From an uncultured Eubacteriales bacterium (GTDB lineage: Bacteria; Bacillota; Clostridia; Oscillospirales; Oscillospiraceae), in NCBI GenBank assembly GCA_900317905.1, contig ONIN01000007.1, positions 19,671-83,670 of the forward strand: a DNA stretch of 64,000 nt, read 5' to 3'. This document shows, one piece after another, positions 1 to 64,000 of the stretch (its first letter is position 1; each line of letters starts with the position of its first letter). A program made the position numbers and the translations under genes. A model generated the notes under the pieces. It was not told the DNA's origin, made no database searches, and saw only the letters and a list, made by a program, of their open reading frames with translations.

Positions 1-134
1 CTAAGAATACCCCTTAGACGATTTTACTTGTTTGCATTATGCTATGTAGAATTATGAAAAATAGTAGAAATATCAATGGAAAACAAGACGTTAGATTATA
101 CTCAAAATAACTTAACTTCATAGGTTATGGAAAA
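1..134. other. AT-rich end of a probable integrated element
   Basis: No gene is visible in these bases. They are far richer in A and T than the rest of the window and run directly into a tRNA-Ser 3' end that lacks its 5' half. I infer that this is the terminal segment of an integrative element lying mostly to the left of the window. Confidence 0.45.
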
Positions 135-157
135 TTCAAATCCCTCCTTCTCCGCCA
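135..157 (+). other. tRNA-Ser 3'-end remnant, probable att site
   Basis: The 23 bases have exact tRNA 3' geometry: T-loop TTCAAAT, T-stem strand CCCTC, acceptor strand CTTCTCC, discriminator G, then CCA. The acceptor strand and G73 fit tRNA-Ser. The upstream T-stem partner GAGGG is missing and no tRNA body precedes it, so this is not a functional tRNA. Such truncated ends mark attachment sites of integrases that use tRNA genes. Confidence 0.6.
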
Positions 158-161
158 CCTC

Positions 162-190
162 GGAGTGAGCAAAATGCTCACTCCGTTTTT
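162..190 (+). terminator. Rho-independent terminator after the tRNA-Ser remnant
   Basis: A GGAGTGAGC/GCTCACTCC hairpin with a 5-nt loop is followed by GTTTTT. It is probably the original terminator of the disrupted tRNA gene. Confidence 0.75.
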
Positions 191-202
191 ATATTTCCAT
201 GA

Positions 203-234
203 AAAAACCTGCCGACCAAAGTCGGCAGGTTTTG
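203..234 (-). terminator. Terminator of the 262-1053 lipoprotein gene
   Basis: The stem AAAACCTGCCGAC/GTCGGCAGGTTTT has a 4-nt loop. T-runs on both sides mean it can stop transcription in either direction. Confidence 0.75.
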
Positions 235-261
235 GATAGGTTTTGGATTGTTATGGATTCT

Positions 262-1053
262 TCAGGGCAGGGTGCTGAGGGACATGAGGCCAAGCACCTG
301 GGTGTTGTTCTGGTAGCTTTCGGCGATCTCCCACAGGTCGTCGGGGGTGATGTCCATCAGCTCGGCCTGGGCCTTGTCATAGACGCCTGTGGTGTTGTGA
401 TACACGCCGATGTCCTCGTAGTTGCCTTCGGTCTTCTCATAGGTGAAGTAGAAGTCCTTGGGCTCCAGCTTGCTGCCGTCGGCGGAGATGGCGTAGTCGC
501 CGAAGACCGCGTAGGCCGCGCCGTTGGACCCGGTGTTATAGAAGGTGCCGTCCTGGAGCAGGAACCAGGCGTTGCGGGCCCAGCCCTCGGTCACCAGCTG
601 CACCGCGCCGTCCTTCACGGTGTAGAGGGCGAAGATGTTGGAAACGGTGTCCTCAGAGACTTCCACTGGGGTGCCGATGAGCAGCTCCAGCTGGCCGTCA
701 CCGCTGAGATCCTTCATCAGATAGCCGATCTGGTCCAGCAGCACTTCCGGCTCCTCGTAGATCATCATTTCCCGAATGCCGGTGTAGCCCTCGGGGATCT
801 CCTCGGGGGTATCGCCCTGCCGGATGTAATCGCGGATCTCCATCAGCTTCTGTTCGTAAAGCTTCACCACTTCCTCCTCCGGCATGGCGCTCTCGGCGGC
901 AGGAGTCTCGGCGGCAGGGGTCTCGGTGGGAGCGACGGTCTCAGGGGCTTCGGTCTCAGCCGCCTCGGAGCCGGCGGGCTGGGCCGCGTGGCTGCAGGCG
1001 CCCAGCATCAGAACCAGCGCCAGAACCACGGCGATCCAAAGATTCTTTTTCAT
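262..1053 (-). CDS. Lipoprotein of unknown function
   Basis: The product has a type II signal peptide with lipobox LGAC, followed by a low-complexity linker rich in Ala, Glu, Pro and Thr (about residues 20-55). The globular part contains DLSGDGQLELLIG, like the Asp-rich loops of FG-GAP/VCBS-type repeats that can bind calcium. It should be anchored on the outer face of the membrane. The start is the ATG at 1053, 7 nt from a GGAGG. An ATG at 1059 lies almost against that site and is less likely. The gene is divergent from nfo. I do not recognise a specific family. Confidence 0.75.
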   Translation of the reverse strand: MKKNLWIAVVLALVLMLGACSHAAQPAGSEAAETEAPETVAPTETPAAETPAAESAMPEEEVVKLYEQKLMEIRDYIRQGDTPEEIPEGYTGIREMMIYEEPEVLLDQIGYLMKDLSGDGQLELLIGTPVEVSEDTVSNIFALYTVKDGAVQLVTEGWARNAWFLLQDGTFYNTGSNGAAYAVFGDYAISADGSKLEPKDFYFTYEKTEGNYEDIGVYHNTTGVYDKAQAELMDITPDDLWEIAESYQNNTQVLGLMSLSTLP

Positions 1054-1154
1054 GTTCATTCCTCCATTGGTTGCATTCCGGTTGCCCGGTAACAATTTAT
1101 TTTAACACAGATCCCGGCGGTTTACCAGACTTTCCTGACGGGTTTCGCCGGTTC

Positions 1155-1184
1155 TTGACATTGGACGCGGAAAGCCGTTACAAT
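1155..1184 (+). promoter_or_regulatory. Promoter of nfo
   Basis: TTGACA (1155-1160) and TACAAT (1179-1184) are separated by 18 bp. The start codon follows 31 nt later. Confidence 0.65.
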
Positions 1185-1215
1185 GTTCCTGTCTTTTTTG
1201 AAAAGAGGGAAAAAT

Positions 1216-2043
1216 ATGATCTACATCGGCTGTCATCTTTCGGTGACCAACGGCTACGCCGCCATGGGCGAGACCATGGTGGGCTTCGGCGGCAACACCT
1301 TCGCCTTTTTCACCAGAAACCCCAGAGGGGGAAAATCCAAAGACCTGCTGCCCGAGGACGCGGCGGCGCTGCTGGAATTGCTGGATCGGGAGCAGTTCGG
1401 CCCGCTGGTGGCCCACGGGAGCTACACCATGAATCTCTGCGCCGCGAAGCCGGAGACCCGCGCCAATGGGCTTGAAATGCTGCAGAAGGATCTGCAGCGG
1501 ATGGAGGCCCTGCCCGGAAACTATTACAACTTCCACCCTGGCTCCCACGTGGGTCAGGGCGCGGAGACCGGGATCGAATTGATCGCCGAGGCTCTGAACC
1601 AGAATCTGTGGCCGGAGATGCAGACCACCGTGCTGCTGGAGACCATGGCCGGCAAGGGCTCCGAGATGGGCGGCACCTTCGCGGAGCTGCGGGAGATCAT
1701 CGACCGGGTGGACTGCCGGGCGCATCTGGGCGTCTGTCTCGACACCTGCCACGTCTGGGACGCGGGCTACGATCTGGTGAACGACCTCGACGGTGTGCTG
1801 ACGGAATTCGACCGGGTGGTGGGGCTGGAGCGCCTCCACGCGATTCATCTGAACGACAGCAAGAACCCGCTGGGCTCCCACAAGGACCGCCACGAGAAGC
1901 TGGGATTGGGGCATCTGGGAGAGGATGCGCTGAAGCGGATCGTGACCCACCCGGCGCTCCAGTCAAAACCCTTCATTCTGGAGACCCCCAACGATGACGC
2001 GGGGTACATCAAAGAGATCCGCATGGTGCAGGAGTGGATGTAA
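1216..2043 (+). CDS. nfo: Deoxyribonuclease IV (AP endonuclease, Nfo family)
   Basis: This is an endonuclease IV of base-excision repair, which cuts 5' of abasic sites. The 275-residue TIM-barrel protein begins MIYIGCHLSV, with the family's N-terminal GxHxS-type strand. It carries the metal-site motifs FHPGSH, LETMAG, CLDTCHVWDAGYD, HLNDSKNPLGSHKDRH and a closing FILETP. These supply the His, Asp and Glu ligands of the three-zinc centre. Length is normal. The start is the ATG at 1216 behind GAGGGA, because the in-frame ATG at 1183 has no ribosome site. It is a single gene with its own promoter and terminator. Confidence 0.93.
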   Translation: MIYIGCHLSVTNGYAAMGETMVGFGGNTFAFFTRNPRGGKSKDLLPEDAAALLELLDREQFGPLVAHGSYTMNLCAAKPETRANGLEMLQKDLQRMEALPGNYYNFHPGSHVGQGAETGIELIAEALNQNLWPEMQTTVLLETMAGKGSEMGGTFAELREIIDRVDCRAHLGVCLDTCHVWDAGYDLVNDLDGVLTEFDRVVGLERLHAIHLNDSKNPLGSHKDRHEKLGLGHLGEDALKRIVTHPALQSKPFILETPNDDAGYIKEIRMVQEWM

Positions 2044-2049
2044 AAAACA

Positions 2050-2081
2050 GCACAGAGCGAACTGCTCTGTGCCGTTTTTTA
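2050..2081. terminator. Bidirectional terminator between nfo and the zinc-binding lipoprotein gene
   Basis: The GCACAGAGC/GCTCTGTGC hairpin has T-runs on both strands and serves two convergent genes. Confidence 0.8.
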
Positions 2082-3047
2082 TTGTAAGGCCTGTTTGAGG
2101 ATGTCGAGGTTCTTTTCCATGATGCCGAGATAGGTGGCGCCGTCGTTGGCATCCCTGCCGGTGATGCCCTGCATGGAGTCCATGGTGAGGATCAATTGAT
2201 CCCGGGACTTCGTGTTCTCCACGATGGTCTGGGCGATCCGGCCGTCGCTGTTTTCGATGGTCAGCACCGCGGGGAGCTCCAGCTCGTCCACCTTGTTTGC
2301 CAGAAAGACCACGGTCTCGAAGCTGGCCTCGGTCTCGGCACTGCAGCCGGAGAAGGCGGCATAGTAGTTGAGACCGTAATCCTCCGTCAGATAACGAAAC
2401 GGGAACCGATCCCCGAAGAGCAGGGTGTCCTTCTCCCCTGCCGCCACGGCGCTGGAATAGGCCGCATCCAGATCCGCGAGTTGGTTTACATAATTTTCAG
2501 AATTGGCGGCGTAGGTTTCGGCGTTCTCCGGATCCACTTCTGCCATGGCGTCGGCGATGGCCTGCACCAGCTTCTCGGCGTTTTTCAGGGAGAGCCAGAT
2601 GTGCTCGTCGTATTCGATCTCGTCGGCATCTTCCTCCGCTTCCCCCTCCATGCCCTCGACCAGCTCCTCTTCGGCCAGATCCTCGCCCAGCACGTCCATG
2701 AGGTTCAGGGCGATCATGTTGGGGTTCGCAGCCTCACTGAGGGCGTCCTCGGCCCATTCATCCGACTCACCGCCCACATAGATGAAGAGGTCGCAGGTGG
2801 CCAGCTTCAAGAGATCCGCCGCCGTGGGCTGGTAGCTGTGGAGATCCACCCCGGTGGAAAGCAGGAAGGTCAGCTCCGCCTCGGAGTCCTCCCCCAGCAC
2901 CTGCCTGGTCCAGTCGTAGATCGGGAAGATGGTGGTCACAACTCTGACCGTGCCGTCATCCGCCAGAGAAGCAACATTCCCCGCACCGCAGGCAGTCAGC
3001 GAGACTGCCATGGTCAGCACGAGGAATAGTAATAATATACGCTTCAT
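2079..3047 (-). CDS. Metal (zinc-type) ABC transporter substrate-binding lipoprotein
   Basis: The protein belongs to the ZnuA/AdcA cluster A-I binding-protein family: signal peptide, lipobox LTAC, then RVVTTIFPIYDW. Likely metal ligands are His in VDLHSYQPT, His in EYDEHIWLS, and acidic residues near the C-terminus. An acidic stretch lies just before the second His, where ZnuA proteins have their metal-collecting loop. The motif normally written FHDAF reads FGDRF, so the third classic His is a Gly. No permease or ATPase gene is adjacent. A Fur/Zur-like palindrome overlaps the promoter, which suggests metal repression. Zinc is likely but manganese is not excluded. Confidence 0.85.
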   Translation of the reverse strand: MKRILLLFLVLTMAVSLTACGAGNVASLADDGTVRVVTTIFPIYDWTRQVLGEDSEAELTFLLSTGVDLHSYQPTAADLLKLATCDLFIYVGGESDEWAEDALSEAANPNMIALNLMDVLGEDLAEEELVEGMEGEAEEDADEIEYDEHIWLSLKNAEKLVQAIADAMAEVDPENAETYAANSENYVNQLADLDAAYSSAVAAGEKDTLLFGDRFPFRYLTEDYGLNYYAAFSGCSAETEASFETVVFLANKVDELELPAVLTIENSDGRIAQTIVENTKSRDQLILTMDSMQGITGRDANDGATYLGIMEKNLDILKQALQ

Positions 3048-3060
3048 ACCGCGCCTCCAA

Positions 3061-3079
3061 ATTGAAATTCATTTTCAAT
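3061..3079. promoter_or_regulatory. Fur/Zur-like operator
   Basis: ATTGAAA-TTCAT-TTTCAAT is a perfect 7-5-7 inverted repeat of 19 bp, the size of a Fur-family box. It sits at the expected transcription start just downstream of the promoter, where binding would block transcription. Confidence 0.6.
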
Positions 3080-3084
3080 TTTGG

Positions 3085-3112
3085 ATTATAGCACGGAAAT
3101 CGGAAAAGTCAA
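3085..3112 (-). promoter_or_regulatory. Promoter of the metal-binding lipoprotein gene
   Basis: TTGACT (3112-3107) and TATAAT (3090-3085) are separated by 16 bp on the minus strand. Confidence 0.7.
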
Positions 3113-3118
3113 TAAGGT

Positions 3119-3598
3119 TCAGCCGATGCTGTAGTCACCCCGAAGCATCACAGCGGCGCTGCCGGAGGCGGACACTGCCGCGCCGTCGGTGCGGGTGAGA
3201 TAGAGGTGGTTTGCCACCAGCGCGTCGCCGATCTGCAGTTCGGTACCGTCGGTGACGTCGGAGAGCACCGACGCCGCCTTGGCGCTGCCGCTACGGAAAA
3301 GCACCTCCGTCCCCGCCTTGCAGGTGAGGGTCTGGCCGTCATAGAGCTCCGCGCTGACGTAGTCCCCGGTGACGGCGGCCACATCCGAATTGACCGTGGA
3401 TTTCAGCTCCTCCACCGCGGCGTCGGCCTTCACGGCGTAGGCGTCCGCCAGCTCCGGCTCCTTCACGTCGGTGAGATAGCTCAGGGTGATCAGCGGATCC
3501 GCCTGGGTGCCGTAGCGCACGGCGGCATAGACCCCGCCGGCGCCCAGAACGGCCACCAGAAGCAGGATCATCAGGGTTCGGAAGGTACGGTTTTTCAT
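3119..3598 (-). CDS. Membrane-anchored or secreted protein of unknown function
   Basis: The 159-residue protein has one N-terminal hydrophobic segment (about residues 7-27) and a roughly 130-residue extracytoplasmic part rich in Ala, Asp, Thr and Val with no Cys pattern I recognise. The C-terminal half has alternating hydrophobic residues typical of beta structure. The start ATG follows AAGGAG. The gene begins 10 nt after mazF stops, so it is probably the last gene of the nnrD-alr-mazF transcript. No function can be assigned. Confidence 0.65.
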   Translation of the reverse strand: MKNRTFRTLMILLLVAVLGAGGVYAAVRYGTQADPLITLSYLTDVKEPELADAYAVKADAAVEELKSTVNSDVAAVTGDYVSAELYDGQTLTCKAGTEVLFRSGSAKAASVLSDVTDGTELQIGDALVANHLYLTRTDGAAVSASGSAAVMLRGDYSIG

Positions 3599-3608
3599 AG
3601 TCTCTCCT

Positions 3609-3968
3609 TTACTGCGGGAGCCCGAAGCTCGCCGCGATGGCGCCGTTGACTCTGGCCATGCTGCCGTCGTCCAGGCGGCCCATCCGCTCTCTGAGACGGG
3701 TTTTGTCGATGGTGCGGATCTGCTCCAGCAAAACGATGCTGTCCCGACTGAGCCCGCAGCTGCGGCCGGTGATGTTGATGTGGGTCGGCAGCGGGGTCTT
3801 GCCGGTTTTCGATGTGATGGCGGCGGCGATGACCGTGGGGCTGTGGCGGTTTCCGGCGTCGTTCTGGATGATCAGCACCGGCCGCATGCCCCCCTGCTCG
3901 CTGCCCACCACGGGGCTGAGATCGGCGAAAAAGATGTCGCCGCGTCTGACGGAATGCTCCATTTGCAT
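3609..3968 (-). CDS. mazF: MazF/PemK (NdoA)-family endoribonuclease toxin
   Basis: The 119-residue protein matches Firmicutes NdoA/MazF: VRRGDIFFADLSPVVGSEQGG, RPVLIIQND, and SPTVIAAAITSK, which holds the catalytic Thr/Ser region. In the family it cleaves mRNA at short specific sites. It lies just downstream of alr, as ndoA does in Bacillus. In Bacillus the antitoxin gene ndoAI sits between the two. Here only 59 bp separate them, too short for an antitoxin. The start is the ATG at 3968, 7 nt after GGAGGG. Any antitoxin must be encoded elsewhere or be absent. Confidence 0.88.
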   Translation of the reverse strand: MQMEHSVRRGDIFFADLSPVVGSEQGGMRPVLIIQNDAGNRHSPTVIAAAITSKTGKTPLPTHINITGRSCGLSRDSIVLLEQIRTIDKTRLRERMGRLDDGSMARVNGAIAASFGLPQ

Positions 3969-3984
3969 ATTGGTTCCCTCCGAT

Positions 3985-4008
3985 GTAAGAATCTGCTTTC
4001 ATTCTTAC
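3985..4008 (-). promoter_or_regulatory. Hairpin before the mazF ribosome-binding site
   Basis: GTAAGAAT and ATTCTTAC form a perfect 8-bp stem with an 8-nt loop in the alr-mazF gap. It ends 4 nt before the GGAGGG of mazF and has no T-run. It could modulate mazF translation or mark mRNA processing. Confidence 0.4.
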
Positions 4009-4027
4009 CCCGTAAGGGATTTTTTAT

Positions 4028-5143
4028 TCAGTCCACGTAGACTCTCGGTACACGCTGGCTCACGGCGCACAGGAGCTCATAGCTGATGGTGCCGGCTTTG
4101 GCGGCCTGCTCGGTGGCGGTGGGCTCCTTGCCGAAGACGGTGGCCACGTCGCCCACCTTCACCTCCGGCAGGTCGGTGACGTCGATCATGCACATGTCCA
4201 TGCAGATTCGGCCCACCTGTCTGGCCCGCTTGCCGCGGATCATCACGTCGATCTTGCCGGAAAGCTCTCTTAACAGGCCGTCGGCATAGCCCACCGGGAT
4301 CACGGCCAGGCGCATCTCCCGGTCACAGGTGAAGGTGCGGCCGTAGCTGATGGTATCGCCCTTGTGGTGGTAGGTGATCTCGCAGACCCGGCTTTTGAGC
4401 TGCATGGCGGGTTTTAACTCAAAACCGTTGGTGTTCTCTCCGGGATACTGCCCGTAGAGCAGCAGACCCGGGCGCACCATGTCCAGATGCATCTTGGGAT
4501 AGTTTATCACAGCGCCGCTGTTGGCGCAATGGCGAAGCTGTAATTTCTTTCCGCTCCGCTCCTCCAGCGCGTCGCAGACCTGCATGAAGCGGTCGAACTG
4601 CAGATCGTTGAAGGGATCCCCCGGCTCGTCCGCCACGGCCATGTGGGTGAAGGCGCCGGTGACGTCCAGATTCGGCAGCTGCATGGACGCCAGAAGATCG
4701 TCGATCTCATTGGGATCGGTGGCCTCGAAGCCGGTGCGGCCCATGCCGGTCTCCAGCTTCAGATGGGCCTTGAGCTTCAGGCCGGTGCCGGCCAGATGCC
4801 GGTTCAGCCGCTCGGCGTAGTCCAGAGAACTGATGGCCTGGGTCACGTCCAGCTCCGCCAGATCCACCGCGATGTTGGCGGGCTGGGGGCTCAAGATCAG
4901 CATCTCCGTGCGCACACCGGCGGCGCGGAGCTCCTCGGCCTCGTCGTAGTTGTTCACTGCCACCCAGTGGCAGCCCACCTGCTGCAGCAGCTGCGCCACA
5001 CGCACCGCGCCGTGGCCGTAGCCGTTGGCCTTGCAGATGCCCAGCACCTCGCAGTTTTCCGGCAGGTGGCGGCAGATCTCTTTGTAGTTGTGCTCCAGGG
5101 TGCTGAGGCTCACCTCAACCCAGGTTCGGATCGTTCGATTCAT
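4028..5143 (-). CDS. alr: Alanine racemase
   Basis: This PLP enzyme interconverts L- and D-alanine for peptidoglycan. The PLP lysine is in CKANGYGHGA near the N-terminus. The second catalytic base, Tyr, lies in ISYGRTF. LKLETGMGRTGF and RICMDMCMIDVTD are family signatures. Length is about 371 residues, normal for Alr. Two adjacent ATGs (5146 and 5143) follow AGAGGA; the second has better spacing. The start overlaps the upstream lipoprotein gene by about 29 nt, so translation is probably coupled. Gene order nnrD, LolA-like lipoprotein, alr, mazF resembles the Bacillus ydcC-alr-ndoA region. Confidence 0.95.
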   Translation of the reverse strand: MNRTIRTWVEVSLSTLEHNYKEICRHLPENCEVLGICKANGYGHGAVRVAQLLQQVGCHWVAVNNYDEAEELRAAGVRTEMLILSPQPANIAVDLAELDVTQAISSLDYAERLNRHLAGTGLKLKAHLKLETGMGRTGFEATDPNEIDDLLASMQLPNLDVTGAFTHMAVADEPGDPFNDLQFDRFMQVCDALEERSGKKLQLRHCANSGAVINYPKMHLDMVRPGLLLYGQYPGENTNGFELKPAMQLKSRVCEITYHHKGDTISYGRTFTCDREMRLAVIPVGYADGLLRELSGKIDVMIRGKRARQVGRICMDMCMIDVTDLPEVKVGDVATVFGKEPTATEQAAKAGTISYELLCAVSQRVPRVYVD

Positions 5144-5699
5144 CATCAGTTCCTCTTTTCGTGTTCCAGGAATGGATCTGGCAGCGGAGGGCCGCGGCAT
5201 CGTCGAAGATGATCTCCGCAGCCACGGGGGTTCCGTCGGGATCCAGATACAAGCGTATGGCCTCGTCGTCCTCCGGGATCAGCTGGACGACGATGGTGTC
5301 GCCCTCTCTCCAGATCAGATCCAGGTGTCCCTCCCGGATGGCGGAGAGCACCTGCCGCAGGGCAGTGAGGGGCGCGCGGCGATTTTCGTTCAAGGGCGCC
5401 GGCAGGATCACGCCGTCGTACTCCAGGGTGGTCTGGTCAGCGTCGATATGCGCCTTGACGCCGGATAACAGCTCCGGTTCCGTCACGGACATCTCGCAGC
5501 CGGACGCGGTTTCAGCAAAATCATAAGTAAAGGTCTCGGCGGTGTCAGTGCCCAGGACGGTGACCGTGGCGCTGGCCGAGATTTCCGAGGTCTGCACGGT
5601 CTGGCGCAGGGCCTCGAAGGCTGCCTCCGCTCCCCCGTCGGCGCAGGCCGTCAGCAGGAGCAGCAGGGTTATCATCTGTGCAGCGATGGTTCGCCGCAT
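5115..5699 (-). CDS. LolA-like lipoprotein (YdcC-type)
   Basis: The 194-residue lipoprotein has lipobox LTAC. The mature part has alternating strands (ATVTVLGTDTAETFTYDF, GCEMSVTEP, TTLEYDGVIL and a final VAAEIIFDD) as in LolA-fold proteins. The corresponding Bacillus gene ydcC, also just upstream of alr, encodes a lipoprotein of this type. The role is unknown in Firmicutes. Its 3' end overlaps the alr start. Assignment rests on position plus secondary-structure pattern rather than a strong motif. Confidence 0.65.
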   Translation of the reverse strand: MRRTIAAQMITLLLLLTACADGGAEAAFEALRQTVQTSEISASATVTVLGTDTAETFTYDFAETASGCEMSVTEPELLSGVKAHIDADQTTLEYDGVILPAPLNENRRAPLTALRQVLSAIREGHLDLIWREGDTIVVQLIPEDDEAIRLYLDPDGTPVAAEIIFDDAAALRCQIHSWNTKRGTDDESNDPNLG

Positions 5700-5708
5700 A
5701 GAGCCTCC

Positions 5709-6542
5709 TTAATGGATCATAGGTTTGGTGACCTCCGGGATCAGGTCGATCAGGTCGCCGGGGGTCATGGAATACTCTCCGAATCGTTCGGCGCAGAGGT
5801 CTCCGGCCTTCCCGTGAACCCAGACCGCCGTCTCCACCGGGCGCTGTATTTGCTTCTGACAGAGGAAGCCGCCCAGGATTCCCGCCAGCACGTCGCCGCT
5901 GCCGCCCTTGGCCATGCCGGGGTTGCCGACTCGCAGCAGCTTGGAACTGCCGTCGGGAAAGGCGATGACCGTCTCGGGGCCTTTGCGCACCACGGTGCAG
6001 CGGTATTTTTCAGAGAAAGCTGCGGTCTCTTCCACACGGTCGGAAAGCCGCTCCGGCTGGAATCTCGCAAACTCCCCCTCGTGGGGCGTCAGGATCAGCG
6101 GGGCTCCGGCTTCCAAAAGGACTTCCGGCTGCTTGGCCGCGGCGTAGAGGCCGTCGGCGTCCAGCACCATGGGGATCGGGGTCTCCCGGATCAGGGTCTG
6201 CACCAGCCTGGTCAGATCGTCGCTTCTTCCGAGGCCCGGCCCCAGGACGCAGACGTCGCTTCGCTCCAGCCGCTCCAGAATCGGATCGAGCGCTTCCAGA
6301 GAGAGCTTTCCATCCTGATCCGGCAGCGGGAACGGCATGGCGGCTTCCTGCTTCACGGCACAGATCTCGTAGATCGCCTTCGGCACCCCGAGACTCACCA
6401 GGCCGGCGCCGGCTCTGACTGCAGCCTGTGCGCAGAGATTCGGCGCGCCGGTATAGCCCACGCAGCCGCCGAGAATCAGGAGTCTGCCGTAGTCGCCCTT
6501 GTGGGTGTTCCGCGCCCGCCTCGGCAGGGTATAGGACTCCAT
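5709..6542 (-). CDS. nnrD: ADP/ATP-dependent NAD(P)H-hydrate dehydratase
   Basis: This YjeF C-terminal (ribokinase-like) enzyme repairs damaged NAD(P)H hydrates. Motifs include KGDYGRLLILGG, GAGLVSLGVP, VLGPGLGR, LDADGLYA, LTPHEGEFARF, VVRKGPETVI and the catalytic NPGMAKGGSGDVLAGILGG. Length of 277 residues is that of a free-standing dehydratase; the epimerase domain (NnrE) is not fused. The start is the ATG at 6542 after GGGAGG, since the upstream in-frame ATG has no ribosome site. It is the first gene of the alr operon. Confidence 0.92.
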   Translation of the reverse strand: MESYTLPRRARNTHKGDYGRLLILGGCVGYTGAPNLCAQAAVRAGAGLVSLGVPKAIYEICAVKQEAAMPFPLPDQDGKLSLEALDPILERLERSDVCVLGPGLGRSDDLTRLVQTLIRETPIPMVLDADGLYAAAKQPEVLLEAGAPLILTPHEGEFARFQPERLSDRVEETAAFSEKYRCTVVRKGPETVIAFPDGSSKLLRVGNPGMAKGGSGDVLAGILGGFLCQKQIQRPVETAVWVHGKAGDLCAERFGEYSMTPGDLIDLIPEVTKPMIH

Positions 6543-6572
6543 GACGCACCTCCCGCAATCTAATAATGTGTT

Positions 6573-6601
6573 ATTATACCGCAATCGGGCCCCTGCGTCA
6601 A
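6573..6601 (-). promoter_or_regulatory. Promoter of the nnrD-alr-mazF operon
   Basis: TTGACG (6601-6596) and TATAAT (6578-6573) have exactly 17 bp between them. The nnrD start codon follows 30 nt later. Confidence 0.75.
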
Positions 6602-6699
6602 ATCGTACAGCTCTATTCTATGCGCCCGGTCACTGCATTAGAAACGCAAAACTTGCCGAAAACCATGCAAAAAGTGCGGTGTTGCACGGTTTTTCCCTC

Positions 6700-6728
6700 T
6701 TGCAATTTCAGCGCGGCTGTGCTATAAA
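6700..6728 (+). promoter_or_regulatory. Promoter of the pheST T-box transcript
   Basis: TTGCAA (6700-6705) and TATAAA (6723-6728) are separated by 17 bp, just before the T-box leader. Confidence 0.6.
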
Positions 6729-6734
6729 TAGACT

Positions 6735-6976
6735 GTTACAAATGGAAATCGGCTATGAACGGGAAAATGGCACATCCCCTTCGCTTCAGAGAGAGACGTC
6801 AGCGGCTGAAAGCGTCTCGCGCAAGGCGTGTCTGGTTCGCCCGGGAGCCCCGGTCAATCCCCGGCGGGTCTGCCCGTTACAGCAGTTGAGTGCGATGCGT
6901 CTGCGTCGAAGTCGGGTGGTACCGCGGAAGTGTTTGAGATCCTTTCGTCCCAGTGTTGGGGCGGAGGGTTTTTTAT
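6735..6976 (+). promoter_or_regulatory. T-box riboswitch of pheS-pheT
   Basis: The T-box sequence GGGTGGTACCGCG (6914-6926) is intact, and an AGAGAGA GA-motif lies in stem I near 6788. It is followed by a terminator, TCCTTTCGTCCCA against TGGGGCGGAGGG, then TTTTTT (about 6940-6976). A TTC at 6836-6838 is a candidate Phe specifier. Uncharged tRNA-Phe should favour the antiterminator and switch on pheST. Confidence 0.9.
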
Positions 6977-7012
6977 TTTTGATCAAGATCAAAAATAAGT
7001 AAATTAAAATTC

Positions 7013-7040
7013 ATGGGAGGGGAATCCCATCCCCTCCCAT
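7013..7040. repeat. Palindrome in the pheS leader
   Basis: ATGGGAGGGG and CCCCTCCCAT form a 10-bp stem with an 8-nt loop. A closely similar palindrome lies near 49833-49858, so this is probably a small dispersed repeat rather than part of the T-box. Confidence 0.5.
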
Positions 7041-7134
7041 ACCCTCCCCATAGTAAGTTCAGACTGTCCTTCCTTTTTCAGTCTGTTCGAATAGGATAGT
7101 TTATTTTTTATTTTATTAAGGAGTGTAGAACCGC

Positions 7135-8160
7135 ATGAAAAAGAGTCTGCAGGACCTGCGCGAGGTCGCGGTCAATGCGATCCTCAGTGCGCCGGGCGCC
7201 GAGGAGCTGGAGGCACTGCGCATCCAGTATCTCGGCAAAAAGGGCGCGCTGACCAAGCTGTTGAAGATGATGGGCAAGCTGGACCCCGAGGAGCGTCCCG
7301 CCATGGGTCAGCTGGCCAATCAGGTGCGCGCCGAGGTGGAGAACGCCATCGACAAGCGCCGCAGCGAGCTGAATGAGATGATGCTCAAGATGCGTCTGGA
7401 GGCCGAGACCCTGGACGTGACCATGCCCGGCAAGACCGCCGCCGTGGGCCACGAGCACCCCATGTACATCGTTCTGGACGAGATCAAGGACATCTTCATC
7501 GGCATGGGCTTCGAGATCCTCGACGGCCCGGAGATCGAGCAGAGCGACTATAACTTCACCAAGCTGAACACCGACGAGGGCCACCCCGCCAGAGAGTGGT
7601 CCGACACCTTCTATCTCACCGAGGACAGCAGCATCCTGCTGCGCACCCAGACCAGCCCCATGCAGATCCGCGCCATGGAGACCAAGCCCCTGCCCATCCG
7701 CATGCTGGCTCCCGGCCGCGTCTACCGGAAGGACGAGGTGGACGCCACCCACTCCCCCATGTTCCACCAGATCGAGGGCATGGTCATCGACAAGGGCGTC
7801 ACCATGGCAGACCTGAAGGGCACCCTGGACGCCGTGATGAAGAAGCTCTACGGTGAGGACACCGTCACCCGCTTCCGTCCGCACCACTTCCCCTTCACCG
7901 AGCCCAGCTGCGAGATGGACGTCCAGTGCCACAAGTGCGGCGGCAAGGGCTGCCCCACCTGCAAGGGCGAGGGCTGGATCGAGATCCTGGGCGCCGGCAT
8001 GGTGCACCCCAAGGTGCTGGAGGGCTGCGGCATCGACACCAGCGTCTATTCCGGCTGGGCCTTCGGCATGGGTCTGGAGCGCCTCGCCATGCGCAGATTC
8101 AAGATCAGCGACCTGCGTCTGATCTTCGAAAACGACGTTCGATTCCTCGAGCAGTTCTGA
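7135..8160 (+). CDS. pheS: Phenylalanine--tRNA ligase alpha subunit
   Basis: The class II synthetase catalytic subunit charges tRNA-Phe as an alpha2-beta2 enzyme with PheT. It has an N-terminal coiled-coil (about residues 1-85), then the class II core. Motif 1 lies near FEILDGPEIEQSDYNF, motif 2 near HSPMFHQIEGMVID, and motif 3 is AFGMGLERLAMRRF. A CHKCGGKGCPTCKGEGW stretch is a Cys-rich insert found in a subset of bacterial PheS. Length of 341 is normal. AAGGAG precedes the ATG. pheT follows after 16 nt and the T-box controls both. Confidence 0.97.
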   Translation: MKKSLQDLREVAVNAILSAPGAEELEALRIQYLGKKGALTKLLKMMGKLDPEERPAMGQLANQVRAEVENAIDKRRSELNEMMLKMRLEAETLDVTMPGKTAAVGHEHPMYIVLDEIKDIFIGMGFEILDGPEIEQSDYNFTKLNTDEGHPAREWSDTFYLTEDSSILLRTQTSPMQIRAMETKPLPIRMLAPGRVYRKDEVDATHSPMFHQIEGMVIDKGVTMADLKGTLDAVMKKLYGEDTVTRFRPHHFPFTEPSCEMDVQCHKCGGKGCPTCKGEGWIEILGAGMVHPKVLEGCGIDTSVYSGWAFGMGLERLAMRRFKISDLRLIFENDVRFLEQF

Positions 8161-8176
8161 GAAAGGAGACAAAACC

Positions 8177-10558
8177 ATGAATTTAAGCAGAAAATGGCTG
8201 GACACCTTCGTGGACTGCTCTTCCATCAGCGACCGCGACTTCGCGGAAGCCATGACCCTCTCCGGCTCCAAGGTGGAGGTGGTGGAGGATCTCCACGCGA
8301 ATATCAAAAACATGGTGGTTGGCAAGATCCTGAAAATGGAGCGCCACCCCGACTCTGACCACATGTGGGTCTGCCAGGTGGATGTGGGCAAGGAAAAGCC
8401 CATCCAGATCGTCACCGGCGCCCAGAACCAGAAGGAGGGCGACCTGATCCCCACCGCGCTGGACGGCTCCCTGCTCCCCAACGGCACCGAGATCCACACC
8501 GGCGAGCTCCGCGGCGTCGTCTCCGAGGGTATGTTCTGCTCCCTCGGCGAGCTGGGCCTCACCCTCCACGACTACCCCTACGCCATCGAGGACGGCCTCT
8601 GGATCATGCAGGAGGAGGGCGCGAAGCCCGGCGATGACATCGCGAAGATCATCGGCCGCGACGACCACGTGGTGGAGTTTGAGATCACTCCCAACCGCCC
8701 CGACTGCCTGAGCGTCATCGGTCTGGCCCGCGAGGCCAGCGCCACTTTCGGCAAGGAGCTGAAGCTCCACAAGCCGGAGGTCAAGGGCTGCGAGGACGAC
8801 ATCCGCAACCACGTCAGCGTCCGCATCGACGATCCTGAGCTCTGCCCCCGCTACACCGCCCGCATGGTGCGGAATGTAAAGATTGCCCCCAGCCCCAACT
8901 GGATGCGGGAGCGTCTGCGCAACAGCGGCGTGCGCCCCATCAACAACATCGTCGACATCACCAACTACGTCATGCTGGAGTACGGCCAGCCCATGCACGC
9001 CTTCGACTTCAAGTGCATCGGCGGCAAGCAGATCATCGTCCGCCGGGCCGCCGAGGGCGAGACCATCCAGACCCTGGACGGCAACGAGCGCCCCCTGAAC
9101 CCCAACATGCTGGCCATCTGTGACGAGACCAAGCCCGTGGCTCTGGCCGGCGTCATGGGCGGCGCCAACTCCGAGATCGAGGGTGACACCGCCATGGTGG
9201 TCTTCGAGAGCGCCAACTTCAACGGCCCCTCCGTCCGCCGCACCGCCGCCGCCCTGGGCATGCGCACCGAGGCCAGCGGCCGCTTCGAAAAGGGTCTGGA
9301 CCCCATGGGCACCGTGGAGGCCGTGGACCGCGCCTGCGAGCTGGTGGAGCTGCTGGGCTGCGGCGAGGTACTCCAGGGCACCATCGACGTTGTGCCCAAT
9401 GAGATCCAGCAGAAGACCGTCAAGCTGGAGCCGGAAAAGATCAATGCTCTGCTCGGCACCGACATCGACGTCGAAGAGATGCGCCGCATCCTGCTGAGCC
9501 TGGGCTTTAAGCTGGACGGCGACACCATCCTGGTCCCCTCCTGGCGCGGCGACGTGGAGCACTACTCTGACATCGCGGAAGAGGTGGCCCGGTTCTTCGG
9601 CTACAACGCCATCCCCAACACCCTGATGCGCGGCGAGACCACCACCGGCGGCTACTCCGACCGGCAGAAGGCCGAGCGCACCATCGGCTCCCTGGCCCGC
9701 ACCCTGGGCTTTGACGAGATCATCACCTACTCCTTCATCAGCCCCTCCTGCTATGACAAGATCCGTCTGCCGGAGGCGAGCCCGCTGCGGGACAGCATCA
9801 AGATCCTGAACCCCCTGGGCGAAGACACCTCCATCATGCGCACCACGGTGCTCCCCAGCATGCTGGAGATCCTGACCCGCAACTTCAACTACCGCAACGC
9901 CTCCGTGAAGCTCTATGAGCTGGGCCGCATCTACTTCAAGCGCGCCGACGGCATGGCCGACGAGCCCAAGGTGCTCTGCCTGGGCGCTTACGGGGAAGAC
10001 ATGGACTTCTTCGCCATCAAGGGCGCCGTGGAGCAGATCCTCAAGGGCCTGCGCATCGAGAACGTCACCTTCGAGGCGGAAAAGACCAACCCCTCCTACC
10101 ACCCCGGACGCTGCGCCGCGGTCTACGCAAACGGCGTGAAGCTGGGCGTGGTGGGTCAGCTGCACCCGCTGGTGGCCAAGAACTACGGCGTGGACGCGGA
10201 GCTCTACACCGCGGAGCTGATGCTGGACGACATGCTGGCCCAGCGCGGCGCCACTCCGATCTATCAGCCGCTGCCGAAGTTCCCGGCGGTCACCAGAGAT
10301 ATTTCCGTCACCTGCGGCGCTGCGATCCCCGTGGCGAAGCTCCAGGAGTGCATCAAAAAGGCCGGCGGCGAGATGCTCCGCAGCTGCGAGCTGTTCGACG
10401 TCTACACCGGCGCCCCGATCCCTGCCGGCATGAAGAGCGTCAGCTTCTCTCTGGCCATGCGCAGCGACGATCAGACCCTCACCGATGACCACGCCGAGAG
10501 CATCGTCTCCAGCGTTCTGGCGGCACTGAAAGAGGAATATCAGGCGCTGATCCGATAA
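8177..10558 (+). CDS. pheT: Phenylalanine--tRNA ligase beta subunit
   Basis: The 793-residue beta subunit has all the usual domains. A tRNA-binding EMAP-like domain comes first (about 40-150: VVGKILKMERHPDSDHMWVCQVDVG). The B3/B4 editing domain follows (about 210-400: NNIVDITNYVMLEYGQPMHAFD and GVMGG.NSEI). B5 is near 400-480 and the catalytic-like core is at 490-690. A C-terminal ferredoxin-fold anticodon-binding domain begins near KFPAVTRDISV. It edits Tyr-tRNA-Phe and supports Phe charging. AAAGGAG lies upstream. The gene is co-transcribed with pheS. Confidence 0.97.
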   Translation: MNLSRKWLDTFVDCSSISDRDFAEAMTLSGSKVEVVEDLHANIKNMVVGKILKMERHPDSDHMWVCQVDVGKEKPIQIVTGAQNQKEGDLIPTALDGSLLPNGTEIHTGELRGVVSEGMFCSLGELGLTLHDYPYAIEDGLWIMQEEGAKPGDDIAKIIGRDDHVVEFEITPNRPDCLSVIGLAREASATFGKELKLHKPEVKGCEDDIRNHVSVRIDDPELCPRYTARMVRNVKIAPSPNWMRERLRNSGVRPINNIVDITNYVMLEYGQPMHAFDFKCIGGKQIIVRRAAEGETIQTLDGNERPLNPNMLAICDETKPVALAGVMGGANSEIEGDTAMVVFESANFNGPSVRRTAAALGMRTEASGRFEKGLDPMGTVEAVDRACELVELLGCGEVLQGTIDVVPNEIQQKTVKLEPEKINALLGTDIDVEEMRRILLSLGFKLDGDTILVPSWRGDVEHYSDIAEEVARFFGYNAIPNTLMRGETTTGGYSDRQKAERTIGSLARTLGFDEIITYSFISPSCYDKIRLPEASPLRDSIKILNPLGEDTSIMRTTVLPSMLEILTRNFNYRNASVKLYELGRIYFKRADGMADEPKVLCLGAYGEDMDFFAIKGAVEQILKGLRIENVTFEAEKTNPSYHPGRCAAVYANGVKLGVVGQLHPLVAKNYGVDAELYTAELMLDDMLAQRGATPIYQPLPKFPAVTRDISVTCGAAIPVAKLQECIKKAGGEMLRSCELFDVYTGAPIPAGMKSVSFSLAMRSDDQTLTDDHAESIVSSVLAALKEEYQALIR

Positions 10559-10627
10559 AATTTGAAGAAAATTAATAAAAATTCACAAATTTTCGTAACT
10601 TTTCTTCATTTTTCGCAAAATTTCCTC

Positions 10628-10655
10628 TTTACAGATTCAAATTTTCTGGTATAAT
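10628..10655 (+). promoter_or_regulatory. Promoter of ireB
   Basis: TTTACA (10628-10633) and TATAAT (10650-10655), 16 bp apart, follow an AT-rich spacer after pheT. Confidence 0.65.
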
Positions 10656-10691
10656 AGACAAATAGAAATTGTCTCCGGGAGGTGGATTTAC

Positions 10692-10970
10692 ATGGGAGAC
10701 CAGAAAACGCAGAAAAGCCCGACCATCGAGATCAATCAGACCAAGAAATTTACGGCCATTGACAGTCGAACGGAAATGAAAGAGACCCTCTCTTCCGTGT
10801 ATAACGCCCTGGTCGTCAAGGGTTACAATCCCATCAATCAGCTCGTGGGGTATATCCTCTCCGAGGATCCGACCTATATCACGAACTACAACGGCGCCAG
10901 AAGCATGATCTGCCGTCTCGATCGAGATGAGCTCCTGCAGGAGCTGCTGAAAAGCTATCTCGGAAAGTAA
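10692..10970 (+). CDS. ireB: IreB family regulatory phosphoprotein (UPF0297, YrzL)
   Basis: The 92-residue protein carries the UPF0297 core [25 protein letters not shown] and ends [14 protein letters not shown], as the family does. IreB in Enterococcus is a substrate of the Ser/Thr kinase IreK and affects cephalosporin tolerance; that role here is by homology. Thr residues before the core ([16 protein letters not shown]) are candidate phosphosites. A GGAGGTGG ribosome site precedes the ATG. In many Firmicutes it sits with alaS, ruvX and a UPF0473 gene; here it stands alone. Confidence 0.92.
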
Positions 10971-10975
10971 ACCGA

Positions 10976-11006
10976 ACTCCCCGGCTCAATGAGTCGGGGA
11001 GTTTTT
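10976..11006 (+). terminator. Terminator of ireB
   Basis: ACTCCCCGGCTC and GAGTCGGGGAGT form the stem around a short loop, followed by TTTTT. Confidence 0.85.
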
Positions 11007-11038
11007 CTGAATTCCGAATAAAAAATAAAAAATTTCTC

Positions 11039-11066
11039 TTGACAAATTCGAAATCTCGGTTATAAT
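11039..11066 (+). promoter_or_regulatory. Promoter of tRNA-Gln
   Basis: TTGACA (11039-11044) and TATAAT (11061-11066) are both perfect, with a 16-bp spacer. Confidence 0.8.
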
Positions 11067-11079
11067 AGCATATGCGCGT

Positions 11080-11153
11080 AGCGGAATTGTGTAATGGTAG
11101 CACACCGGACTCTGACTCCGTTTGTGAGGGTTCGAATCCTTCTTCCGCTGCCA
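11080..11153 (+). tRNA. tRNA-Gln (anticodon CUG)
   Basis: The acceptor stem AGCGGAA/TTCCGCT begins with a weak A1-U72 pair, as Gln tRNAs usually do. The D-arm is GTGT-AATGGTA-GCAC. The anticodon loop CTCTGAC gives CUG for codon CAG. The T-arm GAGGG-TTCGAAT-CCTTC has one G-T pair, and the discriminator G and CCA are encoded. It is 74 nt long. The outermost anticodon-stem pair (C27-U43) is mismatched. Confidence 0.93.
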
Positions 11154-11157
11154 AGAA

Positions 11158-11187
11158 AAGCTCTCACCTTTGGGTGGGAGCTTTTTT
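11158..11187 (+). terminator. Terminator of tRNA-Gln
   Basis: AAGCTCTCACC and GGTGGGAGCTT form the stem with a T-run after it. Confidence 0.8.
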
Positions 11188-11203
11188 CTTTACAAAGGTT
11201 CGT

Positions 11204-11218
11204 GATTCGAACCCTCAC
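11204..11218 (-). repeat. Inverted copy of the tRNA-Gln T-arm
   Basis: Fifteen bases are the exact reverse complement of tRNA-Gln positions 11124-11138 (GTGAGGGTTCGAATC). Confidence 0.6.
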
Positions 11219-11266
11219 ATTTTTGGATCCATCGCACGCAAAGCGTGCCGAATCGCGGAGCGATTC

Positions 11267-11295
11267 GAGGGTTCGAATCCTTCTTCCGCTGCCAA
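11267..11295 (+). repeat. Duplicated tRNA-Gln 3' end (29-bp direct repeat)
   Basis: The 29 bases repeat tRNA-Gln 11126-11154 exactly, from the T-arm through CCA plus one A. No D-arm or anticodon precedes the copy. Only about 112 bp separate the two copies. It looks like the scar of an integrative element that used the tRNA 3' end and was later lost. Confidence 0.7.
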
Positions 11296-11326
11296 AGCCA
11301 GCTCACCGAGGTGAGCTGGCTTTTTT
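11295..11326 (+). terminator. Terminator after the tRNA-Gln 3' remnant
   Basis: AAGCCAGCTCACC and GGTGAGCTGGCTT form a 13-bp stem followed by TTTTTT. It differs from the terminator after the intact tRNA and may be the ancestral one. Confidence 0.8.
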
Positions 11327-11383
11327 GTTATCTGATTTCCGCAGAAAGGAATGGACGGTCATGTGCGCTGCACTCCCCTCTTC

Positions 11384-11499
11384 GTCATTGCGAGGAGCGA
11401 AGCGACGTGGCAATCCGTTCTCCTTCGCATAGACGAATCTTTAAGTCCGCCGCCGGGGGATGCGGATTGCCACAGGCGTGCGCGCTGGTTCGCAATGAC
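11384..11499. repeat. Palindromic intergenic repeat, GTCATTGCGA family, copy 1
   Basis: The ends are GTCATTGCGA and TCGCAATGAC. Inner arms GTGGCAATCCG and CGGATTGCCAC are also inverted. A related copy is at 31780-31953, and a shortened one is at 45762-45803. The 11154-11591 gap holds only this element, the tRNA scar and terminators. Confidence 0.7.
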
Positions 11500-11532
11500 A
11501 AAGTGGCTGCTGCAAATACTGAATCTGTATGC

Positions 11533-11559
11533 AAAAACCTGCCCTGATGGGCAGGTTTT
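11533..11559 (-). terminator. Terminator of the dapF/NagB-like operon
   Basis: AAAACCTGCCC and GGGCAGGTTTT surround a 5-nt loop, giving T-rich tails on both strands. Confidence 0.7.
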
Positions 11560-11591
11560 CGGCTTTTATAAGGGGATTTATGATGAGGGTT

Positions 11592-12257
11592 TCAGAGCTT
11601 CGATGCAGCCGCCTCGTCGAGGTAGACCTCCACGTCCATGTGGAGCTGGAGGAAGGAGGCGGGGATGAATGTCTCCGGTCTGCCGGTGAGGGTTTTCAGA
11701 ACCGCGTTGGCCTTGTCCTCGCCGCAGGCCACCAGAAAGACGTGCTTTGCGTTCAGGATGGTGCCCATGCCCATGGTGAGGCCGTGGGTGGGGACGTTTT
11801 CGAGACCGCCGAAATCCTCGGCCGCGTTCTTTCTGGTCACCTCCGCCAGCTTGGAGACATAGGTGCTGGAGCCGAAGTCCACGCCGGGCTCGCAGAAGGC
11901 CACATGGCCCCGCTCCCCGACGCCCAGCACCACGATCTCCAGACCGCCTGCGGCGCGGATCTCGGCGTCGTAGTCCTCCCCTTCCACGGGGGTGTGGACG
12001 GAGGCGAAGGGGGTCTTGTCGAAGAGTTCTTCTTTCAATACGTTCAGCTGCCTGGGCTCGCCCACATAGTCGCAGGCATTGAAGGCCGCGCAGCCGGAGA
12101 AATCCACACCGCTCTCGGCGATGGCGGCATAGACCTCCCTGGGGACGTCCACCGCCGCAAAGCCAAAGGCCGCGTTGGGGTTCTTATCCACCGCTTTTCG
12201 CAGCTGCTCAGAAATTTCACGCCCCAATTCCGCGGGGCTGCCGATGATCTGTCTCAT
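11592..12257 (-). CDS. NagB-like (glucosamine-6-phosphate deaminase family) protein, altered active site
   Basis: Similarity to NagB is clear in AFNACDYVG, GVGERGHVAFCEPG, NVPTHGLTMGMGTILNAKHVFLVACG and the following KANAV. In Escherichia coli NagB the catalytic residues are Asp72, Asp141, His143 and Glu148. Here His143 and Glu148 remain, but the Asp72 position is Cys and the Asp141 position is Arg. At about 221 residues it is also shorter than usual. It may be inactive, act on another sugar phosphate, or have a binding role. The start is the ATG at 12257, 8 nt after AAGGAG. It follows dapF by 15 nt in one operon. Confidence 0.75.
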   Translation of the reverse strand: MRQIIGSPAELGREISEQLRKAVDKNPNAAFGFAAVDVPREVYAAIAESGVDFSGCAAFNACDYVGEPRQLNVLKEELFDKTPFASVHTPVEGEDYDAEIRAAGGLEIVVLGVGERGHVAFCEPGVDFGSSTYVSKLAEVTRKNAAEDFGGLENVPTHGLTMGMGTILNAKHVFLVACGEDKANAVLKTLTGRPETFIPASFLQLHMDVEVYLDEAAASKL

Positions 12258-12272
12258 AATCAAAACTCCTTT

Positions 12273-13109
12273 TTAGAGGGATACTTCTCCGTCAAATACG
12301 AAGGTGGCCGGGCCGGTCATGTAGAGCAGGTTTGATTCCTGATCCCAGTCGATGTGCAGGGTGCCGCCGCGGAGGAGGATGTCGGCAGAGGGATCGCTGA
12401 GACCCAGCTTCGCCGCCACCGCCAGGGTCGCCGTGGCGCCGGTGCCGCAGGCCCAGGTCTCGCCGCTGCCCCGCTCCCAGACCCGCATCTGGAGGGTATG
12501 GCGGTCGATGACCCTGACAAACTCCGTGTTCACCCGTGCGGGGAACATGGGGTGATTTTCAAAGGCCGGGCCGATCCGGGGGAAGTCCAGCTCCATGGGG
12601 TCAACGTCCACAAAGGTGACGCAGTGGGGGTTGCCCACGCTGACGCCGGAGACCTGCCAGGGCTGGCCCAGCACCTCGATGGTCTGATTGAGAAAGCTCT
12701 CCCCTTCCGCCGCCACCGGGATGGCGCTGCAGCGAAAGTCAGGTGCGCCCATTTCGACCCTCACGGTCTCCACCACGCCGTCCGCCACGTTCAGCTTCAG
12801 GGTGCGGACGCCGGACTGGGTGGAGATCTTCAATTCGGTTTTGTCGGTGAGGCCCCGCTCGTAGAGGTACTTCCCCACGCAGCGAATGGCGTTGCCGCAC
12901 ATGCCGGAGCGGGAGCCGTCGGCGTTGTACATGTCCATGTCGAAGTCGCCGGTCTCAGAGGGGCCGATGAGCACCAGGCCGTCGCCGCCGATGCCGAAGT
13001 GCCGGTCGGACAGCCGGATGGAGACCGCGCCGGGATTGTCGATATGCTCCTCGAAGGCGTTGACATAGATATAATCGTTGCCGCAGCCCTGCATTTTGGT
13101 AAATTTCAT
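12273..13109 (-). CDS. dapF: Diaminopimelate epimerase
   Basis: The enzyme converts LL- to meso-diaminopimelate for lysine and peptidoglycan. The two catalytic Cys are in GMCGNAIRC and TWACGTGAT. KMQGCGNDYIYV at the N-terminus and VSVGNPHCVTFVD are family signatures. Length is 278 residues. AAGGAG precedes the ATG. The next gene starts 15 nt after its stop. The start is back to back with a DUF421 gene on the other strand. Confidence 0.95.
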   Translation of the reverse strand: MKFTKMQGCGNDYIYVNAFEEHIDNPGAVSIRLSDRHFGIGGDGLVLIGPSETGDFDMDMYNADGSRSGMCGNAIRCVGKYLYERGLTDKTELKISTQSGVRTLKLNVADGVVETVRVEMGAPDFRCSAIPVAAEGESFLNQTIEVLGQPWQVSGVSVGNPHCVTFVDVDPMELDFPRIGPAFENHPMFPARVNTEFVRVIDRHTLQMRVWERGSGETWACGTGATATLAVAAKLGLSDPSADILLRGGTLHIDWDQESNLLYMTGPATFVFDGEVSL

Positions 13110-13179
13110 GATTTCTCCTTATGGGCGCATGGGCCCCGCCATTCCCGGGAACGCTATCCGGAAGAAAGGCGGGGATCGT

Positions 13180-13854
13180 TTGCTGATACTCATGGGGCGC
13201 ACGTTATTGTTTTATGCGCTGCTGCTGGCCGCCATGCGTCTGCTGGGCAAGCGGCAGCTGGGGGATCTGGAGCTGTCGGAGCTGGTGGTGACGGTTCTGA
13301 TCGCGGACATCGCGGTCTCCCCCATCGTGAACAACGACGTGCCGGTTCACCACGCATTGTCCCAGCTGGCGGTGCTCTTCGGCTGCGAATGGCTGCTGTC
13401 GTACCTCTCCATGAAAAGTCTCAGGCTCCGGACGCTGCTCTTCGGCAGGCCCAGCGTGCTGATGGAGCACGGCCGGATCTGCCAACAGGAGATGCGGAAA
13501 AACCGCTTCACCGTGGATGAGCTGTTACAGGAGCTGCGGCTCCAGGGGGTGCTGGATCTCAAGACCGTGGATTACGCGATCCTGGAGACCAGCGGCGAGC
13601 TGAACGTGATCCTGAAAGCCGAAGAGCAGCCGGTGACGCCCTCCCAGCTGGGGATCCAGGTGCCGGAGGGCGGCTGGTACACGGTCCTCGTCAGCGACGG
13701 CCGGGTGCTGGAAACGCAGCTCACCGCCCGCGGCCGCAACGACCAGTGGCTCAAAAAGACGCTCCAAACCTATGGCTGCAGCGATGCGAAGGACTGCTTC
13801 CTGCTTTTGATGAACGACGCCGGCGAGACCTACTTCTCCCCGAAGGAGGCTTAG
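13180..13854 (+). CDS. DUF421 (YetF-type) membrane protein
   Basis: The N-terminus has three hydrophobic segments and the family motif [27 protein letters not shown]. The C-terminal cytoplasmic part (YetF fold) contains [35 protein letters not shown]. Related YetF/YdfR proteins have no settled function in vegetative cells. I chose the TTG at 13180, spaced from AAAGGCGGGG, since it restores the hydrophobic N-terminus; the ATG at 13192 is the alternative. The gene is divergent from dapF and overlaps the convergent nrdR by 4 nt. Confidence 0.82.
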
Positions 13855-14315
13855 ACCTCTCCCCGCTCGCCCAGCAGCTTGGTCAGCTCCTGCATGAAGG
13901 TGTTGATGTCCTTAAACTGCCGGTAGACCGAGGCGAAGCGCACGTAGGCGACCTCGTCCACGTCCTGGAGCCGGCGCATGACCATCTCGCCCACTTCCTC
14001 GGTGGTGACCTCGCGGTCCAGGGCGCCCTGGAGCTCCTGCTCGATCTCGTCGGCGATCTGCTCGATCACGGGCAGCGGCACCTTCCGCTTGTCGCAGGCA
14101 CGGACCATGCCGTTGATCAGTTTCGCCTTGTCGAAGGTCTGGCGGCTGCCGTCCCGCTTGATGACCACCAGCGGCAGGGTCTCGATGGTCTCATAGGTGG
14201 TGAACCGCTTGCGGCAGGCCAGGCACTCGCGGCGGCGCCGGATGCTGGTGCCCTCGTCTGCGGGGCGGGAGTCGATGACCTTGCTCTCACGAAAAGCGCA
14301 ATACGGGCATTTCAT
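13851..14315 (-). CDS. nrdR: Transcriptional repressor NrdR
   Basis: The protein begins MKCPYC and has the zinc ribbon CPYC...CLACRKRF, followed by an ATP-cone domain ([25 protein letters not shown]). NrdR senses dATP/ATP and represses ribonucleotide reductase genes. The start is the ATG at 14315, 8 nt from GGAGG; an upstream ATG overlaps that site. The length of about 154 residues is normal. No nrd gene is in the window. On the minus strand, TATAAT at 14377-14372 is a plausible -10. Confidence 0.95.
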
Positions 14316-14439
14316 AGGATGAACCTCCATCTTTTCTTAGGTGGAATATGGTGTTATGTAAATCTAAAAGCATTATAACACACCCGATCCCATATTGCAC
14401 GAAAAAAATGAAAAAAATGTTGAAAAAATGAGAAAAGGC

Positions 14440-14477
14440 AAAAAACGCGCTGCGGACCGGTTTCCGCAGCGCGTTTT
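14440..14477 (-). terminator. Terminator of alaS-hinT
   Basis: AACGCGCTGCGGA and TTCCGCAGCGCGTT form a long GC stem. T-runs flank both sides. Confidence 0.85.
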
Positions 14478-14487
14478 TGAATTGGGA

Positions 14488-14841
<354 letters not shown>

Positions 14842-14852
14842 CTATTTCAAAA

Positions 14853-17498
<2,646 letters not shown>

Positions 17499-17518
17499 AA
17501 TCTATCCTCCTAAAATAA

Positions 17519-17748
17519 AGAAACCCCGCCCCATGTACAGGGGCGAGGCATAAATTACTCGCGGTACCACCCTGATTATCCTTTCGGACATCTCGTGTCA
17601 TCCGATAACGGGGATGGGGCGTCCGGTCCTCCCGGATGGCTCAAAGAGCGGCCGCCGGATCTGCATCACCGAGGGGCTTGCACCCTCCCCCTCTCGCTGC
17701 GGGCAGCAGGAACCGGTTCTTCTCTTCTCAAAGCCAAATACAGGTGCT
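17519..17748 (-). promoter_or_regulatory. T-box riboswitch of alaS
   Basis: Read on the minus strand, GGGTGGTACCGCG (17572-17560) is the intact T-box. The terminator that follows pairs CCTCGCCCC with GGGGCGGGG, ending in TTTCTTTATTTT before the alaS ribosome site. The leader is about 230 nt. I could not place the Ala specifier with confidence. Confidence 0.88.
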
Positions 17749-17776
17749 ATTTTACCACAGATTTCCCGGTTGTCAA
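17749..17776 (-). promoter_or_regulatory. Promoter of the alaS transcript
   Basis: TTGACA (17776-17771) and TAAAAT (17754-17749) are 16 bp apart. The -35 begins 2 nt from the stop codon of the upstream SLH gene. The -10 surroundings, TGTGGTAAAATAGC, recur before tRNA-Gly. Confidence 0.7.
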
Positions 17777-17880
17777 GTCACGCCATGGCACGATAGAGGA
17801 AGGTGACGATCTGGGCCCGGGTGCAGGGTGTGTTGGGCTGGAAGCGGTTGTCGCCTGTGCCGTTGGTGATCTCATTGTCC
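17760..17880. repeat. Tandem-duplicated 3' segment of an SLH gene, copy A
   Basis: This stretch is nearly identical to 19258-19378. The match starts outside the coding region, inside the alaS promoter, and continues through the last SLH repeat. It marks the joint of a tandem gene duplication. Confidence 0.6.
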
Positions 17881-19124
17881 AATGCCCAAATGACGGCATT
17901 TGCAAAATAGTCTCCCTGGTGTACATCGGGGAAGCCTGCGCCGTCGGCCTGCACAGGAGGCTCGTCAAAGAACCGGTAAAGGAAGGTGACAGTCTGGCCC
18001 CGGCTGACGGTGTCCTCCGGGCTGAATTTGCCTTCTCCGGTGCCCTGGGTAATGCCCTCTTCCACCGCCCAGAGGACGGCGTCGTAGTAATAGGTCCCCT
18101 TCTTCACGTCGGTGAAGGGATTGTCCGCTTTCTTCGGCGCCGGGGAACCGGCTGCCCGCCAGAGGAAGGTCACCATCTGGGCCCGGCTGCAGATGCGCTC
18201 CGGGGAAAAGTGGCTCTCATCCGTGCCGTTGGTGATGCCCTGCTCCACGGCCCAGTCCACGGGCGCATAGTAGTAGGCGTCCTCGTCCTGCACATCCACA
18301 AAAGCGGGGCCCACGTCCACGGAATACTGCTCATACTGATATTCATATTTCTCCGTGCTGCCGTCGGCATAGGTGGTGGTCTCCGTGCTCTGGTTGCCGT
18401 TTGCGTCATAGGTAAATTCCGAGACGTACACATCCGCCCCGCCGCTCTGCATCTGCACCTTCACCAGATTTCCGGCGGCGTCATAGGTCATGCGCACCCA
18501 TTCGCCGGGAAGGTCGGTGCCGTTGGCATCGGTGTAGATTACAGCGGTGTTTCGTCCGGAGGCGTCGTACTCCATGCGGGAATACTCCGTCTCGGAAAGC
18601 TGTCCGTCTTCATAGAAGCGCTGCTCCTGACGCACCACATTGCCATCCTCGTCACAGGTGAGAAATCGCTCCTGCTGCACCACGCCGTTTTCCAGCGTCC
18701 GTGTATAGGACAGGTAGCCGTATGCGTCCCATTTGTATTCCTGCACGGTGACGTCACCAGTGGCGGTGTTTTTCTGGGTCTGGCGTCCGCCGTTGTCCAT
18801 CGCTTCATAGGTGTACTCGATGACGTACCCCTCGCCGTGGTTCTCCACCTCCCGGATGCATCTGCCGGATTCGTCATAGACGCTGGTGATGCTGGAGACG
18901 ATGCTGAAGCTGCCGGGGATCTCGTCCGGCTCAAAGGTATCCTCCGTGATCTGGTTGTGAACATCGTTGTAGCGGATGCGGATCTGCCGGATCAGTTCCC
19001 CGTCCTCATACTGAAAGATCTGCGTCGTCCGGTATCCGGTCTCCCGATAGGCCAAAGCGCCCAGCGGAAGCAGAGACAACGCCAGCAGCAGTGCCAGCAC
19101 CAGACTGAAGATTCTCTTTTTCAT
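17778..19124 (-). CDS. SLH-domain surface protein with YD-like repeats
   Basis: A signal peptide (about residues 1-27, ending LGALA) is followed by roughly 240 residues of tyrosine-rich short repeats such as MTYDAAGNLVKVQ and FTYDANGNQSTET, like RHS/YD repeats. Three S-layer homology domains close the protein, each with an ITNGT- or ITQGT-type core and an RAQ/RGQ-VTFLYR/LWR ending. It should be secreted and bound to the cell wall. The start is the ATG at 19124, 8 nt after AAGGAG. It is a tandem paralogue of the next gene, and the two share nearly identical C-termini. Confidence 0.82.
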   Translation of the reverse strand: MKKRIFSLVLALLLALSLLPLGALAYRETGYRTTQIFQYEDGELIRQIRIRYNDVHNQITEDTFEPDEIPGSFSIVSSITSVYDESGRCIREVENHGEGYVIEYTYEAMDNGGRQTQKNTATGDVTVQEYKWDAYGYLSYTRTLENGVVQQERFLTCDEDGNVVRQEQRFYEDGQLSETEYSRMEYDASGRNTAVIYTDANGTDLPGEWVRMTYDAAGNLVKVQMQSGGADVYVSEFTYDANGNQSTETTTYADGSTEKYEYQYEQYSVDVGPAFVDVQDEDAYYYAPVDWAVEQGITNGTDESHFSPERICSRAQMVTFLWRAAGSPAPKKADNPFTDVKKGTYYYDAVLWAVEEGITQGTGEGKFSPEDTVSRGQTVTFLYRFFDEPPVQADGAGFPDVHQGDYFANAVIWALDNEITNGTGDNRFQPNTPCTRAQIVTFLYRAMA

Positions 19125-19257
19125 CTTCTTCACTCCTTTTTCTAATTCTTAAAAATGGTGCGGTATATTCAGTATACACCGTACCATTCCGATTTGCAAT
19201 TGTAAAATCGAACCAAATACACTTACCGCAACACAAGTTACTCCAGAGCAATCGTGC

Positions 19258-19378
19258 AGATTTCCCGGTTGTCAAGTCACGCCATGGCGCGATAGAGGAA
19301 GGTAACGATCTGGGCGCGGGTGCAGGGGTCGTTGGGCTGGAAGCGGTTATGGCCCACGCCGTTGGTGATCTCATTCTC
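19258..19378. repeat. Tandem-duplicated 3' segment of an SLH gene, copy B
   Basis: Partner of 17760-17880. The copied -35 (TTGACA, 19275-19270, minus strand) has no -10 behind it here, so this end is the derived copy or a broken one. Confidence 0.6.
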
Positions 19379-20395
19379 CAGAGCCCAGGCCACGGGGATG
19401 GCGTAGTAGGCCTTGGCGCTCACGTCATCGAAGCCGGAACCGCGTTCCGAAACCTCCGGCTCCTCACAGAACCGATAGAGGAAGGTGACGGTCTGGCCCC
19501 GGGTCACGGTGGCGTTGGGAGAGAATTTGCCCGCTCCGGTGCCCTGGGTGACGCCCTCTTCCACCGCCCAGAGGACGGCGTCATAGAAATAGGCACCCTC
19601 TTTCACATCGGAGAAGGGATTGGCCGCTTTCTTCGGCGCCGGGGAACCGACTGCCCGCCAGAGGAAGGTCACCATCTGGGCCCGGGTGCAGTCGAGATTG
19701 GGGCCGAAATGATCGCCGTCGATACCGGTGGTAACTTCGTTCATCAGAGCCCATTTGACCGCTTCATAGTAGTACAGATCGGGATTTCCCACATCCGGAA
19801 ACACAACCGGCCCCGGAGGCTCGGGGATCTGCTCATCTTCTGTGATGGGCTCCCGATAAATGTAAACGTCCCGGATGGCGTTGCCCTCCGAATCCGTGTA
19901 CCGGCTTTCCAGCAGCTTGCCGTCCTCGTCAGAGATGTTTTCCACATTTTCGCCGTAAGGGAAGTCAAATTCCCGATCAAGGAATTCCCGGTAGGTGCCG
20001 ATCACTTCTTTGGTGTAGGGGTCGATCAGATTCCCGTCCTCGTCGTAGTAGAAAGCCATAGAATTGGCTTCGGCAAAGAGGTCATCATCCACCCGGACAT
20101 TCGTCCACCGATAGGCGATTCGATCGTTTTCATCATAGCTGTAACTGATAATGCCGGTCAGCTGTTCATTCACATAGTGCTCCACCTGATCGACAAATGC
20201 AGTCACGCCCAGCAGCTCCTTGGCTTTATCGACCTGCAGTTCCCGCTGGTACTGCAGGTCAACTTCCCAGGTGCCGCAGACGAAGCCGTCCCAGGTGTAT
20301 TCCACTTCCTCTTCCTCCACGGCCATCGCCCCCGCCGGAAGCAGGGACAGCGCCAGCAGCAGCGCCAGAACCAACGTCAGGATCCGTTTTTTCAT
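19277..20395 (-). CDS. SLH-domain surface protein
   Basis: The signal peptide ends GAMA. The N-terminal region of about 175 residues is unlike any family I know, although short stretches (YSYDENDRIAYRW, FYYDEDGNLIDP) resemble YD repeats. After a Pro-rich hinge (EPPGPVVFPDVG) come three SLH domains ending FLYRAMA, which anchor the protein to the wall. It is a paralogue of 17778-19124 with a different N-terminus. The start is the ATG at 20395, 8 nt after AGGAG. It lies 18 nt downstream of murF. Confidence 0.8.
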   Translation of the reverse strand: MKKRILTLVLALLLALSLLPAGAMAVEEEEVEYTWDGFVCGTWEVDLQYQRELQVDKAKELLGVTAFVDQVEHYVNEQLTGIISYSYDENDRIAYRWTNVRVDDDLFAEANSMAFYYDEDGNLIDPYTKEVIGTYREFLDREFDFPYGENVENISDEDGKLLESRYTDSEGNAIRDVYIYREPITEDEQIPEPPGPVVFPDVGNPDLYYYEAVKWALMNEVTTGIDGDHFGPNLDCTRAQMVTFLWRAVGSPAPKKAANPFSDVKEGAYFYDAVLWAVEEGVTQGTGAGKFSPNATVTRGQTVTFLYRFCEEPEVSERGSGFDDVSAKAYYAIPVAWALENEITNGVGHNRFQPNDPCTRAQIVTFLYRAMA

Positions 20396-20412
20396 GTGGG
20401 TCACTCCTATTT

Positions 20413-21774
20413 TCAGATTGCAAGCTGTTCCAGAGCGGCGGTGATCTTTTCAAACTGCATGGAGTGGCTGGCCTTCACCAGCACCCGGTCGCCTTTTTCG
20501 ATCAGAGAAGGCAGCGCTTCCAGAACCTCCGGGAGCGTATCGAAGCTGCGGACATTCTGCAATCCCGCCTCTCTGGCGCCGGCGGCGGTGTGCTTCGAGA
20601 GGCTGCCGCAGGTGATCAGCAGCTCCACGTCGTTTTCCGCGGCGGTCCTGCCTGTCTCGAAATGGAGCTTCGCCTCGTCCTCCCCCAGCTCGCCCATGTC
20701 GCCCAGGATGGCCACCCGGCGCCTGGCCTCGGCGTGGCGCATGCTGCGGAGTCCCGCGGCGGTGGAGTCGGGGTTTGCGTTGTAGCAGTCGCTGACGATG
20801 GTGAAGCCGTTGGCCTCGATCACTCTGGCCCGCTCCCCCGCCGGGGCGTAGGCCGCGATGCCGGTTTGGATCTCTTCATCGGTGAGACCGTACTCCATGC
20901 CCACGGCGGCGCCCTCCAGGGCGGCGTAGATCATGGGCTCTCCATAAGCGGTGATGTGGATGGGGATGCGTCTGTCGCCGGAGACCACGGTGCACTTGGT
21001 GGTGCCGTCGGGCAGATGCTCCACGTCCTCGGCCCGGACGTCGCAGCCCTCGGAAAGACCGAAGGTGATCTTTCTCTGTCTGCAGGTCATGGCTCTGAGC
21101 AGATCGTCGTCGCCGTTGACGAACACCGGAGCGCCGTCAGCCATCACGTTCAGAACCGAGGTTTTCTCCTGGAACACGCCCTTGCGGTCACCGAAGAACT
21201 CCAGATGGGCCCTTCCGATGATGGTGATGAGCATGGCGTCGGGCTTTGCCATCTCCGCCAGGGGCGCCATGTCGCCGAAGTGGCTGACGCCCAGCTCGAT
21301 CACCGCGAAGTCGTGCTCGGGATCGATCCTGGAAAGCGTCATGGGGACGCCCAGCTGGTTGTTGAAATTCCCCGGGGTTTTCAAAACCGAAAACCGCCTG
21401 CCCAGAACCGAAGCAACCATCTCCTTGGCGGTGGTCTTGCCCACGCTGCCGGTGACGCCCAGGACCGGGATCTTCAGCTTGCTGCGGTAGTCCGCGGCCA
21501 GCTTCTCCAGCGCCTGCTGCACATTCGGCACCACGATGACGGGGCCGGTCTCCCCTTCCGGGACGAATCGCGCAAGCGCACAGCTGGCCCCTGCCTCCAG
21601 GGCGGCGTGGATGTACCGGTGCCCGTCGGAATTCTCTCCCGGCAGCGCCGCGAAGAGGGCGCCGGGGGTCACCTCCCGGTTGTCCCGGACGATGCCGGTG
21701 ATCTCTCTGCTGCCGTCGCCGTGGAGCGTTCCGCCCAGCAGCTCGGCAGCCTCTTGCACTGTATATCCTCTCAT
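20413..21774 (-). CDS. murF: UDP-N-acetylmuramoyl-tripeptide--D-alanyl-D-alanine ligase
   Basis: The Mur ligase adds D-Ala-D-Ala to the UDP-MurNAc-tripeptide. The ATP loop is GVTGSVGKTTAKEM, followed by KTPGNFNNQLGVP. Asn-rich VSDCYNANPDSTAAGLRSM is the MurF C-terminal signature, and RVAILGDMGELG is in the Rossmann domain. Length is 453 residues. The start is the ATG at 21774, 2 nt after ddl stops, so translation is coupled to the enzyme that supplies its substrate. Confidence 0.95.
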   Translation of the reverse strand: MRGYTVQEAAELLGGTLHGDGSREITGIVRDNREVTPGALFAALPGENSDGHRYIHAALEAGASCALARFVPEGETGPVIVVPNVQQALEKLAADYRSKLKIPVLGVTGSVGKTTAKEMVASVLGRRFSVLKTPGNFNNQLGVPMTLSRIDPEHDFAVIELGVSHFGDMAPLAEMAKPDAMLITIIGRAHLEFFGDRKGVFQEKTSVLNVMADGAPVFVNGDDDLLRAMTCRQRKITFGLSEGCDVRAEDVEHLPDGTTKCTVVSGDRRIPIHITAYGEPMIYAALEGAAVGMEYGLTDEEIQTGIAAYAPAGERARVIEANGFTIVSDCYNANPDSTAAGLRSMRHAEARRRVAILGDMGELGEDEAKLHFETGRTAAENDVELLITCGSLSKHTAAGAREAGLQNVRSFDTLPEVLEALPSLIEKGDRVLVKASHSMQFEKITAALEQLAI

Positions 21775-21776
21775 AC

Positions 21777-22823
21777 TCAAACCTCGTCAACCATAGACAG
21801 CGCGATGATGTGCTCGCACAGCTCGCCGTAGCTGATACCCACCGCGGCGGCCTCCTGAGGCACCAGACTGGTGGGAGTCATGCCGGGAAGGGTGTTGATC
21901 TCCAGGAACCAGAGCTCGCCCGCCTCATCCAGAATGAAGTCGGCTCTGGAGTAGGCCTTCAGGCCCAGGGCGTTGAACACCGTGACGGCCCGCTCGCCCA
22001 GCAGCTTTTCCGTCTCCGCCGGGATGGGCGCCGGGGTGATCTCCTTCGCCGCGCCGGGCTGGTACTTGTTCTCGTAATCATAGAAGCCCTGCAGGGGAAT
22101 GATCTCGATGCTGGGCAGGGGCTTGCCATTCAGGATGGCAATCTGGATCTCGCGGCCCCGGATGTACTGCTCCGCCACCACGCGGTCGCCCTCCTTGGCG
22201 GCGTCCAGCAGGGCGTCTCTCAGCTCCTGCTCGGTGCTCGCGATGGCGACGCCGATGCTGCTGCCGGAGTCCACGGGCTTCACCACGCAGGGCAGCTGGA
22301 CTCTATTGCAAATGGCGTCCAGATCCATGCACTTGCTGTCGATGATCTCCCAGGCCGGGGTCTTGACCCCCAGGGGTGCCACCAGACGCTTGGTCATGTC
22401 CTTATCCATGGCAACTGCGCTGCCCAGATAGCCGCTGCCGGTGTAGGGGATGCCCAAAAGATCAAAAGTGGCCTGGACGCGGCCGTCCTCGCCGGTGCGG
22501 CCATGGAGGGCCAGGAACACCACGTCTGCCATGGAGCAGACCTCCAGCACGCCCTTGCCGAACTGGCTCTTGGACTGCCACTTTCTCGAGGCTTTCACGG
22601 CCTTCAGATCCGGCGCGACCTCGCTGATCTTATCGCTGCCGAGGGCCGGCGGCTTGTCGAAGATCTGCTCCAGATCTCCTTCGTAATCCTCCAGACCCAG
22701 GAACATATCCACCAGCACTGCCTGATGGCCGCGTTCGGTGAGGGCGGCGGCGATTTTGGTGCCGCTGGAAATGGACACGTTCCGCTCCGGGCTCAGGCCG
22801 CCGCACAGTACTACAATCTTCAT
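21777..22823 (-). CDS. ddl: D-alanine--D-alanine ligase
   Basis: The ATP-grasp enzyme joins two D-alanines. It begins MKIVVLCGGLSPERNVSISSG. GRTGEDGRVQATFDLLGIPYTGS, LPCVVKPVDSGSSIGV and LWFLEINTLPGMTPTSLVPQ give the usual ATP, Mg and substrate contacts. Length is about 348 residues. The start is the ATG at 22823 after GGAAGGAG. Together with alr and murF in this window it covers the D-Ala branch of wall synthesis. Confidence 0.95.
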   Translation of the reverse strand: MKIVVLCGGLSPERNVSISSGTKIAAALTERGHQAVLVDMFLGLEDYEGDLEQIFDKPPALGSDKISEVAPDLKAVKASRKWQSKSQFGKGVLEVCSMADVVFLALHGRTGEDGRVQATFDLLGIPYTGSGYLGSAVAMDKDMTKRLVAPLGVKTPAWEIIDSKCMDLDAICNRVQLPCVVKPVDSGSSIGVAIASTEQELRDALLDAAKEGDRVVAEQYIRGREIQIAILNGKPLPSIEIIPLQGFYDYENKYQPGAAKEITPAPIPAETEKLLGERAVTVFNALGLKAYSRADFILDEAGELWFLEINTLPGMTPTSLVPQEAAAVGISYGELCEHIIALSMVDEV

Positions 22824-22863
22824 TCTCAGGTTCTCCTTCCTGCAATTCGCAATCAAACAAGGT

Positions 22864-22892
22864 ATTATACCATATCAATATGCGTTCGGCAA
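22864..22892 (-). promoter_or_regulatory. Promoter of ddl-murF
   Basis: TTGCCG (22892-22887) and TATAAT (22869-22864) are separated by 17 bp. Confidence 0.7.
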
Positions 22893-22893
22893 G

Positions 22894-22922
22894 TTGACAT
22901 TCTGCCTTTTCTCCGATATAAT
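22894..22922 (+). promoter_or_regulatory. Promoter of the KapD-like exonuclease gene
   Basis: TTGACA (22894-22899) and TATAAT (22917-22922), a 17-bp spacer: a full consensus promoter. Its -35 is 1 bp from the -35 of the divergent ddl promoter. Confidence 0.8.
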
Positions 22923-22968
22923 GTTGTAGTTTTCTTGATATTGCCATTCTGAAGGGAATGTTTTTTCT

Positions 22969-23943
22969 ATGCACTATGTGGTTATGGATCTGGAATGGAA
23001 CCAGGCCATGAGCTCCAACTCCTCGGTGTTCAACCATCTGCCCATCCGGCTCCGGGGTGAGATCATCGAGATCGGCGCGGTGAAGCTGGACGAGAATCTC
23101 CGCCCCGCCGAGGAATTTCAGATCGACGTGAAGCCCGTCTATTTTAAGCGCATGCACTTCAAGGTGAAGAAGCTCACCGGCTTCGACAAAGAGCGGCTCA
23201 GCCACGGGGTGCTGTTCCCCGAGGCGCTGCAGCAGTTCCGGGAGTGGTGCGGCGACGGCGTCACCTTCCTCACCTGGGGCAGCGACGACCAGGGCATCCT
23301 GGAGCAGAACATCATCATCCACGATCTGGACTGGGACTGGATCGACAGTTGGGTGAATCTCCAGGGGATCTACAATCTCCAGACCGAGAGCGACCGGAGC
23401 CAGAAATCTCTCGCCACCGCCATGGAGCACTTCGGCATCGAGCAGACCAGAGTGGCCCACGACGCTCTGGGCGACGCCTACAACACCGCCCTCGTCTGCA
23501 CCCATCTGGATCTGGAGCAGGGCATCCGGGACTATGAGGCCGGCAAGACCGCCAAGGCGCCGAAGGCCACCTACAACGCCGACGGCCCCGTGCCCATCGA
23601 GCATGTGGCCTCCGAGAGCTATCCCACCAAGGCCGAGGCCTTCGCGGACGAAAGCTTCACCAGACCCTGCTGCCCTCTCTGCGGCGAGAAGCTCAACTAC
23701 TCCAAGTGGGTCAACCAGGGCGACCAGCGCTACATGACCATGGGCACCTGCCCGGAGCACGACAAGCTGCTGGTGAGACTGAAGTTCCACAAGTCCGACA
23801 CCGGGTTCTGGACCATCACCCGGATGACCTATCAGGCCACCGAGAGCATGCAGACCTATTACAAAGCCAAGGCCGCCCACAACCGCAAGCACCGCCGCGG
23901 CGGCAATCGCAGAAAGAATCTGAAAACCCAGCCAACCGCATAG
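22969..23943 (+). CDS. DEDDh 3'-5' exonuclease (KapD/DnaQ-like) with C-terminal Cys cluster
   Basis: The first 190 residues form an RNase T/DnaQ-type exonuclease: MDLEWNQ supplies the first Asp and Glu, TWGSDDQGIL the second Asp, and VAHDALGDAYNTA the general-base His and last Asp. Bacillus KapD belongs to this group. The C-terminal 110 residues carry CCPLCGE and a later CPEHDK, which could bind zinc, and a very basic tail (HNRKHRRGGNRRKNLK) suited to nucleic acid contact. The substrate is unknown. GAAGGGA precedes the ATG. Confidence 0.85.
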   Translation: MHYVVMDLEWNQAMSSNSSVFNHLPIRLRGEIIEIGAVKLDENLRPAEEFQIDVKPVYFKRMHFKVKKLTGFDKERLSHGVLFPEALQQFREWCGDGVTFLTWGSDDQGILEQNIIIHDLDWDWIDSWVNLQGIYNLQTESDRSQKSLATAMEHFGIEQTRVAHDALGDAYNTALVCTHLDLEQGIRDYEAGKTAKAPKATYNADGPVPIEHVASESYPTKAEAFADESFTRPCCPLCGEKLNYSKWVNQGDQRYMTMGTCPEHDKLLVRLKFHKSDTGFWTITRMTYQATESMQTYYKAKAAHNRKHRRGGNRRKNLKTQPTA

Positions 23944-23947
23944 AATC

Positions 23948-23978
23948 AGGACGCATCCAATGGGGTGCGTCCTTTTTT
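23948..23978 (+). terminator. Terminator of the exonuclease gene
   Basis: AGGACGCATCC and GGGTGCGTCCT form an 11-bp stem with one G-T pair, followed by TTTTT. It abuts the end of the convergent kinase gene. Confidence 0.8.
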
Positions 23979-24876
23979 ATAGAATTTCCATGATCTTTTC
24001 CGCAGTCAGTTCCGGGCTGTTGGTGCCCGCGTATTCCACGGTGATCTGTCCGGCCTTCAACGCGGCTCGGGTGCTCTGTTCCAGACTGAGACCGCGAAGA
24101 TGGGCCCAGATCAGCGCCGCCATGACCGCGTCGCCGCCGCCGGTGGTGTTCACCAGATTGGTGGGATAGCAGGGCAGCAGAGCGCGTCTGTCCCCCTCCC
24201 CCGCCAGGATCCCCTGGGGACCGAGGCTGAGATAGACTCTTTGAACGCCCAGCTCCAGCAGCTTTTGGAGTACCGCCTCCGGCTCCGTCTCGCCGGTGAG
24301 ATGCTGGCCCTCGGTGAGATTCGGCTTGAAGGTGTGGAGCCTCGATAAGATCGACCGCAGTCGCTCCGCCTTGGCCACCGACACCGGGTCGGCAAAGATC
24401 GGTGCAGAACAGTTTTCCGCGATCCATTGCAGCGCCTCCGGCATCAAATTCCCGTCCACGGCAATGGCCGCGGCGCCTGCAAGCAGCTCCCGCCGCGCCT
24501 CCAGCCACTGGGGTGTGATGTTTCGGATCAGCTCCATGTCGCTGACGGCGAGGCGCATCTCTCCCCGGTCGTCGGTGATGTAGAGATAGGTGGAGGTGTG
24601 GCCGCCGGGGATGGTCTCGGAGCCGGAGAGATCCATGCCCAGATCCGCGCAGCCTTTTCGCAGGAAGGCACCGTTGGGATCGTCCCCGAAGACCGTGAGA
24701 AAGGACACCTCCTCCCCCAAAAGCCGCAGATCGTGGGCGATGTTCCGGCCCACGCCGCCCTGGGTGCTGCGAACGGTGCCGGGGTTGGAGTCCTGGAGGA
24801 TCAGCTTCTGTCCAGGCCTGCCGCAGATGTCCAGATTCACCGCGCCGACGACGGCGACATAAGGTGTTTTTCGCAT
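23977..24876 (-). CDS. PfkB family carbohydrate kinase, pseudouridine kinase-like
   Basis: Ribokinase-fold kinase. VVGAVNLDICGRPG, the GGVGRNIAHDLRLLG motif and VSFLTVFGDDPNG resemble pseudouridine kinases (PsuK). The C-terminal signature reads NTTGGGDAVMAAL where the family normally has TTGAGDAF; the catalytic Asp is kept. The partner glycosidase gene psuG is not adjacent, so the substrate stays open. The start is the ATG at 24876, 6 nt from AGAGGA; an ATG at 24882 touches that site. Confidence 0.82.
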   Translation of the reverse strand: MRKTPYVAVVGAVNLDICGRPGQKLILQDSNPGTVRSTQGGVGRNIAHDLRLLGEEVSFLTVFGDDPNGAFLRKGCADLGMDLSGSETIPGGHTSTYLYITDDRGEMRLAVSDMELIRNITPQWLEARRELLAGAAAIAVDGNLMPEALQWIAENCSAPIFADPVSVAKAERLRSILSRLHTFKPNLTEGQHLTGETEPEAVLQKLLELGVQRVYLSLGPQGILAGEGDRRALLPCYPTNLVNTTGGGDAVMAALIWAHLRGLSLEQSTRAALKAGQITVEYAGTNSPELTAEKIMEIL

Positions 24877-24891
24877 ATGCATTCCTCTAAA

Positions 24892-24920
24892 GAGCGCAGT
24901 ACCGTGACAGTACTGCGCTC
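24892..24920 (-). terminator. Terminator of glgP
   Basis: GAGCGCAGTAC and GTACTGCGCTC form an 11-bp stem between glgP and the kinase gene. The T-run is short. Confidence 0.6.
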
Positions 24921-24936
24921 GTTTCTTATGGGTTTC

Positions 24937-27345
24937 TTACTTGACGTCCCAGATGCGCTTGGCATACTCGAGGATGGCGCGGTCGGCGGCGAAGAAGCCG
25001 CTCTGGGCCGTGTTCACCAGAGACATGCGGGCGCGCTCGTTGGGATCGGAGATGACGGAGTACATCCGGTCGTGGCAGTCCACGTAGCTGTCGAAGTCGG
25101 CAATGAGCATGTAGGGGTCGCCGCCGTACAGCAGGCCGCCCGCCAGGTCGGAATAGCTCTCGCCGTCGGAGTAGCCCTGGTTCATGCGCTCCAGCACCCG
25201 CTGCAGCCGCCAGCTGTTGTTGACGTAGTTGGGCGGATAGTAGCCATTGCGTTTGACGTTCTCCACCTCGTCGGCGTGGAGACCGAAGAGGAACATGTTC
25301 TTGTCGCCCAGACGCTCGAACATCTCCACATTCGCGCCGTCCAGGGTGCCGATGGTCACGGCGCCGTTCATCATCATCTTCATGTTGCCGGTGCCGGAGG
25401 CCTCCTTGCCGGCGGTGGAGATCTGCTCGGAGACCTGCACGGCGGGCATGAGGATCTCAGCCGCAGAGACGCGGTAGTTCTCGATGAAGTGCACCTGCAG
25501 CCGATCCTTGCAGACCGGGTCGTGGTTCACGTCGTTGGCCAGAGAGCACAGCAGCTGGATGATGCGCTTGGCAGTGGCGTAGCCCGCCGCGGCCTTGGCG
25601 CCGAACATGAAGGTGCGGGGCACGAAGTTCTGGTTGGGATCGTCGTGGAGCCGCTGCTGCAGATGGGTGATGAGCATGGCGCACAGCAGCTGGCGCTTAT
25701 ACTCGTGCAGACGCTTGACCTGGGTGTCCAGGATGGCGTCGGTGTTCAGAACGAAGTCGCCCTGGTTGACAAACTTGGAAAGACGGAGCTTGTTCTCCTT
25801 CTTGATCTCCTCCACCCGCTGCTGGACGGTGCCGTCCTCGGCAAATTCCGCGAGACGCGCCATCTTCTCCGGATGGAGCAGGTAGTCGTCGCTGCCCAGC
25901 AGATCGCAGACCAGGCTGTGGAGGCCGGGGTTGATCTGGGCCAGCCACCGGCGGTGGTCGATGCCGTTGGTGACATAGGTGAAGCGGCTGGGATTCAGGC
26001 TGCAGACATCTTTGAACAGGTCGTTTTTCAGAATCTCGCCGTGGAGGCCGGAGACGCCGTTGACGGTCTTGCAGGTGGCGAGGCACATGTTCGCCATGTG
26101 GACCTTGCCCTCGGCGATGATCAGATTCTTGCCGACTCTGGAGTCATTGCCGAACTGCTCACGGAGATAGTCGCACCAGCGGCGGTTGATCTCGCAGATG
26201 ATCTCCCAGATTCTGGGCATCTGGCTCTGGATCAGGCCCTGGGGCCAGGTCTCCAAAGCCTCGGACATGACGGTGTGGTTGGTGTAGTCGAAGCACTCGG
26301 TCACGATGGCCCAGCTCTCGTCCCAGCCCATCTCATACTCGTCCATGAAGATACGCATGAGCTCGGGGATCATGAGAGTCGGGTGGGTGTCGTTGATCTG
26401 GATGACATGGTGCTCGGCGAAATTCTTCACGGTGCCGTAGCGCTTGACGTGCTCGCGCACGATGGTCTGGGCCGTGGCGGAGACGAAGAAATACTGCTGG
26501 CGGAGACGGAGGGTCTTGCCCTGCATGTGGTCGTCGGCGGGATAGAGCACCTTGGTGATGACCTCGGCCATGGTGCGGCTCTCCAGCGACTTCATATAGT
26601 TGCCGGTGGCAAAGGAGTACATATCCAGATCGGTGGTGCTGTGGGCCTCCCAGAGACGGAGGGTGTTCACGCGGGTGTTGTTATAGCCCGCAATCAGCAT
26701 ATCCCGCGGCACCGCCAGGACGCTCTCATAGCCCTGGAGCTCGCCGTGGAAATGGCCGAACTGATCCCACTGGGCCTCCACGCGGCCGCCGAAGCGCACC
26801 TCCACCATGTCCTCATATCTCGGCACCAGCCAGCTCTCAGCCGCGGTGCGCCAGTTGTCGGCCACCTCGGTCTGCTTGCCGTTTTCGATCTTCTGGCGGA
26901 ACATGCCCAGCTCGTAGCAGAGGCTGTAACCCGTGGCGGGGATGTCCTGGGTGGCCATGCTGTCCATGTAGCAGGCAGCCAGACGACCCAGACCGCCGTT
27001 GCCGAGGCCTGCGTCCGGCTCGGTCTCGAAAATATCCGCGGCGCTGCGGCCCATGTCCTCCAGCGCGCCGGTCAAAGCATTGGAGACGCCCAGGTTGAAG
27101 GCGTTCTTCATCAGAGAACGGCCCATCAAAAACTCCATGGACAGGTAGTGCACCTGGCGCTCCGGATTCTTGCGATCCTCAAAGGCCAGCACCCGGCTCA
27201 TGATCTCGCGGATCACGATGGCGGTGGCCTGGAACACCTGGACGTCCGTGGCCTCCACCGCGGTGACGCCGAAGTGGGCGCAGAGCTTATCTTCGATGGC
27301 GCTGCGCAGCTCGTCGCGGGAAATCTGATTGGTCATACTACTCAT
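24937..27345 (-). CDS. glgP: Glycogen/starch phosphorylase
   Basis: The 802-residue GT35 enzyme releases glucose-1-phosphate from alpha-1,4-glucan. Diagnostic segments are HYLSMEFLMGR, DAGLGNGGLGRLAACYMDS, INDTHPTLMIPELMR, VKRLHEYKRQLL and the PLP-lysine motif EASGTGNMKMMMNGA near residue 660. No N-terminal allosteric extension is present. A weak AAAGGA lies 12 nt before the first ATG; an ATG three codons later is possible. It is next to glgD and glgC but separated by a terminator. Confidence 0.95.
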   Translation of the reverse strand: MSSMTNQISRDELRSAIEDKLCAHFGVTAVEATDVQVFQATAIVIREIMSRVLAFEDRKNPERQVHYLSMEFLMGRSLMKNAFNLGVSNALTGALEDMGRSAADIFETEPDAGLGNGGLGRLAACYMDSMATQDIPATGYSLCYELGMFRQKIENGKQTEVADNWRTAAESWLVPRYEDMVEVRFGGRVEAQWDQFGHFHGELQGYESVLAVPRDMLIAGYNNTRVNTLRLWEAHSTTDLDMYSFATGNYMKSLESRTMAEVITKVLYPADDHMQGKTLRLRQQYFFVSATAQTIVREHVKRYGTVKNFAEHHVIQINDTHPTLMIPELMRIFMDEYEMGWDESWAIVTECFDYTNHTVMSEALETWPQGLIQSQMPRIWEIICEINRRWCDYLREQFGNDSRVGKNLIIAEGKVHMANMCLATCKTVNGVSGLHGEILKNDLFKDVCSLNPSRFTYVTNGIDHRRWLAQINPGLHSLVCDLLGSDDYLLHPEKMARLAEFAEDGTVQQRVEEIKKENKLRLSKFVNQGDFVLNTDAILDTQVKRLHEYKRQLLCAMLITHLQQRLHDDPNQNFVPRTFMFGAKAAAGYATAKRIIQLLCSLANDVNHDPVCKDRLQVHFIENYRVSAAEILMPAVQVSEQISTAGKEASGTGNMKMMMNGAVTIGTLDGANVEMFERLGDKNMFLFGLHADEVENVKRNGYYPPNYVNNSWRLQRVLERMNQGYSDGESYSDLAGGLLYGGDPYMLIADFDSYVDCHDRMYSVISDPNERARMSLVNTAQSGFFAADRAILEYAKRIWDVK

Positions 27346-27508
27346 GTTTTAAAAATCCTTTCCTGTATTGGAATCTATGACACGGCTCAGGACAAATGGG
27401 CCCCTCACCGGTATCTGCTTTCCCAACCGTCCGTTCAGGAACGGGGATCTGTTTCCGTCTGTCGGAAACACATATCCGTCACCGAAAAACACGCTCACAA
27501 AACTCGGA

Positions 27509-27540
27509 CATCCCGCACCTGCCGAAACAGGTGCGGGATG
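27509..27540 (-). terminator. Terminator after glgC-glgD
   Basis: CATCCCGCACCTG and CAGGTGCGGGATG form a perfect 13-bp stem. The T-run after it on the minus strand is weak, so some read-through into glgP is possible. Confidence 0.6.
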
Positions 27541-27566
27541 AACCTGAGAAAAAGGTTATTTTTTGC

Positions 27567-28673
27567 TTACACCTTGCTGCCTTTCGGAATCACCAGCGGC
27601 AGCTTCTCACCGCCGGCCAGGGTCACGTAGTCGGAGACCGTAACGTCCTTGTCGGAGATGATGTACTTCAGCGAAGCGCCGGCGCCCACCACGGTGTCCT
27701 GCATGAGGATGCAGTTTTCCAGCACCGCGCCGGGGGCCACGCGGACGCCGCGGAAGATGATGCAGTTTCTCACAGTGCCCTCGATGTAGCAGCCGTCAGC
27801 GATGAGGCTGTTGTGCACCTCGGCCTGCTCGCTGTAATAGGTGCTGACGTCGGAGCGCTCCTTGGTGCGCACCGGGCGATCCTCCGGGAAGAGATCGGCT
27901 CTGGGGCCCGGTTTCAGCATATCCATGCTGGACTCGAAATAGTCGGCCACGGAGTCGATGCGGCGGATGTAGCCATTGTACATGTAGATATCCATGTCGC
28001 CGCCCTGCTCCAGATAGGCAGCCAGGCAGTCACGATGGAAGTGGAAGCGGTTCTCCGCCTCGCAGCGGTCCAGCAGCGCCAGCAGCGTGTCCTTGCGAAC
28101 CACGTAGAGCTCGGTGGCCAGGACGCCCTGGCTGCCGTCGGTCTGGCGGAAGAGCACCTTCTCAGCCTTGCCGTCGGCCTTTTGGGTCAGACGGTAGTGG
28201 ACGTCCTTCGGCACGTAGTCCGAGCAGATAGCGGTGATGCCGCAGCCGGAGCGGATGTGCTGCTGGATGACGTCGGTAAGATCCACGTTGCAGACCACGT
28301 CCGCCGGGTAGAGGATGATGTGCTCCTGGGGAATGTCACGGACGTAGCGGATGACGGCGTTCAGCGCCTCGGCGGTGCCGACGTAGTCGCCCTCATGATG
28401 GGTGCCGAAGGGCGGCAGCAGCTTCAAACCGCCGCGGCGGCGGGAGATGTCCCAGGCCTTGCCGCCGGCCACATGGTCCAGCAGAGACTGGTAATCCCGC
28501 TGCATGATGACGCCCACGTCCCGGACGCCCGCGTTGGAGAGGGCGGACAGGGCGAAGTCGATGAGACGGTAGCGGCCTGCGAAGGGCAGCGAAGCGTTGG
28601 TGCGGTTGCGGGTCAGATCCCCCAGGGCGGGAGAGCTGTGGTAGGCATAGACGATACCATGGACGTTCTTCAT
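27567..28673 (-). CDS. glgD: Glucose-1-phosphate adenylyltransferase subunit GlgD
   Basis: The 368-residue protein has the nucleotidyltransferase fold but lacks the usual GGxGxRL loop at its N-terminus ([39 protein letters not shown]). This is typical of the regulatory GlgD partner of GlgC in Firmicutes. The C-terminal part has a left-handed beta-helix pattern ([33 protein letters not shown]). It forms a heteromer with GlgC for ADP-glucose synthesis. Its ATG overlaps the glgC stop by 4 nt. Confidence 0.93.
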
Positions 28674-29872
28674 GACTGCACCTCCTCACTGTCGTAGATC
28701 ATGGCGCCGGCGGGAACCTTGGCGCCGCAGGCGACCCGGACATCCGGGCCGATGGTGGCGACGCCCCAGCCCTCGCTGCCGTCCGGCTGCTGGCCCACAT
28801 GGGCCCCGGCGGCAACCACGGCGCGCTCGCCGAGGATGGCGTATTCCACCACTGCGCCGGGCTCCACCACGGCGCCGGGCATGAGCACGCTGTAGCTGAT
28901 CTGGGCGCCAGCGCCAACGGTGACGTTGGCGGAGAGGACGGAGTTGTCGACTCTGCCGTCGATGACGCAGCCCTCGGTGACGATGGAGTGCTCGATGTGG
29001 GCGTTGTCGCCGGCGTAGTGCGGCGGCCGGATCGGGCTTCTGGCACGGATGGGCCACAGGGGGTCGAAGAGGTTCAGGCTGGTGTTGCCCAGCATGTCCA
29101 TGTTGGCGTCCCACAGGCTGGTGATGGTGCCCACGTCACGCCAGTAGCCTTCGAACTGGTAAGGCAGCAGCTTTTCGCCGGCGGCCAGCATCTTGGGGAT
29201 GATGTTCTTGCCGAAGTCCTTGTCGGAGTTCGGGTCGTTCTCGTCGTCGATCAGGGCCTGGCGGAGCTTCTTCCAGTTGAAGATGTAAATGCCCATGGAG
29301 GCCAGATCGCTCTTCGGGTGGGCGGGCTTCTCCTCAAACTCCTCGATGAAGCCGTCGGCGCCCACGTTCATGATGCCGAAGCGGGTGGCTTCCTCCATGG
29401 AGACCTGGATGACCGCGATGGTGCAGGCGGCCTCCGCCTCCTCATGGGCGCGGAGCATCTTGGCGTAGTCCATCTTGTAGACATGGTCGCCGGAGAGGAT
29501 CAGCACGTTGTCCGGGTCGTACATCTCGATAAAGTCGATGTTCTGGTAGATGGCGTTGGCGGTGCCGCTGAACCAGGAGCCGCGCTCACCGGCGCTCTGG
29601 TAGGGCGGGAGAATGTAGACGCCGCCGTCCTCGGTGTCCAGATCCCAGGGCTGGCCGCTGCCGACGTAGCGGTTGAGCTGCAGGGGCTGATACTGCGTCA
29701 GGACGCCGACGGTGTCGATGCCGGAGTTGGCGCAGTTGGACAGCGGGAAGTCGATGATGCGATACTTGCCGCCGAAGGGCATGCCGGGCTTGGCGACCTT
29801 CGCCGTCAGCGCGTACAGACGCGAGCCCTGCCCGCCGGCCAGCAGCATGGCAATGCATTTCTTTTTCAGAAT
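28670..29872 (-). CDS. glgC: Glucose-1-phosphate adenylyltransferase catalytic subunit GlgC
   Basis: The enzyme makes ADP-glucose for glycogen. [16 protein letters not shown] is the nucleotide loop; [36 protein letters not shown] and the C-terminal beta-helix are typical. The start is unusual. AAGGAG (29884-29879) is ideally placed for an ATT at 29872, or less well for CTG at 29869. The only upstream ATG (29902) has no ribosome site, and a GTG at 29878 overlaps the AAGGAG. Family alignment also starts near KKKCIAMLL. Coordinates assume ATT. Confidence 0.9.
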
Positions 29873-29945
29873 AACCACTCCTTCCCGGCCATGCGGATGC
29901 ATGACCGTTCATTTATATTCTCTTTTTTCTGAGGGACCGTCCCTC

Positions 29946-30542
29946 TTATTTCTTTTGGTTGAACCTGCTCATGGCCTTGTCGGGGCCGTCCTGAATGTAG
30001 CTGACGCAGGCCTCGGCCGCGGCTTTCACAGCGTCCTTGATGGTCTCGGCGTCCTCGTTCTGGAAGGTGCCCAAAACCCAGTCGGCCATGTCGTAGTCCG
30101 GGTGCGGCGGGGACCCCACCCCAACGCGGATTCTGGGAAACTGGTCGGAGCCCAGTCTCGAAATGATGCTCTTGAGCCCGTTATGACCGCCGGCGGAGCC
30201 CTTCTTCCGGATCCGCAGCTGCCCCACCGGGAGGCTCACCTCGTCGGAGACCACGATCACCCGTTCCGGCGGGACCTTGTAGAACTTCGCCGCCGGCGCC
30301 ACCGCGTCACCGGAGAGATTCATCATGGTCTGGGGCTTCATCAGGAGGACCTTCTCTCCCCCGATCTCGGCCTGACCGGTCAGGGCGTGGAACCGCAGCC
30401 GCTCCACCTTCACACCCAGCTGATCGCAGAGGGCGTCACAGGTGAGGAAGCCGGCGTTGTGCCTCGTGAAAGCGTACCGGGGCCCGGGGTTTCCCAGAAA
30501 CACCAGCAGCCACTGTACGCCGCCGGGATTGGAAAAGAACAT
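29946..30542 (-). CDS. pth: Peptidyl-tRNA hydrolase
   Basis: The hydrolase recycles peptidyl-tRNA that falls off ribosomes. It has FLGNPGPRYAFTRHNAGF with the catalytic His, LMKPQTMMNLSG, VVSDEVSLPVGQLRIRKKGSAGGHNGLKSI, and a normal end near residue 190. The ATG at 30542 lies 1 nt beyond the prs stop codon, so the two are translationally coupled. The open frame continues upstream inside prs, but those residues are not part of the family. Confidence 0.94.
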   Translation of the reverse strand: MFFSNPGGVQWLLVFLGNPGPRYAFTRHNAGFLTCDALCDQLGVKVERLRFHALTGQAEIGGEKVLLMKPQTMMNLSGDAVAPAAKFYKVPPERVIVVSDEVSLPVGQLRIRKKGSAGGHNGLKSIISRLGSDQFPRIRVGVGSPPHPDYDMADWVLGTFQNEDAETIKDAVKAAAEACVSYIQDGPDKAMSRFNQKK

Positions 30543-30543
30543 C

Positions 30544-31506
30544 TTACTCAAACAGAGAGGAGATGCTGACCTCCTCGTAGATGCGGGTGATGGCCTCGGC
30601 AAAGACCGGCGCCACGGAGAGGTACTTCACCTTCTCGCAGGCGGGCTGGTCGGTGGGATACGGGATGGTGTCCAGAAGCAGCAGCTCCTCGATGTGGCTC
30701 TGCTCCAGACGCTCGATGGCGGGCTTGGAGAGGACGCCGTGGGTGGCGCAGGCGATGACGCTCTCGCCGCCGCCCACCTCGATGACCGCTTTGGCCGCGC
30801 CGCAGAGGCTGCCGGCGGTGTCCACCAGGTCGTCCAGCAGGATGCACTTCTTGCCCTTCACGTCGCCGATCAGGTTCATGACCTCGGACTGGTTGGCCTT
30901 CTCGCGGCGCTTATCCACGATGGCCAGACCCAGACCCATCTTCATGGCGAAGGTACGGGCGCGGGCCACGCTGCCCACGTCGGGAGAGACGACCACCATG
31001 TCCTCTCTGCCATAGCCGAAGCGGCGCAGGTAGTGAGAGGCGAACAGCGGTGCGCCGAAGAGGTTATCCACGGGGATATCGAAGAAGCCCTGGATCTGCA
31101 GCGCATGCAGGTCCATGGTGAGCACGCGGTCGGCGCCGGCCTTGGTGATGAGGTTGGCGACCAGCTTCGCGGAGATCGGATCGCGGGCCTTGGCCTTACG
31201 GTCCTGGCGGGCATAGCCGAAGTACGGAATGACGGCGGTGACGCGGCCGGCGGAGGCACGCTTCAGCGCATCGATTATGACCAGCAGCTCCATGAGACTG
31301 TCATTCACGGGCTTGCAGGTGGACTGAACCACGAACACGTCCAGACCGCGCACCGGTTCATTGATGCTGATGGAGCACTCACCGTCCGCAAAGTTGGTGG
31401 CGGTGCAGCTGCCGATATTGACGCCCAGATGCTTGCAGATCAGATCTGCCAGGGCGGGGTTGGAGTTGCCGGTGAATACCTTGATACCTTTTCCGTGTGC
31501 AATCAT
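30544..31506 (-). CDS. prs: Ribose-phosphate pyrophosphokinase
   Basis: The enzyme makes PRPP from ribose-5-phosphate and ATP, feeding purine, pyrimidine, His and NAD synthesis, including Xpt and PncB in this window. IKVFTGNSNPALA, FADGECSISI, YFGYARQDRKAKARDPISAKLVA, DLHALQIQGFFDIPVDNL and the PRPP loop LLDDLVDTAGSLCGAA are diagnostic. Length is 320 residues. AGAGAGG precedes the ATG. It is the promoter-proximal gene before pth. Confidence 0.96.
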   Translation of the reverse strand: MIAHGKGIKVFTGNSNPALADLICKHLGVNIGSCTATNFADGECSISINEPVRGLDVFVVQSTCKPVNDSLMELLVIIDALKRASAGRVTAVIPYFGYARQDRKAKARDPISAKLVANLITKAGADRVLTMDLHALQIQGFFDIPVDNLFGAPLFASHYLRRFGYGREDMVVVSPDVGSVARARTFAMKMGLGLAIVDKRREKANQSEVMNLIGDVKGKKCILLDDLVDTAGSLCGAAKAVIEVGGGESVIACATHGVLSKPAIERLEQSHIEELLLLDTIPYPTDQPACEKVKYLSVAPVFAEAITRIYEEVSISSLFE

Positions 31507-31581
31507 ATGCTTCTCTACCTCTCTTAACCCAATTTTTCATTCTTCTGCAGAGGTCGGACAGGCCTCTGATTTTTCAAATCT

Positions 31582-31610
31582 ATTATAACAGCAAATTCCA
31601 CGCTTGGAAA
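31582..31610 (-). promoter_or_regulatory. Probable promoter of prs
   Basis: TATAAT (31587-31582) is perfect. A weak -35, TTTCCA (31610-31605), lies 17 bp away. Confidence 0.5.
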
Positions 31611-31779
31611 GAGGCGGCTTCCCGATTCTGAACGTTTTTTTTCAAGAAATCTGTGTAAATTGACCGCATGGCCTTGAACAGTTCGTTGAAAAAGACACAT
31701 TTTGCGCATTGGCGGACATTTGCGGAGATGCAAACGGAAGGTTGACGGAGTGTTGATTCTCTCACCAGTCCCAGATTGT

Positions 31780-31953
31780 GTCATTGCGAACCAGTCCGCA
31801 GACTGGTGTGGCAATCCGCATCCCCCGGCGGCGGAGAAATATCCAGCAAAACGTTGAGGCAAAGCGGATTCGCCTAACGCCTGCAAGAAATCAGTCTGTA
31901 CCGCAAGAGAACGGATTGCCACACCAGTGACGTCGGTCACTGGTTCGCAATGA
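31780..31953. repeat. Palindromic intergenic repeat, GTCATTGCGA family, copy 2
   Basis: The ends are GTCATTGCGA and TCGCAATGAC, with inner arms GTGGCAATCCG and CGGATTGCCAC as in copy 1. Both ends carry an extra AACCAGT-type palindrome. The 31507-32040 gap holds the prs promoter, this element, its flank module and a terminator, and no gene. Confidence 0.7.
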
Positions 31954-31970
31954 CAAGCTTTTTACTCTGC

Positions 31971-31988
31971 TCGATAAACTATAATTTG
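31971..31988. repeat. TCGATAAACTATAATTT flank module
   Basis: The module recurs at 45819-45836 (two bases different) and 58382-58398, always on the same side of a palindromic insert. Confidence 0.55.
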
Positions 31989-31994
31989 AGCAAA

Positions 31995-32035
31995 GAAAAA
32001 AACCACGCTGCAGAGACAAGCTCCGCAGCGTGGTT
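31995..32035 (-). terminator. Terminator of the Na/Pi symporter gene
   Basis: AACCACGCTGC and GCAGCGTGGTT form the stem. Eight T residues follow on the minus strand. Confidence 0.85.
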
Positions 32036-32040
32036 TGCAA

Positions 32041-33804
32041 TTATACGGCGTATTTCTCGGAATAGGCCTCGTAAGCCTGGTTGAAGTCCTCCTGCTGGGA
32101 GGCGCTGAGCATCTGGTGGTAGGCGTGGGTGTCGGCGCTGTTCTGGGCGGTCTCCATGATCATGAAGGCCAGCTTGTTGCAGCGGACCGAGATCTCCTCA
32201 TAATTTGAGACGATGTCGTTGAAGCTCATGCCCTGCTCGATGGTGCAGGTGCCGGCGCGGAGACGATCCACGTGGTGGTCGCGCATGGCCTCGCAGATGT
32301 TCTCGATGACCGCGGAAATGGCGGCGGTCTGCTTGGCGCTGCCCTGGTTCCGGCCCTCGAAGGCCCGGATGGCGCAGCTGAGGTTTTCGGCGGTGGCGGC
32401 CTGGAGCACCTTCAGCTCCTCCTGGGCCGTCTCGGAATACGTAATGCTCTTGGCGTTGACGTCCTTGGCCACGTGGGCGATGTTCATGGTGTGGTCGGAA
32501 ATTCGCTCGAAGTCCGACAGGGCGTGGAGGCACAGGGTCACGTCCTGGTTCTCGGTCTCGGTGAGCTCGCCTCTGGAGGCCTTCATCAGATACGTGCTGA
32601 CGCCGTCCTCGTAGGTGTCGCACTGCTTCTCCAGCCACTCGATCTCACCGAAGCCGTGGTCGGTGTATTCCTTCAGCAAGGCAGTACAGCGGGAAAGGCT
32701 GTCGGCGGCGCAGTTGGCCATGTCCTGGATGGCAGTGTGGCACTGGGCCAGGGCCAGGGCGGGATACTGGAGGAAGCGCTCCTCCAACAAGAGCTCCACG
32801 GCCTTGGGCTCGTCGGAGACGGTCTCCTTCTCCGGCACCAGCTTCATGGCGATCCGTTCCAGCAGCTTGATGCAGGGGGTCATCATGATGACGGTGGCGA
32901 GACGGAAGAGGGTGTTGACCAGAGCGATGTCCACGGCGTTCAGGGTGTGCTCCACGAAGCCGAAGTGGACCACGGCGTTGACCGCGTAGAAGAGGATGCC
33001 GCAGAGCACCGCGCCAAGGATGTCGATGGTCAGGTGCATGACGGCGGTGCGGCGGGCGTTGATGTCCGCACCCAGCGCGCTCAAAAGCACCGGCAGCGCG
33101 CCGCCCACGGCCACGCCCAGGACGATGGGGTACGCGGTTCCGAAGGTGATGGCGCCGGTGACGCTCAATGCCTGCAAAATACCGATGGCGGCCGCCGAGG
33201 ACTGGATGATGGCGGTGAAAACCATGCCCACCAGGAAGCCCAGCAGCGGGTTGGAGAACTTCGTCAGCAGCGAGATGAAGGCCTCGCTCTCCTGCAGCGG
33301 AGAGACGGCGGCGCTCATGGCGCTCATGCCGGTCATCAGGATGGTGAAGCCCAGCAGGATGGTGCCGACGGAGTTGCTGTTGGCCTTCTTGGAGAATTTG
33401 CGGAGGTAAATGCCGATGATGGCGAGGATGGCAGTGATGTTCGCAACGCTCAGAACGCTGGCGATGCCGCTGCCGCCGTTGCCCACGAAGGAAAGGCTGA
33501 CGATCCAGCCGGTGATGCTGGTGCCCAGGATGGAGCCGAGGATGATGCTGGCCGCCTGGGACAGCTGCATCATGCCCGAGGAGATGAAGCCGATGGCGAT
33601 GATGCTGGTGGCGGTGGAAGACTGGACCACGGCGGTGACCGCGGTGCCCAAAAGGATGCCCTTGATGGGCCGGTTGGTCAAGCGATAGAGGACGGCCTCC
33701 AGCTTGCCGCCGGCGACGCGGTTCAAACTGTCGCCCATGAGGGTGACGCCATAGAGGAACAGCGCAAGGCCGCTCAGGAGTGCCAGGATGTTGGTAATGG
33801 ACAT
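32041..33804 (-). CDS. Na/Pi cotransporter family protein with PhoU-like domain
   Basis: The N-terminal 320 residues have about nine membrane segments. Two inverted QSS repeats (VVQSSTATSIIAIGF and IIQSSAAAIGILQAL) are the family's sodium/phosphate site. The C-terminal 230 residues are helical and PhoU-like (LEERFLQYPALALAQCHTAIQDM, LSDFERISDHTMNIA). Such fusions import phosphate or act in signalling of phosphate state. The start is the ATG at 33804, with a purine-rich site inside the preceding codons. It is a single-gene transcript. Confidence 0.92.
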   Translation of the reverse strand: MSITNILALLSGLALFLYGVTLMGDSLNRVAGGKLEAVLYRLTNRPIKGILLGTAVTAVVQSSTATSIIAIGFISSGMMQLSQAASIILGSILGTSITGWIVSLSFVGNGGSGIASVLSVANITAILAIIGIYLRKFSKKANSNSVGTILLGFTILMTGMSAMSAAVSPLQESEAFISLLTKFSNPLLGFLVGMVFTAIIQSSAAAIGILQALSVTGAITFGTAYPIVLGVAVGGALPVLLSALGADINARRTAVMHLTIDILGAVLCGILFYAVNAVVHFGFVEHTLNAVDIALVNTLFRLATVIMMTPCIKLLERIAMKLVPEKETVSDEPKAVELLLEERFLQYPALALAQCHTAIQDMANCAADSLSRCTALLKEYTDHGFGEIEWLEKQCDTYEDGVSTYLMKASRGELTETENQDVTLCLHALSDFERISDHTMNIAHVAKDVNAKSITYSETAQEELKVLQAATAENLSCAIRAFEGRNQGSAKQTAAISAVIENICEAMRDHHVDRLRAGTCTIEQGMSFNDIVSNYEEISVRCNKLAFMIMETAQNSADTHAYHQMLSASQQEDFNQAYEAYSEKYAV

Positions 33805-33975
33805 ACAGGAACTTCCTTCCATAAAAACGGCAAAATCACAAATTTTGCCTATTATTAACTTGGATTTAACGTTATTTTAACAGATTTCACCCCCGCAAAA
33901 CAAGCGGTTTATGCAAAAAAAGCGCTATGCCTATTTTTTCGTGTTTTACCCAGTTGAATGTTGGCTTATCTGCAC

Positions 33976-34007
33976 AAAAAATGCCGTTCCGGAAAAACCG
34001 GAACGGC
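33976..34007 (-). terminator. Terminator of the TRAP permease gene
   Basis: GCCGTTCCGG and CCGGAACGGC form a 10-bp stem with a 5-nt loop and a T-run on the minus strand. Confidence 0.85.
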
Positions 34008-34022
34008 AACAGGCTGTTAAGT

Positions 34023-36065
34023 TTATGCCACGGCGTGGCGCTCGTGGTTGCGCATGAGGATCTGGATGACCACCACAACGGCGATGACGCCGAGGCCGAT
34101 CACGTCGGTCAGCAGGCCCGGATAAATCAGGCTGAGACCGCCGCCCGCCAGCAGGATCCGCTGCCAGAGGGGCACGCGGGTGAAGATGTGACCCTCCAGG
34201 GCGGCGCTGACGCCGAAGATGCCGATGATGGCGGTGAGGGCGATCTGCGCCACCTCCCACCAGCCGGCGATGTTCTCAAACAGCAGCGACGGGCTGAAGG
34301 CAAAGACGTAGGGCACGATGAAGGCCGCGATGGCCAGCTTCGTGGCGTTGACGCCTGTTTTCATGGGGTTCGACTTTGCGATGGCGGAGCCGGCGTAGGC
34401 GGCCAATGCCACCGGCGGAGTGATGTCGGCCACGATGCCGAAGTAGAACACGAAGAAGTGGGCGCTGACCGCCGGCAGACCCATCTTAATCAGGATCGGC
34501 GCGGTGGTGGCGGCCATGATGCAGTAGTTGGCCGTGGTGGGCACGCCCATGCCCAGAACGATGCAGCAGAGCATGGTGAGGAACAGCGCCAGGAACACGC
34601 TGTTCTGGCTGATTGCCACGATGCCGGAGATCAGCTTGGAGGCAAGACCCGTGGCGGTGATGCAGCCCGCGATGCAGCCGGCCACGGCGCAGGCGACGGC
34701 CACGGTGATGGTGCCCTTGCCGCCGGCCTCCAGAGAGGCGATGATGGTCTTGACCGTCTGGCCGCAGGCATTGCCGATGACCTTCCCGATCCCTTCGGAG
34801 CGGTGGGCATGGCCGGCGTCCACGATGGTCTGGGGCAGGCCCACCAGAATGGCGATGACGATGCTGACCGCGGCGGAGTAGGCCATGGTGCGGGTATTGG
34901 AGCTGACCAGCCAGACCAGCACCACCAGCGGCGCCAGCAGATAGACCTTGATCAGCAGGGCCTTCCAGGGCTCCAGCTCAGAGCGGTCGAGGCCCTTGAG
35001 GCCCAGCTTTTTGGCTTCCAGATGGACGGAGATGAAGATGCCCGCGAAGTACAGCACCGCCGGCAGAATGGCCTTCAGCGCCACCTGGCCGTAAGGGATG
35101 CCCATGTATTCCGCCATGAGGAAGGCGGCGGCGCCCATGATGGGCGGCATGATCTGACCGCCGGTGGAGGCCGCAGCCTCGACGGCGCCGGCGAACTCCG
35201 GCTTGTAGCCGGTCTTTTTCATCATGGGGATGGTGACGGAGCCGGTGGTGACGGTGTTGCCCACGGAGGAGCCGGACACCATGCCGCACAGCGCCGAGGA
35301 GATGACGGCCACCTTCGCCGGGCCGCCGGAAGAGGAGCCCGCGATCTTGTTGGCCATGTCGATGAAGAACTTGGAAATGCCGGTGCGCTCCAGGAAGGCG
35401 CCGAAGACGATGAACACCACGATGAACTTGGCGCAGACCTGAGCCGGGGTGCCGATGACGCCGCCGGTGGAATAGAACAGGGTGTAGATCAGTCTTCTCA
35501 GCGGCAGGCCCGTGGCAAAGGTATAGATCAGCAGCGCGCCCAGGACGCACAGGATCGGCACGCCCACGCAGCGGCGGCAGAGCTCGAACATGACCAGAAG
35601 ACCGATCACGCCGATGGCGATCTGCATGTTGTTCAGCTTGGTGGCGCTGGTGAGCACTCTCGCAAGAGAGCCGTAGCTGAAGCACCAGTAGAAGAAGCAG
35701 GCCGCGCCCACGATCATGATGATCCAGTCATACCAGGGCATGTAGTTGGGCTTGACGTGATGCTTGCTGGCGGGATAATACAAAAATCCCATGATCACGA
35801 TGCCGCCCAGGAAGGCGGTGAGGCGGATCTCCAGCGCGGACTTCACGAACAGCGTGGAATAGATGCAGTACAAAGAGAACAGCACCATGACGGCGGTGAC
35901 GATGGTGTGGGGCATCCCCTGCCAGATGCGGGTGTTGGACTCTTTATCGTACTTTTTCATCACGTCCTCGAGCTCTTCCTCGGTGACGGCCACGCTGTCG
36001 GAAACCTGCTCCGCAGCCAGCTTCAGCTCGGCCTCCGGCGCGGTTTTCTTGTTTTTCTTTGCCAT
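34023..36065 (-). CDS. TRAP transporter fused permease (DctQM-type, TAXI group)
   Basis: The 680-residue membrane protein has a soluble N-terminus of about 50 residues. A four-helix DctQ-like part and a large DctM-like part follow, with GAFLERTGISKFFIDMANKIAG, SGSSVGNTVTTGSVTIPMMKKTGY, AAASTGGQIMPPIMGAAAFLMAEY and GMGVPTTANYCIMAATTAP. Fusion of both membrane subunits is the rule for TAXI systems. It imports an organic acid or amino acid with the binding protein encoded upstream. A terminator-like hairpin separates the two genes. Confidence 0.93.
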   Translation of the reverse strand: MAKKNKKTAPEAELKLAAEQVSDSVAVTEEELEDVMKKYDKESNTRIWQGMPHTIVTAVMVLFSLYCIYSTLFVKSALEIRLTAFLGGIVIMGFLYYPASKHHVKPNYMPWYDWIIMIVGAACFFYWCFSYGSLARVLTSATKLNNMQIAIGVIGLLVMFELCRRCVGVPILCVLGALLIYTFATGLPLRRLIYTLFYSTGGVIGTPAQVCAKFIVVFIVFGAFLERTGISKFFIDMANKIAGSSSGGPAKVAVISSALCGMVSGSSVGNTVTTGSVTIPMMKKTGYKPEFAGAVEAAASTGGQIMPPIMGAAAFLMAEYMGIPYGQVALKAILPAVLYFAGIFISVHLEAKKLGLKGLDRSELEPWKALLIKVYLLAPLVVLVWLVSSNTRTMAYSAAVSIVIAILVGLPQTIVDAGHAHRSEGIGKVIGNACGQTVKTIIASLEAGGKGTITVAVACAVAGCIAGCITATGLASKLISGIVAISQNSVFLALFLTMLCCIVLGMGVPTTANYCIMAATTAPILIKMGLPAVSAHFFVFYFGIVADITPPVALAAYAGSAIAKSNPMKTGVNATKLAIAAFIVPYVFAFSPSLLFENIAGWWEVAQIALTAIIGIFGVSAALEGHIFTRVPLWQRILLAGGGLSLIYPGLLTDVIGLGVIAVVVVIQILMRNHERHAVA

Positions 36066-36142
36066 GGGGCGAACATCCTTTCGTTGATTTTTACCAAAAC
36101 TTTCCGGATTTGAAAGGCTTTGGTAAACACCAATAAAATTCT

Positions 36143-36174
36143 AAAACCAAGCTGCGGCCAAAGCCGCAGCTTGG
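36143..36174 (-). terminator. Terminator/attenuator between TAXI binding protein and permease genes
   Basis: CCAAGCTGCGGC and GCCGCAGCTTGG form a perfect 12-bp stem followed by TTTT on the minus strand. It would keep most transcripts to the binding-protein gene. Confidence 0.7.
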
Positions 36175-36199
36175 AGAAAGGTTCAGTTATTCGCGGAGC

Positions 36200-37207
36200 T
36201 TACTTGGTGGGGACAGTGATGCCCTGCTCTGCGAAGTACTGGGCAGCGCCGGGATGATACGGAATATCGGTGACGCTGGAGGCAAACTCGACACTGCACT
36301 CGGCGCCCTTGGCGTGGGCGGCGGTGACCTCGTCCAGATTGTCGAAGATGCTGGACAGGAAGTTGTAGACGTCGGCGTCGGCCACGTCGTCGCGGGCCAG
36401 AACCAGAGCGGCGATGGCGACGGTGCTCACGTCCTCAGGGGTGCCGTAGACGTCGGCAGCGATGGTGTTCTTGGCGTAGTAGGGGCTGGACTCCATGAGC
36501 GCATCGATGTGCTCGTCATCCAGGCTGACCAGATAGACCTGGCTGCCGGTGGCGAGGTCGGTGATGGCGGTGGTGGGAGCGCCGGCCACGATGAAGGCAG
36601 CGTCGATCTTGCCGTCCTTCAGGCTGTCGGCGGAATCCGCGAAGCTCTGGTACACGGGGTTGATGTCAGCCTCGGTCAGACCATAGGCGCCCAGGATGTC
36701 GATGGCGTTGAAGTACACGCCGGAACCGGCAGCGCCGATGGAGACGGTCTTGCCGGCCAGATCAGCGACGGTCTTGATGTCGGGGTTCAGGGTGACGATC
36801 TGCACCTGCTCCATGTACAGGGCGGCGACGACGGAGAAATCCTCCACAGCGCCGGTCTCTTCGAACAGGTTGGTTCCGGTGTAGGCATAGGAGGCCACGT
36901 CGGACTGGCTGAAGCACAGCTGCACAGCGCCGTCGGACAGATCCTCGATGTTGGCCTGGGAGCCGTTGCCCACGATGGCGGTCACGTCGGTGTCGGTCTT
37001 GTCAGAGACGTGCTGGGCCAGGACGGTGCCGAAAGCGTAATAGGTGCCGCTCTCGCCGCCGGTGGCGAAGGTCAGGCTGCCGCCGGCAGGCGCCGCGGCT
37101 TCTTCGGCTGCGGAGCCTTCCGCAGCGGGGGCATTGTTGCTGCTGCCGCAGGCGGCCAGGGCGAAGACCATGACCAGCGCCAGAAGCAGGGCTACATACT
37201 TTTTCAT
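36200..37207 (-). CDS. TAXI family TRAP transporter solute-binding lipoprotein
   Basis: The 335-residue lipoprotein (lipobox LAAC, then an Ala-Glu linker) starts its mature fold with LTFATGGESGTYYAFGTVLAQHV. It continues with VGNGSQANIEDL, QLCFSQSDVASYAYTG and KTVSIGAAGSGVYFNA. These match TAXI binding proteins, which are often described for glutamate-like or uncharacterised substrates. The N-terminal 45 residues closely resemble the BMP lipoprotein at 41201-42427, presumably through shared signal and linker selection. It lies upstream of its fused permease. Confidence 0.92.
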   Translation of the reverse strand: MKKYVALLLALVMVFALAACGSSNNAPAAEGSAAEEAAAPAGGSLTFATGGESGTYYAFGTVLAQHVSDKTDTDVTAIVGNGSQANIEDLSDGAVQLCFSQSDVASYAYTGTNLFEETGAVEDFSVVAALYMEQVQIVTLNPDIKTVADLAGKTVSIGAAGSGVYFNAIDILGAYGLTEADINPVYQSFADSADSLKDGKIDAAFIVAGAPTTAITDLATGSQVYLVSLDDEHIDALMESSPYYAKNTIAADVYGTPEDVSTVAIAALVLARDDVADADVYNFLSSIFDNLDEVTAAHAKGAECSVEFASSVTDIPYHPGAAQYFAEQGITVPTK

Positions 37208-37281
37208 GTTTGGTTCTCTCCTTTAACAGATTCAGACGCGGTTTTTGAAGTTCGCAAAATCCAAAATTGCATCCATGCCGT

Positions 37282-37310
37282 ATTATACCCCATTTGAGAC
37301 GGCATTTCAA
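37282..37310 (-). promoter_or_regulatory. Promoter of the TAXI transporter operon
   Basis: TTGAAA (37310-37305) and TATAAT (37287-37282), a 17-bp spacer. Confidence 0.75.
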
Positions 37311-37368
37311 GCGTCAAAATGCATTTTTATAAGTCGGAATTTGCAAAAACTTTCACGAAGATGGAGAA

Positions 37369-37398
37369 ACCGCACAGGCTGTCTGAAACCTGTGCGGT
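37369..37398 (-). terminator. Terminator of the BMP nucleoside transporter operon
   Basis: ACCGCACAGG and CCTGTGCGGT form a 10-bp stem just beyond the last permease gene. The T-run is short. Confidence 0.65.
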
Positions 37399-37419
37399 AG
37401 GAAATCTTCTGTTGGCGTT

Positions 37420-38412
37420 CTATCGTTCTTCTCGGAAGTAGGCAAGGCCCAGGCTTGCGGGGGGCTGATTCTCTCGCTTGTTGCGCATGCTGGTGATCAC
37501 CAGAACGATGATCGTGACCACATAGGGCAGCATTTTGTAAAGCTCCTTGGTGGCAAGGTTGGTGCCGGTGGGGATGAAGATGTAGAGAATATACAGTCCG
37601 CCGAAGAGGAAGGAGGACAGGATGCCCCAATTGGGCTTCCACAGCGTGAAGATGACCAGCGCGATGGCAAGCCAGCCGCGGTCACCGAAGGCGTCGTTGG
37701 ACCAGACGCCGGCGGCGTAGTCCATGACGTAGTAGAGGCCGCCGAGACCTGCGATCATGCTGCCGATGCAGGTGGCGAGGTATTTGTACTTCTGCACGTT
37801 GATGCCGGCGGCGTCGGCGGTCTGGGGATTCTCGCCCACGGCTCTGAGGTGCAGGCCCGTGCGGGTCTTGTTGAGCACATGGGCCGCGATGAAGGCGACG
37901 ATCACCGCCAGATATGCCAGGAAACCGTAGTTGAGGAAGATTTTTCCGAACCAGCCGAGCTTGGCGGCAAAGGGCAGCTTGGCCGCAAAATACTTGTGCG
38001 TGGCGCTCAGGGCGATGCTGGGCACGTCAGAGCCGGAGAGCTTAATGAGCGAGCCGCCGAAGAAGTTGCCGAAGCCCACGCCGAAGGTGGTCAGAGCAAG
38101 GCCGGTGACGTTCTGGTTGGCTCTCAGGGTAACGGTGAGGAAGCAGTAGATCAGGCCCATCAAAAGGGAGCCCACAAGGCAGCTCAGCACCGGGATGCCG
38201 ATGGCGAGGAAGGCGTTCATCTCCGCCGCCGTGGTGGACTGCTCATAGAGGAAGGAGCCGATGACGCCGCTGATGGCGCCCACGTACATGATGCCCGCGA
38301 TGCCCAGGTTCAGGTTGCCGGACTTCTCGGTGAGGGTCTCGCCGGTGCTGCCGTACAGCAGCGGGATGCCCTGCATGATGGCTCTGGGGATGAATGCGGT
38401 GAAATCAAACAT
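37420..38412 (-). CDS. BMP-type nucleoside ABC transporter permease, second subunit
   Basis: The roughly 330-residue protein of the BPD_transp_2 family has FIPRAIMQGIPLLYGSTGETLTEKSGNLNLGIAGIMYVGA at the N-terminus and GENPQTADAAGINVQKYKY in the cytoplasmic coupling loop. It resembles the YufQ/NupQ permease partner. It has about eight or nine membrane segments. The start is the ATG at 38412 after GGGAGG and overlaps the preceding permease gene by 8 nt. It is the last gene of the binding protein-ATPase-permease-permease operon. Confidence 0.92.
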   Translation of the reverse strand: MFDFTAFIPRAIMQGIPLLYGSTGETLTEKSGNLNLGIAGIMYVGAISGVIGSFLYEQSTTAAEMNAFLAIGIPVLSCLVGSLLMGLIYCFLTVTLRANQNVTGLALTTFGVGFGNFFGGSLIKLSGSDVPSIALSATHKYFAAKLPFAAKLGWFGKIFLNYGFLAYLAVIVAFIAAHVLNKTRTGLHLRAVGENPQTADAAGINVQKYKYLATCIGSMIAGLGGLYYVMDYAAGVWSNDAFGDRGWLAIALVIFTLWKPNWGILSSFLFGGLYILYIFIPTGTNLATKELYKMLPYVVTIIVLVITSMRNKRENQPPASLGLAYFREER

Positions 38413-39532
38413 GCTGCTCGCCTCCCTTCTCTGCAATTTCAGACTTCTCACGCTTGCGGAAGCTCACCCGATAGCGCAGGAAGAACTCGCAGCCGATGAT
38501 GAAGAAAATGATGATGCCGGTGAGGATGTCGCTGAAGGCCTGGTTCAGACCGAAGACCGTGGAGACCTCGCTGGCGCCGCGGCCCATGAACACCAGCAGC
38601 AGGCTGGTGAAGATCATGGCGATGGGGTTGAACTTGGCAAGCCAGGAGACCATGACCGCCGTGAAGCCCTGGCCGCCGGCCAGCGTGGTGGTGATGGTGT
38701 GGCTGGTGCCCGCCACCAGCAGGATGCCCACCAGACCGCACAGGGCGCCGGAGAGCAGCAGGGTGCGGATGATGACCCGCTCCACCTTGATGCCCACGTA
38801 GCGGGCGGTGCGCTCGCTCTCGCCCACCACGGCGATCTCGTAGCCGTGCTTGGAGTAGTTCAGGTAGAAATAGACGAAGATGGTCATGGCGGCGATGATC
38901 AGCACGTTCAGCAGATACCGGTTGCCGCCCAGCATGGGGAACCAGCCCGCCTCGGTAGAGGCGTTGATGATGCCCACGGTGCCGGAGCCCTTGGGAACCT
39001 CCCAGATGATGATGTAGTAGGCCACCAGCTGGGTCGCCACGTAGTTCATCATCAGGGTGAAGAGGGTCTCGTTGGTGTTCCACTTGGCCTTGAAGATGGC
39101 GGGGATCACGGCCCAGACAGCGCCGGCCAGAACGCCGCAGAGAACGATCACGGCGATCAGCGCGCCGTTGGGCAGCTTGTTTCCCAGCAGGATCATGCAG
39201 GCCGCGCTGGCCAGGGAGCCCGCCAGCACCTGACCCTCGGCGCCGATGTTCCAGAAGCGCATCTTGAACGCGGGGGTCACCGCCAGGGAGATGCCCAGCA
39301 GGATGGCCAGATTCTGCAGCAGGATCCAGACTCTCCGCTTGGTGCCCACGGCGCCGGAGATGATGGTGCCGAAGACGCTGATGGGGTTTTCGCCGGTGGT
39401 CAGAGTGGTCACCAGAGCACAGAGCACCAGCGACAGGACGATGGCGAGAAAACGGATGCCCCAGGCGTGGTACCAGGGCAGGTTATCCCGCTTGACGATA
39501 TGGAACAGAGGCTCTTTTGTTTTGTTATTCAT
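38405..39532 (-). CDS. BMP-type nucleoside ABC transporter permease, first subunit
   Basis: The 375-residue membrane protein resembles YufP/NupP. ITLAVTP-type LAILLGISLAVTPAFKMRFWNIGAEGQVLAG and AKWNTNETLFTLMMNYVATQLV are characteristic. The coupling segment is VVGESERTARYVGIKVERV. It pairs with the following permease to form the channel. Its ATG overlaps the ATPase stop by 8 nt, and its own stop overlaps the next start. Confidence 0.93.
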   Translation of the reverse strand: MNNKTKEPLFHIVKRDNLPWYHAWGIRFLAIVLSLVLCALVTTLTTGENPISVFGTIISGAVGTKRRVWILLQNLAILLGISLAVTPAFKMRFWNIGAEGQVLAGSLASAACMILLGNKLPNGALIAVIVLCGVLAGAVWAVIPAIFKAKWNTNETLFTLMMNYVATQLVAYYIIIWEVPKGSGTVGIINASTEAGWFPMLGGNRYLLNVLIIAAMTIFVYFYLNYSKHGYEIAVVGESERTARYVGIKVERVIIRTLLLSGALCGLVGILLVAGTSHTITTTLAGGQGFTAVMVSWLAKFNPIAMIFTSLLLVFMGRGASEVSTVFGLNQAFSDILTGIIIFFIIGCEFFLRYRVSFRKREKSEIAEKGGEQHV

Positions 39533-41057
39533 CGGCTTTGTTCCCTCCCAGTCGGGTCATCATCATGCCCACGTCCCGCTTGGTGGCGCCGCGGCCGGGC
39601 ACGATGCCGCTGACCTTGCCGCCACAGAGGACCAGGATCCGGTCGGACAGCTCCAGCAGCACGTCCAGATCCTCGCCCACGTAGATGACGGCGACGCCCT
39701 GGGCCTTCTGCCGGTTGATGAGGTCGTAGATGGTATAAGAGGAGTTGATGTCCAGGCCGCGGACGGCGTAGGCCGTCAGCAGCACGGTGGGGGCGGAGGA
39801 GATCTCACGGCCCACCAGCACCTTCTGGACGTTGCCGCCGGAGAGACGGCGCACCGGGGTGCTGACGCCGGGGGTGTTGACCTCCAGCTCCTGGACCACG
39901 GTCTCCGCCAGCTTCTTCGGGGTGCGGCGGTCGGTAAAGACGCCCTTCCCTCTTCTAAAGGAGCGGAGCATCATGTTGTCGGACAGATCCATGTTGCCCA
40001 CAAGGCCCATGCCGAGACGGTCTTCGGGCACGAAGCTCAGCGCCACGCCCATCTCCGCGATCTCGAGAGGATCCTTGCCGAGGAGCTCTTCCTTCTTGCC
40101 CTCGTCGGTGATGTAGCAGATGCTGCCCTTCTCCGTGGGCTGCAGACCGGCGATGGCCTCCAGCAGCTCCTTCTGGCCGCAGCCGGAGATGCCGGCGATG
40201 CCGAGGATCTCACCGGAGTTGGCGGTAAAGCTCACGTCGTCCAGCTTCACGATGCCGTCCATGCTGCGCACGGTGAGGTTCTTCACCTCGATGCGGGGCT
40301 TGGGATTCACAGGATCGGGACGGTCGATGTTCAGGGTCACCGGGTGGCCCACCATCATGTTGGTCATTTCCTGGGCGTTGGTGTCCTTGGTGAGCATGTC
40401 GCCTACGAACTGGCCGTGGCGCAGGATGGCCACGCGGTCAGACAGATCCTCCACCTCGTGCATCTTGTGGGTGATGATGACGATGGCCTTGCCGTCGTCC
40501 CGCATGTTCCGCAAAACAGCAAAGAGCTTGTCCGTCTCCTGGGGGGTCAGGACCGCAGTGGGCTCGTCCAGGATCAGGATGTCGGCGCCGCGATAGAGTA
40601 CCTTGACGATCTCCACGGTCTGCTTCTGGGAGACCGACATATCGTAGATCTTCTGCTCGGGATCCACCTCGAAGCCGTACTTGTCACAGATCTCCCGCAC
40701 CTTTTTGGACACGGATCTCAGATCCAGCTTCTCCTCCAGACCCAGGGTGATGTTTTCCGCGGCGGTGAGCACGTCGACCAGCTTGAAGTGCTGGTGGATC
40801 ATGCCGATGCCGTAGCCGAAGGCGTCCTTGGGGCTGCGGATGGAGACGGGCTTCCCGTTGATGGAGATCTGTCCCTCATCCGGGTAGTAGATGCCCGAGA
40901 GCATGTTCATCATGGTGGTCTTGCCGCTGCCGTTTTCCCCCAGCAGGGCAAGGATCTCGCCGTGGTAAATGTCCAGCCAGCACTTGTCGTTGGCCACCAC
41001 GGAGCCGAATCGCTTCGTGATGTTGCGCATCTGGACGGCGGCTTGCTTTTCCTTCAA
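39525..41057 (-). CDS. BMP-type nucleoside ABC transporter ATP-binding protein (two NBDs)
   Basis: The protein has two nucleotide-binding domains, like YufO/NupO. NBD1 has Walker A GENGSGKTTMMN and Walker B ILILDEPTAVLT. NBD2 has the degenerate Walker A GISGCGQKELL normal for this family and signature LSGGNVQKVLVGRE. The aligned Walker B reads VLLTAYAVRGLD. Length is about 510 residues. The best start is the TTG at 41057, 7 nt after AAAGGAGGA. The in-frame ATG at 41150 lies in the upstream gap without a ribosome site. Confidence 0.92.
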   Translation of the reverse strand: MKEKQAAVQMRNITKRFGSVVANDKCWLDIYHGEILALLGENGSGKTTMMNMLSGIYYPDEGQISINGKPVSIRSPKDAFGYGIGMIHQHFKLVDVLTAAENITLGLEEKLDLRSVSKKVREICDKYGFEVDPEQKIYDMSVSQKQTVEIVKVLYRGADILILDEPTAVLTPQETDKLFAVLRNMRDDGKAIVIITHKMHEVEDLSDRVAILRHGQFVGDMLTKDTNAQEMTNMMVGHPVTLNIDRPDPVNPKPRIEVKNLTVRSMDGIVKLDDVSFTANSGEILGIAGISGCGQKELLEAIAGLQPTEKGSICYITDEGKKEELLGKDPLEIAEMGVALSFVPEDRLGMGLVGNMDLSDNMMLRSFRRGKGVFTDRRTPKKLAETVVQELEVNTPGVSTPVRRLSGGNVQKVLVGREISSAPTVLLTAYAVRGLDINSSYTIYDLINRQKAQGVAVIYVGEDLDVLLELSDRILVLCGGKVSGIVPGRGATKRDVGMMMTRLGGNKADE

Positions 41058-41137
41058 GCGTCTCTCCTCCTTTAGGTCTCTTTCACTGCAAGGGACACTG
41101 GGCTCGATATGAGCACATTCTCCTTTGAAGTGGAAAT

Positions 41138-41168
41138 TGGGAAGTCCCATGTATGGTGGGACTTCCCA
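41138..41168. promoter_or_regulatory. Perfect hairpin between binding-protein and ATPase genes
   Basis: TGGGAAGTCCCA and TGGGACTTCCCA form a 12-bp stem with a 7-nt loop. The strong T-run lies on the plus strand; on the operon strand the tail is weak. It probably protects the binding-protein mRNA and sets subunit ratio. Confidence 0.5.
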
Positions 41169-41200
41169 GTTTTTTGCTTAAAATGGTTTCCTTCGAAGCA

Positions 41201-42427
41201 TTAGAAGGAGGTATCCAGCAGGGTGATACCGTCGATCTGAACGTCGAAGTAAGGAGCGGAGCGGAACTCGGACTCGTGGAAGTAGCCGTCGGCCACGACC
41301 TCGGTGTCGCCCTCAAAAGCCTCGTCGGTGTCGACGTCAGCCATGTAGGAATCCAGAGTCTTGCCGTCCACGGTGAAGGTGCTCACATCGAAGACGTGCA
41401 GCTCGCCGTTCTCGAGCTTGGCACCGACGTCCGCTATGGCACCGGCAGTGCCGGCAGCGGCAGCGCCCTCATTGACCTCGGTGAGGACAACGGAGCCGGT
41501 CTCCAGAGTGCCGGTCCAGTCAGCGTCGATGGCGATGCCGTTCTTAACGCACTCGATCATGTAGACCATGTAGGGAGTCCAGTCGATGCGGGAAGACACG
41601 ATGAAGGTGTTGGGGCAGGCGTCGACGGTGGAGCCGTTGTAGCTCACGTCGGGCACGCCGGCGGTCTCGCAGGCAGTGGGAGCGCCCATGGAGTCAGCGT
41701 GCTGGCTGATGAGCTTGCAGCCGCCCTCGATGAGCTTGGTGGCAGCTTCCTTCTCAGCGGCCTCGTCGTACCAGCTGCCGGTGAAGGTCACGTCCATGGT
41801 GGCAGTGGGGCAGACGCTGCGGGCGCCGAGGAAGAAGGAGGTGTAGCCGGAAATAACCTCAGCATAGGTGAAAGCGCCGACATAGCCGATCTTGGCCTCG
41901 TCCGCGGTGAACTCACCGGCTTCGATCATCTCGTTGAGCTTCATGCCGGCAGCGACGCCAGCCAGGAAGCGGCCCTCATAGATGGAGGCGAAAGCGTTGT
42001 GGTAGTTGTCCAGACCCTCAGTGTGGGCCTTGGTGCCGGTGGCGTGGCAGAACTGGACCTCGGGGAACTCCTTGGCAGCCTGGATCATGTAGTCCTCGTG
42101 GCCAAAGCTGTCGGCGAAGACGATGGAGCAGCCGGCGTCGACCAGCTCAGCGGCGGTCTCGTAGCACTCCTGGCCCTCGGGAACGTTGGTCTTGATGATG
42201 GCTTCGACGCCCTCAGCCTCGCAGGCGTCCTTGGCAGCGTTCATGAAGTTGAGGTCGTAGGTGGAGTTTTCGTCGTGCAGGAAGATGAAGCCGACTTTCA
42301 TATCGGCGGGGGCAGCTGCCTCTTCAGCAGCGGAGCCTTCGGCGGCGGGGGCGGAATTGCTGGAGCCGCAGGCGGCCAGAGCAAAGACCATCACGAGCGC
42401 CAGAAGCAGGGCGGTGAGTTTCTTCAT
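41201..42427 (-). CDS. BMP family nucleoside-binding lipoprotein
   Basis: The roughly 408-residue lipoprotein (lipobox LAAC) of the Bmp/PnrA/TmpC family binds nucleosides for ABC import. Signatures are MKVGFIFLHDENSTYDLNFMN, SIVFADSFGHEDYMIQAAKEFPEVQFCHATGT, NAFASIYEGRFLAGVAAGMK, KIGYVGAFTYAEV and LISQHADSMGAPTACE. The start is the ATG at 42427 after GAGGAG. It is preceded by a purine-riboswitch-type leader and lies just downstream of xpt. Together these point to a purine nucleoside cargo, guanosine or deoxyguanosine being the leading guesses. Confidence 0.93.
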   Translation of the reverse strand: MKKLTALLLALVMVFALAACGSSNSAPAAEGSAAEEAAAPADMKVGFIFLHDENSTYDLNFMNAAKDACEAEGVEAIIKTNVPEGQECYETAAELVDAGCSIVFADSFGHEDYMIQAAKEFPEVQFCHATGTKAHTEGLDNYHNAFASIYEGRFLAGVAAGMKLNEMIEAGEFTADEAKIGYVGAFTYAEVISGYTSFFLGARSVCPTATMDVTFTGSWYDEAAEKEAATKLIEGGCKLISQHADSMGAPTACETAGVPDVSYNGSTVDACPNTFIVSSRIDWTPYMVYMIECVKNGIAIDADWTGTLETGSVVLTEVNEGAAAAGTAGAIADVGAKLENGELHVFDVSTFTVDGKTLDSYMADVDTDEAFEGDTEVVADGYFHESEFRSAPYFDVQIDGITLLDTSF

Positions 42428-42482
42428 TTTGTGTGTCTCCTCATTACAAAAATTTATCGTAACCACTGATGTGGTCGGATAC

Positions 42483-42613
42483 AAAAAGAAAAAAGACGCA
42501 ACATGGCAATTGCGTCTCGGTACCAATCTTCTCCTCAGAGGGCGGATTGATAGCCCGGTCATTTACGGCGACCGGCCAGAGACTGCAAAACCATATTTTT
42601 TGCGATGTATCAA
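42483..42613 (-). promoter_or_regulatory. Guanine-class purine riboswitch, variant core, with terminator
   Basis: On the minus strand, 42613-42547 folds as a purine aptamer. P1 is TTGATA/TATCAA, P2 GCAAAA/TTTTGC with loop AATATGG, and P3 CCGGTC/GACCGG with loop CCGTAAA. Loop GG and CC can kiss as in xpt of Bacillus. C74 (in GCTAT) predicts a guanine face. In the core, J1/2 C22 and J2/3 G52 replace the usual U22-A52 pair, and U48 is C. A terminator, AGACGCAA/TTGCGTCT plus a T-run (42517-42483), follows. Ligand binding should cause termination before the BMP importer genes. Confidence 0.85.
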
Positions 42614-42692
42614 ACGTAGATCCGCTGAAAGGTGTTGGATTGTCTGCCATTCCCGGCGCCCGGCGATTGGGACACCTTGAGAATACTGTAAT

Positions 42693-42721
42693 AAACTATC
42701 ATGTGGAAACAAATCTGTCAA
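42693..42721 (-). promoter_or_regulatory. Promoter of the BMP transporter operon
   Basis: TTGACA (42721-42716) is perfect. The -10, TAGTTT (42698-42693), is weak at 17-bp spacing. Confidence 0.5.
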
Positions 42722-42759
42722 GCGGCGAAAAGCCCGAAATCTCGACGTTTTTCGCCGCT
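42721..42759 (-). terminator. Hairpin after xpt
   Basis: AGCGGCGAAAA and TTTTCGCCGCT form an 11-bp stem. It has no T-run and overlaps the -35 of the next promoter, so it is a weak terminator or mRNA end. Confidence 0.45.
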
Positions 42760-42799
42760 CAGACCGTCTTGTTTCACAAGGGAAAAGTCAAAAATAGCA

Positions 42800-43375
42800 T
42801 TATTTTACAAATTCCACGCCGGTTTCCGGATCCATGGCCGCCACCCGGGCCAGAGATTCCACCCGGACGCCGGTTTTGCGGATCTGCTCGCCCCCCGGCT
42901 GGAAGGCTTTTTCAATGGCGATGGCGGCTCCGGCCACCTCGGCCCCCGCCTGCCGCACCAGGTCGATCATGCCCTCCAGGGCTGCGCCGTTGGCGAGAAA
43001 GTCGTCCACGATCAGCACCTTGTCCCCGGGCTGCAGGAACTCTCTGCCCACGATGACGGTGTTGGTGACGCCGTGGGTGAAGCTCTCCACAATGGTCTGC
43101 CACACGCCGCCGGTGACGTTGCTGGTCTTGCTCTTCTTGGCAAAGACCACCGGGCAGCCGAACACCAGACCCACAATGGCAGCGATGCCGATGCCGCTGG
43201 CCTCGATGGTGAGGATCTTGTTCACCTCGACGCCCTCATACAGGCGCTTCCACTCCTCCGCCATGGCGTAAAACAGCTTGGGATCCATCTGCTGGTTCAA
43301 GAATTTTCCAACCTTCAGAACGCCGCCGGGCAGAACCTCGCCCTCGGCACGGATCCGATCCTCCAGAAGCTTCAT
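42800..43375 (-). CDS. xpt: Xanthine phosphoribosyltransferase
   Basis: The 191-residue PRTase closely follows Bacillus Xpt. It has MKLLEDRIRAEGEVLPGGVLKVGKFLNQQMDP, ILTIEASGIGIAA, VVFAKKSKTSN and the PRPP loop VLIVDDFLANGAALEGM. It converts xanthine and PRPP to XMP for purine salvage. Bacillus xpt has its own guanine riboswitch, but here the leader is too short for one. The riboswitch instead serves the transporter genes downstream. GAGGGGG precedes the ATG. Confidence 0.96.
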   Translation of the reverse strand: MKLLEDRIRAEGEVLPGGVLKVGKFLNQQMDPKLFYAMAEEWKRLYEGVEVNKILTIEASGIGIAAIVGLVFGCPVVFAKKSKTSNVTGGVWQTIVESFTHGVTNTVIVGREFLQPGDKVLIVDDFLANGAALEGMIDLVRQAGAEVAGAAIAIEKAFQPGGEQIRKTGVRVESLARVAAMDPETGVEFVK

Positions 43376-43407
43376 ACAGCATCCCCCTCTTTTTTTTGAT
43401 GGTTCCT

Positions 43408-43436
43408 ATCCTATCATCAAAATTCCCGTTGTGCAA
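43408..43436 (-). promoter_or_regulatory. Promoter of xpt
   Basis: TTGCAC (43436-43431) and TAGGAT (43413-43408), 17 bp apart. Confidence 0.55.
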
Positions 43437-43448
43437 CCGTTTTCTTCG

Positions 43449-43477
43449 TTGACTTTTGTTTCGGATTGCGCTATGCT
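43449..43477 (+). promoter_or_regulatory. Promoter of the YnbB-like gene
   Basis: TTGACT (43449-43454) and TATGCT (43472-43477), 17 bp apart, divergent from xpt. Confidence 0.55.
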
Positions 43478-43508
43478 TTTTCCAGTTTGCAAAGGAGACA
43501 TTATTTCA

Positions 43509-44792
43509 ATGGAAATGGAACAGATTTATCAGAGCCTCGGCGTGTCGGAGGAAGTGTACCGCTTCGGTGAGGACGTGCTCAAGGCCCTGGAGCCCCGATT
43601 CCGGGAGATCGACCGGATCGCGGAATACAACCAGAACAAGGTGCTGCTGGCCATGCAGAAGAACCGGGTGAACGCCACCCACTTCGCCGCCACCACCGGT
43701 TACGGCTACAACGACGAGGGCCGCGACAACCTGGAGCGGGTCTACGCCGACGCCTTCCACACCGAGGCAGCCCTGGTCAGACCCCAGATCACCTGCGGCA
43801 CCCACGCGCTGACCGTGGCGCTGAGCGCCAACCTCCTGCCGGGGGACGAGCTCCTCTCCCCCGTCGGCGCGCCCTATGACACTTTGGAGGAGGTCATCGG
43901 CATCCGGGAGAGCGTGGGCTCTCTGAAAGAATACGGCGTCACCTACGCCCAGGCGGATCTGCTTCCCGACGGCAGCTTCGACTATCCCGCCATCGAATCG
44001 AAGATCAACGGGCGCACCAAGCTCATCACCATCCAGCGCTCCAAGGGCTACGCCACGAGACCCACCTTCTCCGTGGAGCAGATCGGGAAGCTGATCCGCT
44101 TCTGCAAAACGATCAAGCCCGATGTGATCTGCATGGTGGACAACTGCTATGGCGAGTTCGTGGAGCCCATCGAGCCCTCGGACGTGGGGGCGGATCTGAT
44201 CGTGGGCTCCCTGATCAAGAACCCCGGCGGCGGTCTCGCCCCCATCGGCGGCTACATCTGCGGCCGCGCCGATCTGGTAGAGCGCTGCGCCTATCGTCTC
44301 AGCGCCCCGGGCCTCGGCCAGGAGGTGGGCGCGAACCTGGGCCTGATGCCCGCCTTCTATCAGGGCTTCTTCCTGGCCCCCACGGTGACCGCCGGCGCAC
44401 TGAAGGGCGCGGTGTTCGCCGCGAACATCTATGAAAAACTGGGCTTTCGCTGCGTGCCCAACGCCTCCGAGCCCCGGCACGACATCATCCAGGCGGTGGA
44501 GCTGGGCTCCGCCGAGCGGATGGTGGCCTTCTGCAAGGGCATCCAGGCCGCCGCACCGGTGGACAGCTACGTGGATCCGGTGCCCTGGGCCATGCCGGGC
44601 TACGACAGTGAGGTCATCATGGCGGCGGGCGCCTTTGTTCAGGGCAGCAGCATCGAGCTCAGCGCCGACGGCCCCATCCGGGAGCCTTACGCGGTCTACT
44701 TCCAGGGGGGTCTCACCTGGTATCACGCCAAGCTGGGCATTCTTCTGAGTCTCCAGAAGCTCATCGACAAGGGGCTGGCGTCCCTTTCTTAA
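43509..44792 (+). CDS. Methionine gamma-lyase family (YnbB) PLP protein
   Basis: The 427-residue PLP fold-type I protein was once annotated as aluminium resistance protein. GYGYNDEGRDNLERVYADAF, QITCGTHALTVAL, ITIQRSKGYATRPTFS, MVDNCYGEFVE and SLIKNPGGGLAPIGGYICG (with the PLP lysine in LIKNPGGG) are family marks. In Bacillus the gene lies by glnR. The substrate is unproven; a C-S lyase role is inferred from the superfamily. AAAGGAG precedes the ATG at 43509. Upstream in-frame residues overlap the xpt promoter and are not coding. Confidence 0.9.
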   Translation: MEMEQIYQSLGVSEEVYRFGEDVLKALEPRFREIDRIAEYNQNKVLLAMQKNRVNATHFAATTGYGYNDEGRDNLERVYADAFHTEAALVRPQITCGTHALTVALSANLLPGDELLSPVGAPYDTLEEVIGIRESVGSLKEYGVTYAQADLLPDGSFDYPAIESKINGRTKLITIQRSKGYATRPTFSVEQIGKLIRFCKTIKPDVICMVDNCYGEFVEPIEPSDVGADLIVGSLIKNPGGGLAPIGGYICGRADLVERCAYRLSAPGLGQEVGANLGLMPAFYQGFFLAPTVTAGALKGAVFAANIYEKLGFRCVPNASEPRHDIIQAVELGSAERMVAFCKGIQAAAPVDSYVDPVPWAMPGYDSEVIMAAGAFVQGSSIELSADGPIREPYAVYFQGGLTWYHAKLGILLSLQKLIDKGLASLS

Positions 44793-44806
44793 AAGGAGTG
44801 ACGAAC

Positions 44807-45730
44807 ATGGCAAAATACAACCTGAATCCCCAGTATAAGATCCTCACCCACTTTAAATTGCCCCTCTGGAAATGGCCGGCGGTGCCGCTGCAGGCTGCCA
44901 TGCGCACCTGGCCGGTGAAGTCGGACGACAAGGTGCAGGTGATCACCGAGAAGATCCCCGGCCCCGACGGGAACAGGATCCCGGTGCACATCATGCGGCC
45001 CAAAGGCTTAAACGGCAATGCCCCCTGCTTTTTCTACATCCACGGCGGCGGGTTCTACTTCCCCTCGGCGCCCTATCACTACAGCTTTGCCAAGGAGTAC
45101 GCCTGGCGGGCCGGCTGCGTGGTGGTCTACCCGGACTACCGGCTGGCACCCAAGTACCCTTACCCCGCCGCGGCGGAGGACTGCTGGGCGGCCTACTGCT
45201 GGATGACAGAAAACGCCTCGAAGCTGGGAATCGATACCACCCGCATCGCGGTGGGCGGCGACAGTGCCGGCGGCGATCTGGCGGCGGTGATGACGCTGAT
45301 GGCCAGAGACCGGAAGGCCCCGGCAAAACCCATGTTCCAGCTTCTGATCTACCCCGTCACCGACCGCAGAATGGGCACCCCGTCCGCGAAAGCCTACCGG
45401 GACGTGCCGGTGTGGAACGCGGCCCTGTCCGAGAAGATGTGGGCCTACTACCTCCCCAAAGTGCCGACGGAGCACATTGAGTACGCCTCCCCCATGGAGG
45501 CCGAGAGCTTCGAGGGGCTGCCGGAGGCCTACGTGGAGGTGGCGGAGTTCGACTCCCTGCGAGACGAGGGCAAGGCCTACGCCGACGCACTGGAGGCTGC
45601 CGGCGTGAAGGTCACCCGTCATGAGACCCACGGCACGCCCCACGGGTTTGAGTTTCTCTCCAACGCGCCGCTGACAAAAGCCACCGTCCGCCACAGAGCG
45701 GAAGTTTTGAAGGAAGCCTTTCAGCGGTAA
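44807..45730 (+). CDS. Alpha/beta hydrolase, hormone-sensitive lipase-like esterase
   Basis: The 307-residue hydrolase has the oxyanion motif FYIHGGGFYF and nucleophile motif VGGDSAGGDLAA. The acid is in EVAEFDSLRDEG and the His in HGTPHGFEF. This is the HSL (bacterial family IV) arrangement for small acyl esters. No signal peptide is seen, so it acts in the cytoplasm. The start is the ATG at 44807, 8 nt after AAAAGGAG. It lies 14 nt after the YnbB-like gene and is probably co-transcribed. Confidence 0.92.
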   Translation: MAKYNLNPQYKILTHFKLPLWKWPAVPLQAAMRTWPVKSDDKVQVITEKIPGPDGNRIPVHIMRPKGLNGNAPCFFYIHGGGFYFPSAPYHYSFAKEYAWRAGCVVVYPDYRLAPKYPYPAAAEDCWAAYCWMTENASKLGIDTTRIAVGGDSAGGDLAAVMTLMARDRKAPAKPMFQLLIYPVTDRRMGTPSAKAYRDVPVWNAALSEKMWAYYLPKVPTEHIEYASPMEAESFEGLPEAYVEVAEFDSLRDEGKAYADALEAAGVKVTRHETHGTPHGFEFLSNAPLTKATVRHRAEVLKEAFQR

Positions 45731-45836
45731 ATTGAGAGTTTGTCTGCCAGACCCAAAGCGTGTCATTGCGAACCAGTGACGTCGGTCACTGGTTCGCAAT
45801 GACAAGTTTTTACTCAGTTCGATAAACTGGAATTTT
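45730..45836. repeat. Composite palindromic repeat, copy 3 (GTCATTGCGA hairpin inside flank modules)
   Basis: The left flank AAATTGAGAGTTTGT and right flank TCGATAAACTGGAATTTT bracket a 42-nt perfect hairpin at 45762-45803. Its 19-bp arms start GTCATTGCGAACCAGTGAC. The same flanks surround a different payload at 58278-58398. Confidence 0.65.
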
Positions 45837-45853
45837 CATCTCTGCATACGAAA

Positions 45854-45884
45854 AAAAGAGCATCCCAAGCGGAATGCTCTTTTG
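45854..45884 (-). terminator. Terminator of the cpsBCD-like operon
   Basis: AAAGAGCATCCC and GGAATGCTCTTT form the stem, with T-runs on both strands. Confidence 0.8.
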
Positions 45885-45896
45885 CGTTTTTTAGGT

Positions 45897-46592
45897 TTAT
45901 TTTCCGCTGGCGTAGTAGGCGCCGTAGCCGTAGTTTTTCTTTCTGCGGTAGTAGGAGCCGGACTTGCGCTCGGTGTCGTTGAGCACCACGCCGAGGACGT
46001 TGCAGCCGCTCTTATGCAGCTGATCCACCACATCCTGCGCCTGGCTGTACTTGACGGAGTTGTTGCGGATGACGACGATGGAGCTGTCGCACTTGGCGGC
46101 AATGACAGCGGCGTCGATGACCATGCCCAGAGGGGCGGTGTCGATGATGACGTAGTCATAGGCCTCGCTGACGAATTCCAGCACCTTGTCGAAATACTCA
46201 CCGTTGAGCAGCTCCACGGGGTTCGGGGGATACTTGCCCGCGAACAGCACATGGAGATTTTCAAACTGGGTAGCGTAGATGCAGTCCATGAGCTTGGCGA
46301 TGCCGTTGAGCACCTCGCTGAGACCTCTGGCATCCCGGGTGGTGGAGTTGCGGCCGGCCATGACAGACTTGCGCATATCGGAGTCCATGACCAGGACCCG
46401 CTTGCCCAGCTCCGCCAGAGAGCGGCCCAGGTTCAGGGAGACGGTGGTCTTGCCCTCGTTCATGCCGCAGCTGGTAACGGTGATCAGCTTCACCGTGGGG
46501 CCGCAGAACTGAATGTTGGTACGCAGAACGTTAAAGGCTTCCTGGGTGAAGTAATCGTCCAGGCCGTCCAGCTTGAGCTTTGTGGTATTCAT
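45897..46592 (-). CDS. CpsD/CapB-type bacterial tyrosine kinase
   Basis: The 231-residue BY-kinase has Walker A TSCGMNEGKTTVSLN, Walker A' VLVMDSDMRKS and Walker B VIIDTAPLG. A C-terminal Tyr cluster (YYRRKKNYGYGAYY) is the autophosphorylation tail. In Firmicutes it works with a separate CpsC membrane activator, encoded just upstream with a 4-nt ATGA overlap. It controls chain length or export of a surface polysaccharide. No glycosyltransferase follows, so its target lies elsewhere. Confidence 0.92.
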   Translation of the reverse strand: MNTTKLKLDGLDDYFTQEAFNVLRTNIQFCGPTVKLITVTSCGMNEGKTTVSLNLGRSLAELGKRVLVMDSDMRKSVMAGRNSTTRDARGLSEVLNGIAKLMDCIYATQFENLHVLFAGKYPPNPVELLNGEYFDKVLEFVSEAYDYVIIDTAPLGMVIDAAVIAAKCDSSIVVIRNNSVKYSQAQDVVDQLHKSGCNVLGVVLNDTERKSGSYYRRKKNYGYGAYYASGK

Positions 46593-47350
46593 CTGCGTTT
46601 CCCTCCCTTCCCGGTTTTGTTCGCCTTTTCAATGGCTTTGATGCGGCGGTTATGCTCCCGCCGTCCGCTGGTGGAGGTGTAGGGGATCTCGCCCAGAACG
46701 CTGACCTGGAGGTAGCGCTTGACGTCCTCCTCGGTCTTGATCTTGTCATCCAGAACGAAGGCCACCACAAAGGCCAGGTAGCACAGCACCGCGCCCAGCA
46801 CGCCGAACATGACATAGCGCATCACGCCCACGCGGTTGCTGGGACTGGTCGCCAGGGTGCCGCGCTCCAGAACCGTGACCTGATCCATGCGCATAACGTC
46901 GGAGATCTGCTCCGCGCCGATGGTGCACAGCTTGTCCACGATCTTCTTGGAGAGCTCCGGGTCGCCGGTCTTCACGCTGACCTCCAGAATACGGGAGCTG
47001 TCCGGATTCCTGGTGGAAATGCTGTCGGAGAGGTCGTCGTAGCTCATGTCCAGATCCAGCTCCTCAACGACCTTGTCCAGCACCGCATGGCTCTTGAGCA
47101 TGTAGGTGCAGTCGTTGACCAGATTCAGAGCCAGAGAGAAGTCGGAGGAAGAATAGTCCCCCGCATCGTCCTGACGCAGGACGTACAGCGTCGATGTGGA
47201 ATTATACAGCGGCTTGACGATCTTTGTTGCGTAGATATACTCTCCCGCAACACAAACCAGTGCCGCAAGGATAATCAACACGATGCGCCGTACGAACACA
47301 TCCCACAGATCCGAGAGATAGATCGTTACGGTACTATCCCGATTGTCCAT
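46589..47350 (-). CDS. CpsC/Wzz-type polysaccharide chain-length and kinase-activator protein
   Basis: The roughly 253-residue membrane protein has one transmembrane segment near residues 25-45 and a second near 175-200, with an extracellular Wzz domain between. It ends in a short basic cytoplasmic tail. This is the usual activator partner of CpsD. The start is the ATG at 47350 behind AGGGG. The stop overlaps the kinase start by 4 nt. The gap from cpsB is 35 nt. Confidence 0.9.
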   Translation of the reverse strand: MDNRDSTVTIYLSDLWDVFVRRIVLIILAALVCVAGEYIYATKIVKPLYNSTSTLYVLRQDDAGDYSSSDFSLALNLVNDCTYMLKSHAVLDKVVEELDLDMSYDDLSDSISTRNPDSSRILEVSVKTGDPELSKKIVDKLCTIGAEQISDVMRMDQVTVLERGTLATSPSNRVGVMRYVMFGVLGAVLCYLAFVVAFVLDDKIKTEEDVKRYLQVSVLGEIPYTSTSGRREHNRRIKAIEKANKTGKGGKRR

Positions 47351-47385
47351 ACATTCAACCCCTATCGTTTTTCTTATTATCCGGA

Positions 47386-48147
47386 TCAGAAGTCCATGTC
47401 CTGATCCCGCAGAATGGCCAGCGGCGTGTCCCAAAACAGCCGCTTGGCGTAGGATTCTCCATATTCCTTGGCCACGAAGGCCCGGTACTTTGCCAGCTGC
47501 GGCGGGCGGCTGGTGAGATTGTGGGCGTCTGAGGCCGCCAGCTGGGCGATCCCCTGCTCCAGCAGCGCACGGCTGCGCTTTTTGGCGTTCCGACTCCAGG
47601 CACCGAAGAGGGAATCGGCGTCGATCTGGATCGTGACGCCCAGATCCTGCAGTCTGAGGATCTCCCGAAAGTCCCGGTGGAGATTCTCATACCGCTCGGC
47701 ATGGGCAAGGATCGGCAAGTAGCCGGTGTTCAAAAGCTGCAGGTTCGCCTGGACGATGGTGTCCGCAGACTCGTGCTCGGTGAAGTCCACCAGTACATAG
47801 CGGGTGCGGTTCATGGTGTTGCAGCGCTTGGCCGTGAGCCAGTCCAGTGCGCTGGGCCCGTAGCGGAGCTCGTTGCCCAGATAGAGGTGCAGATCCGGAT
47901 ATTGCCCTTTCACATAGCTCCTGAGCAGCTGAAAGCTCTCGCGGATCTTGTCGTGGTTCTCCCCAAAGAAGCCGGGATGGTAGTGCGGTGTGGCACAGAT
48001 CACACGGGTGCCGTCTGCATAGGCGGCGTCCACCATGGCGCGCATGGTCTCCTCATCCCGGGCACCGTCATCCACACCGCAGAGCAGGTGAATGTGCAGA
48101 TCCGCCGTGGGAAGGAAGGTCTGATTCTGTTTGCTGCGTAATTCCAT
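47386..48147 (-). CDS. CpsB/CapC-type PHP-domain tyrosine phosphatase
   Basis: The 253-residue PHP phosphatase has metal-site motifs ADLHIHLLCGVDDGA, CATPHYHPGFF, LGNELRYG, ILAHAERYE and ASDAHN. It removes phosphate from the CpsD tyrosines. I chose the ATG at 48147 with a weak GGAACGG site; a GTG at 48171 is possible but lacks one. It is the first gene of a three-gene phosphatase-activator-kinase operon. Confidence 0.9.
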   Translation of the reverse strand: MELRSKQNQTFLPTADLHIHLLCGVDDGARDEETMRAMVDAAYADGTRVICATPHYHPGFFGENHDKIRESFQLLRSYVKGQYPDLHLYLGNELRYGPSALDWLTAKRCNTMNRTRYVLVDFTEHESADTIVQANLQLLNTGYLPILAHAERYENLHRDFREILRLQDLGVTIQIDADSLFGAWSRNAKKRSRALLEQGIAQLAASDAHNLTSRPPQLAKYRAFVAKEYGESYAKRLFWDTPLAILRDQDMDF

Positions 48148-48202
48148 AAGCCACCGTTCCAGCCGCGTCACTGTTATTATTTTCTCACAGAGTATCTAAA
48201 GT

Positions 48203-48231
48203 ATTATACCACAGTTTCATGCGCTCTGCAA
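48203..48231 (-). promoter_or_regulatory. Promoter of the cpsBCD-like operon
   Basis: TTGCAG (48231-48226) and TATAAT (48208-48203), a 17-bp spacer. Confidence 0.7.
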
Positions 48232-48278
48232 GATGTAATTGGATTTTGTAATTTTCCGGCGAAAGTCGGCGAAGGTTG

Positions 48279-49676
48279 TCAAGCCTCCTCTGCCAGACGG
48301 CGGCCCATGAGCACGCCCATGGCGGAGGACATCATCAGACCTCTGGTCCAGCCGGAGGAGTCGCCCAGGCAGTGGAGGCCTTTGACGTTGGTCTCCAGAT
48401 CCGGGGTCATCTTGATCCGGTTGGAGTAGAACTTCAGCTCCGGAGAATAGAGCAGGGTCTCGTAAGCCGCGAAGCCCGGCACCACCTCGTCCAGAGACTT
48501 GATGAAGTTGATGATGTTGATCATGGCTCTGTAAGGCATGGCGGAGGTGATGTCGCCCGCCACGGCGTCGGGCAGTGTGGGCTTGACGTTGGACTGGGCC
48601 AGTTCCTTTTCCCAGGTGCGCTTGCCGTCGAGGATGTCGCCGAAGCGCTGGACCAGGATGTGGCCGGCACCCAGCATGTTGGTCAGCTCGCCCACCTTCT
48701 GGGCGTACTCGATGGGCTGGTTGAAGGGCACGGAGAAGTTGTGGGAGCAGAGGATGGCCAGGTTGGTGTTCTCGCTCTTGCGCTCCTTGTAGGCGTGGCC
48801 GTTGACCACGGCGAGGTCGTTGTCGTAGTTCTCCTGGGACACAAAGCCGCCGGGGTTCTGGCAGAAGGTGCGGACCTTGTTTTTGAAGGGCTTCGGGTAG
48901 CCGATGAGCTTGGATTCATAGAGCACCCGGTTGACGCTCTCCATGATCTCGTTTCGCACCTCGACGCGGACGCCGATGTCCACGGTGCCGGGCTGGTGGG
49001 CAACGCCGTACTCGGCGCAAACCTTCTCCAGCCAGTCGGCGCCTCTTCTGCCGGTGGCGATGACGGTGTGGTCGGCGTAGATCTCGTAGCTCTGGTTGGA
49101 ATCCTCCACCACCACGCCCAGGCAGCGGCCGTCATCCAGGATGATGTCGTTGCACTGGCAGCCGAACATGATCTCCACACCGTTGGCCATGAGATAGTCC
49201 TCGATGGCCTGATACACGTCGTGGGCCTTGTCGGTGCCCAGGTGGCGGATGGGGCAGTCTACCAGCTTCAGGCCGGCCTTGATGGCCCGCATGCGGATCT
49301 GCTTGACCTCCTCGGTGTTGCCGATGCCCTCCACATGCTCGTCGGCGCCGAACTCCAGATAGATCTTATCGGCGTAATTGATGGTCTCCTGGGCCTTCTG
49401 CTCCCCGATCAGCGTGGGCAGGTCGCCGCCCACCTCGTAGGACAGGCTCAGCTTGCCGTCGGAGAAGGCGCCGGCGCCGGAAAAGCCGGTGGTGATGTGG
49501 CAATAGGGCTTGCAGTTCATGCACTTGCCGGTCTTCTGCTTGGGGCAGCGGCGGTTTTCGATGGCCTGGCCCTTTTCCACCATAATGATCTTTTTCGTGC
49601 TGCCGCGGCGGAGCATCTCCAGAGCGGTAAAAATGCCCGCAGGGCCTGCACCGATGATGACAACATCTGTACGCAT
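48279..49676 (-). CDS. FAD-dependent oxidoreductase of unknown substrate
   Basis: The 465-residue protein begins with a Rossmann motif VVIIGAGPAGIFTALEML, followed by a Cys cluster CPKQKTGKCMNCKPYC. A second FAD contact is VIATGRRGADWL, and LHCLGDSSGWTRGLMMSSAMG sits near the C-terminus. This group is annotated as uncharacterised FAD-dependent dehydrogenases. The Cys cluster may hold a metal or take part in redox chemistry. The start is the ATG at 49676 after GGAGG. It is a single gene. Confidence 0.88.
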   Translation of the reverse strand: MRTDVVIIGAGPAGIFTALEMLRRGSTKKIIMVEKGQAIENRRCPKQKTGKCMNCKPYCHITTGFSGAGAFSDGKLSLSYEVGGDLPTLIGEQKAQETINYADKIYLEFGADEHVEGIGNTEEVKQIRMRAIKAGLKLVDCPIRHLGTDKAHDVYQAIEDYLMANGVEIMFGCQCNDIILDDGRCLGVVVEDSNQSYEIYADHTVIATGRRGADWLEKVCAEYGVAHQPGTVDIGVRVEVRNEIMESVNRVLYESKLIGYPKPFKNKVRTFCQNPGGFVSQENYDNDLAVVNGHAYKERKSENTNLAILCSHNFSVPFNQPIEYAQKVGELTNMLGAGHILVQRFGDILDGKRTWEKELAQSNVKPTLPDAVAGDITSAMPYRAMINIINFIKSLDEVVPGFAAYETLLYSPELKFYSNRIKMTPDLETNVKGLHCLGDSSGWTRGLMMSSAMGVLMGRRLAEEA

Positions 49677-49747
49677 GGTATCTTCCTCCAAAAAGCGTTA
49701 AAAATCAAATGTAGAATCCAGTTATTTCAAGGAATTTCAAACAGTTT

Positions 49748-49776
49748 ATTATAGCATAGTTTCTCATAGAATACAA
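49748..49776 (-). promoter_or_regulatory. Promoter of the FAD oxidoreductase gene
   Basis: TTGTAT (49776-49771) and TATAAT (49753-49748), 17 bp apart. Confidence 0.55.
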
Positions 49777-49788
49777 TCCATTATCATT

Positions 49789-49858
49789 TCCCCATGGGGC
49801 GGGTTTCGTATCATTCTCCCATGGGGCGGGTCTGGGAGGGGATTGGTATCCCCTCCCA
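49789..49858. repeat. CCCATGGGGCGGGT direct repeat and TGGGAGGGGAT palindrome
   Basis: CCCATGGGGCGGGT occurs twice, about 30 bp apart. The second copy is followed by a TGGGAGGGGAT/ATCCCCTCCCA hairpin like the one at 7013-7040. Confidence 0.5.
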
Positions 49859-49911
49859 GAATCATTGAGCGAAGCGGAACATCGTCGCGGAAGCGACGGT
49901 GCGAAGCTCCA

Positions 49912-49947
49912 AACAAAAAGCCATGTCTTACGACATGGCTTTTTGTT
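49912..49947 (-). terminator. Terminator of tRNA-Gly
   Basis: AACAAAAAGCCATGTC pairs with GACATGGCTTTTTGTT, starting immediately after the CCA end. The stem is symmetric, so it can work in both directions. Confidence 0.8.
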
Positions 49948-50023
49948 TGGAGCGGGCGACGAGGCTCGAACTCGCTACCTCCACCTTGGCAAGGTGGCGC
50001 TCTACCGGATGAGCTACGCCCGC
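49948..50023 (-). tRNA. tRNA-Gly (anticodon GCC)
   Basis: On the minus strand the 76 nt give acceptor GCGGGCG/CGCCCGC, D-arm GCTC...GAGC, anticodon loop TTGCCAA (GCC), and T-arm GCGAG-TTCGAGC-CTCGT with a terminal G-T pair. Discriminator T and an encoded CCA follow. Confidence 0.96.
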
Positions 50024-50044
50024 ATTCGTTTGAACGCAAGCGCT

Positions 50045-50072
50045 ATTTTACCACAAAAAGCGAACTTGTCAA
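50045..50072 (-). promoter_or_regulatory. Promoter of tRNA-Gly
   Basis: TTGACA (50072-50067) and TAAAAT (50050-50045), 16 bp apart. The -10 context is the same as before alaS. Confidence 0.75.
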
Positions 50073-50101
50073 GGCCTAATTTTCATTTTTTACATGATTT
50101 T

Positions 50102-51199
50102 TTACTCCAGCGTCTGGTTCGGCTGCCAGGAGAAGCCCTGCTCGGTGCAGGCGGGGTAATTGTCGGTGCTCCACCAGTAGCGGCCCCAGATGTCCCGGTC
50201 GGGCTGGAGCCAGAGGGTGCCGCTGTAACCCACCAGATCCAGGTGGTAGTAGTGGTCCCCCAGCTTCAGCAGGTTCCAGCTGTGGGCGGCGCTGTCCAGC
50301 TGGCCGCTGACCACGGCGCCCTCCGCGTCCATGGTCATCCAGACCGCCTTGGCCGCCATGGCGAGGCCCTGACTGTCGGCGGTACCGTTCACCAGCGCGT
50401 CATAGGCGGTGTTCCCTTCCCCGGTGATCTTCACCCGCTCGGCCACCTTCACGGCAGCCTGGAGGGCTGCGTTGGGATCCTCGGAATCTACCTTAGAGAG
50501 CAGATCCTGCACCGCCTTGGCCAGCTTCTCTCGCCTGGAGAGGGTCTCCGCCTCAGAGAGTCTGGTGTGCATGGTGATCTCGAAGATCTTCTGGTTGGTG
50601 GCGCCGGAATAGAGGGTCACGTTCACCTCCGGCACCTCCACGCACAGAAGCGGGTGGTCCAGGATGGTCTGTGTCGCCAGCTCCGCCACGTCGCTTTCCG
50701 AGAGGGCCGCGGTGTTCATCTGCACCGCCACGGTGCGGGTCTGGTTTTCCAGCGCCTCGGCCACGCAATCCGAGAGCGCGCTGCGGGTCTGGGCAGTTTT
50801 GAGGCTCTCCACCTCCTGCTCGGTGCGCTTGTAGGAGACGCTGATGTCTGCCTCCACGTAGGCCACCACCTGCTCGGTGGTATATTCGATGTCCCGAACG
50901 CACCAGGCGCCCAGGGCGGTGTCGCTGCGCAGCTCCCAGCAGGCCTTGGACAGATCGTCGGCGATGATACCGTCGTAGTCGGCGAAGATCAGCACCTGAT
51001 CCGTCCGGTAGCTGGCCACCATGGCGTTCAGGGCTCTGAGCAGCATGGCGTAGTTGTGGATCTCGGTGGTGGCGGCGTCGGCGGTGGTCTCCGGATCCTC
51101 GTAGTTTCTGACGGAGGTGTATTCCTTTTTGAAGAGGCTGCTGCAGCCGGCTGTGAGAAGCATGACAACCATCAGCAGCAGGGCGATCCATTTGCGCAT
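50102..51199 (-). CDS. Transglutaminase-like lipoprotein lacking the catalytic Cys
   Basis: The roughly 365-residue lipoprotein has lipobox LTAGC. The C-terminal third has a transglutaminase-like pattern: NTAYDALVNGTADSQGLAMAAKAVW, then AHSWNLLKLGDHYYHLDLV. The His (HSWN) and Asp (HLDL) positions are kept. Where the family has a GxC(Q/D)G nucleophile, this protein has ADSQG, so Cys is Ser. It is likely a binding or structural relative rather than a protease. The ATG at 51199 follows GGAG. It is last in the topoisomerase-containing run. Confidence 0.75.
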   Translation of the reverse strand: MRKWIALLLMVVMLLTAGCSSLFKKEYTSVRNYEDPETTADAATTEIHNYAMLLRALNAMVASYRTDQVLIFADYDGIIADDLSKACWELRSDTALGAWCVRDIEYTTEQVVAYVEADISVSYKRTEQEVESLKTAQTRSALSDCVAEALENQTRTVAVQMNTAALSESDVAELATQTILDHPLLCVEVPEVNVTLYSGATNQKIFEITMHTRLSEAETLSRREKLAKAVQDLLSKVDSEDPNAALQAAVKVAERVKITGEGNTAYDALVNGTADSQGLAMAAKAVWMTMDAEGAVVSGQLDSAAHSWNLLKLGDHYYHLDLVGYSGTLWLQPDRDIWGRYWWSTDNYPACTEQGFSWQPNQTLE

Positions 51200-51209
51200 G
51201 GGAAGCTCC

Positions 51210-52073
51210 TTAGTCCACACTCTGAATGTTCTCGAAGTTCTTGCCGAAGACGTCCTTGGCTTCGGTGACGATGAAAAAGGCGTGGTCGTCCACGGTGCGC
51301 ACCAGTGTCCGCAGCTGGGCGATCTCCGGCCGCTTGATGACGGTGAGGATCACCGGCTGGTCGCGGCCGCTCCAGCCGCCCTGGCCTTTCAGGAAGGTGA
51401 CGCCCCGGTGCATCTCCCGGTTGATGGCGTCCGACACCTCCGCCGGGCAGGTGCTGATGATATAGCACACCGTGGAGACATTGGCGCCGTAGAGCAGCAG
51501 GTTCATGACCTTGGAGCTGATGAACATCATGATCATGGTGTACATGCAGCTTTCGAACCGGTGGAACAGCACCGCGAAGGTCAGCACCACGATGACGTTC
51601 ATGCCGAGAATGAAGTTGCCGAAGTTGATGTGGGCGTACTTTCGTCTCAGCAGCTTTGCCACGATGTCGATGCCGCCGCCGGTGGAGCCGGTGGTGTAGA
51701 TGATGCCGTTGCCGGCGCCGTTCAAAACGCCGCCGTAGACCGCCGCCAGCAGCGGATCGTCGGTGGCGACGAATTTCGCGTAGGCCAGCAGGTCGATGAA
51801 CACAGACATCATGAGCATCACCGCCAGAGCCCCCACCAGATCCCGCAGGCCGAGCTTTTTCCAGCAAATGGCGAACAGCGGGATGTTCAGGCAGATGTTC
51901 ACCACGCCCACCGGCAGGCCGGTCAGCAGGTTCGTGATCTGGGACACGCCGGTGATGCCGCCGGAGACAATGCTGTTCGGGTAGGTGAAAAACCGGAACG
52001 CAACGGCCACCAACGCCGACCCCAGGATCAGCTTCAGAATGTCCAAAACGGAATAGGATTTGAATTTCTGCAT
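51210..52073 (-). CDS. YitT family membrane protein (DUF161/DUF2179)
   Basis: The 287-residue protein has five or six membrane helices with SIVSGGITGVSQI and GSTGGGIDIVAKLLRRKY, then a cytoplasmic DUF2179 domain (QPVILTVIKRPEIAQLRTLVRTVDDHAFFIVTEAKDVFGKNF). The function of YitT proteins is not established. It lies 30 nt after parC and 10 nt before the next gene, so it is part of the same transcript. Confidence 0.92.
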   Translation of the reverse strand: MQKFKSYSVLDILKLILGSALVAVAFRFFTYPNSIVSGGITGVSQITNLLTGLPVGVVNICLNIPLFAICWKKLGLRDLVGALAVMLMMSVFIDLLAYAKFVATDDPLLAAVYGGVLNGAGNGIIYTTGSTGGGIDIVAKLLRRKYAHINFGNFILGMNVIVVLTFAVLFHRFESCMYTMIMMFISSKVMNLLLYGANVSTVCYIISTCPAEVSDAINREMHRGVTFLKGQGGWSGRDQPVILTVIKRPEIAQLRTLVRTVDDHAFFIVTEAKDVFGKNFENIQSVD

Positions 52074-52103
52074 GATACAGACCTCAAGTCGCAGGATGGG
52101 AAA

Positions 52104-54347
52104 TTAAATCAAACTCATCTGTTCCTCGCCGCGGTCTTCTTCCTTCAAAAGGGCGCCGGCGGCGGGGATGGTCCTGGTGCGGTAGCGGGAGTGGTTCTGG
52201 ATGTGGGTATCCTCAGGGAAGCAGGCGCGCTCCACCTCGTATTTCTTTTTCAGGGTCATCACCGCCACGCCCTGGGTCACGCGGGAGACCTTCGGCGTCA
52301 GCAGACTGGACTTCGTGATCAGTGCCCGGCCCTCGTTGGTGATGAGGACGAATTCCCGCTCTCCCTGCAGCGGCAGCACCGCCACCAGCGGGCTCTTGTC
52401 AGAATAGGCGCCGGTGAGACGGCGGCGGTTGGTCTTGGTCTCGTAGGCAGAGAGCGGGATCCGCGCCACCTTGCCGTTGCGGAACACCAGCAGCAGCTCG
52501 TCCTTGTACTGGCCGGGATCGATCATGGCGAGAACGTTTTCGCCCTCGTCCATCTCCAATGCGGTGGGCAAATAGGTGCCCAGGGCCGAAGCTTTCGTCT
52601 CCTGCATGTCGGAGAGCTTCACCTTGTACACCTGCTGACGATCCGTGAAGATCAGAAGTTCCCCGCGGTTGGTGGCGTCGAAGCTCTGGCTCAGGCTGTC
52701 GTTCTCTTTATATTTCTGCTCACTGCTCATGCGCAGAGACTGGGGCGTGATCTTCTTGAAGTAGCCCTCCTTGCTGAGGAACAGGTGCACCGGGTAGTCC
52801 GGCACCAGCTCCACTTCCGGCTCGGCAGCTACGGCCTCGGCCGCGTCCACGATGCCGGTCTTCCGCTCGGCAGGGTACTTCTTGATGACGTTTTTCAGCT
52901 CCTTGATGATGATGTTCCGGATCCGGGCGCGGCTTTTCAGCGTGGCCTCCAGATCCTCGATGTCCTTGCGGAGCTGGTCGGTCTCCTCCAGCCGCTTGAG
53001 GATGTATTCGCGGTTGATGTTGCGCAGACGGATCTCCGCAACGTAGTTGGCCTGGATCTCGTCGATGCCGAAGCCAGCCATCAAATTCGGGATGACGTCC
53101 GCTTCCTTCTCGGTGTTGCGGATGATGGCGATGGCCTTGTCGATGTCCAGCAGGATCTTGCCGAGGCCTTCCAAAAGGTGCAGCTTGTCGCGCTTTTTCT
53201 GCAGCTCGTGGAAGACTCTTCTCCGGATGCACTCCTGCCGCCAGCCGATCCACTCGTCCAGGATCTCCCCCACGCCCATGACCTTGGGGTTGCCGGCGAT
53301 GAGGATGTTGAAGTTGCAGGAGAAGGTGTCCAGCAGTGGTGTGAGCTTGAAGAGCTTCGCCATGAGCTTCTCCGGATCGGTGCCGCGCTTTAAGTCGATG
53401 GCCAGCTTCAGGCCGCTGAGGTCGGTCTCGTCGCGCATGTCGGAGATCTCTCTGAGCTTGCCGGTCTTCACCAGCTCCGCCACTTTGTCGATGATGACCT
53501 CGGAGGTGGTGGAGTACGGGATCTCATAGACCTCGATGATGTTCTCTTTCGGCAAATAGCGCCATCTTGCCCGCACCTTCACGCCGCCGCGGCCGGTACG
53601 GTAGATCTCCGCCATCTCGGCTTTGTCGTAGAGGATTTCGCCGCCGGTGGGAAAGTCCGGCGCCGGCATGGTGGAGAGGATGTCGTGGTTCTCGTCCTGC
53701 AGCAGGGCGATGGTGGTCTCGCATACTTCTGTCAGGTTGAAGCCGCAGATCTGGCTGGCCATGCCCACGGCGATGCCCATGTTGGCGCTCACCAGCACGT
53801 TCGGGAAGGTGGTGGGCAGGAGGCTCGGCTCCTTCATGGTGCCGTCGTAGTTGTCCACAAAATCCACGGTGTCGCTGTCGATCTCGTCGAAGAGCTCGTG
53901 GCAGATGGGCGCGAGCTTCGCCTCGGTGTATCGCGAGGCTGCGTAGCTCATGTCTCTGGAGAACACCTTGCCGAAGTTGCCCTTGGAGTCCACGAAGGGG
54001 GTCAGCAGGGCGCCGTAGCCCTTCGAGAGACGCACCATGGTCTCATAGATCGCGGCGTCGCCGTGGGGATTCAGGCGCATGGTCTGGCCCACGATGTTGG
54101 CGCTCTTGGTGCGGGAGCCACTGAGCAGATTCATTTTATACATGGTGTACAGCAGCTTCCGGTGGCTGGGCTTGAAGCCGTCGATCTCCGGGATGGCGCG
54201 GGAGACGATGACGCTCATGGCGTAGGGCATGTAGTTCTGCTCCAGGGTCTCGGTGATGGGCTGGGGCCGCACCTCCGCCTTGAGGCCGATCACATTGGGA
54301 TCTTCTACCCGCTTCGGCTGTACGTCGGTTTTCTTCTTTCTGGGCAT
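52104..54347 (-). CDS. parC: DNA topoisomerase IV-like subunit A
   Basis: The 747-residue type IIA topoisomerase A subunit starts its core with MPYAMSVIVSRAIPEIDGFKPSHRKLLYTM. The quinolone-region helix is NPHGDAAIYETMVRLS, and the DNA-linking Tyr is in SRYTEAKLAPI. A coiled coil near residues 390-500 leads to a C-terminal beta-pinwheel starting near LFLSKEGYFKKI. I saw no GyrA box, so decatenase (ParC-like) rather than gyrase is the better call. The partner ParE is encoded upstream, separated by two small genes. Confidence 0.9.
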   Translation of the reverse strand: MPRKKKTDVQPKRVEDPNVIGLKAEVRPQPITETLEQNYMPYAMSVIVSRAIPEIDGFKPSHRKLLYTMYKMNLLSGSRTKSANIVGQTMRLNPHGDAAIYETMVRLSKGYGALLTPFVDSKGNFGKVFSRDMSYAASRYTEAKLAPICHELFDEIDSDTVDFVDNYDGTMKEPSLLPTTFPNVLVSANMGIAVGMASQICGFNLTEVCETTIALLQDENHDILSTMPAPDFPTGGEILYDKAEMAEIYRTGRGGVKVRARWRYLPKENIIEVYEIPYSTTSEVIIDKVAELVKTGKLREISDMRDETDLSGLKLAIDLKRGTDPEKLMAKLFKLTPLLDTFSCNFNILIAGNPKVMGVGEILDEWIGWRQECIRRRVFHELQKKRDKLHLLEGLGKILLDIDKAIAIIRNTEKEADVIPNLMAGFGIDEIQANYVAEIRLRNINREYILKRLEETDQLRKDIEDLEATLKSRARIRNIIIKELKNVIKKYPAERKTGIVDAAEAVAAEPEVELVPDYPVHLFLSKEGYFKKITPQSLRMSSEQKYKENDSLSQSFDATNRGELLIFTDRQQVYKVKLSDMQETKASALGTYLPTALEMDEGENVLAMIDPGQYKDELLLVFRNGKVARIPLSAYETKTNRRRLTGAYSDKSPLVAVLPLQGEREFVLITNEGRALITKSSLLTPKVSRVTQGVAVMTLKKKYEVERACFPEDTHIQNHSRYRTRTIPAAGALLKEEDRGEEQMSLI

Positions 54348-54359
54348 AAAAAGCTTCCT

Positions 54360-54836
54360 TTATCGTTCGTTTACGGTTTTGCCGGTGATGTGCTCCGGCG
54401 TGAGGCAAAAGACCAGAGTGCGGTTTCCCGCCTCCTGCAGCTCCTGCTCGAAATAATCGTCGTCGCCGATGAATTTCTTCGTGAGCTTTCTTACGATCTC
54501 TTCGGCGAACACGGGATCTTCCACAAACTCCACGGTTCCGAAGACCACCACACTGCGAAACTGCAGCCACCAGCCCTCCTCGGACTGCCGGCCGCCGTCG
54601 GTACAGACGAAGCTGACCTTATTGCAGTGGTGCAGGGCGTCGATCTTGTGGCCCTTCTTGCCGCCGTGGAAGTAGAGCTTCCCGTCTTCCTCGTTGTACC
54701 AGTGGTTGATGGGCGCGCCGTAGGGATACCCCTCCTCGGTCAAAACCGACAGCACGCCTCTGGGGGCAGTTTTCAGGATCCCGATGCATTCGTCATACGG
54801 GATCACCTGCTTTTTCCTGGCTACCTCGCGAAACAT
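54360..54836 (-). CDS. Pyridoxamine 5'-phosphate oxidase family (NimA-like) flavoprotein
   Basis: The roughly 158-residue split-barrel protein has GVLSVLTEEGYPYGAPINHWYNEEDGKLYFHGGKKGHKIDAL, a strand pattern shared by FMN-binding PPOX proteins of the 5-nitroimidazole-resistance group. VVVFGTVEFVED is the next strand. The reaction is unknown. The ATG at 54836 follows GGAAGGAG. It is embedded between the two topoisomerase genes with gaps of 2 and 12 nt. Confidence 0.88.
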   Translation of the reverse strand: MFREVARKKQVIPYDECIGILKTAPRGVLSVLTEEGYPYGAPINHWYNEEDGKLYFHGGKKGHKIDALHHCNKVSFVCTDGGRQSEEGWWLQFRSVVVFGTVEFVEDPVFAEEIVRKLTKKFIGDDDYFEQELQEAGNRTLVFCLTPEHITGKTVNER

Positions 54837-54838
54837 GG

Positions 54839-55120
54839 TTATCTCCTTCCCTTGTGCTTGAGACCGGTTTCGAAGTCCTTTTTGCAGTGGGGGCAGTATT
54901 CGGCTTTCATGAGGTTCGCGGTGATGCGCTTGCCGCACCAGGGGCACTTGCAATAGCCCAGCAGGATGATGATGGCGGCCACCATGCAGCCGAAGGAGAT
55001 CAGAGTGACATAGACGCTGATGACCGTGCCCGGCTCCAAAAAGATCAGGCCGATCAGCGCCAGCGCCACGGCGACGATCATAAAAAACATCAGAAGTCTT
55101 CTGGCGGTTTTGATTTGCAT
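54839..55120 (-). CDS. Small membrane protein with C-terminal zinc ribbon
   Basis: The 93-residue protein has two hydrophobic helices (about residues 9-28 and 35-55) followed by a CPWCGKR...CPHCKKDF zinc ribbon and a basic tail. It is too small and simple to assign a function. It starts 15 nt after parE and stops 2 nt before the PPOX gene, so it is clearly in the operon. GGGGAG precedes the ATG. Confidence 0.75.
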   Translation of the reverse strand: MQIKTARRLLMFFMIVAVALALIGLIFLEPGTVISVYVTLISFGCMVAAIIILLGYCKCPWCGKRITANLMKAEYCPHCKKDFETGLKHKGRR

Positions 55121-55135
55121 GTTGCTCTCCCCTTT

Positions 55136-57118
55136 TCAGGAAATATCGGCCAGATCCAGGAACTGGCTGCCGTACATGGCGATGTGGTTTTTGCGGCCGT
55201 TGAGGTTGTCACCCAGCAGCAGATCGAACATCTCCGCCGTGCGCTCCACGTCCTCGGGCATGACCCGGATGAGCTTTCTGGTCTCCGGGTTCATGGTGGT
55301 GAGCCACATCATCTCCGGGTCGTTCTCGCCGAGACCCTTGGAGCGGTTGATGGTGGCCTTGGCGCCGTTCAGGCTCTCCACGATCTCGGCCTTCTCTCGA
55401 TCCGAGTAAGCAAAGTAGGTCTTGCCCTTGCTCTCGATCTCATACAGCGGTGACTCCGCAATGTAGACGTAGCCCTCCCGGATCAGGGTGGGTGCCAATC
55501 GGTACAGCATGGTGAGGATCAGCGTCCGGATCTGGAAGCCGTCCACGTCGGCGTCGGTGCAGATGATGACCTTGTTCCAGCGGAGGCTGTCGAGACTGAA
55601 GGCGCTGAGGTCTTTCGCGTTCTTGTGCTGCACCTCCACGCCGCAGCCCAGCACCCGCATGAGGTCGGTGATGATATCGCTTTTGAAAATTCTCGTATAG
55701 TCCGCTTTCAGGCAGTTGAGGATCTTGCCTCTCACCGGCATGATGCCCTGGAACTCCGCGTCTCTGGACTGCTTGCAGGCGCCCAGTGCGGAGTCGCCCT
55801 CCACGATGTAGATCTCGCGTCTGGTCACGTCCTTGGAGCGGCAGTCCACGAACTTCTGCACCCGGTTGGAGAGATCCAGATTGCCGGTGAGCTTCTTTTT
55901 CATGTTCTGGCGGGCCCGCTCGGCCTGCTCGCGGCTGCGTTTGTTGATGAGCACCTGCTCCAGGATGCGGTCGGCCTCCTGCTTGTGCTCGATGAAGTAG
56001 ATCTCCAGCTGCTCCCGGAAGAAGGCAGTCATGGCCTCCTGGACGAATTTATTCGTGACGGCCTTCTTGGTCTGGTTTTCGTAGCTGGTGATGGTGGAAA
56101 AGCAGTTGGTCACCAGCACCAGACAGTCCTGCACGTCCTGGAAGCTGATCTTACTCTCGTTTTTCTGGTATTTGTTCTGCTGCTTGATGTAGCTGTCGAT
56201 GGCGCCGGTGAAGGCACTGCGGGTGGCCTTTTCCGGGGCGCCGCCGTGCTCCAGCCAGGAGGAGTTGTGGTAGTACTCCAGTACGTTCACTTTGTTGGAA
56301 AAACAGAAGGCGGCGGAGATCTTCACCTTATACTCCGGCTTGTCCGCACGGTCGCGGCCCTTGCGCTCGGTCTCGATGAAGAGCGGCATGGTCAGCGGGT
56401 TCTCCCCTGCCAGTTCGGTGACATAGTCCATGATGCCGTGCTCGTAGAAAAACTCCTGCTCGTCGAAGCCGCCCGTGGGCTTCTGGGTCCGGAGCTTGAA
56501 GGTGACGCCCTGGTTCACCACCGCCTGCCGGTGGAGGACGTCCTCGAAGTATTCACTGGGCACGTCGATCTCGGTGAAGACCTCCCGATCCGGCTTCCAG
56601 CGGATGGTGGTGCCGGTCTTTTTCCGGTCGGCGGGCTCGGTCACCAGATCGCCCACGATCTCGCCCTTTTCAAAGTGCAGCGAATACTTGTGGCCGTCGC
56701 GGCGGATGGTCACGTCCATGAATTCCGAGGCGTACTGGGTGGCGCAGCTGCCCAGACCGTTGAGACCCAGGGAGTATTCATAGTCGCCGCCCGCGTCGTT
56801 TTTATACTTGCCGCCGGCGTAGAGCTCGCAGAAGACCAGCTCCCAGTTATAGCGCTGCTCCTTCTCGTTCCAGTCCACCGGGCAGCCGCGGCCGAAGTCC
56901 TCCACCTCAATGGTCTGGTCGTTGTACCGGGTGACGATGATCTGGTCGCCGTAGCCCTCCCGCGCCTCGTCGATGGCGTTGGAGAGGATCTCGAATACCG
57001 CGTGCTCGCAGCCCTCCAGCCCGTCGGAGCCGAAGATGACCTGGGGACGTTTCCGCACCCGGTCCGCGCCCTTGAGCATGGAGATGCTGTCGTTGCCGTA
57101 GTCTTGCTTTTTCGCCAT
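55136..57118 (-). CDS. parE: DNA topoisomerase IV-like subunit B
   Basis: The 660-residue GHKL ATPase subunit carries RVRKRPQVIFGSDGLEGCEHAVFEILSNAIDEA, VEDFGRGCPVDW and GLNGLGSCATQYAS. The Toprim domain has EIYIVEGDSALGACKQ and IICTDADVDGFQIR. It lacks the long insert of some GyrB. With ParC it forms a type IIA topoisomerase. The start is the ATG at 57118 after GAGG; about 90 in-frame upstream codons include a promoter and terminator and are not coding. It heads a six-gene run on the minus strand. Confidence 0.9.
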   Translation of the reverse strand: MAKKQDYGNDSISMLKGADRVRKRPQVIFGSDGLEGCEHAVFEILSNAIDEAREGYGDQIIVTRYNDQTIEVEDFGRGCPVDWNEKEQRYNWELVFCELYAGGKYKNDAGGDYEYSLGLNGLGSCATQYASEFMDVTIRRDGHKYSLHFEKGEIVGDLVTEPADRKKTGTTIRWKPDREVFTEIDVPSEYFEDVLHRQAVVNQGVTFKLRTQKPTGGFDEQEFFYEHGIMDYVTELAGENPLTMPLFIETERKGRDRADKPEYKVKISAAFCFSNKVNVLEYYHNSSWLEHGGAPEKATRSAFTGAIDSYIKQQNKYQKNESKISFQDVQDCLVLVTNCFSTITSYENQTKKAVTNKFVQEAMTAFFREQLEIYFIEHKQEADRILEQVLINKRSREQAERARQNMKKKLTGNLDLSNRVQKFVDCRSKDVTRREIYIVEGDSALGACKQSRDAEFQGIMPVRGKILNCLKADYTRIFKSDIITDLMRVLGCGVEVQHKNAKDLSAFSLDSLRWNKVIICTDADVDGFQIRTLILTMLYRLAPTLIREGYVYIAESPLYEIESKGKTYFAYSDREKAEIVESLNGAKATINRSKGLGENDPEMMWLTTMNPETRKLIRVMPEDVERTAEMFDLLLGDNLNGRKNHIAMYGSQFLDLADIS

Positions 57119-57161
57119 AAAATAGAACCTCATATCACAAGATGTTGTGTTTAACTGGAAT

Positions 57162-57167
57162 ATTATA
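57162..57167 (-). promoter_or_regulatory. -10 element of the parE operon
   Basis: TATAAT lies 44 nt before the parE ATG. No convincing -35 was found. The preceding terminator insulates it. Confidence 0.5.
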
Positions 57168-57179
57168 CCCCAAGACACG

Positions 57180-57212
57180 AAAAAAAGCAACCCCGGATGG
57201 TCGCCGGGGTTG
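57180..57212 (-). terminator. Minus-strand terminator upstream of parE
   Basis: CAACCCCGG and CCGGGGTTG form a 9-bp stem followed by CTTTTTTT on the minus strand. It would end any minus-strand transcript from the gene-free region 57216-57770. Confidence 0.75.
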
Positions 57213-57215
57213 ACA

Positions 57216-57770
57216 TAATAAATCGAATTTGGTAGAGTGAGTGAAAGCAAAGAAAGCCTCGCAGAGTTTCGCGGCTCGGACGCCGCGAAAGAGGATCGGA
57301 TCATTTTGCCCCCGGAACTTGTTTCGGGGCGCAAAAAACCGCTCACGGAGAAAGGGATTTTTCTTTCGCAAGTCGCCACTTGCGCCAAAAATTCCTTTCG
57401 CAGTGCGATTCTTTCGGGAAACTTGTTTCCCGAAAGAAAAAAGAAGCGGAGATGGCATCAAGCACCGTCTCCGCCGCCCCGTGGAGGAATCGCCCCGCGC
57501 TCCGCCCCGGCACTTGAAACGCATTCGCTGGAAACGGGCTCCCGGCTCATTGGAGCGGAGCAAGGCGTTTTCGCGTGAGAGCGCAGGTTCCTGTGCCGGC
57601 AAAAGGTGCACCGTGAAGGCGCTTTCGTCGTCAAACGCAGCTCTCCCGCGCCGAATGGCTTCCGGGAACTATCTTATGCGCTTCTGCGTCTGAAATACCA
57701 AGAAAAACTTCCCAGCTTCCGATTAAATCCCGGCTCCTTCGCATACAATAGAGAAAACACGAAGGAGATT
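57216..57770. other. Gene-free, hairpin-rich region
   Basis: No convincing gene is present. Palindromes include CCCCGGAA-CTTG-TTTCGGGG (57310-57329), CGCAAGT-CGCC-ACTTGCG (57367-57384) and CTTTCGGGAAA-CTTG-TTTCCCGAAAG (57411-57436). Two share the loop CTTG. On the plus strand, TTGACA (57210-57215) and TAGAGT (57233-57238) make a possible promoter reading into it; on the minus strand a terminator lies at the far end. It could be a structured RNA or a decayed repeat. Confidence 0.4.
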
Positions 57771-57774
57771 GACC

Positions 57775-57993
57775 ATGAGCAGGGAGAAAAAGCAGCGCAG
57801 GCGCCGTATGGCCGAGATCAAAAAAGCCTATGACGAGATGGGCAGCATCCGTCTGGAGCTCAGCCAGGCCATGAACAGCTTCGACCACATGACAGACCCC
57901 AACCGTATGGACGCCTGCATCTATGAGATCAACGCCCTCAGGGCACGGTATAACTGCGCGGTGAAGGAGCTCAAGCAGCTTCCGCCGCCGTGA
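57775..57993 (+). CDS. DUF2508 family protein (YaaL-like)
   Basis: The 72-residue, highly charged helical protein has a basic N-terminus (REKKQRRRRM). Its pattern, YDEMGSIRLELSQAMNSFDHMTDPNRMDACIYEINALRARYNCAVKELK, fits DUF2508/YaaL. In Bacillus yaaL sits directly before bofA, as here. The function is unknown. AAGGAG lies 7 nt before the ATG at 57775. A possible -10, TACAAT, is at 57744-57749. Confidence 0.75.
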   Translation: MSREKKQRRRRMAEIKKAYDEMGSIRLELSQAMNSFDHMTDPNRMDACIYEINALRARYNCAVKELKQLPPP

Positions 57994-58009
57994 GGAAGAG
58001 AGGATTTAC

Positions 58010-58276
58010 ATGAATTTCATTTACGGTCAAACCCTCGCCATCGCCGGCGGGATCTTTCTGCTGTGGCTGGTGATCAAGATCTTCACCAAGCCCATGAAGC
58101 TGATCTTCAAATTGATCCTGAACACCGGCATCGGCTTTCTGGCCCTGTGGCTGGTGAACTTCTTCGGCGGCGGGCTGGGCATCTCCCTCGGCATGAACTG
58201 GGTCAACGCCCTCACCGTGGGTGTCTTCGGCTTTCCCGGACTGGTGCTGCTGCTGCTTTTGAAGTATTTGATATGA
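58010..58276 (+). CDS. BofA-like pro-sigma-K processing inhibitor family protein
   Basis: The 88-residue, two-helix membrane protein ends with LNTGIGFLALWLVNFFGGGLGISLGMNWVNALTVGVFGFPGLVLLLLLKYL, the BofA family core. BofA holds the sigma-K protease inactive in the forespore membrane of Bacillus; many Clostridia keep a homologue of unclear role. The ATG follows GAGAGG and lies 16 nt after the DUF2508 gene. A repeat element starts directly at its stop codon. Confidence 0.85.
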   Translation: MNFIYGQTLAIAGGIFLLWLVIKIFTKPMKLIFKLILNTGIGFLALWLVNFFGGGLGISLGMNWVNALTVGVFGFPGLVLLLLLKYLI

Positions 58277-58277
58277 T

Positions 58278-58398
58278 AAATTGGGAGTTTGTAGGGCGGG
58301 GACCTGTGCCCCGCCGCGTTGAATGTGCTGCCCATGTAACGGCGGGGCACAGGTCCCCGCCCTACGGTGGATCATTGCAACTCGATAAACTATAATTT
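58278..58398. repeat. Composite repeat, copy 4: inverted pair of GTAG-type REP units in flank modules
   Basis: GTAGGGCGGGGACCTGTG begins a 25-bp arm (58291-58315) repeated exactly in inverted order at 58341-58365. Each arm is GTAG plus a hairpin GGCGGGG/CCCCGCC, the layout of REP sequences served by RAYT transposases. Outer flanks AAATTGGGAGTTTGT and TCGATAAACTATAATTT are imperfect inverted repeats shared with 45730-45836. Confidence 0.7.
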
Positions 58399-58416
58399 GA
58401 AGACTCCCCTCCGCAT

Positions 58417-58446
58417 GAAAACTCCCTGCCGATGTTGGCAGGGAGT
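58417..58446 (-). terminator. Terminator of pncB-niaR
   Basis: ACTCCCTGCC and GGCAGGGAGT form a 10-bp stem with TTTT on the minus strand. Confidence 0.75.
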
Positions 58447-58450
58447 GATT

Positions 58451-58969
58451 TTATTTCTCAGCTTCAAGGAGGAAGCCCGCCGCTCTTAAAGCCGCGCAGG
58501 TCCGCTCGAAAGCCGCTTCGTCGGGGCAGCGGAGATTGTGCAGGTGGATCCCGTCAGTGAGGGTGCTGAGGGGCTTGGTGTCCTCCGCGTCCAGCCGCTC
58601 GATGAACTGCCGCACGTCGTAGCGGCTGGCGATCTGCAGCTGGCCGGTGAGCTGGCCGTAGACCGGGTGCTCTACCACCACGTCCAGCACCGTGCAGCCG
58701 TTGTCCACCATGATGTTCAGCTCTTCCTCGGTGCCCTGTCGATCGTGGCGGCAGGCGACGGTGCGCAGCAGGCCCGCCTCCTGCCCCTCCAGCACGTAGC
58801 CTCTGGGGGTGGCGGAAATGTTCGCGCCGCCGGCTCTGAGCAGGGCCACGTCCCCCACGATGATCTGCCGGCTCACATTGAATTTGGCCGCCAGATGGGA
58901 GGCGCTGACAGAGCCCTCCGCTTCGGAGAGGATGCTGAGGATGGCGTCACGCCGCTGGGCAGCATTCAC
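58451..58969 (-). CDS. niaR: NAD biosynthesis repressor NiaR
   Basis: The 172-residue repressor has an N-terminal HTH (RRDAILSILSEAEGSVSASHLAAKFNVSRQIIVGDVALLRAGG) and a 3H domain, with His in RHDRQGT, VEHPVYGQLTG and GIHLHN forming the metal/nicotinate site. NiaR represses niacin uptake and NAD synthesis genes when nicotinate is present. Its ATG overlaps the pncB stop by 4 nt, so it is co-expressed with the salvage enzyme it probably controls. Confidence 0.94.
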   Translation of the reverse strand: MNAAQRRDAILSILSEAEGSVSASHLAAKFNVSRQIIVGDVALLRAGGANISATPRGYVLEGQEAGLLRTVACRHDRQGTEEELNIMVDNGCTVLDVVVEHPVYGQLTGQLQIASRYDVRQFIERLDAEDTKPLSTLTDGIHLHNLRCPDEAAFERTCAALRAAGFLLEAEK

Positions 58970-60420
58970 GATTTACCACCGGCGTTCAGCAGCTCCATTT
59001 TGATCTTCAGGAGCCTGTCGGAGAGGTCCACATAGTAGTTGTGGGGATTGTCGAAGCGCAGCACCTCGGGCCAGAGGGTCTTGATCTGCTCGGCGCAGTA
59101 GGCCTTGATCTCGTCCAGGGTGGGCTTCTCGTAGACCAGCTCACCATTCAGGAAGATCGGCACCTGCAGTTCCTTGGCCACGAAGTCGGTCATGACCTTC
59201 TTCTTCCAGGTGGCGTCGGGGTCGCAGATCTCCAGGGGCTGGGTGTCGTCCACCACCTCGTCATAGACGGTGATATAGTCCGCCTCGGCCATGCCGCCGT
59301 CGCGGGTGAAGAAGCGATAGAGGCGCTTATAATGCGGGTTCGTGATCTTGCCCACGTTCTCGCTGATCTTGATCTTCGGGACGATGCTGCCGTCCTCTTT
59401 CTCGATGGCGCAGAGCTTGTACACGCCGCCGAACACCGGCTCGCTCTTGGCGGTGATCAGACGCTCGCCCACGCCAAAGGAGTCGATCTGGGCGCCCTGG
59501 CGCAGCATGCCCAGGATCAACTGCTCGTCCAGAGAGTTGGAGACCGTGATCTTGCACTCCGGCCAGCCGGCCTCGTCCAGCATCTTTCTGGCCTTCTTGG
59601 TGAGATAGGCGATGTCGCCGGAGTCGAAGCGGATGCCGCACTTGGTGATGCCCAGGGGTTTTAAAACCTCGTTGAAGGCGCGGATGGCGTTGGGCACGCC
59701 GGACTTCAGGCTGTTGTAGGTGTCCACCAGCAGGGTGGCGTTGGTGGGATAGGTCTCGCAGTAGGCCTTGAAGGCCTCATACTCCGAGTCGAACATCTGC
59801 ACCCAGGAGTGAGCCATGGTGCCGCCGGCGGGGACGCCGTAGATCTCGTCGGAGATGGTGCAGGCCGTGCCGGCGCAGCCGCCGATGTAGGCAGCTCTGG
59901 CGCCGATGATGGCGCCGTCGGCACCCTGGGCTCTTCTGGAGCCAAACTCCAGAACCACGCGGCCGTCGGCAGCCCGGCAGATCCGGTTGGCCTTGGTGGC
60001 GATCAGACTCTGGTGGTTGATCTGCAGCAGCACATAGGTCTCGATCAGCTGGGCCTCGATGGCGGGGGCGCGGACGGTGATCAAAGGCTCACGCGGGAAC
60101 ACGGGGGTGCCCTCGGGAACGGCCCAGATGTCTCCGGTGAAGCGGAAGTTTTTCAGATACTCCAGAAACTCCTCGCTGAAGAGCTTCCGGCCCCGGAGGT
60201 ATTCGATGTCCTCCTCGGAGAAGTGCAGGTTCTGGATGTAGTCGATGACCTGCTCCAGACCCGCCGCGATGGCAACGCCGCCGCCGTCCGGCACGTTGCG
60301 GAAAAACATATCAAAATAGGTGATGCGATCCTTCAGGCCATGCTGGAAGTAGCCGTTGCCCATGGTCAGCTCATAAAAGTCACACAGCATGGTCATGTTC
60401 AGGGGAGATTTCAGATCCAT
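58966..60420 (-). CDS. pncB: Nicotinate phosphoribosyltransferase
   Basis: The roughly 484-residue enzyme makes nicotinate mononucleotide from nicotinate and PRPP for NAD salvage. MTMLCDFYELTMGNGYFQHGL, LEFGSRRAQGADGAI, GGTMAHSWVQMF, GIRFDSGDIAYL and ITVSNSLDE are family features. The start is the ATG at 60420 after AGGAGG; upstream in-frame residues cover the promoter. It is first in an operon with niaR. Confidence 0.95.
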   Translation of the reverse strand: MDLKSPLNMTMLCDFYELTMGNGYFQHGLKDRITYFDMFFRNVPDGGGVAIAAGLEQVIDYIQNLHFSEEDIEYLRGRKLFSEEFLEYLKNFRFTGDIWAVPEGTPVFPREPLITVRAPAIEAQLIETYVLLQINHQSLIATKANRICRAADGRVVLEFGSRRAQGADGAIIGARAAYIGGCAGTACTISDEIYGVPAGGTMAHSWVQMFDSEYEAFKAYCETYPTNATLLVDTYNSLKSGVPNAIRAFNEVLKPLGITKCGIRFDSGDIAYLTKKARKMLDEAGWPECKITVSNSLDEQLILGMLRQGAQIDSFGVGERLITAKSEPVFGGVYKLCAIEKEDGSIVPKIKISENVGKITNPHYKRLYRFFTRDGGMAEADYITVYDEVVDDTQPLEICDPDATWKKKVMTDFVAKELQVPIFLNGELVYEKPTLDEIKAYCAEQIKTLWPEVLRFDNPHNYYVDLSDRLLKIKMELLNAGGKS

Positions 60421-60423
60421 TGT

Positions 60424-60441
60424 TGTCAAGCCTCCTGTCAA
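60424..60441 (-). promoter_or_regulatory. Candidate NiaR operator
   Basis: TTGACA occurs twice as a direct repeat with a 12-bp period (60441-60436 and 60429-60424, minus strand) in the pncB leader, straddling the ribosome site. Binding there would block pncB-niaR. This is inferred from position; I could not compare it with a NiaR matrix. Confidence 0.35.
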
Positions 60442-60457
60442 TACAGTGGATAGAGCT

Positions 60458-60486
60458 ACTATAGCACATTCCCCCGCCTGCGGCAA
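60458..60486 (-). promoter_or_regulatory. Promoter of pncB-niaR
   Basis: TTGCCG (60486-60481) and TATAGT (60463-60458), 17 bp apart. Confidence 0.6.
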
Positions 60487-60557
60487 CCATTATAAATTTA
60501 ACGATCCTGATTATTAACATAATAATATTTTATGTAAATTTATTTCAGGATTTTTCC

Positions 60558-61061
60558 CTATTGCGCAGCGGGTGGAAAATACCGATCCTCTGCCCATTTT
60601 TGAGGATTGGTGTCGATGTAATTCCAGATCTCCAGATAGTCCTGTTCGTTGCGGATCACATGCTCGTGGTAGGAGCGCTGCCAGAGTTTTACACCGCATT
60701 TCTTATTTGTGAACCGTTTGAAAGTTGAAACGAGCATGGGCAGCGTCTTGTTTGTAGGGGACGGCGTCCTCGACGTCCCGTTGTCCTCGATCTGCACCAG
60801 CAGATGAATATGATTCGGCATGAGGACGTATTTCTGAATGGAGATATGTTGATATGTATCGTTGATTTCTTCCAGCGTTTGCTCCACGATTTCCCCGTAT
60901 TTTGACAGTTGTACCCGCGGAACGTCGAGGACGCCGTCCCCTACGAGAATATCGGACAGAATGCAGCGCCGATCCTGCGTGCAGATGGTGACAAAATACG
61001 CACCTGCGTGGTAATCAAACTCCGGCAATCGAATCGGTTTTCGGTTTGGATAATCCATCAT
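60558..61061 (-). CDS. REP-associated tyrosine transposase (RAYT, IS200/IS605-like TnpA)
   Basis: The roughly 167-residue Y1 transposase begins with IRLPEFDYHAGAYFVTICTQDR. The HUH motif is MPNHIHLL, and the catalytic Tyr is probably in DYLEIWNYI. No TnpB gene or flanking IS ends are seen, as expected for single-copy RAYTs. Two short peptide inserts (VGDGVLDVP and SRTPSPT) are encoded by an inverted pair of GTAG REP-like sequences inside the gene. The frame stays open. The start is the ATG at 61061 after GAGG. Confidence 0.88.
   Translation of the reverse strand: MMDYPNRKPIRLPEFDYHAGAYFVTICTQDRRCILSDILVGDGVLDVPRVQLSKYGEIVEQTLEEINDTYQHISIQKYVLMPNHIHLLVQIEDNGTSRTPSPTNKTLPMLVSTFKRFTNKKCGVKLWQRSYHEHVIRNEQDYLEIWNYIDTNPQKWAEDRYFPPAAQ
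60754..60944. repeat. Inverted pair of REP-like sequences inside the transposase gene
   Basis: GTAGGGGACGGCGTCCTCGA begins a 23-bp sequence at 60754-60776 that is repeated exactly in inverted order at 60922-60944. Each unit is GTAG plus a GGGACG/CGTCCC (or CGTTCC) hairpin. The inverted spacing resembles a BIME. Confidence 0.75.
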
Positions 61062-61081
61062 TCCCACCTCGTCGGATTTGT

Positions 61082-61588
61082 TTAGAGCAAAATGTCTTCT
61101 TTTCTTTTTCTTACCAGATGCCCCTGTCTCGGGGTTGCCTTCTCAGATTTGTATCCCACGATCAGCAAAGCGGTTGGCTCGATTTCATCGCCCAATTCAA
61201 ATTCGGTTTTCATTTTCTCCGGATCCCAATACATGACCCAGATGGAACCAAGCCCCAATGCCGTGGCTTCCAGCATCATATGTGTCGTTACGATACTTGC
61301 GTCGATCTCTCCGCTGGACTTGCCGTCCATGGGTCGTACCCAACATTCCTGTTTGTTGTAGCAAATCAAAAAGGCCGCAGGGACAAAATACTTACTCGGC
61401 ACGACACGGTTTAACTTCTCCCTGCCCGCATCGTCATCTATCATCAGAATCCTCTGAGGTTGATTATTGCAGGCTGTGGGAGCGCTCATCCCCGCGTCCA
61501 GAATTCTATAGATCTTATCCTGCTCGACAGGACAATGCTCATATTCCAGCACAGAGTATCTCCTATGCGACAATTCCAGAAAATCCAC
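61082..61588 (-). CDS. Nitroreductase family protein
   Basis: The 168-residue FMN-dependent oxidoreductase begins FLELSHRRYSVLEYEHCPV with the RRSxRxY-like FMN motif. MSAPTACNNQPQRILMI is the second contact, and ATALGLGSIWVMYWDP and LLIVGYKSEKATPR close the fold. At 168 residues it belongs to the short group. The start is a GTG at 61588 with GGGAG about 10 nt upstream. It stands between the transposase and groES. Confidence 0.88.
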   Translation of the reverse strand: MDFLELSHRRYSVLEYEHCPVEQDKIYRILDAGMSAPTACNNQPQRILMIDDDAGREKLNRVVPSKYFVPAAFLICYNKQECWVRPMDGKSSGEIDASIVTTHMMLEATALGLGSIWVMYWDPEKMKTEFELGDEIEPTALLIVGYKSEKATPRQGHLVRKRKEDILL

Positions 61589-61739
61589 GATTCTTCAACT
61601 CCCATAACGCAATGTTTTATAATTTTACCACGAAACGGCACCGCGGGCAACTCGCGAACTGCACCAATCCTTTCCAACAGCCTGATCGTCCCTTCCCTAC
61701 CATTCATAAAACCTTTACAAAAAAATTTGCGCTGGGGGG

Positions 61740-61767
61740 TTGTAAATTTCGGAATTTGTGGTATAGT
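61740..61767 (+). promoter_or_regulatory. Promoter of groESL
   Basis: TTGTAA (61740-61745) and TATAGT (61762-61767) are 16 bp apart, directly upstream of CIRCE. Confidence 0.65.
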
Positions 61768-61775
61768 ATGCAATG

Positions 61776-61802
61776 TTAGCACTCAGGTTGTTTGAGTGCT
61801 AA
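61776..61802 (+). promoter_or_regulatory. CIRCE operator (HrcA binding site)
   Basis: TTAGCACTC-N9-GAGTGCTAA is the exact CIRCE consensus, placed at the transcription start of groESL. HrcA repression and heat induction are expected. Confidence 0.97.
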
Positions 61803-61842
61803 CGCCCTGAATTTGTTAATATAATTAAGGAGGCAATACATC

Positions 61843-62130
61843 ATGAAACTCAAACCATTGGCAGACCGTGTGGTGCTCAAGCAGCTGCAGGCCGAGGAAA
61901 AGACCAAGAGCGGTCTGTTCATCGCCACCAGCGCCCAGGAGAAGCCCGAGATGTACGAGGTCATCGAAGTCGGCCCCGGCGGCATGGTGGACGGCAAGGA
62001 AGTCGCCATGTGCGTCAAGAAGGGCGACAAGGTCCTCGTGGGCAAGTACACCGGCACCAACGTCAAGGTCGAGGAGCAGGAGTATTCCATCGTCCGCCAG
62101 GGCGATATCCTCGCCATTGTGGAAGACTAA
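61843..62130 (+). CDS. groES: Co-chaperonin GroES
   Basis: The 95-residue lid of the GroEL chamber begins MKLKPLADRVVLKQL and has the mobile loop AEEKTKSGLFIATSAQEKP and roof strand VEEQEYSIVRQGDILAIVE. AAGGAGG precedes the ATG. It is first in the CIRCE-controlled operon, 18 nt before groEL. Confidence 0.98.
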   Translation: MKLKPLADRVVLKQLQAEEKTKSGLFIATSAQEKPEMYEVIEVGPGGMVDGKEVAMCVKKGDKVLVGKYTGTNVKVEEQEYSIVRQGDILAIVED

Positions 62131-63777
<1,647 letters not shown>

Positions 63778-63796
63778 GCCACAACAACTAACAAGC

Positions 63797-63828
63797 AAAA
63801 AACCGGTACACGTGTGTACCGGTTTTTT
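63797..63828. terminator. Bidirectional terminator after groEL
   Basis: AACCGGTACA and TGTACCGGTT form a 10-bp stem with T-runs on both sides, serving groESL and the convergent gene at the right edge. Confidence 0.85.
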
Positions 63829-63849
63829 GCGTTTTGGATCCGTTGAGGC

Positions 63850-64000
63850 TCAGTTGCTGCTGCTGGGCAGCATGCCGGCGATGGTGCTGACAAAACCGCT
63901 CAGCGGCATGGTCTGGAGCACCACATGGCCGGGGCCGGTGATGACCGTATTGAACAGGCCCTCGCCGCCGAAGAGGACGTTCTTGACGCCCTTCACCTGC
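63850..64000 (-). CDS. AIM24/TIGR00266 family protein, C-terminal fragment
   Basis: Only the last 50 codons are in the window and the gene continues to the right. The fragment reads KNVLFGGEGLFNTVITGPGHVVLQTMPLSGF and ends PSSSN. It resembles the Gly-rich beta-strand end of AIM24/TIGR00266 proteins, whose function is not established. It is convergent with groEL. Confidence 0.7.
   Translation of the reverse strand, partial: QVKGVKNVLFGGEGLFNTVITGPGHVVLQTMPLSGFVSTIAGMLPSSSN

Follow-up and report, generated by a model that had tools for sequence, protein, structure and literature searches.

In the guanine aptamer, U51, U47 and C74 read the ligand base (PMC6649850, PMC3764141, in their available text), and base 22 contacts the ligand through its 2′-OH and by stacking (PMC6649850, same limit). 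The available text of PMC3764141 calls the 22–52 pair and C53 universally conserved and the A23–G46–C53 triple fully conserved. According to the accessible part of PMC8872408, the nucleoside preference of the 2′-dG-I riboswitch depends on C58, the equivalent of position 51; the single change U51C is enough to switch a guanine aptamer to dG, and C51 makes the nucleoside pocket in both 2′-dG-I and 2′-dG-II. Three further variants, xanthine-II, guanine-II and 2′-dG-III, are described in the available portion of PMC9295807.

Here we describe a riboswitch in which the ligand-pairing letters are kept and several core letters around them are replaced. It lies in the window, the whole stretch of 64,000 nucleotides that was analysed, and we read it, with a probability of about 0.6, as a transcriptional OFF switch for guanine, a purine-family riboswitch whose three-way-junction core is rewired. 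In a cmscan of the whole window, the RF00167 Purine model matched positions 42531–42632 of the minus strand with 50.5 bits, above the gathering cutoff of 37 (E 1.4e-5), which was also the sole RF00167 match in the assembly of this genome (2.2 Mb, 79.6% complete). The riboswitch thus truly belongs to the purine family, and its parts are as follows; family aptamers are those of the survey described below.

42545–42615, minus strand: purine riboswitch aptamer, a three-way junction of P1, P2–L2 and P3–L3 (RF00167, 50.5 bits; P1–P3 covary in a 32-aptamer alignment)
42607, minus strand: C22, canonically U22 (alignments; C in 5/135 family aptamers)
42591–42597, minus strand: L2 kissing loop AAUAUGG (RF00167 match, parsed core)
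42581, minus strand: C48, ordinary variation (C in 67/135), predicted partner of the terminator GAGAC
42578, minus strand: U51, ligand contact kept (U in 135/135 family aptamers)
42576–42577, minus strand: G52 (42577, canonically A52) and G53 (42576, canonically C53) (alignments)
42562–42568, minus strand: L3 kissing loop CCGUAAA (RF00167 match, parsed core)
42553–42554, minus strand: G73 (42554, consensus A73) and C74 (42553, the guanine-pairing C, kept) (parsed core, alignments)

The parsed core consists of P1 strands GUUUGAUA/UAUCAAUC, J1/2 CAU, P2 CGCAAAA/UUUUGCA, the 8-nt J2/3 GUCUCUGG, P3 CCGGUCG/UGACCGG and the 2-nt J3/1 GC, with core letters C22 A23 U24, G46 U47 C48 U49 C50 U51 G52 G53 and G73 C74. 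These numbers follow the Bacillus xpt aptamer, the P3 of the window being one pair longer than that of xpt. The three stems and two 7-nt kissing loops of RF00167 are all present, so that the covariance model and the parsed core bear out the preliminary description, made from the letters, of a purine-type aptamer with all stems, both loops, U47, U49, U51 and C74; that description missed the changes C53G and A73G. Of the guanine-I core, U51 and C74 are retained, U22–A52 is replaced by C22–G52, a covarying Watson–Crick replacement, and the letters of the A23–G46–C53 triple are incomplete. Because G53 in place of C53 takes this triple away, the roof of the pocket must differ. A search for the C22–G52 core pattern found a single instance in the window and none in 100 shuffles.

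The family scan covered 400 genomes, that of the window included, and gave about 135 matches in 119 genomes, not all of which reached the curated cutoff. A model made from 26 of the matches and the window was used to realign them and found 135 aptamers at 131 loci (denoted by L; genomes by G). With the window counted, the 22–52 pair reads U22–A52 in 130 family aptamers and C22–G52 in five, and is mixed in none, so the replacement named in the preliminary description is real and, at 5/135, rare among the family aptamers. G53 occurs in three of the 135, always with C22–G52; these are the window aptamer and the orthologues L036 and L037 of the same genus. J1/2 is UAU or CAU in 30/135, so U24 is not unusual; nor is G73, as J3/1 reads GC in 38/135, although its register is uncertain in some. 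C74 is found in 132 of the 135, and the remaining three carry U74 and are of the adenine type (L019, L026 and L050).

When 84,980 species genomes were scanned for the C22–G52 pattern, 12 stretches came back, which were judged by eye from their stems, helped by computed folds. At least eight real C22–G52 aptamers result (L132, L135, L136, L137, which is L036, L138, which is L037, L139, which is L044, L142, which is L106, and L143), a lower bound because the pattern is strict, demanding A–U atop P1, a 7-bp P3 and CCGNAAA, and may omit the genome of the window. L133, L140 and L141 were dropped because their stems are absent, and L134 because it reads U22·G52. The matching U22–A52 pattern is present in 79 of 398 phylum genomes. 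Two of 394 order genomes hold the C22–G52 pattern, that of the window and G897, a member of another family whose aptamer letters are identical to those of L135. The pattern was absent from the viral contigs scanned, and no leader similar to that of the window was found among the plasmids searched.

Several single aptamers depart from these types. A phylum genome carries a U22–A52 aptamer with G53 and G73 (G460:C1:1423205-1423262, minus strand), so C22–G52 is no strict requirement for G53. The C22–G52 aptamer L106:342-411 also has C at ligand-contact position 47. The rejected L134:2987-3044, from Bacillus sp. V3B, has the A52G change alone, and the frame behind it is presumably guaA, followed by what we take to be a guanine/hypoxanthine-type permease. 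Tandem aptamer pairs stand before amidohydrolase-like frames at L053:356-579, L072:386-609 and L090:1558-1787 (minus strand); two of these three frames, on scanning, gave a guanine deaminase match just below the curated cutoff. At L057:1589-1744 (minus strand), two purine aptamers lie about 22 nt apart, before a frame that resembles a purine-base permease. Two genus-mates have a second aptamer with an enlarged L2 and C74 (L033:297-371 and L035:1616-1690, minus strand); the frame at L033 resembles adenine deaminase (TIGR01178 at 369 bits, short of the 472.5 cutoff), which is unexpected with a guanine-type core.

The riboswitch stands between a purine salvage gene and an importer.

42800–43375, minus strand: xpt, xanthine phosphoribosyltransferase, directly upstream of the riboswitch (NF006671, 236 bits, cutoff 177)
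41201–42427, minus strand: bmp, PnrA-like (PF02608) substrate-binding lipoprotein with a predicted nucleobase-type pocket
39525–41150, minus strand: ABC transporter ATPase with two ATP-binding stretches
38405–39532, minus strand: ABC permease (BPD_transp_2)
37420–38451, minus strand: ABC permease (BPD_transp_2)
34023–37207 of the window, minus strand: TAXI-type TRAP binding protein and fused TRAP permease, beyond the ABC importer

The downstream PF02608 bmp, ATPase and two permeases make this a BMP-type ABC importer, as the preliminary description held. From the importer it had gone on to suggest that the altered core senses guanosine or 2′-deoxyguanosine and governs nucleoside import, and the BMP family does include nucleoside binders (PMC7093131). 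The genes, however, speak against that step. A BMP frame is found at 49 of the 131 family loci, behind U22–A52 aptamers in 44 and behind C22–G52 aptamers in five; L132, L135 and L136 add three, giving 52 in all. Canonical U22–A52 aptamers therefore precede the same importer in 44 of the 52 BMP loci, same-genus orthologues among them, and xpt and/or the importer flank many canonical aptamers in the same xpt–riboswitch–bmp–ABC arrangement, so that the importer gene is no marker of the variant. At the remaining family loci the genes are different.

Among solved structures, the BMP protein of the window has its nearest relatives in 3s99 (E 5.6e-34) and AtzT (6pi5, 2e-21) and is not closely related in sequence to the nucleoside-binding PnrA (2fqw, 0.013). 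AtzT was purified with guanine (KD about 110 nM), and 3s99 carries a modelled adenine (PMC6834077, in its available text). The AtzT site maps to Ser107, Phe108, Glu190, Trp219, His243 and Asp245: the Ser, Phe, Glu and Trp of the guanine site are kept, and His243 and Asp245 stand at the two Asn sites of AtzT, as in 3s99. Tyr57, the least sure pocket residue, was equated with AtzT Tyr45 by eye, phmmer aligning Ser55, two residues off. AtzT, an atrazine-plasmid protein and in this unlike the BMP protein of the window, has Asn169 where the latter has Gly194. Across the 52 BMP proteins Glu190 and His243 are invariant, Tyr57 and Ser107 are missing only as gaps in L113 (which lacks three pocket sites), Phe108 is Tyr in eight canonical-linked rows, and Trp219 and Asp245 depart only in L132, where the frame is cut by the contig end. 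The seven pocket sites are thus nearly the same in the eight variant-linked and 44 canonical-linked proteins. Judged by these alignments, the importer of the window is better described as of the purine-base type, an assignment of ligand made from sequence. Since the nearest solved BMP relatives bind bases, the gene label 'nucleoside importer' is an unsafe guide to the ligand, a caution that applies wherever close BMP relatives do so.

Covariation was assessed on 32 chosen aptamers, 31 of them distinct: 24 were taken from the 130 canonical aptamers and eight from the nine with C22–G52. In the 31 distinct rows, the 22–52 pair is U–A in 23, C–G in eight and broken in none. In a tree of the 52 BMP proteins, the eight C22–G52 rows fall into two groups with well-supported branches between them, and a single C22–G52 clade is rejected (p-AU 0.00365) by a test in which L132 is a long, truncated row. 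When the four core letters and P1 are left out, the window aptamer is 1, 2 and 2 letters away from L036, L037 and the canonical L025, respectively, and 8 letters away from both L136 and L132, which belong to the other group; including P1 brings these distances to 1, 3 and 8, and to 10 and 11. Transfer of the leader alone was set aside because the closest counterparts of the window aptamer, outside the core and P1, come from the same genus, although counting P1 narrows the gap. From this nearness and the two groups of the BMP tree, C22–G52 most likely arose in place, twice; some smaller likelihood stays with an old C22–G52 state that was lost twice, or with a short exchange of leaders, instead of two gains.

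G53 and G73 accompany C22–G52 in both groups, in the window trio and in L136. L143, which has G53 with A73, is an apparent intermediate, and the core was seemingly replaced stepwise, C22–G52 coming first, then G53, then G73. Having no bmp, L143 is not in the BMP tree; its stretch 569-1515 holds the C22–G52/G53/A73 aptamer, then a permease C-terminal remnant, then xpt, and the lack of a bmp frame there is due either to a true rearrangement or to faulty assembly. A comparison among the window, L137 and L138 gives identities of 94–99% in the aptamer, 64–74% in the 170 nt upstream, 79–87% in the stretch to the bmp start and 89–96% in the initial 300 nt of bmp. Conservation of the aptamer thus equals or slightly exceeds that of bmp, which speaks against decay, and the covariance score and the three-species conservation likewise disfavour chance or decay as the source of the variant. 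As far as its letters tell, a guanine-type riboswitch whose core has changed repeatedly and in a coordinated way is an unusual variant, and the natural recurrence of the change suggests that the roof of the pocket can be rebuilt with the ligand-pairing letters untouched.

That four core letters change together in two lineages could also point to a rewired core that shifts base specificity (to hypoxanthine, xanthine, 8-oxoguanine or another base) or sharpens discrimination like guanine-II, and enzymes of the family of the adjoining xpt use xanthine. Against this, U51, U47 and C74 are unchanged, and the importer is the same, with nearly the same pocket, as in canonical orthologues; we consider such a shift unlikely. 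With this variant one can test cleanly whether a purine riboswitch whose core changes gains a new ligand or merely an equivalent solution.

Two elements between the aptamer and bmp make up the predicted expression platform.

42521–42528, minus strand: anti-P1 GAUUGGUA, alternative partner of the P1 3′ strand (8-pair duplex, 1/300 shuffles equal; part of the leader MFE structure)
42493–42518, minus strand: intrinsic terminator of 10 pairs, then TTTTCTTTTT, with the T-run at 42492–42483; arms and loop complementary to P2–L2–J2/3

The 10-pair hairpin (42518–42493, minus strand) and T-run substantiate the terminator first noticed behind the aptamer. The duplex of P2–L2–J2/3 with the terminator is computed at −24.8 kcal/mol, a value equalled by 0 of 300 shuffles. 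In the MFE structure of the leader (−43.1 kcal/mol; fold z −3.1), the P1 3′ strand is paired with GAUUGGUA and P2–L2–J2/3 with the terminator; a fold in which P1 is enforced contains the terminator and has −37.0 versus −43.1 kcal/mol for the antiterminated one. The shuffles that pair equally well with P2–L2–J2/3 and with the P1 3′ strand number 4 and 0 of 300, respectively, in L036, and 16 and 25 in L037; all pairing shuffles are mononucleotide shuffles, which preserve base composition only. The 3′ region of one other locus pairs with the P2–J2/3 of the window at −26.0, which beats its own −24.8. In three members of the other C22–G52 group, L136, L044 and L106, many shuffles do as well as the P2 pairing, whereas the P1-strand pairing is better than they are; these three seem, in the folding model, to use the usual P1-based antiterminator.

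The preliminary description had counted C48 among the core changes. The letter is as it stated, but with C in 67/135 family aptamers it is not an unusual one. GAGAC, the complement of J2/3 GUCUC, follows within 130 nt downstream in 20/67 C48 and 6/65 U48 aptamers (Fisher p 0.004, aptamers being counted without regard to descent), and GAAAC is not linked with U48 (10/65 U48 versus 9/67 C48 aptamers). On the strength of the GAGAC link, C48 looks like a letter of the expression platform; as a specificity change it was discarded, being common in canonical relatives and linked to downstream GAGAC.

We propose the following course for a guanine OFF switch. Bound guanine would pair with C74, and C22–G52 would stack on it as U22–A52 does canonically; since base 22 contacts the ligand through its 2′-OH and stacking, C22–G52 can keep those contacts. 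P1 would then hold, P2–J2/3 would stay folded, the terminator would form and the importer would be off. When guanine is scarce, the P1 3′ strand would pair with GAUUGGUA, the P2–L2–J2/3 strand would capture the terminator, allowing expression of the importer, and G52 would pair with C74 across a G53·G73 mismatch. In this proposal G52 would swap partners, pairing with C74 in the free RNA and with C22 when guanine takes C74.

The swap is suggested by pair probabilities in computed folds. With stems enforced, G52–C74 has a probability of 0.94 in all four C22/G52/G53/G73 RNAs, the window included, of 0.20 in L143 (A73) and of 0.15–0.16 in three C22–G52/C53/A73 RNAs; with no constraints the values are 0.71–0.79 (78% in the window), 0.03 and 0.05–0.16, respectively. 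The value of 0 for the 24 canonical RNAs is trivial, as the folding model has no A52–C74 pair. The folds use nearest-neighbour energies and ignore tertiary contacts, some enforced pairs were dropped, and L106 was not among the folded RNAs. In these models, free-state G52 probably pairs with C74.

A C74 paired with G52 in 94% of the ensemble, stems enforced, might abolish ligand binding, which counts against a guanine switch. Taken further, the value of 0.94 in the four RNAs could mean that G52 plugs C74 so strongly that the response is weak or needs high guanine, with a raised threshold or near-constitutive behaviour; given that loops, core and terminator are conserved among three species, and that the folds leave out tertiary contacts, this too seems rather improbable. 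Somewhat better placed, although still less likely than not, is a distinct variant, evolved at least twice, in which G52 would stand in for the ligand at C74 and swap to C22 on binding, a built-in competitor that would set a new threshold or ligand specificity for the purine importer.

Comparison with the described classes favours the guanine OFF switch over nucleoside sensing. With 2′-dG-I (Mesoplasma florum, RF01510) the window shares the C–G at 22–52, which matches C31–G59 there (PMC8872408, available text), and it differs in having U51 rather than C58, a normal 7-nt L3 and other genes; the RF01510 model gave no match in the genome of the window at E up to 10. With 2′-dG-II (RF03165) it shares C at the ligand-pairing position, and differs in U51 instead of C51, A–U instead of G–C atop P1 and a 2-nt J3/1 free of an insertion; a run of this model found nothing at the locus, its one hit being a chance match of 14.1 bits on another contig. 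Position 51 is C in both classes and U here, and the 7-nt L3 and 2-nt J3/1 of the window are unlike those of either class. With C74 kept as well, canonical aptamers before the same importer and BMP relatives that bind bases, sensing of guanosine or 2′-deoxyguanosine, as first suggested, is very unlikely.

The 2′-dG-III, guanine-II and xanthine-II riboswitches, as far as the available text of PMC9295807 describes them, are likewise natural guanine-riboswitch variants of Firmicutes with changed joining regions, and 2′-dG-III, too, deviates in all three of these. Going by those text descriptions, the window is set apart from guanine-II and xanthine-II by the lack of J2/3 or J3/1 insertions, from xanthine-II also by the lack of U51G, and from all three by an importer in place of hydrolase, PRT or degradation genes and by a predicted OFF response. 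In particular, 2′-dG-III is predicted to be an ON switch before purine nucleoside hydrolase genes, whereas the window has a BMP ABC importer behind a predicted OFF switch, a further point against nucleoside sensing. C22, A52, transporter, importer and permease go unmentioned in the available main text of PMC9295807, whose sequence collections may contain such variants, and the C22–G52/G53/G73 combination was not found in print in the open-licence literature searched, where queries on the 22–52 pair likewise gave nothing of use. The closest likeness is to guanine-I (RF00167, the Bacillus subtilis xpt type), which the window resembles in its stems, 7-nt kissing loops, U47, U49, C50, U51 and C74, in its terminator-based OFF architecture and in its purine salvage and uptake genes. 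It differs from guanine-I in C22–G52, G53 and G73 in place of U22–A52, C53 and A73, with the A23–G46–C53 triple lost, and in a predicted antiterminator that uses P2–L2–J2/3.
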